From an uncultured Bacteroidales bacterium (lineage in GTDB: Bacteria > Bacteroidota > Bacteroidia > Bacteroidales > P3): 40,993 bases of DNA. Under the pieces are notes generated by a model. The model was not told where the DNA came from, searched no databases, and saw only the letters and a list, made by a program, of their open reading frames with translations. The stretch lies in the NCBI GenBank assembly GCA_946406015.1, contig CAMJJD010000016.1, positions 1-40,993 of the forward strand. Direction: 5' to 3'. A program made the position numbers and the translations under genes. Shown here piece by piece: positions 1 through 40,993 of the stretch; position 1 is the first letter of the stretch; every line of letters starts with the position of its first letter.

Positions 1-2
1 AG

Positions 3-986
3 ACTCCCACGTTGTTCGCCGTCTTCCGCGAGCACTACCACTGGGCCGACCTGCTGCACACTTCGACCATCGCCGACTACAACCGCATCGTGCACAACGG
101 CGGCGGGCAGGACCTTATCCTGCTGGCCGAGGCGCTGCATGAAAAGAAGTATGCCGAGATTGCCGAACAGGTGCGCCAGAGCGGTGCCCGCATGGTGCTG
201 CTGGCAGGTCCGAGCAGCTCGGGCAAGACGACGTCGTGCCGCCGCCTGAGCGTGCAGCTCTCGGTGCTGGGCTACGATGTCAACCAGCTGTCGCTCGACG
301 ACTACTTCATGGATCGCGACCGTACCCCCAAGCTGCCCAACGGGGAGTACGACTTCGAGAGTGTCGACGCCCTCGACATCCCGCTGCTCAACGAGCACCT
401 CAACGCCCTGTTCCGCGGCGAAGAGGTGAAGATACCCACGTTCGACTTCAAGAAAGGCGAACCTTTCTACAGCGGCAAGACGCTGCAACTGGGTCCCCGC
501 AGCATACTGGTGGTGGAAGGCATCCACGCCCTCAACCCCAAGCTGACGGCCGAGATTGACGAGGCGCTGAAGTTCAAGGTCTATGTCAGCGCCCTGACAC
601 AGCTCTCCATCGACGACCAGAACATTATCCACGGCACCGACAACCGGCTGGTGCGCCGGCTGGTGCGCGACAACAACTTCCGCGGCTGGGACGCCTACCA
701 GACGCTGCACCGCTGGCCCGAAGTGGTGCGCGGCGAGCGCAAGCATATCTTTCCCTATCAGGAGAACGCCAACGTGATGTTCAACAGCGCGCTGCTCTAC
801 GAGCTGGGCGTGCTGAAGCGTTATGCCGAGCCGTTGCTGAAACAGGTGCCCCAAGACTGCGAGGAGTATTCCATCGCACAACAGCTGCTCGACTTCTCGG
901 AGCTGCTGCTGCCCATAGACGACAAGTTCATCCCCCACAACTCGATTATGCGCGAGTTCCTGGGAGGGAGTGCGTTTGAGTACTAA
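3..986 (+). CDS. Nucleoside kinase, uridine kinase family (5' end cut by window)
   Basis: The reading frame is open from the first bases of the window, so the N-terminus is missing; the stop is TAA at 984-986. The visible part has a phosphoribulokinase/uridine-kinase fold: a Walker A loop GPSSSGKTTSC near base 207, followed by LSLDDYFMDR and DFESVDALD, which resemble the substrate-binding acidic segments of uridine kinases. In Bacteroidota such kinases are usually about 550 residues, with an N-terminal TGS/threonyl-tRNA-synthetase-like part before the kinase; the segment at the window edge (FREHYHWADLLHTSTIADYN) fits the junction of such a protein. The likely role is cytosolic phosphorylation of a nucleoside, probably uridine or cytidine, in pyrimidine salvage. 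The exact substrate is inferred from the family only. Confidence 0.8.
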   Translation, partial: TPTLFAVFREHYHWADLLHTSTIADYNRIVHNGGGQDLILLAEALHEKKYAEIAEQVRQSGARMVLLAGPSSSGKTTSCRRLSVQLSVLGYDVNQLSLDDYFMDRDRTPKLPNGEYDFESVDALDIPLLNEHLNALFRGEEVKIPTFDFKKGEPFYSGKTLQLGPRSILVVEGIHALNPKLTAEIDEALKFKVYVSALTQLSIDDQNIIHGTDNRLVRRLVRDNNFRGWDAYQTLHRWPEVVRGERKHIFPYQENANVMFNSALLYELGVLKRYAEPLLKQVPQDCEEYSIAQQLLDFSELLLPIDDKFIPHNSIMREFLGGSAFEY

Positions 987-999
987 TTTTATTTAAGGG

Positions 1000-1140
1000 T
1001 AGTTAAAGAAGTTAAAGAAGTTATCGCGCTACGCGCTAGTAGTTAAAGACAAATGCACTTTGGACAACACAGCAGGGCAGGACAGCGCTATTGTCTTTAA
1101 CCACTTTAACTTCTAGCGAAGCGATATCTTCTTCAACTGT
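1000..1140. repeat. Imperfect inverted repeat with 9-bp tandem units
   Basis: The left arm (about 1000-1052) starts with tandem copies of a 9-base unit, GTTAAAGAA. The right arm (about 1091-1140) is an imperfect reverse complement. An 11-base block, GTTAAAGACAA, at 1042-1052 is matched exactly by its complement at 1091-1101. Both arms also carry related short palindromes rich in CGCTA/TAGCG. The loop of about 38 bases codes for nothing visible. The element fills the spacer between the kinase stop and the aroK stop, two convergent genes, so it could also act as a transcription end, although no clear T-run follows it. Confidence 0.65.
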
Positions 1141-1612
1141 CCAAATAAGGATTTATCCCGTCGACAATCAGGGGAGCCCGCAGGTAGATGGGCTCCCTTT
1201 CTTTCAGCTGCCGCTCGATGAGGGCACGCATCTCGGGTTCGGGGAGTCCGTGCATGAGGGGGCGCGGATTGCGGCTGCGCAAGGCGCGCTCGACGAGGGC
1301 GTCGACAGGCATCTGAAGGTATACGGCCGTGCCGTGGGCGAGGATGAAATCCATGTTGTCGCCATAGCAGGGGGTGCCGCCGCCGGTGGCGATGACGACA
1401 TTGTCGAGGTCGGCGGTGGAGTGCAGCATCTGCGTCTCGAGGGTGCGGAAAGCCGCCTCGCCGAAGCGTTGGAAGAACATGGGCACGGTGTAGTGGTAGC
1501 GGGCCTCGAAGGCTCGGTCAAGGTCGAGGTAGTCCATCCCCTTGGCCTCGGCCAACTTGCGGCCGAACGTGGTCTTGCCACAATACATGTATCCAACTAA
1601 ATAATACTTCAT
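1133..1612 (-). CDS. aroK: Shikimate kinase
   Basis: This enzyme phosphorylates shikimate to shikimate 3-phosphate in the cytosolic chorismate pathway. The start MKYYLVGYM is chosen because the family begins with the first strand directly before the P-loop; an ATG five codons upstream (1627) is the alternative. The P-loop reads GYMYCGKTTFG, with Tyr-Cys where most members have Gly-Ser or Gly-Cys. DLDRAFEARY gives the Mg/shikimate Asp, FRTLE the conserved Arg-Glu region, and ATGGGTPCY the Gly-Gly-Gly shikimate loop. About 159 residues is close to the normal 160-175. It lies 31 bases downstream of recN in the same direction. A second shikimate-pathway gene, aroQ, lies elsewhere in the window. 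Confidence 0.9.
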   Translation of the reverse strand: MKYYLVGYMYCGKTTFGRKLAEAKGMDYLDLDRAFEARYHYTVPMFFQRFGEAAFRTLETQMLHSTADLDNVVIATGGGTPCYGDNMDFILAHGTAVYLQMPVDALVERALRSRNPRPLMHGLPEPEMRALIERQLKEREPIYLRAPLIVDGINPYLDS

Positions 1613-1643
1613 ACCATTACCAATCATATCGCCCTTACTGGGT

Positions 1644-3299
1644 TCATTTCGCCATCAGTTCTTTGGCGGTCTGGAGGGCCGCTTTGGTGGGCGGGTCGGA
1701 GCTGAGCATGGTGGCCACCTCGGTGACACGCTCGGACGGGACGAGTTCGCGGATGAGCGACACGGTGCGGTCGGCCTCGTTCTCCTTGTATACCTTGAGG
1801 TGCTGCGAGGCACGCGCGGCAATCTGCGGAAGGTGGGTGATGGCCACCACCTGCATGTGGCCGGCCATACGTTCCATCATGCGACCTACGGCGACGCTGA
1901 TGTCGCCGCTGACGCCGGTGTCTATCTCGTCGAAGATGATGGTAGGCAGAAGGTTGTGCGAAGTGAGCATGCTCTTGACGGCCAGCATCAGGCGCGAGAG
2001 CTCGCCGCCAGACGCCACCTTGGCCAGGTCGCGCATGGCGCCGCCACGGTTGGCGTTGAAGAGGAACTGCACGGCATCGTGACCCAGAGGGCCGTAGGTG
2101 GCGGCAGGCGTCAGCTCGACATTGAAGCGGGCTTCGGGCATGCCCAGTTCGTTGAGGGCGGGGAGCAAATGTTCTGCCAGCAGCTTGCCCGCCTGACGGC
2201 GGCTCTCGGTGAGTGCCTCGGCGGCTGCCTGCATGGCGGTATACGCTTTGTCGACTTGCTCCATAAGCTGCTGGATGCGGTCGTCGAGGGTGGCGATAGA
2301 CTGCAGACGGGCATCCAACTCGTCGCGCAGGGCGATGAGTTGGGGAATTCCTTCCACCCCATGCTTCTTCTCGAGTCGATAGATTAACGCCAGACGCTCG
2401 TCGACCTGCTGCTGCCGGTCGGGGCTGTAGGCGATGGCATCGACGGTGGATTGCAGTTCGCTGTTGATATCGTCGAGCTCAATGAGGGAGGACTCGAGGC
2501 GCTGCAGCAACGCCTCCACATCGGGGTGATAGGAAGCAATATGGCCCAAGGCGTTCTTTCCCTGTCTCAGCCGTGAAAGCACCGACTGTTCCGTGTCGTC
2601 GTCGAGCAACGAGGCCGTCTCGGCAAGGGCTTGACGAATGGCTTCGGCATGGGCCAGCAGCTGCGATTCCTGCTCGAGGGATTCCTGCTCGTCGGCTTGC
2701 AGACGTGCTTCGTTGAGTTCGTCCCATTGGAATTGCAGGTAGTCCTGTTCCTTGCGGTTCTGTGCTTCGGTGGTGGTCAACTCCTCGAGCTGATGCTTGA
2801 GAGAGCCATACTCACGGTAGGCGGCCTGATATCTCACGGCAGGGGAATCGGAGGCGAGGGTGTCGAGCAGGTGCAGACGGAAAGAGCTGTCGGCCAGCGT
2901 GAGGGTCTGATGCTGCGAGTGGATATCGATGATGCGAGCGCCCAGTGATTTGAGGAAAGGCAGCTGCACGGGGGTGTCGTTGGCGAAAGCACGGCTCTTA
3001 CCTGACGGCAGAATCTCGCGTCGCAGCACGAGCTGGTCGTCGTAGTCGACATCAGACTCATCGAAGAGGGGCTTCAGGCCCAATCCAACAATATCGAACT
3101 GCGCCTCAACGACACATTTGCGTTCCTTTTCAGCCAGCACGGCGCTGTCGGCACGCTGGCCAAGGAGCAATCCTAGGGCGCCCAGCAAGATGCTCTTGCC
3201 GGCGCCTGTCTCACCCGTGATAGCCACAAAACCGTCGCCAAAGCGGATGTCAGTCTCGCGGATAAGGGCGTAGTTTTCGATATGGAGAGTTTGAAGCAT
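1644..3299 (-). CDS. recN: DNA repair protein RecN
   Basis: RecN is an SMC-like ATPase that acts in double-strand-break repair. The N-terminal Walker A is GETGAGKS (residues 29-36), directly after the LHIENYALI strand typical of RecN. A QHQTL motif follows, and the middle is a long Glu/Gln/Leu-rich coiled coil (about residues 150-370). The C-terminal ABC head has the signature SGGELSRLMLAVK, Walker B TIIFDEIDTGVSG and the H-loop VVAITHLPQIAA. The length of 551 is normal. The gene starts right at the left boundary of the inverted-repeat cassette holding the four-helix-bundle gene, so any co-transcription with sufS must pass through that hairpin. Confidence 0.96.
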   Translation of the reverse strand: MLQTLHIENYALIRETDIRFGDGFVAITGETGAGKSILLGALGLLLGQRADSAVLAEKERKCVVEAQFDIVGLGLKPLFDESDVDYDDQLVLRREILPSGKSRAFANDTPVQLPFLKSLGARIIDIHSQHQTLTLADSSFRLHLLDTLASDSPAVRYQAAYREYGSLKHQLEELTTTEAQNRKEQDYLQFQWDELNEARLQADEQESLEQESQLLAHAEAIRQALAETASLLDDDTEQSVLSRLRQGKNALGHIASYHPDVEALLQRLESSLIELDDINSELQSTVDAIAYSPDRQQQVDERLALIYRLEKKHGVEGIPQLIALRDELDARLQSIATLDDRIQQLMEQVDKAYTAMQAAAEALTESRRQAGKLLAEHLLPALNELGMPEARFNVELTPAATYGPLGHDAVQFLFNANRGGAMRDLAKVASGGELSRLMLAVKSMLTSHNLLPTIIFDEIDTGVSGDISVAVGRMMERMAGHMQVVAITHLPQIAARASQHLKVYKENEADRTVSLIRELVPSERVTEVATMLSSDPPTKAALQTAKELMAK

Positions 3300-3306
3300 A
3301 TTCTAT

Positions 3307-3340
3307 TTAGGAGTTAAGGAGACAGGAGTTAAGGAGTTAT
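3307..3340 (+). repeat. Left arm of inverted repeat around the four-helix-bundle gene
   Basis: This arm is built from 7-8 base units of the type GGAGTTA(A), with one variant unit GGAGACA. It begins 8 bases outside the recN start codon. Its reverse complement is the arm at 3766-3800. The two differ by one inserted base and two substitutions and share an exact core of about 22 bases. In RNA the pair would close a stem of more than 30 pairs around the 372-base gene. Confidence 0.85.
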
Positions 3341-3371
3341 GACAATTGTTTTTGACTCAATCACTCTGCCG

Positions 3372-3743
3372 TCATTCCCAGTTTTTTCTGTTTACTATTG
3401 CATTACTATACCCATTAAGCAACTTGCTTGTTTCTTCTATTTCATCTATCATCTTGGAGGCCTCTTCTTCAGAGATATAGCCAATATCAACAGAAAGAAT
3501 GATATAGCATCGACATTCTTCCAAACTTCCTTGTGAGTAGTTAAGAAAACGTAGTTTGTCATCTTTTCCAAGACGTTTATAGCCTTCTGCTATATTTGCA
3601 GCAATGGAGACAGCAGCTCTTCTAAATTGAGAGATAAGTCCAAACTTCTCGTTATCTGGGAACTTTCGAGTTATCGTATAGACATGTTTAATAAATATCC
3701 GTGCTTTTTGCCAAGCTATAATATCTTCAAATCTTGTTGTCAT
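3372..3743 (-). CDS. Four-helix-bundle protein (23S rRNA intervening-sequence protein family)
   Basis: This 123-residue protein has the family hallmarks: FEDIIAWQKA at the N-terminus, FPDNEKFGLISQFRRAAVSI (about residues 28-47), NIAEGYKR and FLNYSQGSLEE. The family (Pfam 23S_rRNA_IVP, TIGR02436) was first seen as open reading frames inside intervening sequences of 23S rRNA; its members form pentameric helical bundles, and the Avd proteins of diversity-generating retroelements are relatives. The molecular role is not settled. Here there is no rRNA and no reverse transcriptase nearby. The gene is clearly A+T-richer than its neighbours, has a good Shine-Dalgarno sequence, and is enclosed by an inverted repeat, all of which suggest acquisition by transfer. 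It lies between sufS and recN, in the same direction. Confidence 0.9.
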   Translation of the reverse strand: MTTRFEDIIAWQKARIFIKHVYTITRKFPDNEKFGLISQFRRAAVSIAANIAEGYKRLGKDDKLRFLNYSQGSLEECRCYIILSVDIGYISEEEASKMIDEIEETSKLLNGYSNAIVNRKNWE

Positions 3744-3751
3744 TATATTAT

Positions 3752-3757
3752 CTCCTT
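3752..3757 (-). promoter_or_regulatory. Shine-Dalgarno site of the four-helix-bundle gene
   Basis: AAGGAG lies 8 bases before the ATG at 3741-3743 (minus strand). Such sites are rare in Bacteroidota and I see none at the neighbouring genes, so this supports the chosen start and hints at a foreign origin. Confidence 0.6.
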
Positions 3758-3765
3758 GTATTGTC

Positions 3766-3800
3766 TTAACTTCTTAACTCCTGTCTCCTTAACTTCCTAA
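3766..3800 (-). repeat. Right arm of inverted repeat around the four-helix-bundle gene
   Basis: This is the inverted partner of 3307-3340, with the same GGAGTTA-type units around a GGAGACA unit on the minus strand. It overlaps the sufS stop codon: the TAG at 3797-3799 is part of the repeat, so the element abuts or replaces the end of sufS. Confidence 0.85.
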
Positions 3801-4999
3801 TTCAGCATCGGCAAGATGCGCTCCAGCGCGGCGATGAAGGCGTCGACCTCATCGCGGGTGTTGTAGACGGCGAAAGAGGCACGGACGGTTCCAGGGATGT
3901 CGTAACGGTCCATGACGGGCTGGGTGCAGTGGTGGCCAGTACGCACGGCGACGCCAAGTTGGTCGATGAGAGTGCCCACGTCGTAAGGATGGGCTTCGCC
4001 GACGAGGAACGACAGCACGGCGGCTTTCTCAGGAGCTGTGCCGAAGAGGCGCACGCCAGGGATTTCCCGGATACGGGCGGTGGCGTAGTGCAGCAGGTCG
4101 GCCTCATGGGCGGCGATGGTGTCGATGCCCACTTGTTGCATGAAGTCGATGGCGCAGCCCAGTCCCAGCACGTCGCCCACCGACGGAGTGCCAGCCTCGA
4201 ACTTGAAGGGCAGATGGTTGTAGGTGGTACGTTCGAAGGTCACCTCTTCAATCATCTCTCCCCCACCCTGGTAAGGGGGCAGCTCGTCAAGCATCTCCTG
4301 ACGGCCAAACATCACGCCGACGCCCATGGGGGCGTACATCTTGTGACCCGAGAAACAGTAAAAGTCGCAGCCGAGGGCCTGCACGTCGACCTTAAGGTGA
4401 GATATGGCCTGAGCGCCGTCGACCAACACCGGAACATTATGGGCATGAGCCATGCGGACTATTTCGGCCACCGGATTGACGGTGCCGAGGGTGTTGGAGA
4501 CGTGCGTCACGGCGACGAGACGAGTCTTCTCGTTGAAGAGACGGCTGTAGGCGTCGAGGTCGAGCACGCCGACGTCGCTGAAGGGGATGGGGCGCAGACG
4601 GGCGCCAGCCAGCTGCCACGGCACGATATTGGAATGGTGCTCCATACCGGAGACGATGACCTCGTCGTCACCCTGGAAGAAACGTCGGGCGAAGCTGGAG
4701 GCTACCAGATTGATGCTCTCGGTGGTGCCGCGGGTGAAGACAATCTCCTCGTGGCTGCGTGCACCGATGAACTGCTGCACCTGCCGGCGCACCGCCTCGT
4801 AGCGGTCGGTGGCCACGGCGGCAAGATGGTGGGCACCACGGTGGATATTGGCGTTGAGGTGGGCGTAGTAGTCCGACAAAGTGTCAATGACCGCCTGCGG
4901 TTTCTGCGTCGTGGCGGCATTGTCGAGATAGACGAGTCGGTGGCCGTGCACCTCGGTGTCGAGGATGGGGAATTGGGAGCGTATGTCGGAAAGGTTCAT
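3797..4999 (-). CDS. sufS: Cysteine desulfurase SufS (group II)
   Basis: This PLP enzyme removes sulfur from cysteine for Fe-S cluster assembly. Visible hallmarks are YLDNAATTQKP near the N-terminus, RGTTESINLVA, MEHHSNIVPWQ (PLP-stacking His), DGAQAISH, the PLP lysine K220 in SGHKMY, and the persulfide Cys C358 in RTGHHCTQP, with the one-residue spacing of SufS rather than the long loop of IscS. The length of 400 is normal. The start codon overlaps the stop of the upstream DedA gene by 3 bases (ATGA). The usual sufBCD partners are not in the window, so they must lie elsewhere. The stop codon lies in the inverted-repeat arm. Confidence 0.95.
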   Translation of the reverse strand: MNLSDIRSQFPILDTEVHGHRLVYLDNAATTQKPQAVIDTLSDYYAHLNANIHRGAHHLAAVATDRYEAVRRQVQQFIGARSHEEIVFTRGTTESINLVASSFARRFFQGDDEVIVSGMEHHSNIVPWQLAGARLRPIPFSDVGVLDLDAYSRLFNEKTRLVAVTHVSNTLGTVNPVAEIVRMAHAHNVPVLVDGAQAISHLKVDVQALGCDFYCFSGHKMYAPMGVGVMFGRQEMLDELPPYQGGGEMIEEVTFERTTYNHLPFKFEAGTPSVGDVLGLGCAIDFMQQVGIDTIAAHEADLLHYATARIREIPGVRLFGTAPEKAAVLSFLVGEAHPYDVGTLIDQLGVAVRTGHHCTQPVMDRYDIPGTVRASFAVYNTRDEVDAFIAALERILPMLN

Positions 5000-5766
5000 T
5001 TGCGGTGTTTTTTAACGACTGCACGGATGACGAAGAAGGCCACCACGGCGGCGAAGAGTACGACGATGATGATGGAGAGCTGGTGGCTGTAGCGCTCGAT
5101 GACCGACGGATCGGCTGCCTTGTAGGCCAGGTAGCCCAGCAGGGCGAGGATACAGTTCCACGCCAGCGCGCCGAGCGTGGTGAAGAGGCAGAAGGCGCCG
5201 AGGTTCATCCGCGAGAGGCCGGCGGGGATGCTGATAAGCTGGCGGATGACAGGAATAAAGCGCCCCACGAGGGTGGACACCACGCCGTGGTCGTTGAAGT
5301 ATACCTCAGCCCGCTGCACCTTCTCCTTGGAGAGCTGCAGCAGGTGTCCCAGTTTGCTCTCGGCAAAGGCATAGACGATGGGGCGTCCCAACCACATGGA
5401 GAGGAAGTAATTGATGAGCGCGCCGAGCAGTGCGCCGAGGGTGCCGAAGAGCACGACGAGCCATATCTTCATGCCGCCCTTGCTGGCGGGGTTGGCTGCC
5501 ACATAGACGGCAGGCGGGATAACCACCTCGGAGGGGAAGGGGATGAAGCTGCTCTCGAGCGTCATCAGGCCGCCGACTGCCAAGTAGTTCATGTGTGCAT
5601 CATACCAATGCAGCACCGAAGCCACCCAACCGCTGCGGTTGGTGTCGACGGCTTCAGCAATGTTGGCAGCGTCCTGTGCCTGGACGGTCATCGGTTGCGC
5701 CACAAAGAGCAATGCCACAAGCAGCAGCAAGGGGCGCAAAGTATTTCTCGTAGGATGTTTCTCCAT
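4996..5766 (-). CDS. DedA family membrane protein with an added signal peptide
   Basis: The SNARE-associated/DedA (VTT) domain covers about residues 65-235. It shows the E-x-FxPFPSEVVIPPA re-entrant segment and GRFIPVIRQLISIPAG, which is the conserved F/Y-x-R-x-x-P-x-x-R motif needed for activity. The family acts in undecaprenyl-phosphate or phospholipid flipping in the inner membrane. Unusually, the protein begins with a signal-peptide-like stretch (LLLLVALLFVAQPMTVQAQ) and about 30 polar residues before the first DedA helix, making it longer (256) than the common 200-220. A last hydrophobic helix and a basic tail end the protein. It overlaps sufS by 3 bases and follows the TPR gene. Confidence 0.88.
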   Translation of the reverse strand: MEKHPTRNTLRPLLLLVALLFVAQPMTVQAQDAANIAEAVDTNRSGWVASVLHWYDAHMNYLAVGGLMTLESSFIPFPSEVVIPPAVYVAANPASKGGMKIWLVVLFGTLGALLGALINYFLSMWLGRPIVYAFAESKLGHLLQLSKEKVQRAEVYFNDHGVVSTLVGRFIPVIRQLISIPAGLSRMNLGAFCLFTTLGALAWNCILALLGYLAYKAADPSVIERYSHQLSIIIVVLFAAVVAFFVIRAVVKKHRK

Positions 5767-5827
5767 AGTAGGCTGTATTTTTGACAGGGGTTTCTTATCG
5801 ATCTTTGGCTTTTTAAAAACAAGGATG

Positions 5828-7240
5828 TCATTCTATTACAAATGACTGCTCCTCTCCGGGGAGACCATGGGGCACCAACGGCCCGAGGCGGGGATGGTGC
5901 ACAATCTCGGGACACAGCTCGGCCAGGGCTTCGGGGTTCACATACGGCAACACGTGGCTGGCGCGGTTGTAGCGATTGGTGTAGAAGTAGGCGGCGGCGA
6001 GATAGGTGCAATAGAATGGGTGCTGGGGATACAGTTCGAGTGACTCCTCGGCAAACTGGATGAGGATGTCGTACACCTTGTGCTTGTAGAGGAACTGTGT
6101 GTAGCGCTGGCACATCATCTCGGAGCAGTCGTTGGCCATCATCGTGCGCTCGAAATAGTCGCTGGCAGCGTCGAAATTACCCAGACTGTCATAGATGACT
6201 GCAGCGGAGAAGAGCACATCGGCGCTTTCGGGAGACAGGCGGAGCGCCTTGCGGACGAGCGGCAAGGCGGTACTCAAATCGTCGGCGACAGCATAAGCCA
6301 GCGCCAATGCAGCGACAGCGGTGGGGTCGTCGGGGTTTTCCTCGACTGCCTTACGGTAGTATACCAGCGCCATGTCGATATTCTCGACCCGCATATAGAT
6401 GGTGGCCACCATGCGGTAGAGGGTCGAGCGGTTGGAGACATAGTCGCGGGCACGCAGCAGGGCTGTCACGGCATCGGCCGTTTTCCCCATATAGTCCAAC
6501 GTCTCCGAGAGGTCGGTGTAGGCGGTGAAGTTGGTCTTGTCGATGGCGATGGAATACTCGTAGGCGTCGATGGCCTTCTCGAGAAGTCCCATCTCGCGGT
6601 ACAGGGTGCCCAGCCCCTGCCAAGCTTCGCTGCTGTAGGGGTGCTCGCCGACAAACGATTTCAGGTAGGTCACGGCATCCTCCATATTGTTTGACTGGAT
6701 GGCCGTGTCGACATAGTTAAAGAGCGTCGCCGAGTCGTAACTGTCGGTGTCGAGCGCCAACTGATAGTAGCGGATGGCCTTGTCGAAGTCGTTCAGGTGG
6801 TAATACTCTTCGGCGATGTTGGCATAGACACGTCCCAGTAGCCATCCGTCATTGGCAGCCTCCATGAAGAGTTCGATAGCTTTCTCATGCTCACCCATGG
6901 CTCCATAGGCCACACCCATGGAATAGGCCACGTCGGTGTTGCCGGGCTCCTGCCGACGGAGCGTCTTGATGATACGCATGGCGTCGTCGTACTGTTCCTT
7001 GGCAATAAAAAGGTGGGCGCGGCGAAGTTTCACTATGGTGCTGTCGGGATAAAGTTGCTCGGCATACTCAACGGCGCGTTCCAACGGGGCTATGTCGTTC
7101 ACCTCAAAATAGTAGTCCATGATCACTTCCAGCTCGTCCACGTCGAAGAAGCGCTGCCCTCCACGAAGGACAGTGTTCTCGAAGTCGAGGACCAACTGGC
7201 GTTCCTCTTCGTCAAAATCCTTGAATCTATCTTTATCCAT
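5828..7240 (-). CDS. Tetratricopeptide-repeat protein
   Basis: This 470-residue soluble protein has no signal peptide or membrane segment. It begins with an acidic head (MDKDRFKDFDEEERQLV), then at least ten tandem TPR units of about 34 residues; clear examples are AYSMGVAYGAMGEHEKAIELF, AWQGLGTLYREMGLLEKAID and ALVYYRKAVEENPDDPTAV. TPR arrays mediate protein-protein contacts. It follows sprA by 19 bases in the same direction, so the two are probably co-transcribed, but a link to secretion is inference from position only. The C-terminal part (YFYTNRYNRASHVLPYVNPEAL) is less repeat-like. No enzyme domain is seen. Confidence 0.85.
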   Translation of the reverse strand: MDKDRFKDFDEEERQLVLDFENTVLRGGQRFFDVDELEVIMDYYFEVNDIAPLERAVEYAEQLYPDSTIVKLRRAHLFIAKEQYDDAMRIIKTLRRQEPGNTDVAYSMGVAYGAMGEHEKAIELFMEAANDGWLLGRVYANIAEEYYHLNDFDKAIRYYQLALDTDSYDSATLFNYVDTAIQSNNMEDAVTYLKSFVGEHPYSSEAWQGLGTLYREMGLLEKAIDAYEYSIAIDKTNFTAYTDLSETLDYMGKTADAVTALLRARDYVSNRSTLYRMVATIYMRVENIDMALVYYRKAVEENPDDPTAVAALALAYAVADDLSTALPLVRKALRLSPESADVLFSAAVIYDSLGNFDAASDYFERTMMANDCSEMMCQRYTQFLYKHKVYDILIQFAEESLELYPQHPFYCTYLAAAYFYTNRYNRASHVLPYVNPEALAELCPEIVHHPRLGPLVPHGLPGEEQSFVIE

Positions 7241-7259
7241 TGTATACTGTTACTTTAGG

Positions 7260-10200
7260 TTAGAACGAGAACCTCACCGTAAGGCCTCCCTTGGTGGTCG
7301 AGTTGGGGTAGGTGTTCATGATGTACGGGTTGTTGATGTTAGTCTGGAAGAAAGCACGAAGGGCAAGGTTTTCGGTCAGGTTATACTCGCCACTGATGTC
7401 GACCATCCATACCTCACTGCCGGACGAAATCTGTCCTCCCACTTCGGGATTGTAGCTGTTAATCTTGCGTATGTTGGTCATATTGCTGTTGTATGTGAGG
7501 TTGAGTCGCAGCACAATGTCGCTCTTGAGGTCATGTTGCTTGCCTGCGAAGAGGACAGAGAAGGCGACATCCTTGATCCGATAACCGGCGCCCACGGTGA
7601 TGGCGTCACGTGTGGTCTCAGTGAGCTGGTTGTTGGAGAAAGAAAGCTGGAGGTTGCGGTTCTTGTTGACTGAGAAATTGAACTGCAGGCTGTTGACCAT
7701 AGTCACATTCACCCGGATAAGAGGATTCATCTGCTCGGTAATCTGCACTCCGTCGGCGCTGACTGGCGCAATGTAGTCGCCGGTGCTGTTAAGCGCGGTC
7801 TCAAGGCCGTAATCGTAATCTTCCAAGGCCGAGAGCGCAGGGTCGGTATAGAAATGGCCCACGGAATAGGAGCATTTGTAGGAGTGAGACAGAGAGATGT
7901 TGGTAAACCACTTCTTAAGGAACTTCACCTTTTTGAGGCCGTCGTACTTGATATCTATCTCGGGCAGTGGCAATCCAAGGAAGGGAGAGAATCCATGCTT
8001 GGCAGGGTCTTTACCAAGATAGGTAGCCAGGAAAGAAGTGAGCAACACGGTCTGAGAATTGGCGCTGTAGCCGGCAGGGAAATACTGGCCGTTCATCGTG
8101 TCGAGGACCATCTGGTCGGTGTATGGGTCGGGGTTGGCATCGGCGAGCCGCTGTGCCACCACACTACGGTTATCGAGGAACTGCTGGAAGAGCTCTTCCC
8201 GGTTCATAAAAGCAGTGCTGAAAGCCCATGTGTTGGTGGTATAGTTGCCACTCATCACATAGGAGAGGGGACCCGTAACGGCATCCACATCGGACATGTA
8301 CTTATAATAATACTCTTCACGCGAAGAATAGTTCTGCGAAGCGGAAAGGGTGATATTCATGTCGCGCAACGGCTCCAACTGCGCCCGAATCGAGAAGAGG
8401 TTGTTATTGGTCGACTCATGTGGCGTGTTGAACAGCGTGTCGCGGCTGAGCAGGTCGTACCTCAGCAACTCGTCGACAACGTCTTGCTGGTAGCCGAACA
8501 CATAGCCAGGGCCCGGGGTCCAGTAGTGCTGCGGATCAAGTCCCACATACATCGGCTCTCCCAAATAACCCGGAAGGCGTGACCCGAGGGTGTTTTTGTA
8601 CTGCACATTGATATTCTTCACGCAAGTCACCAAGCGCAAGCCAGCGTAGCCGATTTCCTTCAATGTATTCATCATCTTCTCATGCCGCAGACTGTCGGCC
8701 ATGGCGACAGAGTCCTGTTTCGACATCTTCTTCGGGTCCGGCTTCTTCAAGCCCCGCGGGTTGGAAGGCCGTCGACTATTGTCGTTATTGGCCCACGCTT
8801 TCTTCAGCAACGGTATCTTATTGAAAAGCGTCTGCATGTTGGCCTGCATCGAGGCTTCCATGACCGTGGAGTTCTGAAGGATGGAACCCATCGATGCCAA
8901 TGCCTGGGTAGTCCCCCTGTGGGTGAAGTCGGTACGGTAGCTCAGCGGCATCTTCAGAAAATCCATATATGGCAACTTCGAGATAGGCAGGTTGTAGGTG
9001 ACGTTGACCGACTGCTGGAAGTTTTGCATCGTGCCACCCGAAGCTATCGACCGCCAGACCGAATCGACTGCCGACTGGCTCTCCAGCCGTCCGATAGGTT
9101 CCTCGATACGGGCGTTGGCATTGGCGCTATACTGGAGATGGAGGTCTTTGCTGAGGTCGTACTGCAGACCATAGTCACGTTGCCAGGTGAACTGCTTGTA
9201 ATAGGTGGGGCGTATGATGACCAATGCAGCACTCTTGTTGCGCAGCATCGTCTCTTCAAAATCGCGATACACCTCGGTGGAGAAGGTCAGATTCTTGGGG
9301 AGATAATAGAAGTTGAAGTCATTGATTATCTTCCAGTTTTTCCCCTTGAATAGTTTCGACTTCTCGAACGGCTTCACCGGCTTGGGCTGAAGGGCATAGC
9401 TGTATGTAAGGCCGCCACGATGTTGGTCTTTGTTGTAATGCTCAATCTCGTCATCCGACGAACGCTCCCGACTGTAGGCGTAGGAGAAGGAGAAGTTCTC
9501 TATGTCGTAGATATGCTGTTTCAGGCTGGCCTTCCCCACCCTGTTCTTGCGCACATTGGAGAGGGTGAGGTTGGTGGTCGACTTGTGGCGCTGTGTCATC
9601 CTGGCCACACTGTCGCGCTCGGCGGCAGTCTGGTAGGTCTGCAGGTCGTCGTAGAGCAGCACATCGGGGTTATAGGGGTTGTACTCCGGACTGCCGATCT
9701 CCTTGCTATAATCTAGATAGAGCGGGATGTGCATTCCCCAATCCTCTGGAAGGAACTTGTCCAATTCCATATCGAAGGTGGTCTGGAAATTGAATGTATT
9801 AACCAGTTCCTCCTTGATAAGCGGGTCTTCCAAATTGCCAAAGTTCGCAGTGGTATAGGAACCGTAGAGTTGCAGATTGCCGACATCGGCCAAGTTGGTG
9901 CGTGCCATCGCCATCGCAGCCCACCCACCTTTGTTGATATAGTCAGACAGGCGCAATTCGTTCACCCACACGATGGCCGACTTGGGCAGCATATCGTTCC
10001 CGTCGACGAGAGACTCTTTCTTGGGATTGCGCACACCTATCATAATGACCTTTATCTTTCCCAGATTGGGCGTTCCCAGCACCGTATACTTCTTCCCTTC
10101 CACTCGTTCGGAATAGAGCAACGAGGGAGAGTAGCCGCTTTCCCCAGCCCTGATATGAATGTTGCGGTGAGTCTTTATCTCGGTCATCATCTGCAGGTCG

Positions 10201-13200
10201 ATATCCACATTGTTGTCCAACGGCCAGATGGCATAGGGGTCGTCGACCGAAGTGCCCCAGGGGGTGAACTTCAGCGGCAGCTCATACTCATAGTAGTTGT
10301 TGGTGTAGTCGCTTCCCAGACGTACAAACAGCACCAGGTCGTCGTCGTTAAGAGGCTTGTCCGAATACTTCTTTTCGGCATGGACGAACATCTTCATGTG
10401 GCCATAGAAGCGCAAGTCGTAGCTCGTGGAACGGTAGATAGCCCGTGCGTCGCCCGAGGCCAGCTGATCCACATCGAGCGACACAGCCTGCTCGTTGAGC
10501 TGTATATAACTGCTTCCCGTCGTGTACCATTCCTCGCGTTCGATGCCGGGAGGCAACACGTAAGGCACTGGCTGACGACTGCCGTTCTCCTCGATATTGA
10601 CCGTTGAGATGTTGAACGAAGTCTCCTCGGTGGTACCGGTCACATAATCGCCTGGCTGCAGCAGGTCTTCCGTGTACTTGCGCCAGGTGGAATAGACCAG
10701 GTCGAGGGTGGCAAAGCGCAGGATGATAGGTTCGCTGAACTGGTTCAGGAACATTCGGATGAATCGGATGGACTGGTAGCCGTTGATGGTGCCCACTTTC
10801 TGGTCCGGCTCCCGTATGGGGATACGGAACTGGTACCACTTGCATGTAGTGGTCTCACCATTGGCCAGCTGCACGTTGCGGGCCTCCTGAATGTCGACGA
10901 TATGGTTCTCGCCAATCACCATCCGTTCCGGACTGAGGTCAATCACATATTGGTAGTAGTTCTCCGCTTCGCTGAGGGTATTGTCGCGATTGATATCCTC
11001 CACATTGGGATAGGCCGAGCCGCTGGTATTATAACTCTCCTCCATGTCACTGTCGACGGGTGAGTTGCCCTCGGCATTGTTGAAGAACTTGTATCGGTCG
11101 TTAATCTTCACGTCGTTCTCGTCCCAATAGGAGCTGCGGAAGTAGCGGAAATCGTCGCTGGAGGGGTCCTGCAGGGCCTGCTGATAGGCCTGACTGGAGG
11201 TACCGAACCGCTGGGCGATGGCGTTAAGATAGTCGGCGAAGAAGGTCTGCTCGTCATCGAGGCCATGGGTGCTGCCGAGGCCGTCGTAGCCCACATCCTG
11301 ATACTTGCGGGCCTCCTCGTCGTTGTCGAAGGCATTGACGATGGGCTGCGTCGTCGACACACGACCCCAGATGGTGGTGTCCACATTGACCACTGTCAGA
11401 CTCGTTGGAAGTCCGTTCTCAAAACTCTTGCGGCCGTCACGTAGGATGTCTTCGCTGATATCACCCAGGTTGATATAAAGCTTGCCCCCGCTATGGGTGG
11501 GATTTTCAATGAAAGGATCCATCAACCAGAACTCGATGGTCTCGATATTCTGGGTCTCGAAGTCAGTATAATCCAGTTTGCGCATGATACCGCCCCAACG
11601 CGAGGCCGGGTTTTGCAGCAATCCGTTCTCATCGATACCGGCACTATAGGCCGACGGTGCCACATCATAGTTGTACGGCCCCTTCTCTTCGGGATAGTAT
11701 GCCATGTTCAGTTCATAGACTGCCGTCGGTTGTCCGGAGGCAAGGTCTTTGTTCGGAAACACCTCCTGCTCGGCAATGCGACGGGCATAGGGTTGCGAAC
11801 GGTCGTCAGCAGTTATATTGCTGGGGCAGTTGCGGTCATAGAAATCCTGACTGATACGGTACCATGCCAGTTTTGCCCTGTTGTAGCCATAAGCCAACCC
11901 CGTGCCGGGAGCTGTCTCGGGGAACATAGCCAACGGCGTGGCGAAGTCCTGTGGTGTGCTGGCCAGCGACCATGAGACTGCCGATGTCAGGCTGATGCTG
12001 TTCTCCGCGCCTTCGAAGTCGTCGACATACGACACAGCACCTTCTTTCGAGCCGGTGCTGCTCATGCCCGGGAGGAAGTGGGCGAACTCGGCCGTCAGGC
12101 TGAGGTTCGACGGTGCCTTGGTCTGTATGCCCGGCAGGAGGTCGACCAACTTGGTGATGAACGGCACTTCGTGGCTGTAGTTCAGGTCCACCCCCCAAAT
12201 GGTGTTGCTCGTCGGCTCGTCGCCGAAGTTATTCTTCTGCGTGAGCGGCTTCTCGTGCAGATTCATCACCGTGGCACCCAGGTTAAAGTTGGGCTGGAAC
12301 TCATAGTTGATATGTGCGCCCAACATGCGTTTGGTGGTCATGCTGAACGAATTGTTTTCCGAACTCACGCTGATGGGGGTGTTCGACGAGAGGATGCTCT
12401 CGTTGATAATACGCACCGTACCCATGGTGTAGTCGACCGTGTAGTCCACATTCTCTATCAGCGGCATGCCACCGGCCGTGACTGTCACCGAGCCAGGCGA
12501 TACACTGTAGCCCAGCGATATCTCACCGCTGACGGTGCTGGAATAGTAGCCCTCCAGATAGAACCGGTTGCGGTCGGCATACTGCTGTGCCAAGGCTTGC
12601 GTCATCGTATACAACGAGTCGAAACAGTAGCGGTCGGCCATCTCGCCGCCTCCCAGCAATTCACGCAGGTCTTTTCCGAACGGCTCCACATAAGGGAAAT
12701 AGATACGACCTGTCGAAGCCTGGATGGTACCGCCCTTGAACGCCGCCGAGTCGAACCAGTCGAAGACTCCGTCGGCGTAGTAGTAACTCTGGGTGGCATC
12801 CATACGGTCGAGGCCGAAGACTTCAATCAGCGGCTTGCCCTGCTGCGGGCCTTCGGTAAAGAAACCAATACCCACACCACCCTCAGGACTCTCGTACAGC
12901 ACATTGAGACGGAAATGGTCGCGGCTGAGCTGACTACTCCTGAGAAAGTAGACATTCTTCATCATCAGGCGCCAAAGCGGTCCACGGGTATCGGTTGAAG
13001 TACCTTTGATTAGCTTGACGATAAGTGTATTGGGGTCGTTGACACCGTCGGTGGTCAGTTCACCAACCTGATAGACATTGGTGTCGCCCACCACTTGGTA
13101 TTGGTAGGCCACGGCCAGCACCTGGTCGTTGCTCAACGGCTGATTGAGGGTGATGAATCCCAGTTGGGCGTTGAAAGTGTACTCGTTGCTGGGAAGCAGA

Positions 13201-14393
13201 CGGGCACTCTCGACCTTCTCGTAATCGGTGCCGCCAACCATGCCCACCCCCTGCATATAACTGGTCACCGAGTTGATGCTACGCACCGACGAAGGGTTGA
13301 TCAACGTCAGCAGGTCGTTGGCTCGGTTGTCGGGCAGAGGCATTCCCATCCCGTTGACCCGGCCATTGCTCGGATTGGCCTCGCCGAGGTCCGTCAAGGC
13401 CAAGATATTGCGATTCTGCGTCACCGCGGCACCCACATTGGTGCGCCACACCTCGATGCGCAGTATGCGGATGTTCGAATTCACCACCGGCAGGGTGCTC
13501 ATGGCACGGTTGTAGTTCTCATAGAAATACTGCGAAATGAAATAGTGGCGGTTTTCCTCATACTCGTCGGCCCTGATTTCAAACTCATGGCTGCTGGCAC
13601 CACCCTGCACCTGCATATTCTCGGTCGAGGTCTCCTTCTGCGAAAGCACGGCATCCACCGTCAGCTTGCCGAATTTCAACTTGGTATGGAAACCGAACAA
13701 CTGCTGGCTACCCTTGATGAGGGTAGTCTGCAGCGGGAACGAGATGTCGGCCGCCTCGAACAGTTGCAGGATATCATCCTCCTTGCCCTCATACTTCAGC
13801 TTGTACTGATTCTCGAAGTCGAAGGTGGCCTTGGTATTCTCGTTGATATTGAAATCTATCAGGTCGCCTATCTTGGCGTTGAGGTTTATCTGTATGTTCT
13901 CATCGAAATCGAAGGTAGTGATACTCCGCTCGTGCTGGTCACGCTGGGGGTCCTTGCGGTAGTTGTTCACAAGCTGGAAAGTCAAGTCGGCCGACCCGCT
14001 CGGGTCGATATCAATGAGAGGCTTGCCGTCCAGCAGGTCCAGCTTCTGAGTAATCTGGTTGAATCCGGGTATCTTGTTCAGCAGGCCGCCGCCGGCATTG
14101 TCGAGCACCGACCCTTCCTGCTTCTCGTTCCAGTACTTGCTCAGCAACTGGTCCATCTGCCAATCCTGATACTCTTCGAAGGTCATATAGTCGCGGCTGA
14201 TGACCATGTCGCCCACCTTGGTGATGCGCACATAGTCGCCCGTCGCGGGGTTGTACTCCACCGTAGTGGTGATACCTGCCGGCGTATAGCCCGACCCCAT
14301 AGGCGTATAGCCGCCGCTGTCAGCCTGCGCCCACAAGGGGCCTGCGGCTGTCAGCAGCAGCAATAGCAGTATTATTATATATCTAGCCTTCAA
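7260..14393 (-). CDS. sprA: SprA/Sov, outer-membrane translocon of the type IX secretion system
   Basis: At 2377 residues this is the normal size for SprA, the very large single-chain barrel (36 strands in the Flavobacterium structure) through which T9SS cargo leaves the periplasm. It starts with a signal peptide (about residues 1-23, ending LWAQ). An N-terminal SprA motif region includes KIPGFNQITQKLDLLDGKPLIDID and FDFDENIQINLNAKIGD (near residues 107-180). Plug- and barrel-like repeats fill the rest, and it ends in Phe (RFSF), the usual mark for barrel assembly. ruvA lies just upstream, a neighbour pair also known from Flavobacterium johnsoniae. Other T9SS core genes (porKLMN, porU, porV) are not in the window. 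No internal frameshift is seen. Confidence 0.97.
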   Translation of the reverse strand: MKARYIIILLLLLLTAAGPLWAQADSGGYTPMGSGYTPAGITTTVEYNPATGDYVRITKVGDMVISRDYMTFEEYQDWQMDQLLSKYWNEKQEGSVLDNAGGGLLNKIPGFNQITQKLDLLDGKPLIDIDPSGSADLTFQLVNNYRKDPQRDQHERSITTFDFDENIQINLNAKIGDLIDFNINENTKATFDFENQYKLKYEGKEDDILQLFEAADISFPLQTTLIKGSQQLFGFHTKLKFGKLTVDAVLSQKETSTENMQVQGGASSHEFEIRADEYEENRHYFISQYFYENYNRAMSTLPVVNSNIRILRIEVWRTNVGAAVTQNRNILALTDLGEANPSNGRVNGMGMPLPDNRANDLLTLINPSSVRSINSVTSYMQGVGMVGGTDYEKVESARLLPSNEYTFNAQLGFITLNQPLSNDQVLAVAYQYQVVGDTNVYQVGELTTDGVNDPNTLIVKLIKGTSTDTRGPLWRLMMKNVYFLRSSQLSRDHFRLNVLYESPEGGVGIGFFTEGPQQGKPLIEVFGLDRMDATQSYYYADGVFDWFDSAAFKGGTIQASTGRIYFPYVEPFGKDLRELLGGGEMADRYCFDSLYTMTQALAQQYADRNRFYLEGYYSSTVSGEISLGYSVSPGSVTVTAGGMPLIENVDYTVDYTMGTVRIINESILSSNTPISVSSENNSFSMTTKRMLGAHINYEFQPNFNLGATVMNLHEKPLTQKNNFGDEPTSNTIWGVDLNYSHEVPFITKLVDLLPGIQTKAPSNLSLTAEFAHFLPGMSSTGSKEGAVSYVDDFEGAENSISLTSAVSWSLASTPQDFATPLAMFPETAPGTGLAYGYNRAKLAWYRISQDFYDRNCPSNITADDRSQPYARRIAEQEVFPNKDLASGQPTAVYELNMAYYPEEKGPYNYDVAPSAYSAGIDENGLLQNPASRWGGIMRKLDYTDFETQNIETIEFWLMDPFIENPTHSGGKLYINLGDISEDILRDGRKSFENGLPTSLTVVNVDTTIWGRVSTTQPIVNAFDNDEEARKYQDVGYDGLGSTHGLDDEQTFFADYLNAIAQRFGTSSQAYQQALQDPSSDDFRYFRSSYWDENDVKINDRYKFFNNAEGNSPVDSDMEESYNTSGSAYPNVEDINRDNTLSEAENYYQYVIDLSPERMVIGENHIVDIQEARNVQLANGETTTCKWYQFRIPIREPDQKVGTINGYQSIRFIRMFLNQFSEPIILRFATLDLVYSTWRKYTEDLLQPGDYVTGTTEETSFNISTVNIEENGSRQPVPYVLPPGIEREEWYTTGSSYIQLNEQAVSLDVDQLASGDARAIYRSTSYDLRFYGHMKMFVHAEKKYSDKPLNDDDLVLFVRLGSDYTNNYYEYELPLKFTPWGTSVDDPYAIWPLDNNVDIDLQMMTEIKTHRNIHIRAGESGYSPSLLYSERVEGKKYTVLGTPNLGKIKVIMIGVRNPKKESLVDGNDMLPKSAIVWVNELRLSDYINKGGWAAMAMARTNLADVGNLQLYGSYTTANFGNLEDPLIKEELVNTFNFQTTFDMELDKFLPEDWGMHIPLYLDYSKEIGSPEYNPYNPDVLLYDDLQTYQTAAERDSVARMTQRHKSTTNLTLSNVRKNRVGKASLKQHIYDIENFSFSYAYSRERSSDDEIEHYNKDQHRGGLTYSYALQPKPVKPFEKSKLFKGKNWKIINDFNFYYLPKNLTFSTEVYRDFEETMLRNKSAALVIIRPTYYKQFTWQRDYGLQYDLSKDLHLQYSANANARIEEPIGRLESQSAVDSVWRSIASGGTMQNFQQSVNVTYNLPISKLPYMDFLKMPLSYRTDFTHRGTTQALASMGSILQNSTVMEASMQANMQTLFNKIPLLKKAWANNDNSRRPSNPRGLKKPDPKKMSKQDSVAMADSLRHEKMMNTLKEIGYAGLRLVTCVKNINVQYKNTLGSRLPGYLGEPMYVGLDPQHYWTPGPGYVFGYQQDVVDELLRYDLLSRDTLFNTPHESTNNNLFSIRAQLEPLRDMNITLSASQNYSSREEYYYKYMSDVDAVTGPLSYVMSGNYTTNTWAFSTAFMNREELFQQFLDNRSVVAQRLADANPDPYTDQMVLDTMNGQYFPAGYSANSQTVLLTSFLATYLGKDPAKHGFSPFLGLPLPEIDIKYDGLKKVKFLKKWFTNISLSHSYKCSYSVGHFYTDPALSALEDYDYGLETALNSTGDYIAPVSADGVQITEQMNPLIRVNVTMVNSLQFNFSVNKNRNLQLSFSNNQLTETTRDAITVGAGYRIKDVAFSVLFAGKQHDLKSDIVLRLNLTYNSNMTNIRKINSYNPEVGGQISSGSEVWMVDISGEYNLTENLALRAFFQTNINNPYIMNTYPNSTTKGGLTVRFSF

Positions 14394-14428
14394 TACGCAC
14401 TACAAGTTAACCAATCATAAACGAAGAT

Positions 14429-14451
14429 GCGGAATATTTATTGTATTCCGC
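14429..14451. repeat. Perfect 8-bp hairpin in the sprA leader
   Basis: GCGGAATA at 14429-14436 is matched by TATTCCGC at 14444-14451 around a 7-base loop. It lies 36 bases upstream of the sprA start and would fall in its 5' leader or promoter zone. It could be an operator or an RNA hairpin; the sequence does not decide. Confidence 0.5.
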
Positions 14452-14505
14452 AGGTGTAATATATAATAAAAAAACTATAAATGCCTCTCAATTCCCCAGC
14501 CTTTT

Positions 14506-14567
14506 CGTCGGCATTTCGTCGGTACATCTTCGGTATTTCTTCGGCTTAAACCGAAGAAACACCGAGG
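14506..14567. repeat. 11-bp tandem units (CNTCGGNATTT type) with inverted continuation
   Basis: Four successive 11-base units at 14506-14549 share CGTCGG or CTTCGG at the same phase. They run into an inverted copy: the 15-base arms 14530-14544 and 14551-14565 pair with one mismatch around a 6-base loop. The element lies between the ruvA stop and the sprA leader. No T-run follows on the minus strand, so it is not a classic terminator. The same family recurs at 36070-36131. Confidence 0.75.
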
Positions 14568-14599
14568 ATATATTTAGAAATCAACTAAATAAAAACCAA

Positions 14600-15196
14600 C
14601 TACAGGCGCTGCAGACCCACTTTTATAATATCCTCGACAGTCATCGGACTGCCGTCGGGGGTCTTCCAGTCGTTGGACATCAACAACTTCTCGACGGCAG
14701 GCTTGGCAAATCCCAGCATCACGAGTGCCGTCATAGCTTCGTCGCGCGCCTGGGTGTTCTCCGAACTCCGGATTCCGACTTCCGATCCGACCACCCCCAC
14801 CTTGTCGGCCAACTCCAAGACGATGCGCTGGGCTGTCTTGGCACCGATACCCTTCACACGCTGCACTTTTTTGACATCCTGCATCTGGATGGCCTGACGA
14901 AGTTCGTCGACCGTGAGCGACGACAGCATCATACGTGCCGTCTGGTTGCCCACGCCGTTGACTCCGACAAGGATGCGGAACATCTCGCGCTCGGCCAGGT
15001 CGTAGAAGCCGAACAGTTGCTGCGCATCCTCGCGCACCACCAGATGGGCATAGAGTTTCACCTGTGCAGCATCAGCCCTGCGCAGCGCCTCGTAGGTATT
15101 AAGTGTTATTTCCAGCAGATACCCCACACCGCCACAGTCTATAACTGCCTGTGTAGGCTCCAGATTTGCCAATTGTCCTTTGATATATTCGTACAT
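14600..15196 (-). CDS. ruvA: Holliday junction branch-migration protein RuvA
   Basis: RuvA binds the four-way junction and loads the RuvB motor in recombination repair. The start MYEYIKGQL is chosen because it begins the N-terminal OB domain; longer upstream extensions have no family support. GGVGYLLEI is the OB strand, LVGVNGVGNQTARMML and VKGIGAKTAQRIVLEL are the paired helix-hairpin-helix motifs, and the C-terminal domain with AMTALVMLGF contacts RuvB. About 198 residues is normal. The flexible linker between the second and third domains (about residues 136-148, VGSEVGIRSSEN) is encoded by a heptad repeat patch. The upstream lipoprotein gene ends 7 bases before the start. Confidence 0.95.
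   Translation of the reverse strand: MYEYIKGQLANLEPTQAVIDCGGVGYLLEITLNTYEALRRADAAQVKLYAHLVVREDAQQLFGFYDLAEREMFRILVGVNGVGNQTARMMLSSLTVDELRQAIQMQDVKKVQRVKGIGAKTAQRIVLELADKVGVVGSEVGIRSSENTQARDEAMTALVMLGFAKPAVEKLLMSNDWKTPDGSPMTVEDIIKVGLQRL
14757..14784. repeat. Heptad array inside ruvA
   Basis: Four 7-base units of the form NNNTCCG (plus strand) lie in frame in ruvA, in the codons for the linker between the junction-binding part and the RuvB-binding domain. The unit resembles the inverted GTCGGAG units at 38146-38166. Confidence 0.7.
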
Positions 15197-15203
15197 AGTC
15201 TGT

Positions 15204-16490
15204 TTAATTATCGAACTGATAGCCGATTCCAGTGGCGGGGCTACCCTCCTGCAGATGGTAGTCATCCTCGTCGGTGTCGACAAACTGAGGGTCTTCGTCC
15301 CAATCGCCGCCCTTCACCAGGCAGTGAGTGAAACTATAGTTGAGTTGGCATGCCTCTATGCCGCTTACAATCACCTCGGCGGGTGAGTAGGTGCCATAGA
15401 TGATGCAGTCGGTGAAGTCGGCCTGCGTGAGGTCGCCCGTCTGCGCCACGCTACCGTCGGCAGCCAGCAGATAATTGGTCAGCACCACGCTCTCTATGCG
15501 GCGTGACGAATAGCGCCAGTAGTCGGCGAAGGTGCAACCCGCGAAGTCGTAGCTGCCGCCCCGCAACACGGTGAGGCTGGTCAGGCAGTCGTAGACCAGC
15601 AGGTTGCTACCGCTGATGCTGCCGCCTTGCCCTATGAGGGCGCAGTCGCTCATGTTGCGGATGACGGTGTTGCTCACCGTCAGGTCGGCGTCGGGGTAAA
15701 CACGCAGGCCGCCGGTGCCATTCTCTACAATGGCGTGGTTGATGATATTGCCCGTGCTGCCACTGGTGAACCAGAGGCACTGCCACTGGCCCGGCAGGAA
15801 CGAGTACCAGCCGTCGTGACGCAGCGAGGTGAAGAGCACCGGCTGCTCAGCGCTACCGCTGGCAATCAGCCGTGCGTTGGTGTCTATGGCCAGGATGGCA
15901 TTATTGTAGAAGTAGAGTTCATCACCGGGCTGCAAGGTCAGCGTATTGCCGTCGAGGACCGCGGCAACACCCATGATGACATGTGGCCGCGTATGGTCCC
16001 AGTTGGCACAGTCAATGACGCTGTAGGGCTCTCCCTCGGGTACCGCGTGGTAGACGGCATTGCGGCCCCAGGCCGTCAGCGGCAGCCGCTGGCCGTTGCC
16101 GAAGACGATGGCATCCTCCTCCAGGAAAGGCGCCGTCTGGTCGTTGGGGTTGATATTTGCCTGGACGAAGATGAAGAGGCTGTCGCCCGCCAGGAGTTCA
16201 ACATCACGCGCCACGAGCGATGTGTCGCCGTCGACATTGAGACGGAATCGGCTTGCACGTCCTTTCTGCAAGGTGACACTGCTTATCACGACATCGTTAC
16301 CGGTGGCATTGTAGACCACCACCTGACGGGTGGCGCTACCGACGGTGGTGAAGAGGGTGTCGAAACTGAGCGTGTCGACCGAGAAACAGAGCGGCACCTC
16401 GCGCTCGTCGGCATAGCCGCCGTCAGCACACGAGAGCGTCAGCATCGGCATCACGGCCGCCAGCACTATAAGATATAGGATTTTCTTCAT
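15204..16490 (-). CDS. Lipoprotein with right-handed beta-helix repeats
   Basis: The N-terminus is a lipoprotein signal with lipobox LTLSC (Cys 21), so the 428-residue protein is probably anchored in the outer membrane. Residues about 35-130 form a beta-rich domain (DTLFTTVGSATRQVVVYN, resembling DUF1573-like or immunoglobulin-like modules). From about residue 180 there are parallel-beta-helix turns with short repeated phrases such as IINHAIVENGTGGLRV, LTVSNTVIRNMSDCAL and GSNLLVYDCLTSLTV. The end (PQFVDTDEDDYHLQEGSPATGIG) matches the closing motif of many Bacteroidota beta-helix proteins. The role is unknown; polysaccharide binding is a guess. It is followed after 7 bases by ruvA and preceded by the M64 peptidase gene. 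Confidence 0.82.
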   Translation of the reverse strand: MKKILYLIVLAAVMPMLTLSCADGGYADEREVPLCFSVDTLSFDTLFTTVGSATRQVVVYNATGNDVVISSVTLQKGRASRFRLNVDGDTSLVARDVELLAGDSLFIFVQANINPNDQTAPFLEEDAIVFGNGQRLPLTAWGRNAVYHAVPEGEPYSVIDCANWDHTRPHVIMGVAAVLDGNTLTLQPGDELYFYNNAILAIDTNARLIASGSAEQPVLFTSLRHDGWYSFLPGQWQCLWFTSGSTGNIINHAIVENGTGGLRVYPDADLTVSNTVIRNMSDCALIGQGGSISGSNLLVYDCLTSLTVLRGGSYDFAGCTFADYWRYSSRRIESVVLTNYLLAADGSVAQTGDLTQADFTDCIIYGTYSPAEVIVSGIEACQLNYSFTHCLVKGGDWDEDPQFVDTDEDDYHLQEGSPATGIGYQFDN

Positions 16491-16493
16491 TTG

Positions 16494-16518
16494 CCTTATC
16501 TCCTGTCTCCTTATCTAC
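16494..16518. repeat. Spacer repeat sharing its core with the four-helix-bundle cassette
   Basis: The 28-base spacer between the M64 and lipoprotein genes is almost entirely a patch whose minus strand reads as AGATAAGG-type units around GGAGACA. It matches the arms at 3307-3340 and 3766-3800 with a 13-base identical core (TAAGGAGACAGGA), differing mainly by A for T in the flanking units. Confidence 0.7.
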
Positions 16519-17787
16519 TTACTCCGTATAAAGTCCTATCACAGCCTCTATCCGCTCGCGGCACACAGGGCAGAAAGGCGCATAGTCGCGCATCATGCAG
16601 TGCATCACAGGACGGTAGACACCCTTACTGCTATAGCCCGCCCCTTCATAGACGCCCAGCGGTCCGTTCTCGGTGCGTGGCACCTTTGCATTCTCCGGTG
16701 TCGGCACCGGCGTTCCCTTCTTGAGCATACGCCTCCACTTGCTGTCAAAATCCACGAGATTGGTGATGTTCGGCTCCAGCGGCTCATACTTCGTGCGGTG
16801 CAAGTCGGCATAGCTCAACTCTTCGTCGACATACTCGTCGGCCAGACCGCCGATACCATGGCCCAGCTCATGCGTCAGCACCATCTCGGCCATCGAATGC
16901 AGCGAACTGACAGAGTAGAAGTTGTATATAGCTCCGCCACCGTATTTCTTGTTGTTAAGTACAATGATAATGTGGTCACATGGCACTTGCCCAAGCACAT
17001 CGTGCAACTGCCACACCTTGAAGGTCATCGCATAGCGGTCAATCCCAAAAGCGTTGTATTCTACCCCGGCGTCGCCTTTGACGAAATAAATATTGAAGTC
17101 TGTTTTGAAACTCCGGAACGGTTCCTTGTCAAAGAGCAACTGCTTCATGCGGTTACACACCTGCTTGTAGGCCATGTCGTCCATCGTGTCGAACCCCTGC
17201 ATGACGAAAGCCATATCGAATTTGTTATAGCTGTCTCCATATAAACTGAAGTCCACATCCTTCCCATGGTCAAGGAACTCATACTCCTTCCCTTCGATGT
17301 TTCTCGGAGAGCGGGTCTCCAACCTCGTCTGTCGAGGGACATATTCGACCACCGTCTGATCGACCAGCCGCATAGCCTGGTCGCGTCTCTGCAAAGCTAT
17401 CATCACCTTGCCTTTCGGCATGGGCAGCAACAGGGTCTCCTCGAAGCGTCTGGTGACAGTGCGGCCCTCGGGGGTGTCCTTGTACTCACGGAAAAGGCTG
17501 CTGTAGCCGCGCGAATAGAGTTCCCGGCCCGTCGCCGCATCGCGCACCACCACACGGTTGTCACCGTTGTTGAAGGGGTCAAGCAGCTGCGTGCGCGACC
17601 CGTGCCAGTCGCACTGGCGGTCAATCCAATGCTCCACCCACACAGTGTCGCCCTGCGCCGACCCCTCGCGCAGGCAGTCAAGACGCAGTGTGCCGCCGGT
17701 GAACCAACGGTCGAAGTCTTGCGTCTGCGCCAACAGGACAGGGCTCATGGCAAGGAGTGTCAACAATAACAAAATCTTATGTCTCAT
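16519..17787 (-). CDS. Secreted M64 family (IgA peptidase-like) metallopeptidase
   Basis: The start MRHKILLLLTLLAM is preferred because it gives a compact signal peptide ending at LLAQ; an in-frame ATG six codons upstream (17805) is possible. The N-terminal beta domain (about residues 20-170) with FREYKDTPEGRTVTRRFEET is the usual M64 N-terminal module. The catalytic motif HELGHGIGGLADEY begins at His 306, preceded by the VMQGF and FNIYFV strands of the family. M64 enzymes include a Clostridium IgA1 protease, but most members, widespread in gut Bacteroidota, have unknown substrates. No type IX sorting domain is present at the C-terminus, so a periplasmic or outer-membrane location is likely. 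The gene heads the long minus-strand run. Confidence 0.9.
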   Translation of the reverse strand: MRHKILLLLTLLAMSPVLLAQTQDFDRWFTGGTLRLDCLREGSAQGDTVWVEHWIDRQCDWHGSRTQLLDPFNNGDNRVVVRDAATGRELYSRGYSSLFREYKDTPEGRTVTRRFEETLLLPMPKGKVMIALQRRDQAMRLVDQTVVEYVPRQTRLETRSPRNIEGKEYEFLDHGKDVDFSLYGDSYNKFDMAFVMQGFDTMDDMAYKQVCNRMKQLLFDKEPFRSFKTDFNIYFVKGDAGVEYNAFGIDRYAMTFKVWQLHDVLGQVPCDHIIIVLNNKKYGGGAIYNFYSVSSLHSMAEMVLTHELGHGIGGLADEYVDEELSYADLHRTKYEPLEPNITNLVDFDSKWRRMLKKGTPVPTPENAKVPRTENGPLGVYEGAGYSSKGVYRPVMHCMMRDYAPFCPVCRERIEAVIGLYTE

Positions 17788-17829
17788 TGCCTTTAATAAC
17801 GGCATTCGCCATCTGTTATTGTATTTTTA

Positions 17830-17861
17830 TTTCACCACATAAGGATTTTTTTGTACTTTTG
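17830..17861 (+). promoter_or_regulatory. Candidate promoter of the YrdC-like gene
   Basis: A -7 element TACTTTTG (17854-17861) matches the Bacteroidota TAnnTTTG consensus. TTTC at 17830-17833, 20 bases upstream, is a near match to the -33 TTTG. The distance to the ATG at 17885 leaves a short leader. Confidence 0.5.
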
Positions 17862-17884
17862 CACTTTCTTTTTAGAATGAAAAT

Positions 17885-18505
17885 ATGCTTATTAAGCTCT
17901 ACAACGACAACCCTAACATACGCGAGGTGAGGCGAATAGCCGACGCGCTGCGCAACGGCGAGGTAGCCATCCTGCCCACCGACACGCTCTACGCCTTCGC
18001 CTGCTCGATGGAGCACAAACGCGCCGTCGAGGAGATTGCAACGCTCAAGGGATTCAAACTGAAACAAGCCAAGTACGCGATGCTCTGCTCCGACTTGAGC
18101 ATGGCCAGCGAATATGTCCGCGCCATGGACCGCGACACCTTCGCACTGCTCAAGCGGTCGCTGCCCGGTCCCTTCACCTTCATCATGGAGGCTTCGGGGG
18201 CTGTGCCACGCAACTACCAGAACCAGAACCACACCATCGGCATCCGCGTGCCCGACAACAATATCGCACGTGCCATCATCGAAGAGCTGGGATCACCGCT
18301 CATCAGCACCTCGGTGCGCCCCATCGGCGAGGAAGACGGCGAGGTGGAGAACTACACCGACCCCGACCTCATCCACGACCGTTTCGGCAGCCGTGTGTGG
18401 GGAGTCATCGACGGCGGCATCGCCGATGCCGAGCCTTCGACGGTGGTCGACTGCTCCGACGGCATCGAGCTGGTGCGCCAAGGAAAAGGAGAAATAGAAT
18501 TATAA
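17885..18505 (+). CDS. YrdC/Sua5/YciO family protein (threonylcarbamoyl-AMP synthase-like)
   Basis: The 206-residue protein is a single YrdC domain. It has the nucleotide and threonine pocket motifs LPTDTLYAFAC (near residue 35), the KGFKLKQAKY segment where synthases have KxR, LPGPFTFIMEA, IGIRVPDN and STSVRPIGEE. In the tRNA t6A pathway such enzymes make L-threonylcarbamoyladenylate from threonine, bicarbonate and ATP. The short form without the Sua5 domain and some replaced pocket residues make it closer to the YciO group, whose role is less certain. Another TsaC could exist elsewhere in the genome. It is transcribed divergently from the M64 gene and followed by panC after a repeat-filled spacer. 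Confidence 0.82.
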   Translation: MLIKLYNDNPNIREVRRIADALRNGEVAILPTDTLYAFACSMEHKRAVEEIATLKGFKLKQAKYAMLCSDLSMASEYVRAMDRDTFALLKRSLPGPFTFIMEASGAVPRNYQNQNHTIGIRVPDNNIARAIIEELGSPLISTSVRPIGEEDGEVENYTDPDLIHDRFGSRVWGVIDGGIADAEPSTVVDCSDGIELVRQGKGEIEL

Positions 18506-18507
18506 TA

Positions 18508-18592
18508 AGCTGTGAGCTGTAAGCTTTAAGTTTTAAGTACTACACAGGTTAACGGCAGTTTACTTAAAACTCACAGCCTAAAACTTTAAACC
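18508..18592. repeat. Heptad tandem units in inverted orientation between yrdC-like gene and panC
   Basis: The spacer is almost wholly repeat. From 18508 there are four to five 7-base units of the type AGCTGTA/AGTTTTA. At about 18561-18590 similar units (AGTTTTA, GGCTGTG) occur on the other strand. The two patches can pair imperfectly around a loop of about 25 bases. No promoter motif is evident, so panC may be read through from the upstream gene. Confidence 0.7.
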
Positions 18593-18596
18593 AATA

Positions 18597-19502
18597 ATGA
18601 AACAGATACTGAAAGCCGCCGAGCTCACCTCGGCTGTCAACGCCGCCCGTCAAGAGGGCAAGCAGATAGGCCTCGTGCCCACCATGGGTGCCCTCCACGA
18701 GGGTCACCTCTCGCTCATCGAGCGCGCCCTGAAGGAGAACGACCTCGTCGTGGTCTCCCTCTTCGTCAACCCCATCCAGTTCAACAACAAGGAAGATCTG
18801 GAGAAGTACCCCCGCACCATCGAGGCCGACCTGGAGTTAATTAAGAATTTAGAATTAAGAATTAAGAATGAGGCCAAAGCCTCCACTCTGCTGGCCTTCA
18901 CGCCTACCGTCGAGGAGATGTATCCACAGGGTGAGCCCAAGGAGGTCTACCACTTCGGCCCCATCGAGGAGGTGATGGAAGGGCCGCGCCGTCCAGGCCA
19001 CTTCAGCGGTGTCGCCGTGGTGGTACGCCGTCTGTTCGATCTGGCACAGCCCCACCGCGCCTACTTCGGCGAGAAAGACTACCAGCAGATTGCCGTCATC
19101 CGCAACTTGCTGGAGCAAATCAAATATCCCATCGAGTTGGTCCCCTGCCCCATCGTGCGTGCCGATGACGGCCTGGCCCTCAGCAGCCGCAACATGCGCC
19201 TCTCCCCTGCCGCCCGCCAGATGGCACCCGCCATCAACGCCACCCTCGAGCAGGCCGCCGAGATGGCCGAGTACGAGGAGGTCGACGACGTCAAGGAGTG
19301 GGTGCTCGACACCCTGGCCTCGTGGCACGAAGTGAATGAATGCGGCGAAGGCTTGCAGTTCGAGCCCGAATACTTCGAGATTGTCGACGCCATCACCCTC
19401 CAGCCCATCGCCGACTGGGACGAGGCCGGGGAGCATGGCGCCGTAGGCTGCATCGCCGTCTGGCTCGACGGCGTGCGCCTGATAGATATCGTCAAGTTCT
19501 AG
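18597..19502 (+). CDS. panC: Pantothenate synthetase
   Basis: PanC joins pantoate and beta-alanine using ATP to form pantothenate for coenzyme A. The nucleotidyltransferase signatures are VPTMGALHEGHLSLI (HxGH type, about residues 26-40), LFVNPIQFNNKEDLEKYPRT (pantoate site), FGEKDYQQ and SSRNMRLSP (the KMSKS-like ATP loop). The length of 301 is about 15-20 residues above the usual 280. The excess sits at about residues 80-94 (LIKNLELRIKNEA), just after the DLE that normally leads to the next strand, and is encoded by five A+T-rich heptad units. The reading frame stays open, so the enzyme may well be functional. The stop is only 2 bases from the stop of the convergent barrel gene. Confidence 0.95.
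   Translation: MKQILKAAELTSAVNAARQEGKQIGLVPTMGALHEGHLSLIERALKENDLVVVSLFVNPIQFNNKEDLEKYPRTIEADLELIKNLELRIKNEAKASTLLAFTPTVEEMYPQGEPKEVYHFGPIEEVMEGPRRPGHFSGVAVVVRRLFDLAQPHRAYFGEKDYQQIAVIRNLLEQIKYPIELVPCPIVRADDGLALSSRNMRLSPAARQMAPAINATLEQAAEMAEYEEVDDVKEWVLDTLASWHEVNECGEGLQFEPEYFEIVDAITLQPIADWDEAGEHGAVGCIAVWLDGVRLIDIVKF
18839..18873. repeat. Heptad array inside panC
   Basis: Five exact-register 7-base units, AATTAAG with minor variants, lie within the panC reading frame. Their A+T richness contrasts sharply with the surrounding G+C-rich codons. Thirty-five bases are not a multiple of three, so the frame is kept only together with flanking changes. Confidence 0.85.
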
Positions 19503-19504
19503 GA

Positions 19505-20386
19505 CTACCTAATCATCCAATTCACCCCCAGCAGGGCGTTGGCTTCCATTATACCCGTGCGGAAGCCAAGTCCGGCAGCGAATCCGGCTTGGGCCTTGAG
19601 CTGCAAGGCTGGTGTCGCCTGCCACATCACCTCGGCCACGCCGCCGACGTTCTCCATACCGGCGCTAATCATCAACCGGTCGGTAGCCAGCCAGCGGGCC
19701 ATGATATTGAACTGGAATGGTTTGTCGCTTTGCCTAGCATAGACAGTATTAGTGCCCAGAAGGCGGTCTTTCCCAAAAGCGTAGCTCAATCCGTAGTCGA
19801 GCACCCATCGGCTGCCCAAATGGTTGCGGAACTGGAAGCCCAGCGCAGTGAAAAAACCACCTCCCGGAGTGTCCCAATCGCTATTGGAATATTTTACCAG
19901 TTGATGGCTATATACCAAACTGGCCGACACCTGCGGCACCCAGCCTAGGCCACCCTCATATATCAGCATCTTCACTCCCAGCATGGGGTTGAGCATAGGT
20001 AGGGTATCAGAGAATTCACCTGAAGAGAACGTATAATGATATCTCGTGTAGGCACCAGACAGGCCTGCCATCAGCTCGAAGCGGTTGCCGAGGCCGTAGC
20101 GCAGCGTGAGTCCGCCACCGAGATCACGATAGGTGTCATGGATACTAACGGTATGACTACCGTTGATAGGGACCTCTCTGTCTCCACTAAGACTGTACCA
20201 TGTGGCCGCACCGCTCAGCTGCAGGTGTCCCTTACCCACAGTATTTGGACCCGTGGTGCGGAGCAGCGGGTTGGTGTCGGCCACCTGCGGCGGCTCGAGG
20301 AGGTTGATCTGTGCCTGTGCGGTGCCAAGCAGGGCTATCGCAGCAAAGAAAACGATAGCGGCAAAGGTGTGCTTTATTGTCTTCAT
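19505..20386 (-). CDS. Putative outer-membrane beta-barrel protein
   Basis: This 293-residue protein has a signal peptide (residues 1-26, ending TAQAQ), a short acidic linker (EPPQVADTNPLLRTTGPNTVGKG), then about twelve alternating amphipathic strands such as HLQLSGAATWYSL, LTLRYGLGNRFELMAGLSGAY and VSASLVYSHQL. It resembles the small transporter-like barrels gathered under Pfam Phenol_MetA_deg, which are common in Bacteroidota with no proven substrate. The last strand ends WMIR rather than in an aromatic residue. It is the last gene of the sigma-factor cluster, 21 bases after the previous barrel gene, and converges on panC with almost no spacer. Confidence 0.72.
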   Translation of the reverse strand: MKTIKHTFAAIVFFAAIALLGTAQAQINLLEPPQVADTNPLLRTTGPNTVGKGHLQLSGAATWYSLSGDREVPINGSHTVSIHDTYRDLGGGLTLRYGLGNRFELMAGLSGAYTRYHYTFSSGEFSDTLPMLNPMLGVKMLIYEGGLGWVPQVSASLVYSHQLVKYSNSDWDTPGGGFFTALGFQFRNHLGSRWVLDYGLSYAFGKDRLLGTNTVYARQSDKPFQFNIMARWLATDRLMISAGMENVGGVAEVMWQATPALQLKAQAGFAAGLGFRTGIMEANALLGVNWMIR

Positions 20387-20407
20387 AGTATCAGTTGTTT
20401 CTATTTG

Positions 20408-21157
20408 TTACAAATATACTGTCATTCCAGCAAGGTAGAGGTCGCTGCCAGTCACCGGGTCGCGGTAGGAGGGCAACAGGTTGGCGAAGAAGCGCACGCC
20501 ATGTATCAATCCCAGCACGTCGGTCGAAAGGGTGACGCCCACTTCCAGCTTCCACCGCAGCAGCGACTCGGTATGGTGGCTAACCTGGTGTACATCGTCA
20601 ATGCCGGTGCTACCGCCGTTGCGGTCGGCGTAAGACCTGTTCAAGAATAAGTTGTTGCTTAAGGCATATCCTGCAAAGAGGTCGCCAGTCACGGACAGCA
20701 GCCTTTTCTCGTGGGGCCAAGGGTACCAGGTAGCCTGCACGGGGATGCCCAAATGGAAGAAGTATGTGAAATAGTGCTGCTTGCCATTGAAGGTCTCACA
20801 AAACTCTAGCCCGTTGGCATAGATGTAGCCGTTGCCGTCGTCGACCTCATGCCAGTCCACGTTGTAGTGCAGCGGGTTGAAGGTGAAGTCGAGTCGTGCA
20901 CCCGTGGAGAGGCGCCAGCTGGGCGACACATGGTGCTGTAGCAATATCGGCACCTGCATCATTAAGCCGTACTTGGAGTAGTAGGGCGTGAATTGGTTGG
21001 CGGTAGTGAAGAGGTTGACACCCGCCGAGAAACCCATCACCAGCGTGGTGCGGTGCTGTTCATCCCACCGCGCTACGGTGTCGTCCACCACACTCTGCTG
21101 CGCACTGGCGGCAGTAGCAAGAAGCACGGCGGCAAGTATTGTCATTATACGTTTCAT
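20408..21157 (-). CDS. Putative outer-membrane protein of the sigma-factor cluster
   Basis: The start MKRIMTILAAVLLATAASAQ gives a normal signal peptide; ATG codons at 21163 and 21169 would add two to four residues. The mature part is beta-rich with many aromatic residues and Gly-Asn turns (FSAGVNLFTTANQFTPYYSK, SWRLSTGARLDFTFNP, LLSVTGDLFAGYAL) and ends in MTVYL, as barrels often do. No named family is recognised. It follows the single-pass membrane gene by 18 bases and precedes a second barrel gene, so it is probably made under control of the cluster's own sigma factor. Confidence 0.7.
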   Translation of the reverse strand: MKRIMTILAAVLLATAASAQQSVVDDTVARWDEQHRTTLVMGFSAGVNLFTTANQFTPYYSKYGLMMQVPILLQHHVSPSWRLSTGARLDFTFNPLHYNVDWHEVDDGNGYIYANGLEFCETFNGKQHYFTYFFHLGIPVQATWYPWPHEKRLLSVTGDLFAGYALSNNLFLNRSYADRNGGSTGIDDVHQVSHHTESLLRWKLEVGVTLSTDVLGLIHGVRFFANLLPSYRDPVTGSDLYLAGMTVYL

Positions 21158-21175
21158 ATCCATAATCATTTATTG

Positions 21176-21865
21176 TTACAATATATTGAGTGCTAACATT
21201 GTGCCGTCCATCTTGCTGGGCTCGTGGCGGCGCAAGAGAGTCTTGAAGATACTCGCACGCTTGGACTTTCGCTCCTCGGCAGTGGCGACAGGCTGTTCTG
21301 ACGTATTGCTGACTGACACTATCGGTGCGGCGATTGTCTCAACAGACTCGGTCTGTGCTATGGGTGCAGGCTCGGACACTGCGGCCTCTTCTATCATCAT
21401 CACCTTGTCCTGTCTTTCAACCACAGGCTCTTCCACTTCCATCAGCTCTGCCGGCACCTCCTCGGCCACATATTCCTCCACCACCGTAGGTTCAGCAGTC
21501 ACCCTAGGGCGCTCGCAGACGGGGTGCTGCACAGCAGGGGCCGCAGGCGTTGAGTCGGCAACCACAGGAGTTACCTCCGGCACTTCGGCTTGCGCCACAA
21601 GGTTTTCATCCACGGTGCTTTCTGTGGGGATGAACCAAACACGCACGGCTGTGCCGATGAAGAAGAGCACGCAGGCCGCAGCAGCCATACGCGAGACCCA
21701 CCACCATGCACCATGCTTTCCACTTTCCACTTTCCGCTTTCCACTCTCCTCTGCCATGCGGTCGATCATCGCACCCAGCTCCTGCCGGCGTCGCTCGTCG
21801 CGGCCGGCATGTTCCACCTCGGCCAGCAGACCTTCAAGGTCCAGTTTATGTTTATCGTTGTTCAT
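21176..21865 (-). CDS. Single-pass membrane protein, possible anti-sigma factor
   Basis: The 229-residue protein overlaps the upstream sigma-factor gene by 14 bases, as anti-sigma genes often do. It has a cytosolic head of about 45 residues (MNNDKHKLDLEGLLAEVEHAG), one membrane helix (about residues 52-72, MAAAACVLFFIGTAVRVWF) and a periplasmic part very rich in Glu, Val, Pro and Ala (VEEYVAEEVPAELMEVEEP), probably extended. No FecR or zinc-binding anti-sigma motif is visible, so the role rests on position and topology. Just before the helix the sequence EESGKRKVESGKHG is encoded by a heptad repeat patch (21717-21751). Confidence 0.65.
   Translation of the reverse strand: MNNDKHKLDLEGLLAEVEHAGRDERRRQELGAMIDRMAEESGKRKVESGKHGAWWWVSRMAAAACVLFFIGTAVRVWFIPTESTVDENLVAQAEVPEVTPVVADSTPAAPAVQHPVCERPRVTAEPTVVEEYVAEEVPAELMEVEEPVVERQDKVMMIEEAAVSEPAPIAQTESVETIAAPIVSVSNTSEQPVATAEERKSKRASIFKTLLRRHEPSKMDGTMLALNIL
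21717..21751. repeat. Heptad array inside the putative anti-sigma gene
   Basis: Five 7-base units TTTCCAC/TTTCCGC/TCTCCTC (plus strand) run in register. Twenty of 21 bases match the array in nadB (30950-30970). On the coding strand they encode ESGKRKVESGK just before the membrane helix. Confidence 0.85.
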
Positions 21866-22346
21866 ATTGCTGTATCATTTGTTTCAGAGATGAATAGGCT
21901 CGCGAGAGTAGCGTGTATACATTGCCCTCGCTGACGTGCAGTTTGGCGGCGATATACAGCGTGTCGGCGGCATCAAAATGCTTCAATCGCACCGCCTCGG
22001 CCTGCCGCTCGGGGAGGCGCTCTATGAGTTCCATGGCCAGCCGCAGCCGTTCCTCTCTGTCTGCGTTCTCTTCCTCGGCCATAGCCATCGTGCGCTCGTC
22101 GATTTCCACCGTAGGCTTGCGCTTGCGCAGCAGGTCGACGCAGCGGCGCTTGACCAGCATGATGCACCACGCCTCGCGGTTGACCACCCGCCGCAGCTTC
22201 TCGCGCTCCTCCCAGAGGGTGACGAAACAGTCCTGCACCACGTCGGCGGCGTCCTCTTCGCTGCCCAACAGGTGCTCGGCCATGCGCTGCATGGCCGGCT
22301 GCAAAGGCAGATAGTCGAGTTTAAACTGTTCCGTGTCGCGTTTCAT
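21852..22346 (-). CDS. RNA polymerase sigma-70 family (ECF-type) factor
   Basis: The 164-residue protein has region 2 with LLGSEEDAADVVQDCFVTLWE (about residues 28-48) and the W-x-x-x-V-K-R-R-C-V-D-L-L-R helix. Region 4 is LPERQAEAVRLKHFDAADTLYIAAKLHVSEGNVYTLLSRAYSSL. There is no region 1.1 or 3, as in ECF factors. It heads a cluster with a single-pass membrane protein and two outer-membrane proteins, which suggests envelope-stress or surface-remodelling control of its own operon. A palindrome-like site lies 19 bases upstream of its start. Confidence 0.88.
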   Translation of the reverse strand: MKRDTEQFKLDYLPLQPAMQRMAEHLLGSEEDAADVVQDCFVTLWEEREKLRRVVNREAWCIMLVKRRCVDLLRKRKPTVEIDERTMAMAEEENADREERLRLAMELIERLPERQAEAVRLKHFDAADTLYIAAKLHVSEGNVYTLLSRAYSSLKQMIQQYEQR

Positions 22347-22364
22347 ACCTTGTAGTCGTAAAAG

Positions 22365-22380
22365 TGTAGGAAATCTTACA
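22365..22380 (-). promoter_or_regulatory. Candidate operator or ECF promoter element before the sigma gene
   Basis: An imperfect palindrome with TGTA and TACA ends around an A+T centre lies 19 bases upstream of the sigma-factor ATG. It could be an autoregulatory promoter element; there is no second copy in the window to compare. Confidence 0.3.
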
Positions 22381-22401
22381 CGGAAGATGAAGATTTTTTT
22401 C

Positions 22402-22455
22402 TCTAGAGCATCTAGATTATCTAGAGTTTCTAGTACTTCTAGAATTTCTAGAGCA
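22402..22455. repeat. Six tandem 9-bp units TCTAGNNNN
   Basis: Six consecutive 9-base units begin at 22402, 22411, 22420, 22429, 22438 and 22447, each starting TCTAG, most TCTAGA. The array runs into the 3' end of aroQ: the TAG stop (22448-22450, minus strand) is inside the last unit. CTAG is usually a rare tetranucleotide in bacteria, so six copies at fixed spacing are not chance. Confidence 0.9.
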
Positions 22456-22864
22456 GCGCCCGCAGGGCCAGTTCGTAGCCCTGCAGGCCGAGGCCGCAGA
22501 CCATGCCGCGGCAGGCCGAGGTAATCAGCGAATGGTGGCGGTACTCCTCGCGGGCGAAGATGTTGCTCAGGTGTACCTCCACCTTCGGCGCCGGCACCGC
22601 CAGCAGAGCGTCGCGTAGAGCCACCGAGGTGTGGCTGTAGCCGCCAAGGTTGACAATAAGGCCATCGTAACGGAATCCTATCTGCTGTATACGGTCGATG
22701 AGTTCTCCCTCCACATTGCTCTGGTAATAGGTAATCTCCACTTCAGGGAAGCGAGCGCGCAGCCCCTCGAGGTACTCCTCCATCGTGGTGCTTCCATATA
22801 CCTCAGGCTCACGCTTCCCGGTGAGGTTGAGGTTCGGTCCGTTGATAATCTCAATATGCTTCAT
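22448..22864 (-). CDS. aroQ: 3-dehydroquinate dehydratase, type II
   Basis: The enzyme dehydrates 3-dehydroquinate to 3-dehydroshikimate in the shikimate pathway, usually as a cytosolic dodecamer. The start MKHIEIINGPNLNL is chosen because it begins the first strand; the GTG/ATG codons upstream have no family support. REPEVYG holds the catalytic Tyr on the mobile lid, QSNVEGELID the conserved Asn-Glu-Gly, and VEVHLSN the catalytic His. The usual NPGAYTHTS substrate loop reads NLGGYSHTS, a mild change at Pro and Ala. The length of 138 is normal. The stop codon lies inside the TCTAG array. It is divergent from the blaI-like gene. Confidence 0.93.
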   Translation of the reverse strand: MKHIEIINGPNLNLTGKREPEVYGSTTMEEYLEGLRARFPEVEITYYQSNVEGELIDRIQQIGFRYDGLIVNLGGYSHTSVALRDALLAVPAPKVEVHLSNIFAREEYRHHSLITSACRGMVCGLGLQGYELALRALL

Positions 22865-22944
22865 GCCTATAACAACGGATCCACACACCATTTTATTGCC
22901 CGCCGCCCATCTTGATTGCTAAAAAAAGTTAAAACCACCCTTGT

Positions 22945-22960
22945 GATTAAAAAATTAATC
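22945..22960. promoter_or_regulatory. Palindromic operator copy 1 upstream of the BlaI-type gene
   Basis: GATTAA-AAAA-TTAATC is a 6+6 palindrome with a 4-base centre. An identical-arm copy lies 58 bases downstream. It lies in the divergent spacer between aroQ and the repressor gene and is a likely BlaI-family binding site. Confidence 0.65.
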
Positions 22961-23002
22961 CACTGCACACAATAATGCATTATCGGTGCCGTTAATTTGG
23001 TA

Positions 23003-23018
23003 GATTAAATTTTTAATC
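23003..23018. promoter_or_regulatory. Palindromic operator copy 2 upstream of the BlaI-type gene
   Basis: GATTAA-ATTT-TTAATC has the same arms as the copy at 22945-22960 and ends 27 bases before the repressor ATG. Paired operators in front of a self-regulated blaI operon are expected for this family. Confidence 0.65.
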
Positions 23019-23045
23019 CGAAGTTTAAACAATAAATCATACACT

Positions 23046-23444
23046 ATGGCACGCAAGAAACAAGAGTCCACACCCACCCTGACCAAGGCCGAGGAGCAGG
23101 TGATGCAGGCCGTCTGGCGTCTGGGCGAAGGCTTCGCCGGCGACATTGCGGCGGCGATGGAAGAGCCCAAGCCGGCATACCGCACGGTGCTGACCGAAAT
23201 CCGCATCCTGGAGCAGAAAGGGTTTGTAGGCCACCGCGAGATGGGCGGCAACAACCAGTACTACCCGCTGGTGAGCAAGGCCGACTACTCCGGCCGGCAG
23301 CTCAGCGCCCTGGTGGGCAACTACTTCGGCGGCAGCTACCGCCAGCTGGTCTCCTTCTTCATGGAGAACAAGGGCATCGGCCGCGAGGACCTCGACGCCC
23401 TGGCTAAGATTATTGAGGAGAAGAGAAAGGAGGTGCAGCAATGA
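23046..23444 (+). CDS. BlaI/MecI-type transcriptional repressor
   Basis: This 132-residue protein has the winged-helix fold of the penicillinase repressor family: LTKAEEQVMQAVWRLGEGFAGDIAAAM (helices 1-2, about residues 12-38), the recognition helix PAYRTVLTEIRILEQKGFVGH, and a wing ending QYYPLVSKADY. A helical dimerisation tail follows. Members bind palindromes as dimers and are cleaved or released when a linked M56 peptidase senses a signal. The M56 gene overlaps its end by 4 bases (ATGA). Two matching palindromes sit upstream. No beta-lactamase gene is nearby, so the operon probably controls the TonB receptor rather than drug resistance. Confidence 0.92.
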   Translation: MARKKQESTPTLTKAEEQVMQAVWRLGEGFAGDIAAAMEEPKPAYRTVLTEIRILEQKGFVGHREMGGNNQYYPLVSKADYSGRQLSALVGNYFGGSYRQLVSFFMENKGIGREDLDALAKIIEEKRKEVQQ

Positions 23445-24730
23445 AGTACCTGCTACTGGCCGCCTCGGCGACGGCCCTGTTCTTTGCCGCCTACTGGCTG
23501 CTGATGTGTAGAGAAAAGCGCCACCAGATGGTGCGTTTCTATCTGATGGGCACCCTGGTGCTGGCATTCCTGTTGCCTGCCGTCCACCTGCATATTGCAG
23601 TCCCACATCAATACGTGATGAACGAGGGTGCCACAGGCATCTTCCCAACCCTAGCATATCAGACAGCACAGACAAGTCCTACTGGGCATACAAGTCCGAC
23701 GCAGCAAGCCGACATCAACTGGCTATTCTGGCTGTGGCTGGCCGGAGCCGTCGCCGCAATAGCGGTACTGATGGTCCGGCTGGTCTCCCTTTGGCGCAGG
23801 ATGCGCGGCCTGCCCTTCGTGGAACGCGATGGCATGAAGGTGGCGTTGGTGAACGACAACACAGCCGCCTTCTCGTTCGGCAACCATATCGTGGTGGGTA
23901 CCAAAGGCTTCTCTGAAATAGAAGTGCAACAACTCGTGGGTCACGAGACGGTGCACGTTCGACAAGGCCACACCGCCGACACGCTGCTTTGCGAACTGGC
24001 CAAGGCGGTGCTGTGGTTCAACCCATTCATCTATTTATATGCGCGCGAGCTGAAGCGCGTGCACGAGTACATCGCCGACAGCGCGATGATGAGCGCCAGC
24101 TATGCCGAGCTGTTCTACCATCAGGTGAGCGGCCATCGCTACAGCCCGTTGGCTAATGGATTCGACTACCGTATGGTTCACCAGCGCATCGCCATGATGG
24201 CGCAGCAGCGCCGTCACGGGGGATGGCTCAAGCCACTGGCGGCCCTGCCCATCGTCGCCATGGTGCTGCTTGTGGCCTGTTCTCCGAAATCAAACAGTCC
24301 TCTGGTGGGCCAGTGGGAATATGTAGGCATCACGAGAGAATTCATCTATGACGATGGGAAAACCGACTTCCAGATCATGGAAGAAGAACCCGACAACACA
24401 TACCCGAGAATAAGCGACCTCAACTTCCGCGCCGACGGCACCGCGACAGTGATAGCCTGGGACGTGAGCAACTGGGTCACCGACGAAGAGAACAACGACA
24501 CAAAGACCCTTGTGCCCGGCGACATCTTCGACTACACACCCTACGCCATCGAGTGGCAAGTGGTGGCCGACACACTCCTGATGTGCAACGACAAAGGTGG
24601 CCGCGAAGCATTTCACATTGTAAGCCTCGACGACGACACGCTCGTCTTCGTCTCGAGCAGTATCTTTCATCTACAAAACAGAGGCGAAGGCCACACTCGT
24701 GAAACCTACACCTACCGCCGCAAGAAATAA
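23441..24730 (+). CDS. M56 (BlaR1-type) membrane sensor peptidase with a lipocalin-like C-terminal domain
   Basis: Predicted membrane helices lie at about residues 1-20, 30-52, 90-115 and 264-280. The zinc peptidase motif is HETVH (H168, E169, H172), and E209 in HEYIADS is the likely third ligand, as in BlaR1 and MecR1. After the last helix comes LLVACSPKS with Cys 280, which looks like a lipobox, and then a beta-rich domain of about 145 residues starting LVGQWEYVG (lipocalin-like or DUF-type fold). BlaR1 proteins carry a penicillin-binding domain there instead, so the ligand is probably different. A nonamer-repeat loop (QTSPTGHTSPTQQ, about residues 77-89) lies between helices 2 and 3. It is followed by a TonB receptor. 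Confidence 0.87.
   Translation: MKYLLLAASATALFFAAYWLLMCREKRHQMVRFYLMGTLVLAFLLPAVHLHIAVPHQYVMNEGATGIFPTLAYQTAQTSPTGHTSPTQQADINWLFWLWLAGAVAAIAVLMVRLVSLWRRMRGLPFVERDGMKVALVNDNTAAFSFGNHIVVGTKGFSEIEVQQLVGHETVHVRQGHTADTLLCELAKAVLWFNPFIYLYARELKRVHEYIADSAMMSASYAELFYHQVSGHRYSPLANGFDYRMVHQRIAMMAQQRRHGGWLKPLAALPIVAMVLLVACSPKSNSPLVGQWEYVGITREFIYDDGKTDFQIMEEEPDNTYPRISDLNFRADGTATVIAWDVSNWVTDEENNDTKTLVPGDIFDYTPYAIEWQVVADTLLMCNDKGGREAFHIVSLDDDTLVFVSSSIFHLQNRGEGHTRETYTYRRKK
23660..23708. repeat. 9-bp repeat patch inside the M56 gene
   Basis: Nine-base units with an ACAAGTCC core occur twice in register (23672-23679 and 23690-23697), with degenerate neighbours. The patch encodes the Thr-Ser-Pro-Thr-rich loop between membrane helices 2 and 3. 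Confidence 0.5.
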
Positions 24731-24748
24731 CCTAAACCTCACATAATC

Positions 24749-26947
24749 ATGAAGCGTACAGCAATCATGCTGCTGCTCCTCGAAGTGGCGGCGGGCGTGG
24801 GCTACGCCCAGACAAACGACACCATCGTTCTCGACAGCCTCTACATCCCCGAGTCGGTGCGACAGCTGGAGGAGATGGAGATCACCGCCGAGCGGCCGCT
24901 CTACAGCGTCGACGGCGAGAAGCAACTCTACAACGTCAGCGACGACCCCAGCGTGCAGACCGGCACCGCCAGCGACGCCCTGCAGAATGCCCCGGGCGTG
25001 GAGGTCGACGCCGAGGGCAACATCACCCTGCGCGGCTCGCAGAGCGTTGACGTGTGGATCGACGACCGTCCCTCGAACCTCAGCGGCGAGGCCCTGCGGC
25101 AGTACATCAAAAACCTGCCGGCCGGCGCCATCGACCGCATCGAGGTCATCACCAACCCCTCGGCGCGCTACGGGGGCGGCGGTCCGGTGGTGAACCTCGT
25201 GATGCGCCGTAAGGTGAAGCGCAACGAGTTCCTCTCGCTCGGCGCCAGTGGCAACCTGCGCCCACAGGTGTCGCCTTGGATCAGCTACGTCTATGGCGGC
25301 AAGAAGTTCTCCTTCAACGTCTACGCCGAGTACGACTATTCCCACACCTGGACCGACCAGAGCGGCAGCAACATGATGCTCACCCCGCAGGGCGACACCA
25401 GTGCCCTGCGCAGCTACACCTCGCACAGCGACGCGCGGCGCCACGGCAGCTACCTGTGGCTCAGCGGCCACTACGACATCGACACCCAGCGCACCGTCCG
25501 CCTCTGGGGTGGCGCCTATCCGTCGGTCTACTTCAACGGGAGCAACACTGAGTGCCAGTGGCGCGAGCTTATCTATGCGCCAGGCGACTACAGTTACCGC
25601 AACACCTCCGACTACCGCTTCCCGCAGGCAGGCGGCTTCGGTGGCGTGGAATACACGCGACGCTTCAACACTGATGGCGAGAAGCTGTGGCTGCAACTCG
25701 GAGGCAGCACCTTCGGCTACCACAGCAACGGCACCAACACGCGCACCTACACCGCCCTGGTCGGGCAGGACATCACCCTGCTGGACGACACCCGCAGCCG
25801 CGGTGGCCTCAGCACCTACGTCGATGCCGGCTACACGCTGCCGATAGGCAAGCTGTGGGAACTGGAGGTGGGTCTCGGCGGCGGACGCGACTTCCCGAGC
25901 AGCTATGTCTATATCTCCGACAGCCTCATCGACGGTATGACCGTACACGACGTGTTGCGGAGCATGAACAACAGCGAGAGCAGCTGGAAATACCAGGCCT
26001 ATGCCACCCTGCTGCGCCGCTTCGGCGACCTCACCGTCAAGCTGGGCATGCAGGCCGGTCGCAAGCATGTGGAGGGCACCTGGGACGGATACACCACCGC
26101 CACGGTGGACCGCACATGGACCATGCCGGTGCCGTCGGTCCACCTTACCTATCAGACCAAGAACATGCACACCTTCGCCCTCAGCTGGACGCGTCGCACA
26201 GAGACTCCAACGGCCGACGACCTCACCCCGTTCGTCAACTACTACACCGAGAGCTACGCCGTCGGCAATCCGGCGCTGATGCCCACCGTATCGCACAACC
26301 TCGAAGGACGCTGGGACAAATACTACGACGGCTTCGGTTCGGTGGGGGCCGAGCTCTACTGGCGCGCGACGCGGAACAGCATCAGCGAGATAGGCGACGT
26401 AGCCTATAGCGGCGTCCTCGGCCGCGAGGTATCATTCACCATGCCCCTCAACATCGGAGACGCCGACCTTGCCGGCGGCACGCTGAACATCACCTACCGT
26501 CCCACGGCATTCTTCAACCTGCGTCTCTCGGCTTCAGCCTACAACTACCACTATCGCCTCCAATTCCGCCCTGGTGAGTGGACCGAAGACGCCGCCTGGA
26601 GCGGCCGCCTGTGTCTCAACGCATGGGCCAAGCTGTGGGATGTGCTGCAAGTGTTCGGCACCGTGAGCTACACCACGCGGCAGATTGCACCGATGAACAT
26701 TCACGAGCCGGAGTTCCGCACCGACCTCGGCGTCAGCGCCGACCTGTTCGAGCGCCGACTGTCACTCTACCTCAACGTGAAGGATGTCTTCGGCAGCGTC
26801 GGCGAGGAGTGGCAGACCACCAACCCCTACTACCAAGGCGGCGGCCGGCGCACCTACGGCTCACAGTACGTCTCGCTCGGCCTCACCCTGCGCTTCGGCA
26901 AGATGGAGCTTGAGAGCCAGGCCCGTACCGGCAACTCAGGGAACTAA
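24749..26947 (+). CDS. TonB-dependent receptor / outer-membrane beta-barrel family protein
   Basis: The 732-residue protein has a signal peptide (about 1-21, ending GYAQ), then directly a plug domain: ASDALQNAPGVEVDAEGNITLRG, VDVWIDDRPSNLSGEALRQYI and RIEVITNPSARYGGGGPVVNLVM (residues about 70-155). The usual N-terminal carboxypeptidase-like domain of Bacteroidota receptors is absent. The rest is a barrel of the OMP_b-brl_3 type (FNVYAEYDYSHTW, HTFALSWTRRTETPTADDL). The substrate is unknown. It lies 18 bases after the M56 gene, so it is probably the main target of the BlaI-type repressor. Confidence 0.88.
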   Translation: MKRTAIMLLLLEVAAGVGYAQTNDTIVLDSLYIPESVRQLEEMEITAERPLYSVDGEKQLYNVSDDPSVQTGTASDALQNAPGVEVDAEGNITLRGSQSVDVWIDDRPSNLSGEALRQYIKNLPAGAIDRIEVITNPSARYGGGGPVVNLVMRRKVKRNEFLSLGASGNLRPQVSPWISYVYGGKKFSFNVYAEYDYSHTWTDQSGSNMMLTPQGDTSALRSYTSHSDARRHGSYLWLSGHYDIDTQRTVRLWGGAYPSVYFNGSNTECQWRELIYAPGDYSYRNTSDYRFPQAGGFGGVEYTRRFNTDGEKLWLQLGGSTFGYHSNGTNTRTYTALVGQDITLLDDTRSRGGLSTYVDAGYTLPIGKLWELEVGLGGGRDFPSSYVYISDSLIDGMTVHDVLRSMNNSESSWKYQAYATLLRRFGDLTVKLGMQAGRKHVEGTWDGYTTATVDRTWTMPVPSVHLTYQTKNMHTFALSWTRRTETPTADDLTPFVNYYTESYAVGNPALMPTVSHNLEGRWDKYYDGFGSVGAELYWRATRNSISEIGDVAYSGVLGREVSFTMPLNIGDADLAGGTLNITYRPTAFFNLRLSASAYNYHYRLQFRPGEWTEDAAWSGRLCLNAWAKLWDVLQVFGTVSYTTRQIAPMNIHEPEFRTDLGVSADLFERRLSLYLNVKDVFGSVGEEWQTTNPYYQGGGRRTYGSQYVSLGLTLRFGKMELESQARTGNSGN

Positions 26948-26986
26948 CCTCACAATAAAAAGAGAATTACGCCGTTATCGGGGAGT

Positions 26987-27838
26987 ATGGAAACAAAGAA
27001 AGTGATACTGGTCACCGGTGCCAGCAGCGGCATCGGCTTCGACACCGCGCAGACGCTGGCCCGCCAAGGGCACCGCGTCTATGCCGCCGCCCGACGGCTG
27101 GAACTTATGGAGTCCCTGAAAGCCGACGGGGTGCAGGTAATGAAACTGGATGTCACCGACGACGCCTCGATGCAGGCATGCGTCGACGCCATCATTGCCG
27201 CCGAAGGGCGCCTCGACGTACTGGTGAACAACGCCGGCTACGGATTCTTCGGCGCCATAGAGAACGTGACGATGGAGGAGGCCCGCCGACAGGTGGAGGT
27301 CAACGTCTTCGGTCTGGCACGCCTCTGCCAGCTCGTGCTACCCGTCATGCGCAAGCAGCACAGCGGCCGCATCGTCAACATCTCGTCTGTCGCCGGCAAG
27401 TCCGTCATGTACTTCGGCGGCTGGTATCATGTCACGAAATACTCGGTCGAGGCGCTGAGCGACGCCCTGCGCATGGAGATGAAGCCCTTCGGCATCGACG
27501 TGGTGCTCATCGAGCCGGGGCCCATCAAGACCGACTGGGGCATCATCGCCGCCCGTCACCTCGAGGAGTCGTGCCAAGGCACCGCCTACGAAGAGCAAGG
27601 CAAACGGTGGGCCGGCACCATGCGGTGGGCCTATGAGTCCAACTGGCTCTCCTCGCCGCGGGTCATCACCCGTGCCATCTGCCATGCCGTCAACAGTCGC
27701 CGTCCCCGCACCCGCTACCGCCGCGGCAGCGGCGCCCGCCTGATGGTGGCCGTCCACTCCCTCCTCCCCACCCGTTGCTGGGATGCCCTCATGCGCCGCA
27801 TGGCCCGCCTGAAGATAGGCACCTCCCCTGAACAATAA
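26987..27838 (+). CDS. Short-chain dehydrogenase/reductase
   Basis: This is a classical SDR of 283 residues, starting METKKVILVTGASSGIG with the TGxxxGxG cofactor loop. Other motifs are LDVTDDAS (Asp for the adenine ring), NNAGYG, NISSVAGKS (catalytic Ser near 134) and Y147-x-x-x-K151 in YHVTK, followed by IEPGPIKT. AARR after the second strand suggests a preference for NADP(H). Family members of this size act on steroids, retinoids or other hydrophobic carbonyls; the substrate here is unknown. It ends the BlaI/M56/TonB run and is closed by a strong bidirectional terminator. Confidence 0.9.
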   Translation: METKKVILVTGASSGIGFDTAQTLARQGHRVYAAARRLELMESLKADGVQVMKLDVTDDASMQACVDAIIAAEGRLDVLVNNAGYGFFGAIENVTMEEARRQVEVNVFGLARLCQLVLPVMRKQHSGRIVNISSVAGKSVMYFGGWYHVTKYSVEALSDALRMEMKPFGIDVVLIEPGPIKTDWGIIAARHLEESCQGTAYEEQGKRWAGTMRWAYESNWLSSPRVITRAICHAVNSRRPRTRYRRGSGARLMVAVHSLLPTRCWDALMRRMARLKIGTSPEQ

Positions 27839-27854
27839 CCAGAAGATTACACCC

Positions 27855-27896
27855 ATAAAAGGAAAGCCACCCCGCATGGGGTGGCTTTCCTTTTAT
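27855..27896. terminator. Bidirectional terminator between the SDR and pentapeptide genes
   Basis: A perfect 19-base inverted repeat with a 4-base loop (GCAT) has A-rich and T-rich ends (ATAAAAGG and CCTTTTAT), so it makes a G+C stem followed by T residues on both strands. It lies between two convergent stops. Confidence 0.93.
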
Positions 27897-27915
27897 CCGG
27901 CATTGCACTCCCAGC

Positions 27916-28992
27916 CTATTGGTTACGTATCTTGTTGCCCAGGATGAAGCCGAAGATACCGGTCAGCAGGATGCCGAGGGTGGTCTGCAGCACATTGAGC
28001 ATGTCGACAAAAGGCGACACATTGGACAGCACGTCGGAGTCGACGCCGGCCATATTCTTCAGACTCACACCCAAGGCGTCGATATACGCCAGCGGCGACA
28101 CCTCCTCGCTGAAGAGGAAGGCAAACAAGAAAACGGTGACGATATAGGTCAATATCATCTTAAGCATGCTCTCGCCATAGCCGAAGAAGAGGTCGGACAA
28201 CGCATTGGTGAAGATACGCCACACATTGCCCACCTTCTCCCAGAAGGGAATCTTCGGATTGCCCATATCGCTCATCATGCGGCGACGCTCCATGCGGCGC
28301 CCTTGCACATAGGCCCAGTTGGCGTCGGCGATATAGCCCTTGCCGGCCCACAGTCCGTTGAGGGTCTTGTAGATATCCTCGGCCTCATTCCAGCGGTTCT
28401 TGATGGCGTCGTCGGGACTCCAGTCCGACACCTGCCGGCTGTCGTTGGTGCGCTCGCCTGTGCCATAGTTGTGCCAGTCGACGAGGAATATGGTCCACTG
28501 CCGCTTGCTCTGCTGCACAATACGGCCCTTATACAGGTTCTCGCGCCGTATATTGGCCGCATCGCCAAAATAGGTGTTGTTCAGGCTGGAATTGCTGATG
28601 CGGGCGTGCTTGAAGATAATCACCCCCTCCATGAAGCAGCGGTAGAAGTCGCAGTAGTCGACCACCGCATCCTCGAGCGTACCCTGGTTGATGCGTGCAT
28701 AGCGGAAGTCGCTCCACACCATGTAGGCGTAGCGGAAGCGGCAATTATTCAGCTCTGCCTTGCGGAACGAGACGCTCTGCAACGTAGGCTCGTCGGCCGG
28801 ACCCGAGTGGTCGAAATCGCAGCTGTCCATCACCGCTTCGTCAAACTTGCAGTGGCGCAGATGCGCATTCTTGAAATTCACATGGGTGATTGTACAGCCC
28901 GAGAAATCGAGTCCCTCGAGGGTCATGCCGCCCAAGTCGACATCGGCGACGGTCTTCGTCGCTATCATCTGTTCCAGTTCCTGTTGTGTCAT
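27916..28992 (-). CDS. Pentapeptide-repeat protein fused to a two-helix channel-like domain
   Basis: Residues about 15-170 hold pentapeptide repeats of the A/N-F/L-x-x form (LEGLDFSGCTITHVNFKNAHLRHCKFDEAVMDSCDFDHS), which fold as a quadrilateral beta-helix. A linker with a small helical part follows (SPDDAIKNRWNEAEDIYKTLNGLWAGKGYIADANWAYVQ). The C-terminus has two hydrophobic helices (about 272-293 and 330-352, LGILLTGIFGFILGNK) arranged as in two-helix potassium-channel domains. The loop between them (SLKNMAGVDSDVL) lacks the TVGYG-type selectivity filter. An ion channel of altered selectivity, or a non-conducting relative, is possible. It is a single-gene unit between terminators. Confidence 0.8.
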   Translation of the reverse strand: MTQQELEQMIATKTVADVDLGGMTLEGLDFSGCTITHVNFKNAHLRHCKFDEAVMDSCDFDHSGPADEPTLQSVSFRKAELNNCRFRYAYMVWSDFRYARINQGTLEDAVVDYCDFYRCFMEGVIIFKHARISNSSLNNTYFGDAANIRRENLYKGRIVQQSKRQWTIFLVDWHNYGTGERTNDSRQVSDWSPDDAIKNRWNEAEDIYKTLNGLWAGKGYIADANWAYVQGRRMERRRMMSDMGNPKIPFWEKVGNVWRIFTNALSDLFFGYGESMLKMILTYIVTVFLFAFLFSEEVSPLAYIDALGVSLKNMAGVDSDVLSNVSPFVDMLNVLQTTLGILLTGIFGFILGNKIRNQ

Positions 28993-29020
28993 ATCGATAA
29001 GGTTTATGGTTTTAACAAAA

Positions 29021-29048
29021 GAAGGCCGTCCGCAGACGGACGGCCTTC
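29021..29048 (-). terminator. gdhA terminator
   Basis: A 12-base perfect stem (GAAGGCCGTCCG and its complement) around a 4-base loop is followed on the minus strand by CTTTTG. It lies 28 bases after the gdhA stop and also separates gdhA from the pentapeptide gene. Confidence 0.9.
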
Positions 29049-29076
29049 CGTATGTTGGGAATAATCCAATGCAAGA

Positions 29077-30420
29077 TTAGATGATACCCTGAGCAACCAT
29101 GGCCTTGGCAACGCGCATGAAGCCGGCGATGTTGGCGCCCTTCACGTAGTTGATGTGACCATCAGCCTCACGACCGTGCTCGACGCACATGTCGTAGATG
29201 TTGTTCATGATGGTGTGGAGGTTCTTGTCGACCTCTTCGGCAGTCCAGTTGCGGTGCTCAGCGTTCTGGCAGATTTCGAGGCCAGAGGTGGCAACACCAC
29301 CGGCGTTGACAGCCTTACCGGGGCCGAAGGGAACCTTGGCGGCCTGGATGGCGGCGATAGCGGCGGGCTGGCAACCCATGTTCGAAACCTCGGCAACATA
29401 CTTCACGCCATTGGCGAGGAGCATCTTGGCATCTTCCTCGGCGAGCTCGTTCTGGAAGGCGCAGGGCATAGCGATGTCGCACTTCACAACCCAGCTCTTC
29501 TTGCCGGCGGTGAACTTGCACTGGCCGGGGAACTTGTCGGCCATATCCTGAACCTTGTTACGGTTCGAGGCGCGCATATCGAGCATGTAGTCGATCATCT
29601 CCTTGGTGATACCGTTCTCGATCTCGCAGACACCATCGGGGCCGCTGATGGCGACGACCTTGGCACCGAGTTCGACGGCCTTGGTGGCAGCACCCCAAGC
29701 AACGTTACCGAAGCCAGAGAGGGCGATGCGCTTGCCTTCCATCTTGTCGTTCTGCTGTTTCACCATGCGCTCGACATAGTAGATGGCACCGAAACCAGTG
29801 GCCTCGGGACGGATGAGGGAACCACCCCAGCCGTAGCTCTTACCGGTCAGAGCACCAGTGCTGTGCTCGCGGGCCAGTTTCTTGTAGGCACCATAGAGGT
29901 AACCGATCTCACGGCCGCCGACACCCACGTCACCAGCGGGGCTGTCCTGATCGGGACCGATGTTGCGCCACAGCTCATACATGAAGGCCTGGCAGAAACG
30001 CATGATTTCAGCGTCGCTCTTTCCAACGGGGTCGAAGTCGGAACCACCCTTACCACCGCCGAGGGGCAGCATGGTGAGGCTGTTCTTGAAGATCTGCTCG
30101 AAGCCGAGGAACTTCAGCATGCTGACGTTCACAGCCTTGTGGAAACGCAGACCACCCTTGTAGGCGCCGAGGGCGGCGTTGAACTGCACGCGGTAGCCGA
30201 GGTTGGTGCAAACCTCACCCTTATCGTTGACCCAGGTCACGCGGAAAGTGAAGATACGGTCGGGCTCGACAATGCGCTCAACAATCTTGTTGGCCTCAAA
30301 CTCGGGGTGTTTGTTGTATTCTTCCTCGATGGTCTCAAGAACCTCGCGAACTGCCTGCAAGTACTCGTTTTCGCCCGGATGTTTGGCCTCCAGGTTGGCC
30401 ATAATTTCGTTTACTTTCAT
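29077..30420 (-). CDS. gdhA: NADP-type glutamate dehydrogenase
   Basis: This enzyme converts 2-oxoglutarate and ammonium to glutamate. The length of 447 and the motifs GGLRFHKAVN (substrate Lys), PLGGGKGGSDFDPVGKS (catalytic Lys), PAGDVGVGGREIG, GKSYGWGGSLIRPEATG and SGFGNVAW (dinucleotide fold) place it with hexameric class I enzymes of the GdhA type. The codons are more uniform than in neighbouring genes (frequent AAG, GAG, GGC, ACC), as in strongly expressed genes. It has its own promoter of consensus form and its own terminator, so it is a single-gene unit that probably responds to nitrogen supply. Confidence 0.97.
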   Translation of the reverse strand: MKVNEIMANLEAKHPGENEYLQAVREVLETIEEEYNKHPEFEANKIVERIVEPDRIFTFRVTWVNDKGEVCTNLGYRVQFNAALGAYKGGLRFHKAVNVSMLKFLGFEQIFKNSLTMLPLGGGKGGSDFDPVGKSDAEIMRFCQAFMYELWRNIGPDQDSPAGDVGVGGREIGYLYGAYKKLAREHSTGALTGKSYGWGGSLIRPEATGFGAIYYVERMVKQQNDKMEGKRIALSGFGNVAWGAATKAVELGAKVVAISGPDGVCEIENGITKEMIDYMLDMRASNRNKVQDMADKFPGQCKFTAGKKSWVVKCDIAMPCAFQNELAEEDAKMLLANGVKYVAEVSNMGCQPAAIAAIQAAKVPFGPGKAVNAGGVATSGLEICQNAEHRNWTAEEVDKNLHTIMNNIYDMCVEHGREADGHINYVKGANIAGFMRVAKAMVAQGII

Positions 30421-30465
30421 AATATTGAATACTTTAAATGAATTAATTATTTAGATTCAGTTCGG

Positions 30466-30496
30466 CAAATATACAACTTAAATTTGATTGGACAAA
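30466..30496 (-). promoter_or_regulatory. gdhA promoter (Bacteroidota -33/-7 type)
   Basis: The minus strand has TTTG (30493-30496), 19 bases, then TATATTTG (30466-30473), an exact match to the TTTG-N19-TAnnTTTG consensus. The leader to the ATG would be about 40 bases. Confidence 0.85.
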
Positions 30497-30549
30497 ATAA
30501 TTTTAAAATTATTTCAAAAAGCACGCCCGCATGCATCCCTCTTCTCCAC

Positions 30550-30615
30550 AGTCGTTTCATTGACGTTCTTCTGACGTTCTTCACAAAATCAAGAAGAACG
30601 TTACATTAAGAACAA
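30550..30615. repeat. 11-bp tandem units with inverted copy after nadB
   Basis: TGACGTTCTTC occurs twice in tandem (30561-30571 and 30572-30582), preceded by a degenerate unit AGTCGTTTCAT. A reverse copy, GAAGAACGT, lies at 30593-30601, giving a 9-base stem around 10 bases. No T-run follows on the minus strand, so this is probably a repeat rather than a simple terminator of nadB. Confidence 0.65.
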
Positions 30616-30628
30616 TAGAAACAGGCAA

Positions 30629-32215
30629 TTACACCAGGTCGAGCGAGTAGTGCAGGCCGACGTTTTGGCGGCGGGCTCGGGCCATCTTGATGATGAGGTA
30701 GGCGCAAGCTATCAGGTTGCGTAGCTCGCTGAGCGGCTCGGTGAGGACGCTCCGGTTGTAGAGGTCCTCCGTCTCGCGGAAGATGAGGTTCAAGCGGTCG
30801 AAGGCGCGCTGCAGACGCAGGTCGCTACGCACGATGCCGACATAGTTCCACATGATTTCTTGCAACTCCTTCTTGGTCTGGGTGATGAGCACCATCTCCT
30901 CGTTGAGCACCATCCCCTCGGCATTCCAGTCGGGCACCTCGTTTTTCACTTTCCAGTTTCCGCTTTCCACTTTGGCGATAGCCGACATGGCGGCGTTGTG
31001 GGCATAGACCACCGCTTCAAGCAGCGAATTGGAGGCCAGGCGGTTGCCACCATGCAGGCCGGTACAGCTGCACTCGCCGGCAGCATAGAGGTGGTGGATG
31101 GACGACTCGCCGTTGCGGTCCACCTTGATGCCGCCACACTGGTAGTGGGCGGCCGGGCGCACGGGAATCATGTCGCGTGTGATGTCGATGCCTATCGAAA
31201 GACATTTGGCGTAGATGGTGGGGAAGCCCTCGATGAGGTGCTTCTTTCCGATGCCGCGGGCGTCGAGGTAGAGGTAGTCCTTGCCGCTGAGTTTCATCTC
31301 GTTGTCGATGGCGCGAGCCACAATGTCGCGCGGCGCCAGCGAGAGGCGCTTGTCATATTTCTGCATAAACTCCTTCCCGTCGCGGTCCTTGAGCACGGCG
31401 CCGGCGCCACGCATAGCCTCGGTGATGAGGAAGGCCGGCTTCTCGGCCGGATTGTAGAGGCTGGTGGGATGGAACTGCATGAACTCCAGGTCGCTGAGCA
31501 CACCGCGGGCGCGGTGCACCATGGCCACGCCGTCGCCGGTGCTGATGACCGGCGTGGTGGTGGTCGAATAGACGTTGCCCATGCCACCGGTGGCCAGCAG
31601 GGTCACCTTGGCCAGGTAGGTGTCGATACGGTTGGTGTCGCAGTCGAGGGCGTAGACGCCGTAGCATTCGATGTCGGGCGTGTGCTTGGTGACACGCTGG
31701 CCGAGGTGGTGCTGCGTGATGATGTCGATGGCGAACTGGCGCTCCTTGATTTCGATGTTGGGATGGCGACGGGCGGCCTCGAGCAGGCCACGCTCAATCT
31801 CCTCGCCGGTATTGTCCTTGTGGTGCAGGATACGGAACTCCGAGTGACCGCCCTCGCGATGCAGGTCGAACTTGGCGGGTGCTCCCGCCGGGCTTTTTCC
31901 ATTCGGCACACGGTCGAACTCGACACCGTACTGCACCAGCTCGCGGATGCGGTCGGGCGCCTCGCGGATGGTCATCTCCACCACCTCGCGGTCGCAGATG
32001 CCGTCGCCGGCCACCAGGGTGTCCTGGATATGCTTGTCGAACGAGTCGGAGTCGTACATCACCGCCGCAATCCCCCCCTGGGCATAGCGCGTGCTGCCCT
32101 CGGCGGCATCGCCTTTGGTGAGTATGCACACACGGCCGTGCTCGGCCACTTTCAGTGCGAAGCTCAGGCCCGCAATACCCGAGCCAACAACCAAGAAATC
32201 AACTTCGTAGCGCAT
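30629..32215 (-). CDS. nadB: L-aspartate oxidase
   Basis: NadB oxidises L-aspartate to iminoaspartate, the first step of de novo NAD synthesis, with FAD. The start MRYEVDFLVVGSGIAGL is chosen because the only in-frame start upstream (a TTG at 32242) overlaps the -7 promoter box. Motifs: GSGIAGLSFAL (FAD), RYAQGGIAAV, HREGGHSEFRILHH, LLATGGMGNVY, QFHPTSLYNP, PVRPAAHYQCGGIKVD and GECSCTGLHGGNRLASNSLLEAVV. The length of 528 is normal. The stretch AKVESGNWKVKNEVPDW (about residues 413-429), at the start of the C-terminal helical domain, is encoded by five heptad units. nadA and nadC are not in the window. Confidence 0.95.
   Translation of the reverse strand: MRYEVDFLVVGSGIAGLSFALKVAEHGRVCILTKGDAAEGSTRYAQGGIAAVMYDSDSFDKHIQDTLVAGDGICDREVVEMTIREAPDRIRELVQYGVEFDRVPNGKSPAGAPAKFDLHREGGHSEFRILHHKDNTGEEIERGLLEAARRHPNIEIKERQFAIDIITQHHLGQRVTKHTPDIECYGVYALDCDTNRIDTYLAKVTLLATGGMGNVYSTTTTPVISTGDGVAMVHRARGVLSDLEFMQFHPTSLYNPAEKPAFLITEAMRGAGAVLKDRDGKEFMQKYDKRLSLAPRDIVARAIDNEMKLSGKDYLYLDARGIGKKHLIEGFPTIYAKCLSIGIDITRDMIPVRPAAHYQCGGIKVDRNGESSIHHLYAAGECSCTGLHGGNRLASNSLLEAVVYAHNAAMSAIAKVESGNWKVKNEVPDWNAEGMVLNEEMVLITQTKKELQEIMWNYVGIVRSDLRLQRAFDRLNLIFRETEDLYNRSVLTEPLSELRNLIACAYLIIKMARARRQNVGLHYSLDLV
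30943..30977. repeat. Heptad array inside nadB
   Basis: Five units in register (TTTTCAC, TTTCCAG, TTTCCGC, TTTCCAC, TTTGGCG) lie within the nadB frame and encode KVESGNWKVK. The array shares 20 of 21 bases with the one in the putative anti-sigma gene. Confidence 0.85.
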
Positions 32216-32239
32216 ATCTATAGTCTTGTTTTCCTGTTG

Positions 32240-32270
32240 CAAAGATACACATTATTTCATTATGAACAAA
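32240..32270 (-). promoter_or_regulatory. nadB promoter
   Basis: On the minus strand TTTG (32267-32270), 19 bases, then TATCTTTG (32240-32247) match the Bacteroidota consensus exactly. The transcript would start near 32233, so translation must begin at the ATG at 32215 and not at the TTG inside the -7 box. Confidence 0.85.
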
Positions 32271-32283
32271 ATATGATTGTCCG

Positions 32284-32348
32284 CACCCCTACCCAACGAG
32301 GGGATAACTCTACCTTTAAGGTAGACCTGACCCCTCGCCAAGGGGGTG
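32284..32348. repeat. Nested inverted repeat in the nadB/surface-protein spacer
   Basis: An outer pair of arms (32284-32303 and 32331-32348, CACCCC...GAGGGG type) and a central palindrome CTACCTTTAAGGTAG (32310-32324) share one centre near 32317. The G+C-rich stem flanked by A+T-rich sequence could form a large hairpin. The rest of this 311-base spacer holds the nadB promoter and a -7 box for the next gene; nothing else is seen. Confidence 0.65.
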
Positions 32349-32427
32349 CCGGAGGGGTACAGACGGCCGCCGGGGCGGCGGAAGATTATTTAACATTATT
32401 TTTTATGCCGCTTCCAGTATATATATG

Positions 32428-32435
32428 TATATTTG
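32428..32435 (+). promoter_or_regulatory. Candidate -7 element of the secreted repeat protein gene
   Basis: TATATTTG matches TAnnTTTG. No good TTTG is found at 19-21 bases upstream, so only the -7 half is supported. The leader would be about 85 bases. Confidence 0.4.
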
Positions 32436-32526
32436 CGATGCCTTTATATAAAAGGCAATATATATATATTATTACAAGTCAACAAATTACACCGCACCAC
32501 CCCACCGTGGCACGCGTACAGAAACA

Positions 32527-35500
32527 ATGAACAGAGCCCATCCACAACATATCATGACAGCCAACACCCCCCGCCGCGCGCTGCTGCGCACGGTCGCGCT
32601 CGTCGCCGCCCTGCTCGCCGCATGGGGGTCGGCGGCGCAGACCGACATCACCAGCCTGAGCGACATCACCGAAGCCAACGGACACTACCGCATCACTGCC
32701 GATATCAACGCCTCTTCTTTCTCCGCCTCTATCGCCACCTTCAGCGGCACCCTCGAGGCTGCCATCGACACCACAACCCACATGCCCTACCGCATCACAA
32801 ACCTCAGTGTTCCCCTCTTCACCACCCTCACCGGCACGGTCCGCAACATGGTGCTGGAGGGTGTCAACATCAGCCAGAGCGGCCAGGTGGGCGCCGTGGC
32901 TTGCGTGGCGAGCGGCTCGGCCCGCATCTACAACGTGGGCATACTCTCGGGCTCGGTGGGCAGCACCGGCACCTCGACGGCCACCGACGCCACCGACTGC
33001 TGCGGCGGTCTGGTGGGCCTGCTCGACGGCAACAGCAACGCTACCAACAATCCACGCGTGGTGAACTGCTACTCCTACGCCGACATCACCGGAGGCAACA
33101 GCGTCGGCGGATTGGTGGGCTACAACAACTACGCCACCAACAAGAACAACCTGCGCTCGATGGTCTTCGCCTGCATGTTCTACGGCGACATCGACACCAC
33201 CAACACCACCAGCCGCTCGCCCATCTACAACGGCACCAGCATCGTCAACAAGGACGCCAACGGCGTGAGCAACTTCAACTACTTCCTATCCGAGGCCTCC
33301 TATGTGCAGCCCACCGGCGTCAACTACAACTGCGCCCTGCTGGCCGAGCCACGCTTCCTGCAGCGCTTCGAGTTCTTCCGCCATCTGCTCAACGGCCACC
33401 GCGAGATGTCGGCCTGGTGGGTCACCGGCGATGTGGCCGACACCGCCTTGATAATGAAGTGGGTCATGCTGCCCGACAGCATCGGCACCGACCACCCCTA
33501 TCCCGTCCTCATGAAGTGGGGCCGCTACCCCTCGGTGGTGAACTACCAACCCAGCACGACACTCTACGACAGCACCGAGACCAACCGCAACAAGGGACAG
33601 CAACTCGGCACCCTGGCGGTGACCATCCAGATGGGCGACGGCGAACAATTTGAACACCCTGACGGCGCCACCATCACCACCGCCGACACCACTCTCATCA
33701 TCACCGACAAAGACCCCGACCACTTCAACTTCAACTATGCCAAGGTACAGCTGCCCTACTACAACGACGTGGGCACCAAGAACTACAGCGACAACCGCGT
33801 GGTCGTGGGGTGGATGATAACCTCCATCACGGGCGGCACGACGGGCAGCTTCTCCGTCCCCGCCAACGACAACACGCCAGCCGATGCACCCTACTACAAC
33901 TACGCCGACCGCAATTGCACCAACAAGGACCTCTACAGCGTCAGCGGCCGTATTTTCAACCAGGGCGACTACTGGGATGTGCCAGAAGGGGTCACCGCCA
34001 TCACCATCAAGCCCTACTGGGCCAAGGCGGCCTTCGTGGCCGACGACTACCGCGACGTGGTGTACAACACGGGTATGACTTCAAAAAATAACATCGGCAC
34101 CGTGGGCGGCGGCCAGTGGTTCACCAATGGCAATTCGCATGATTTCACCTTTAATGGGGAAACACTTTCATTAACGGTGTACAGTGAGATTAGCAATGCT
34201 GTCACAGCTCTTTCCATCGATAATAACAATACGGTTAACGACTATGCCGTGGTGCTTGTGGGTAACCATCATTATTATAACGGAGGGAAAAATAAAGCCG
34301 TTGGAGGTTCAAAAGTACCTTATACCGTCACTTCCGCAGACTTTGACTGTGACAATGAGCCAGATTACTCTTTAATAATGCGCTATGATGGTCGAGCTGT
34401 AACACACCCGGTGAAATATGATTTCTTATGTATGCCAGGTTTTGGCATGGCACAGAAGTCCACGGGTGGACCCGGCTCCTATAACTTCGGTATTCCCAAG
34501 CCTGATGGATGGTACGAAGTGACAAATACTGCCCTGTTCCGTGTAACCCAGATGGAATATAGCCCTTCCACCAGGACAAAAAAGCCTATCATCCTGCACG
34601 GCGGCGTTATCGAGCAGTGGGTCTCCTCGCAGGGAGCTGCCAACAGTAGTGGCGACCCCGGCGACCGCACCTCCTACTTCTATGTGGGCGACAACGTGTG
34701 GTTCAAGGAGTTCCACATCGGCGTGCACCAGGACTACCCGAACCCCACACCCCATCCGCCCATCTCCGTCACCGGCGGTGACTATGACGAGTTCTACCTC
34801 ACCGGCCTCTACCGCGCCGATGCGACGAAGTATGATGATAACGCGGAGTGCTATATCAACGGCGGGCGCTTTGGCATTGTGGCCGGAGCCGGCATGGAGG
34901 GCATTGGCAGCACCGACGGCAAGGGCAACATCACCTGGCAGATAGACCATGCCGACATCGAGGAATTCTACGGCGGGGGCATCAACGCCGCCAACCCGGT
35001 CATTGGCAATATCACCACCACCATAAGCAACAGCCATGTGACCCTCTTCTGCGGCGGACCCAAATTCGGCGACATGTCGTCGGGCAAGACAGTCGTTACC
35101 ACCGCCACGGGCTGCACCTTCGGCACCTACTTCGGCGCCGGCTACGGCGGCAACTCATACAGCCGCCGCGCCCCGTCGAACAAAAGCGATGTACAGAATA
35201 TCGAATGGAACAACTGGGTAAAGTCTGAATACAAGCAGGATTGGAATGCGACACATGCCGGTATCTCCACACAAATCAACTACCAGTTTATCCCCATGTC
35301 GGGTAACGCCAGCAACGTGGCACGACTGTTTGTCGAGTACGTGAAGTTCTCGCTGGCTACTACACACGACGTCACCTCCACATTGACGGGATGCACCGTC
35401 ACGGGCAACTTCTACGGCGGCGGAAGCCTTGGCAAGGTGGATGGCACTGTCACCTCCACGCTCACCGACTGTACCGTGCTTGGCAATGTGTACGGCTCCG

Positions 35501-35955
35501 GGTTCTCCGCCTCGCTGCCTACCGTTGAGGTCGACAGCATCGGCTACCGTGTGGAACCTCTCTACTATAGCGACCTCGGCACTTACCGCACCGCTGTGAA
35601 AGGCGTCACCACCACCTACACATGGGAGAATCGCGCCACAGTCAACAGCACCGCCACCGGCATCGACAAGATCAACCACATCCTCTACACCACCGAAGAC
35701 CTCACCACCCTCGGCACCGTGGAAGGTACCGTCAGTCTCACCATCGGTGGCACCAGTGTGATTGGCACCGACGGCGACAATACGACGGGCAGCGTCTATG
35801 GCGGTGGCGAGTCGAGTGCCGTCAACGGAAACATCCATGTGCTGCTCAAAGGCAACACCCACGTGCTGGGCAGCGTCTACGGCGGCGGCAACGAAGGTCC
35901 CGTGAACGGGGATACCGAGGTGGAAATTTGCGACGACTGCAGTCTCGGAGATTAG
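32527..35955 (+). CDS. Large secreted repeat protein without a sorting domain, possibly truncated
   Basis: The 1142-residue protein has a signal peptide (ending AAWGSAAQ, about residue 38; an ATG at 32554 would give a shorter one). The N-terminal third has GLUG-like turns (CCGGLVGLLDG, NSVGGLVGYNNY), as in large Bacteroidota surface proteins. The last third carries Tyr-Gly-Gly-Gly repeats (EFYGGGINAANPVIGNITTT, NFYGGGSLGKVDGTVTSTL, SVYGGGESSAVNGNIHVLL, SVYGGGNEGPVNGDTEVEI), which suggest a beta-solenoid. It stops within such a repeat with no C-terminal sorting domain. Relatives are usually longer, so a truncated 3' end is likely. Codons at about 34080-34450 and 35190-35290 are visibly A+T-richer than the rest. 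Confidence 0.72.
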   Translation: MNRAHPQHIMTANTPRRALLRTVALVAALLAAWGSAAQTDITSLSDITEANGHYRITADINASSFSASIATFSGTLEAAIDTTTHMPYRITNLSVPLFTTLTGTVRNMVLEGVNISQSGQVGAVACVASGSARIYNVGILSGSVGSTGTSTATDATDCCGGLVGLLDGNSNATNNPRVVNCYSYADITGGNSVGGLVGYNNYATNKNNLRSMVFACMFYGDIDTTNTTSRSPIYNGTSIVNKDANGVSNFNYFLSEASYVQPTGVNYNCALLAEPRFLQRFEFFRHLLNGHREMSAWWVTGDVADTALIMKWVMLPDSIGTDHPYPVLMKWGRYPSVVNYQPSTTLYDSTETNRNKGQQLGTLAVTIQMGDGEQFEHPDGATITTADTTLIITDKDPDHFNFNYAKVQLPYYNDVGTKNYSDNRVVVGWMITSITGGTTGSFSVPANDNTPADAPYYNYADRNCTNKDLYSVSGRIFNQGDYWDVPEGVTAITIKPYWAKAAFVADDYRDVVYNTGMTSKNNIGTVGGGQWFTNGNSHDFTFNGETLSLTVYSEISNAVTALSIDNNNTVNDYAVVLVGNHHYYNGGKNKAVGGSKVPYTVTSADFDCDNEPDYSLIMRYDGRAVTHPVKYDFLCMPGFGMAQKSTGGPGSYNFGIPKPDGWYEVTNTALFRVTQMEYSPSTRTKKPIILHGGVIEQWVSSQGAANSSGDPGDRTSYFYVGDNVWFKEFHIGVHQDYPNPTPHPPISVTGGDYDEFYLTGLYRADATKYDDNAECYINGGRFGIVAGAGMEGIGSTDGKGNITWQIDHADIEEFYGGGINAANPVIGNITTTISNSHVTLFCGGPKFGDMSSGKTVVTTATGCTFGTYFGAGYGGNSYSRRAPSNKSDVQNIEWNNWVKSEYKQDWNATHAGISTQINYQFIPMSGNASNVARLFVEYVKFSLATTHDVTSTLTGCTVTGNFYGGGSLGKVDGTVTSTLTDCTVLGNVYGSGFSASLPTVEVDSIGYRVEPLYYSDLGTYRTAVKGVTTTYTWENRATVNSTATGIDKINHILYTTEDLTTLGTVEGTVSLTIGGTSVIGTDGDNTTGSVYGGGESSAVNGNIHVLLKGNTHVLGSVYGGGNEGPVNGDTEVEICDDCSLGD

Positions 35956-36069
35956 TCCCTCCCGTCGCAGGGAAGGGGGAGCCGATGACACTTAAAGCTC
36001 CGGCCGACCTCTCTCTATTCACACCCACATCCGCCACACCCATCTCACCCTTTCTCAGACATTTAACTA

Positions 36070-36131
36070 CATTTCATCGGCATTTCTTCGGTAAAAACCG
36101 AAGAAATGCCGATGAAATGCCGAAGAAACAG
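36070..36131. repeat. Perfect 23-bp hairpin of 11-bp units, convergent spacer
   Basis: The arms 36070-36092 and 36097-36119 are exact reverse complements around AAAA. Each arm is made of 11-base units (CATCGGCATTT, CTTCGGTAAAA), and a further degenerate unit continues to 36131. The family is the same as at 14506-14567. It lies between the stops of the secreted repeat protein and recJ and could end transcription in both directions, though it lacks a T-run. Confidence 0.85.
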
Positions 36132-36176
36132 CCGTGTTGACGGGTAGACGAAAGCGGGTATGGCTGCACGCCGGGG

Positions 36177-38027
36177 CTAGTCGACAAACTTGATGTCCCG
36201 GACGTTGAGCTGTATCTCGGTACGGCCACGCCAGTAGTTCTCCTCCAGCTGGTAGCATAGGTCGAAGCGTTCGCCACGACGCATGCCGTCCAAAGCCTCG
36301 CCCTGCTGGAAGGCGATGGCGGGATAGGGCGAGGTGCGCTCCATGATAGGGATAGCATTGAACTTGAGATGGTTGGACCCGACGATGCGGGCACCGCCGG
36401 TATCGACCAGCTCGCGGCTGATGAAGACCGGCACGTTGTTCTCAGGCCCGAAGGGGGCGAACTGCTTGAGGATGCGGAGGAACTTGGGGGTGATCTGCGA
36501 GAAACCAATTTCGGCGTCGACCTCCACCTCGGGCACCACCTCGTCGGGGCCCAAACTCTCGCGCACGAGGGTCTCGAAACGGTCGAGGAAGGCGCGCATG
36601 TTCTCCTTGCGTAGACTGACGCCGGCGGCACTCTTGTGTCCGCCGAAGTGCTCGAGCAGGTCGGCACATTTCTCCAGTGCCTCATGCACGTCGAACTCCT
36701 TGAGCGAGCGGGCCGAGCCGGTGATGAGGCCGTCGCTGCCTTCGGTGAAGACGATGGTGGGCTTGTTGTAGGCCTCGACGATGCGGCTGGCCACGATGCC
36801 CACCACGCCGCGGTGCCAACGGGGGTCGTAGAGCACCAGCGACTGGCGGTCGCGGTAGTAGGGGTCGGTGTCGATGCGGCGTTTGGCCTCCTCGGTGGCC
36901 GAGGTGTCGAGGTCCTTGCGCTCCATGTTGTACTGGTTGATGTCGTCGGCCAGCTGACGCGCGATAGCGGGGTCGTCGGTAAGCATCAGACGCACGCTGT
37001 CGAAGGCGCTGCGGATGCGGCCGGCGGCATTGATACGGGGTCCGACAAGGAACACCAGATCGCTGATGGTGAGTTCTTTCTCAAAGTAACCGTTCTTGGG
37101 TTTCTCGGCGGCTTCGGAGCTGTCGGAGGCTTCGGGCAGGTCGGCTTTGCGACGGTCGACATGGCCGTACTTGAGGATGGCTTCGATGCCGGGACGCGGC
37201 TTGGTGTTGAGCACGCGCAGGCCGAAGAAGGCCAACACGCGGTTCTCACCCATGATGGGGACAATGTCGCTGGCAATGGACACAGCCACCAGGTCGAGGT
37301 ACTTCAACAGGCGCAGTTTCAGGTCTTCCTGCCGTTTCTGACGATTGGCGTCGAGCTGCTCGGGCAGGTCGCACAGGCGCACGCCGAGCCGCTGCTCGAG
37401 GTGGGCTTCGACGATTTTGAAGCCTATGCCGCAGCCGCTAAGCTCCTTGTAGGGGTAAGGGCAGTCGACCTGCTTGGGGTCGAGCACAGCCACGGCCTGC
37501 GGCACCACGTCACCCGGGAGGTGATGGTCGCCGATAATAAAGTCGATGCCGAATTCAGTGGCATAGTCGACCTGCTCCATGGCTTTGATGCCACAGTCGA
37601 GGGCGATGATAAGTTTCACCCCCGTGTCGCGAGCATAGTCAATGCCCTGATAGGAGATGCCATACCCTTCCCGTTCGCGGTCGGGGATGTAGAAATCGAT
37701 ATTGTCGTCCAACTCTTTGAGGTAAGAGTAGACTAGGGCAACTGCCGACGTACCGTCGACGTCGTAGTCACCATAGACCATGATGCGCTGTCTCGAAGCT
37801 ATTGCCTGGTTGATGCGATCTATCGCCTGTCGCATGCCCTTCATGATAAAGGGGTCGTGAATCTGATCTAACCCCGGGCGGAAAAACCGCCGTGCCTCCT
37901 CAAACGTCGTGACTCCCCGCTCTACGAGCAGAGTAGCGATGATTCGGTCAACGCCCAGCGATGCAGCAAGATTTTCAACAGTCTCTAAATCATAGTCTTG
38001 TCTTAAAATCCAACGTTTTTCTTTCAT
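36177..38027 (-). CDS. recJ: Single-strand-specific exonuclease RecJ
   Basis: RecJ is a 5'-3' exonuclease of recombination and mismatch repair. The DHH phosphoesterase motifs are all present: YGDYDVDGTSA (motif I, about residue 85), ALDCGI, GDHHLPG (the DHH), ELSGCGIGFK, and the DHHA1 motif GGHKSAAGVSL (about residue 465). An OB-fold DNA-binding domain ends the protein. The 616-residue length is slightly above average. About 20 residues near 299-320 (PEASDSSEAAEKPKNGY), between the DHH and DHHA1 parts, look like a low-complexity insert; their DNA has CCGAAGC/CTCCGAC-like units that may be a worn repeat patch. Transcribed away from the tRNA-Cys region. Confidence 0.95.
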   Translation of the reverse strand: MKEKRWILRQDYDLETVENLAASLGVDRIIATLLVERGVTTFEEARRFFRPGLDQIHDPFIMKGMRQAIDRINQAIASRQRIMVYGDYDVDGTSAVALVYSYLKELDDNIDFYIPDREREGYGISYQGIDYARDTGVKLIIALDCGIKAMEQVDYATEFGIDFIIGDHHLPGDVVPQAVAVLDPKQVDCPYPYKELSGCGIGFKIVEAHLEQRLGVRLCDLPEQLDANRQKRQEDLKLRLLKYLDLVAVSIASDIVPIMGENRVLAFFGLRVLNTKPRPGIEAILKYGHVDRRKADLPEASDSSEAAEKPKNGYFEKELTISDLVFLVGPRINAAGRIRSAFDSVRLMLTDDPAIARQLADDINQYNMERKDLDTSATEEAKRRIDTDPYYRDRQSLVLYDPRWHRGVVGIVASRIVEAYNKPTIVFTEGSDGLITGSARSLKEFDVHEALEKCADLLEHFGGHKSAAGVSLRKENMRAFLDRFETLVRESLGPDEVVPEVEVDAEIGFSQITPKFLRILKQFAPFGPENNVPVFISRELVDTGGARIVGSNHLKFNAIPIMERTSPYPAIAFQQGEALDGMRRGERFDLCYQLEENYWRGRTEIQLNVRDIKFVD

Positions 38028-38145
38028 ATTTTTCTGGCCGTAAAATTACTACTTTTTTTCGACATGGGGGAAAAAAGTTTTCACAAATTTCTGCATCCGC
38101 TGTTATTCAGGCGATTAATCACGACAGGACGGAAGCCGTTGTCAA

Positions 38146-38234
38146 GTCGGAAGTCGGAGGTCGGAGTTCCATTCCTCAACTCTTTGACTCTTCGACACAA
38201 AGACTCACTAATTCATGGACTCACGGACTCCACC
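38146..38234. repeat. Two adjoining tandem arrays, 7-bp then 8-bp units
   Basis: Three 7-base units GTCGGAA/GTCGGAG (38146-38166) are followed after 12 bases by seven 8-base units (38179-38234) of the form ACTCNNNG, with variants ACACAAAG and ATTCATGG. The arrays lie between recJ and the tRNA-Cys terminator and contain no gene. Confidence 0.8.
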
Positions 38235-38267
38235 AAAAGAAAAGAGGGTCTCCATGTGGAAACCCTC
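38231..38267 (-). terminator. Terminator of tRNA-Cys
   Basis: GAGGGT (38244-38249) and ACCCTC (38262-38267) pair in a hairpin with further inner pairs (CC/GG). On the minus strand it is followed by TTTTCTTTTGG. It starts 10 bases after the tRNA 3' end. Confidence 0.85.
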
Positions 38268-38276
38268 CTGTGTCTG

Positions 38277-38347
38277 AGGTCGCTTCCGGATTTGAACCGG
38301 AGTAGCAGGTTTTGCAGACCTGTGCCTAGCCCCTCGGCCAAACGACC
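38277..38347 (-). tRNA. trnC: tRNA-Cys (anticodon GCA)
   Basis: The minus strand folds as a 71-nt tRNA. The acceptor GGTCGTT pairs with AGCGACC (one G-U), the D arm is GCC...GGC, the anticodon stem CAGGT/ACCTG encloses CTGCAAA with anticodon GCA, and the T arm TCCGG/CCGGA encloses TTCAAAT. The discriminator base is U, as required for cysteine. The CCA end is not encoded. It has a consensus promoter and its own terminator. Confidence 0.95.
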
Positions 38348-38370
38348 TTTATCAGCTATTAAAGCGAGTG

Positions 38371-38402
38371 CAAAAGTACAAACTTTTTCCCAACCGGCCA
38401 AA
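38371..38402 (-). promoter_or_regulatory. tRNA-Cys promoter
   Basis: On the minus strand TTTG (38399-38402), 20 bases, then TACTTTTG (38371-38378) fit the Bacteroidota -33/-7 consensus. The -7 box lies 23 bases before the tRNA 5' end. Confidence 0.75.
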
Positions 38403-38551
38403 TTATTTTGCAAGAAAAAGCGCAACTGCATGATTCTTAACGGAGATTATTTTCCACTCACGCCACTTGGATGTGGGAAAACCGGACTCTTTTAACGGTG
38501 TTTTTAACGAATTGGGACAGGTTGACTTATGGTCATACCGACGGACAACTC

Positions 38552-38619
38552 GAATTACTCCAGGTCACGCAGGTTGATGTGTGGTGAATTACTCTAAGCG
38601 CCGCAGGCCAATGTCCTGC
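38552..38619 (+). repeat. Degenerate 34-bp direct repeat upstream of dnaE
   Basis: GAATTACTC recurs at 38552 and 38586, and CGCAGG recurs at the same phase after it, giving two adjoining 34-base units that agree at about two thirds of positions. The rest of the 38348-38715 spacer holds the tRNA promoter on its left and a TATATTTG box (38684-38691) that may drive dnaE; no gene is seen. Confidence 0.4.
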
Positions 38620-38683
38620 AGAGTTTTATATAAAAGTTTCGACGTTTTTTTCATGAACCTATGTGTATGTCGAGAAAAACGTG

Positions 38684-38691
38684 TATATTTG
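38684..38691 (+). promoter_or_regulatory. Candidate -7 element of dnaE
   Basis: TATATTTG matches TAnnTTTG 24 bases before the dnaE ATG. No matching -33 TTTG is seen at 19-21 bases upstream. Confidence 0.5.
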
Positions 38692-38715
38692 CAGCACAAA
38701 ATAATCCCTAGCTCT

Positions 38716-40993
38716 ATGCCTCAATTCACTCACCTCCATGTGCATTCGCACTATTCGATGCTCGACGGCATGTCGAAGATTCCCGACCTGGTCAACAAGG
38801 CCCGTCGCGACGGCATGTATGCCATGGCCCTGACCGACCACGGCAATATGTTCGGTATCAAAGACTTCCTCGACACTGTCGCGAAGGAGAATGGCAAGGT
38901 GAAGAACCGCATCAAGGAACTTGAGGCGCAAATCAAGGAGACGGAGGAGCTGTACACGAATACCGACGTACCGGAAGGCACGCCGAAGCTAAGTGAACTG
39001 CAGGAGGAATTGGAGAAGGTAAAGGGACAGATTTTCAAGCCCATTGTGGGCACCGAAGCTTATTGTGCACGGCGCTCACTGTATGACAAAGACAAGAATC
39101 TCAAGGAGATCAATCCCGAGACGGGACGCGACCGCATCGTCGACAGCAGCGGCTACCACCTTATCCTGCTGGCCAAAAACCTGAAGGGATATCACTCGCT
39201 TTGCAAGCTAGCCTCGATTGCCTATACCGACGGTTTCTACACTCGTCCACGCATCGACCACGAGGTGCTGAAGCAGTACCGCGAAGGACTCATCTGCTGT
39301 TCGGCCTGCCTCGGCGGCGAGATACCGCAGCTCATCATGAAAGGCGACTTGGAAGGCGCCGAGCGGGCGGTGCTATGGTTCAAGGAGGTGTTCGGCGACG
39401 ACTACTATATAGAGCTCATGCGCCACAAGACCGACAAGCCCAATGCCAACTACCAGACCTACGAGCTGCAGGAGCGGGTGAACCCCGTGCTGATTGAACT
39501 CGCACGGAAGCACAATATAAAGATTGTCGCCACCAACGACACCCACTTCGTGCTGGAAGAGCACGGCGAGGCGCACGACCACCTCATCTGCCTGGCTACC
39601 CAGAAGGACTTCGACGACCCCAACCGCATGCACTACACCAAGCAGGAATGGCTGAAGAGTCCGGACGAGATGGCCGCCGTCTTTGCCGACCTGCCCGAGG
39701 CGCTGGAAAACACCATGGAGGTGGCCGCCAAAGTGGAGACATACAGCATCGACAGCGACCCGCTGATGCCCGTGTTCCCCATACCCGAAAGCTTCGGCTC
39801 GGAGGAGGAATGGCGAGCCAAGTTCACCGACCAGCAGCTGTTCGACGAGTTCACGCAGAACGAGCGTCACGAGGTGGTGCTCAGCCCCGAAGCCGCCGAG
39901 AAGAAGGTGAAGCGTCTGGGCGGCTACGAACGCCTGCGGCGCATCAAATTCGAGGCCGACTACCTGGAACATTTGGTGTGGCAGGGCGCCCACAAGCGTT
40001 ACGGCGAGGAACTGAGCGACGAGGTGAAAGAGCGCATCATCTTCGAGCTGCACACCATCAAGACCATGGGATTCCCCGGCTACTTCCTCATCGTGAGCGA
40101 CTATATCCGCGCGGCCCGCGAGGAGCTGGGAGTCTCGGTGGGACCCGGACGTGGCTCGGCGGCCGGCAGCGTGGTAGCCTACTGCCTCTGGATCACCGAC
40201 CTCGACCCCTTGCGCTACGACCTGCTGTTCGAGCGCTTCCTCAACCCCGACCGCATCTCGCTGCCCGATATCGACGTCGACTTCGACGACGCCGGCCGCG
40301 GTCGTGTCCTCGAATGGGTGACACAGAAGTACGGCAAAGAGCGCGTGGCACATATCATCACCTACGGCACCATGGCCACCAAGAGTTCCATCGCCGACGT
40401 GGGCCGCGTGGAGAAGGTGCCGCTCGAGACGGTGAACAGTCTCAAGAAGCTTATCCCCGACCGCGGATTCCCCGACAACATCAAGGACGAGAAAGGCAAG
40501 CCTCCCAAGGTGAACCTCAAAAACTGCTACAAGTACATCCCCGAGCTGCGCCGCATCATGGAGGGACCTGACGAGAAGATGAAGCAGATGCTCACCTATG
40601 CCGAAGAGCTGGAGGACACCAACCGGCAGATAGGCATCCACGCCTGCGGCGTCATCATCGGCTCGCAGGACATCACCAATGTGGCACCGGTGTGCGTCAT
40701 CAACGACAAGGAGAGCGGCGAAGATGTGCTGGTGACGCAGTATGACGGCCACGTGGTGGAGAACGTGGGCCTCATCAAGATGGACTTCCTTGGGTTGAAG
40801 AACCTCACCATCATCAAGAACTGCATCCAAATGGTGAAGAAGACCCGTGGCGAGGATGTCGACGTAGACCATCTGCCGCTCGACGACCAACTGACCTACA
40901 AACTCTTCTGCGAAGGCAACACGGTGGGTGTGTTCCAATTCGAGTCGGCCGGCATGCAGAAGTACCTGCGCGAGCTGCAGCCCCACGTCATCG
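38716..40993 (+). CDS. dnaE: DNA polymerase III alpha subunit (3' end cut by window)
   Basis: This is the replicative polymerase. The frame is open to the window end, giving 759 residues of about 1250. The PHP domain begins THLHVHSHYSMLDG (residues 5-18). A charged, coiled-coil-like insertion of about 50 residues (about 60-112, with KVKNRIKELEAQIKETEEL) interrupts the PHP domain before FKPIVGTEAYCARR; Bacteroidota DnaE proteins have similar insertions. The palm has GPGRGSAAGS (from residue 476) and PDIDVDFDD, with catalytic Asp 520 and 522. HACGVIIG and FLGLKNLT follow. The start is the ATG directly before the PHP motif. No neighbours downstream can be seen. Confidence 0.96.
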   Translation, partial: MPQFTHLHVHSHYSMLDGMSKIPDLVNKARRDGMYAMALTDHGNMFGIKDFLDTVAKENGKVKNRIKELEAQIKETEELYTNTDVPEGTPKLSELQEELEKVKGQIFKPIVGTEAYCARRSLYDKDKNLKEINPETGRDRIVDSSGYHLILLAKNLKGYHSLCKLASIAYTDGFYTRPRIDHEVLKQYREGLICCSACLGGEIPQLIMKGDLEGAERAVLWFKEVFGDDYYIELMRHKTDKPNANYQTYELQERVNPVLIELARKHNIKIVATNDTHFVLEEHGEAHDHLICLATQKDFDDPNRMHYTKQEWLKSPDEMAAVFADLPEALENTMEVAAKVETYSIDSDPLMPVFPIPESFGSEEEWRAKFTDQQLFDEFTQNERHEVVLSPEAAEKKVKRLGGYERLRRIKFEADYLEHLVWQGAHKRYGEELSDEVKERIIFELHTIKTMGFPGYFLIVSDYIRAAREELGVSVGPGRGSAAGSVVAYCLWITDLDPLRYDLLFERFLNPDRISLPDIDVDFDDAGRGRVLEWVTQKYGKERVAHIITYGTMATKSSIADVGRVEKVPLETVNSLKKLIPDRGFPDNIKDEKGKPPKVNLKNCYKYIPELRRIMEGPDEKMKQMLTYAEELEDTNRQIGIHACGVIIGSQDITNVAPVCVINDKESGEDVLVTQYDGHVVENVGLIKMDFLGLKNLTIIKNCIQMVKKTRGEDVDVDHLPLDDQLTYKLFCEGNTVGVFQFESAGMQKYLRELQPHVI

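Follow-up and report, generated by a model that had tools for sequence, protein, structure and literature searches.

What does a gene of the 23S rRNA intervening-sequence (IVS) protein family do between sufS and recN, two protein-coding genes, and why is it framed by a long inverted repeat? The locus lies in the window, the whole stretch of 40,993 nucleotides analysed here, which comes from a contig of an uncultured Bacteroidales bacterium (assembly GCA_946406015.1, CAMJJD010000016.1). An initial annotation, made from the letters of the sequence, described the locus as an IVS-like element outside rRNA and offered two ideas for it, a mobile element or an RNA segment that excises itself. Here we follow these ideas through filled and empty sites, through the arms and proteins of other copies, and through systems already described.

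The element in the sufS-recN spacer

The element spans 3305..3801 on the minus strand and occupies the entire sufS-recN spacer; its limits come from the arm alignment and from the short spacers of sister genomes. The recN-side arm (3305..3346, plus strand) consists of tandem GGAGTTAA/GGAGACA units with GACAAT at the inner end, and the sufS-side arm (3760..3801, minus strand) aligns as its inverted copy. Between them, an ORF with profile matches at 3372..3743 on the minus strand encodes a four-helix-bundle protein of 123 amino acids (PF05635/TIGR02436). This confirms the enclosed PF05635-family gene of the initial annotation and extends its arms. The two arms, 42 nt each, are 88% complementary. 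When the upstream flank was aligned to the reverse complement of the downstream flank, the arm test used throughout, the window scored 32.0 against a maximum of 11.5 among 50 shuffles. With at most one mismatch, GGAGTTAAGGAG has four matches in the window, every one inside the arms, where 0.11 would be expected. RNA folding predicts that the arms form a closing stem (MFE -140.8, z -7.2). The element thus has terminal inverted repeats, as do DNA transposons/IS and classical 23S rRNA IVSs.

Profiles of the neighbouring proteins are consistent with their given names (Aminotran_5 for sufS, SMC_N/RecN for recN), and sufS, the PF05635 gene and recN all lie on the minus strand. The initial annotation had the right arm supply the sufS stop codon. 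The stop does lie inside that arm, but the element-free sister genome G012 carries TAG at the same codon, so the stop probably belongs to the host. An Rfam scan of the window locus, at E up to 1, matched nothing. Forty loci scanned in this way yielded two tRNAs, one sRNA and no rRNA, and the description as IVS-like outside rRNA holds. An Acido-Lenti-1 sRNA match (55.9 bits; L198, 3152-3197) adjoins a copy in the window's own genome.

The protein matches PF05635 (E 1.9e-37, 128.1 bits against a curated cut-off of 33.8) and TIGR02436 (E 3.2e-34, 117.4 bits against 24). Pfam returned nothing else but one sub-threshold bAvd match; no nuclease or transposase family of Pfam or NCBIfam was matched, and no phage record matched the protein. 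Five chains make up each of the solved relatives 2gsc and 2rld; the Xcc0516 paper, as cited in PMC3936711, has a title that speaks of an assembly of five four-helix bundles.

Filled sites, empty sites and junctions

Thirteen sister genomes largely share the block sprA-TPR-dedA-sufS-recN-aroK-udk. Comparison of the block placed the element at sufS-recN in the window's genome only and at sprA-TPR in G002 only. It adjoins udk in six genomes, one copy being a fragment, and lies 4.3 kb from sprA in G023; the examined block stretches of G008, G009, G012, G024 and G001 lack it. Among 30 recN loci compared, the gene adjoins recN in the window's locus alone. In eight sister genomes the sufS-recN spacer measures 2-37 bp without the element; relatives do not, then, all carry the same gene and spacer, an outcome that the initial annotation had linked to an old fixed locus. 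The spacer holds other inserts in G004, G001, G024 and G036, and is possibly an insertion hot spot for unrelated elements. The G001 insert carries a Y1 transposase gene; those of G004, G024 and G036 are repeat-rich, as is an insert at L258 13514-13957. In G001, G008 and G023 the sprA-TPR spacer contains repeat arrays with no gene.

At the position of the window's AATTAG-element-AAATAGAATATG, the relative that is closest across most of the block, G012, has CAATAGAATATG. On the recN side, a possible target-site duplicate AATAG (3303..3307, minus strand) equals AATAGAATATG of the G012 empty site. Its possible counterpart on the sufS side, AATTAG (3797..3802, minus strand), is inexact and includes the sufS stop TAG.

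Junctions could also be read on cyanobacterial plasmids. At site A, where Trichormus was compared with Aulosira and Tolypothrix (flanks 97-98%), a 420-bp insert has GTAAT on both sides. A 413-bp insert at site B of Nostoc ATCC 53789 has TTCTA on both sides, the right-hand duplicate reading TTCTG in the Nostoc C052 copy, and a 503-bp insert at site C, again in Nostoc, has TAATG/TTATG at its ends. Duplications of 5 bp are thus exact at two plasmid sites, with near-duplications at the third and in the window; at 65% AT, all five bases would agree by chance in a single register with a probability of about 0.0015. At sites D (cas6-cas4), E and F the junctions were not clean. The plasmid inserts, at 408-503 bp, have no space for a second sizeable gene. 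As far as genome comparison can show it, the whole element inserts as a block. Empty relatives may nevertheless reflect precise loss, because site A also has a decayed copy in Nostoc C052 and a gene-less hairpin in Brasilonema. A gene-less hairpin at L306 1440-1560, with heptamer arms and a GGAAACCCGCCCACGGCGCTGCCTCC loop, occupies the same site as the full Trichormus copy.

L296, in the cas6-cas4 interval, and L333, in the cmr2-cmr3 interval, are armed copies inside CRISPR operons that look like insertions of the same element class. PCC 7002 (L335) lacks the copy that PCC 7003 has between cmr2 and cmr3, and a duplication is unreadable at this site. When the longest ORFs called by script were taken as neighbours, 86 armed copies had callable ones, in 72 co-directional, 9 convergent and 5 divergent settings. 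The gene lies in sense with its co-directional neighbours in 68 of the 72 copies, and does so at all nine distinct annotated plasmid sites that were opened.

Arms and protein across genomes

Our main sample comprised 110 loci, 80 from genome contigs of many phyla and 30 from Bacteroidota, of which three were too short. The 80-locus set is not random, because it was found through a conserved peptide and holds the best 80 of the matches listed. Arm scores of at least 16 were reached at 70 of 107 loci and at 3 of 350 shifted positions of the same loci; for scores of at least 18 the counts were 57/107 and 2/350. In an initial set, 30 of 33 copies beat the best of 50 shuffles, a few by little. A second set of 39 was drawn from eight named-locus genomes and ten plasmid copies. 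Of these, 37 scored at least 15 and beat their shuffles, and 32 scored at least 18; seven of the 39 are loci of the 107-locus set, and some plasmid copies lie at one common site. The arm-gene-arm layout therefore recurs across many bacterial groups. Copies without flanking inverted repeats, which would have told against the initial annotation, are the minority here, and its mobile-element idea gains support from the arms on most tested copies together with the absence of the gene from this spacer in the examined relatives.

Arms usually contain about four or five tandem units of 7-9 bases each, mostly 7-mers, with 8-9-mers in the window's clade; the median arm of 35 nt equals five 7-mers. A search for a common core among the units returned AGT alone as mildly enriched (73/108 arms against 59.2 expected), which we found unconvincing. 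Read from outside to inside, arms have more G than C in 91 of 97 cases. We give this richness little weight, because it recurs in 23/28 of the best inverted repeats that arise by chance in weak copies. Shine-Dalgarno-like words were rejected as its cause (49/97, with 62.2 expected from shuffles).

In the window's genome, fourteen profile matches correspond to 13 places. Matched arms flank the gene at 11 of these, with a different unit at each; they score 19 to 32, and the best of their shuffles 11 to 15. L203 (52 bits) and L207 (21 bits), both weak homologues, are the two armless copies. The arms also occur elsewhere. A 27-base double arm unit, at no more than three mismatches, has 32 matches in this genome, equal to about 26 places when merged within 100 bp, the two arms of the element among them; the reversed control has none. 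The double unit was found in 8 of 37 genomes, with 1 to 8 matches in each of the seven others. Many of the 13 repeat loci inspected are solo arms, in which a T-rich lead precedes the array and GACAAATG follows it. Taken together, the eleven own-genome arms have 54 places in 400 kb of their own genome and 15 in 400 kb of four sister genomes, with 0 and 0.3 for shuffled and 27 and 7 for reversed arms. Of the 27 own-genome reversed matches, 26 trace to L196, L201 and L204, and the L204 unit and the GAATTAA form of L201 are identical when reversed; the remaining eight arms give 34 places against 6, and 1 and 0 when reversed. Recent within-genome duplication was considered and set aside, just one pair in the sampled set exceeding 60% protein identity.

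The window itself holds such pieces. A gene-less hairpin at 1001..1111, with related arms (1001-1027/1085-1111, 78% complementary) built of AGTTAAAGA units and with GACAA at the inner end, occupies the spacer of the uridine kinase and shikimate kinase genes and is likely a non-autonomous or decayed element copy. A solo arm at 16490..16525 (minus strand) crosses the spacer of two ORFs on the minus strand. At CAAATG, its inner end, it overlaps the start codon of ORF 15204-16490 and appears to supply this downstream gene with that codon. Other 7-mer arrays overlap long ORFs: AATTAAG at 18839-18869, CTTTCCA at 21716-21749 and TTTCCAC at 30943-30973.

In distant genomes the link is plainer, with arrays of given units nearly limited to the genome whose element bears the unit. 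Across nine genomes, in counts that take in overlapping matches and the arms of the element itself, TAATTCG arrays have 69 matches in G208 and none in the others, AGTAAGGG arrays have 17, in G213 alone, and GGGAATC arrays have 6 in G214 and 1 in G000. A reciprocal test had mixed outcomes: the L041 unit is enriched in its own genome, and the arms of L035, L028 and L027 showed no enrichment in 100-kb samples of theirs. Solo arrays do not, then, follow the element in every case. Arms also vary with proteins. Among 98 armed elements, the arm-similarity z had a mean of 2.76, with 37% above 3, in 198 sampled pairs of more than 50% protein identity, and was about -0.3, with 2% above 3, at 30-42% identity; Spearman's coefficient was 0.40 over 750 sampled pairs. 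Pairs were meant to be cross-genome, but some loci, from a few genomes, are labelled twice; L117/L271, one locus entered twice, was left out of the 198 pairs and is included in the Spearman value. We read this co-variation as a unit travelling together and not as binding, because block inheritance alone gives the same pattern.

Q39, E53 and E76 never vary among 108 armed proteins, and R42 (103/108), S46 (107/108) and N50 (106/108) are kept in nearly all; part of this motif was published before, as GxxRxxxSxxxNxxE, in PMC3936711. A paralogue group from sister genomes (L313-L326 and L332), to which L203 also belongs, is armless: none of 15 copies reaches a score of 15, two are barely above their own shuffles, and L203 lacks arms. 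All 16 members have S, A or T for Q39 and D or E for S46, and 14 have H or T for R42, which is R or K in the other two; N50, E53 and E76 are retained. This paralogue was possibly inherited vertically. The remote group L327-L331, by comparison, keeps Q39, K/R42, S46, N50 and E53, and four of its five loci have arm scores of at least 18.5. A further 38 of 169 copies bear the motif without clear arms (score below 15). One flank or both carry an array in 9 of these 38, compared with 4 of 76 shifted positions. Over 21 pairs of seven copies from the window's clade, pN/pS was 0.08-0.31, with dS mostly saturated; by this comparison the PF05635 protein is under constraint across insertion sites.

Explanations and known systems

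What, then, is the element? We consider it probable, with good but incomplete confidence, that it is a mobile, operon-dwelling arm-gene-arm element, most likely directed by its own protein through its own arms; its movement we infer from the filled and empty sites. Such a widespread small element of about 410-500 bp, two inverted arms around one 23S-IVS-family gene, would enter short transcribed spacers as a block, usually in sense and, as is probable, with target duplications of 5 bp; solo arms occur as well. The four-helix protein, a ring of five in solved relatives, would most likely bind its own arm repeats, presumably with one subunit per repeat unit at each arm, and direct mobilisation, the conserved polar residues being candidates for cutting and joining DNA. 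Because the arms can pair in RNA, excision by RNase III is plausible here and may lower the cost to the host operon. The idea in the initial annotation of a self-excising RNA that would uncouple recN from sufS fits this pairing and the sense bias. The action of the protein on the arms, the way in which DNA is cut and joined, and RNA excision in the sufS-recN operon are things that we infer. An ability of the protein to move its own arms would make it, at about 120 residues, a mobile-element enzyme; we know of no such role for the four-helix-bundle fold.

The gene might instead be a passenger in an arm-bounded block moved by an IS or host recombinase, its product merely tuning RNA or expression. 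The protein matches no catalytic family, as this would have it, and a Y1 transposase gene does sit in the same spacer of G001. One enzyme would, however, have to recognise the many different arm units of one genome, and neither the constraint on the protein across sites nor the changes in armless paralogues at Q39 and S46 (16/16) and R42 (14/16) suits a passenger, which we think unlikely. It also seems improbable to us that RNA came first, the arms serving an RNase III-cut stem as in rRNA IVSs and the spread through DNA being incidental or ancient. The stable predicted stem, the sense orientation of 68/72 copies and the RNase III excision of the rRNA IVS, described in PMC4990558, all fit that account; whole-element insertions with 5-bp duplications, solo arms at many sites and tandem units that a plain stem does not need argue against it.

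Gene-less arrays such as those of the sprA-TPR spacer could be taken to mean that independent simple-sequence repeats are landing sites that the gene merely enters. Arms are, however, inverted and unit-matched at every armed copy, paralogues within one genome differ in unit, similar arms accompany similar proteins, and the short empty sufS-recN spacers and plasmid sites A-C have no array, all of which makes this very improbable. Were the locus old and fixed, with the gene serving recN or sufS in some ordinary host role, its protein-level constraint would be accounted for. We give this reading next to no credence: the gene stands beside recN in just one of 30 loci compared, related copies lie at other sites, and no examined close relative has this insertion.

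Beyond the self-directed mobile element that we prefer at this locus, a wider proposal is tentative and perhaps somewhat more apt to be wrong than right. It holds that PF05635 proteins with Q-x2-R-x3-S-x3-N-x2-E may be the recombinases of an unrecognised, bacteria-wide class of minimal elements, from whose arms and copies STRRs and IVSs would derive. Each protein ring would recognise its own tandem heptamer or octamer arms, the elements would sit in sense in operons, solo arms would become dispersed heptamer repeats (STRRs), and arms landing in rRNA would become classical intervening sequences. Three puzzles may then be one. The rRNA IVS has been known since 1990, its origin and function termed unclear in the Discussion of PMC4990558; the spread of heptamer repeats had no evident mechanism (abstract of PMC4679880), and STRR function is described as still not known in the STRR passage of PMC2670836; and the family's occurrence in cas loci is left unexplained in section 15 of PMC3936711. 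The element class may explain both scattered heptamer repeats and rRNA intervening sequences, and its copies in CRISPR operons may explain the published occurrence in cas loci. In the literature covered, with most subscription journals outside its scope, we recognised no paper linking the PF05635 family to heptamer arms outside rRNA.

The IVS of Coxiella burnetii, as described in PMC4990558, has 428 nt, a 28-bp terminal stem and tandem GACAGAT heptamers directly upstream of its S23p ORF, and is excised by RNase III; the paper cites older proposals that IVSs are mobile or are transposition remnants. On this description it shares with the window element the protein family, a similar size, stem-forming inverted terminal repeats and an ORF apparently in sense. 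It lies in helix 45 of 23S rRNA, whereas the window element lies in an mRNA spacer and, unlike it, is one of 13 copies in its genome, with diverse arm units and scattered arm copies. Classical 23S IVSs look like element copies that landed in rRNA. STRR/heptamer repeats of cyanobacteria, Xanthomonas (GGGAATC; PMC4692102) and Beggiatoaceae (TAACTGA; PMC4679880) have similar short tandem units. The Xanthomonas repeats form 70-75 inverted pairs per genome (PMC4692102), those of Beggiatoaceae had no evident transfer mechanism according to the abstract of PMC4679880, and the main texts of both papers lack the terms 'four helix', 'intervening' and 'S23'. The arms of the planctomycete copy L279 are composed of GGGAATC. 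The window arm is likewise dispersed, at about 26 places, but its unit has 8/15 bases and is not strictly 7.

The Avd/bAvd proteins of diversity-generating retroelements (DGRs) are related four-helix bundles whose matches are weak and below curated cut-offs, the window protein reaching 40.1 bits against the Avd cut-off of 80; a scan of six neighbour proteins gave no reverse transcriptase. REP/RAYT systems also place a gene between inverted repeats and have dispersed repeat copies in the genome, and RAYTs are Y1 transposases. The window element shares this plan of a gene between inverted repeats that are dispersed around the genome, and differs in that its protein is no Y1 transposase and the arms of its class are built of tandem 7-9-mers.
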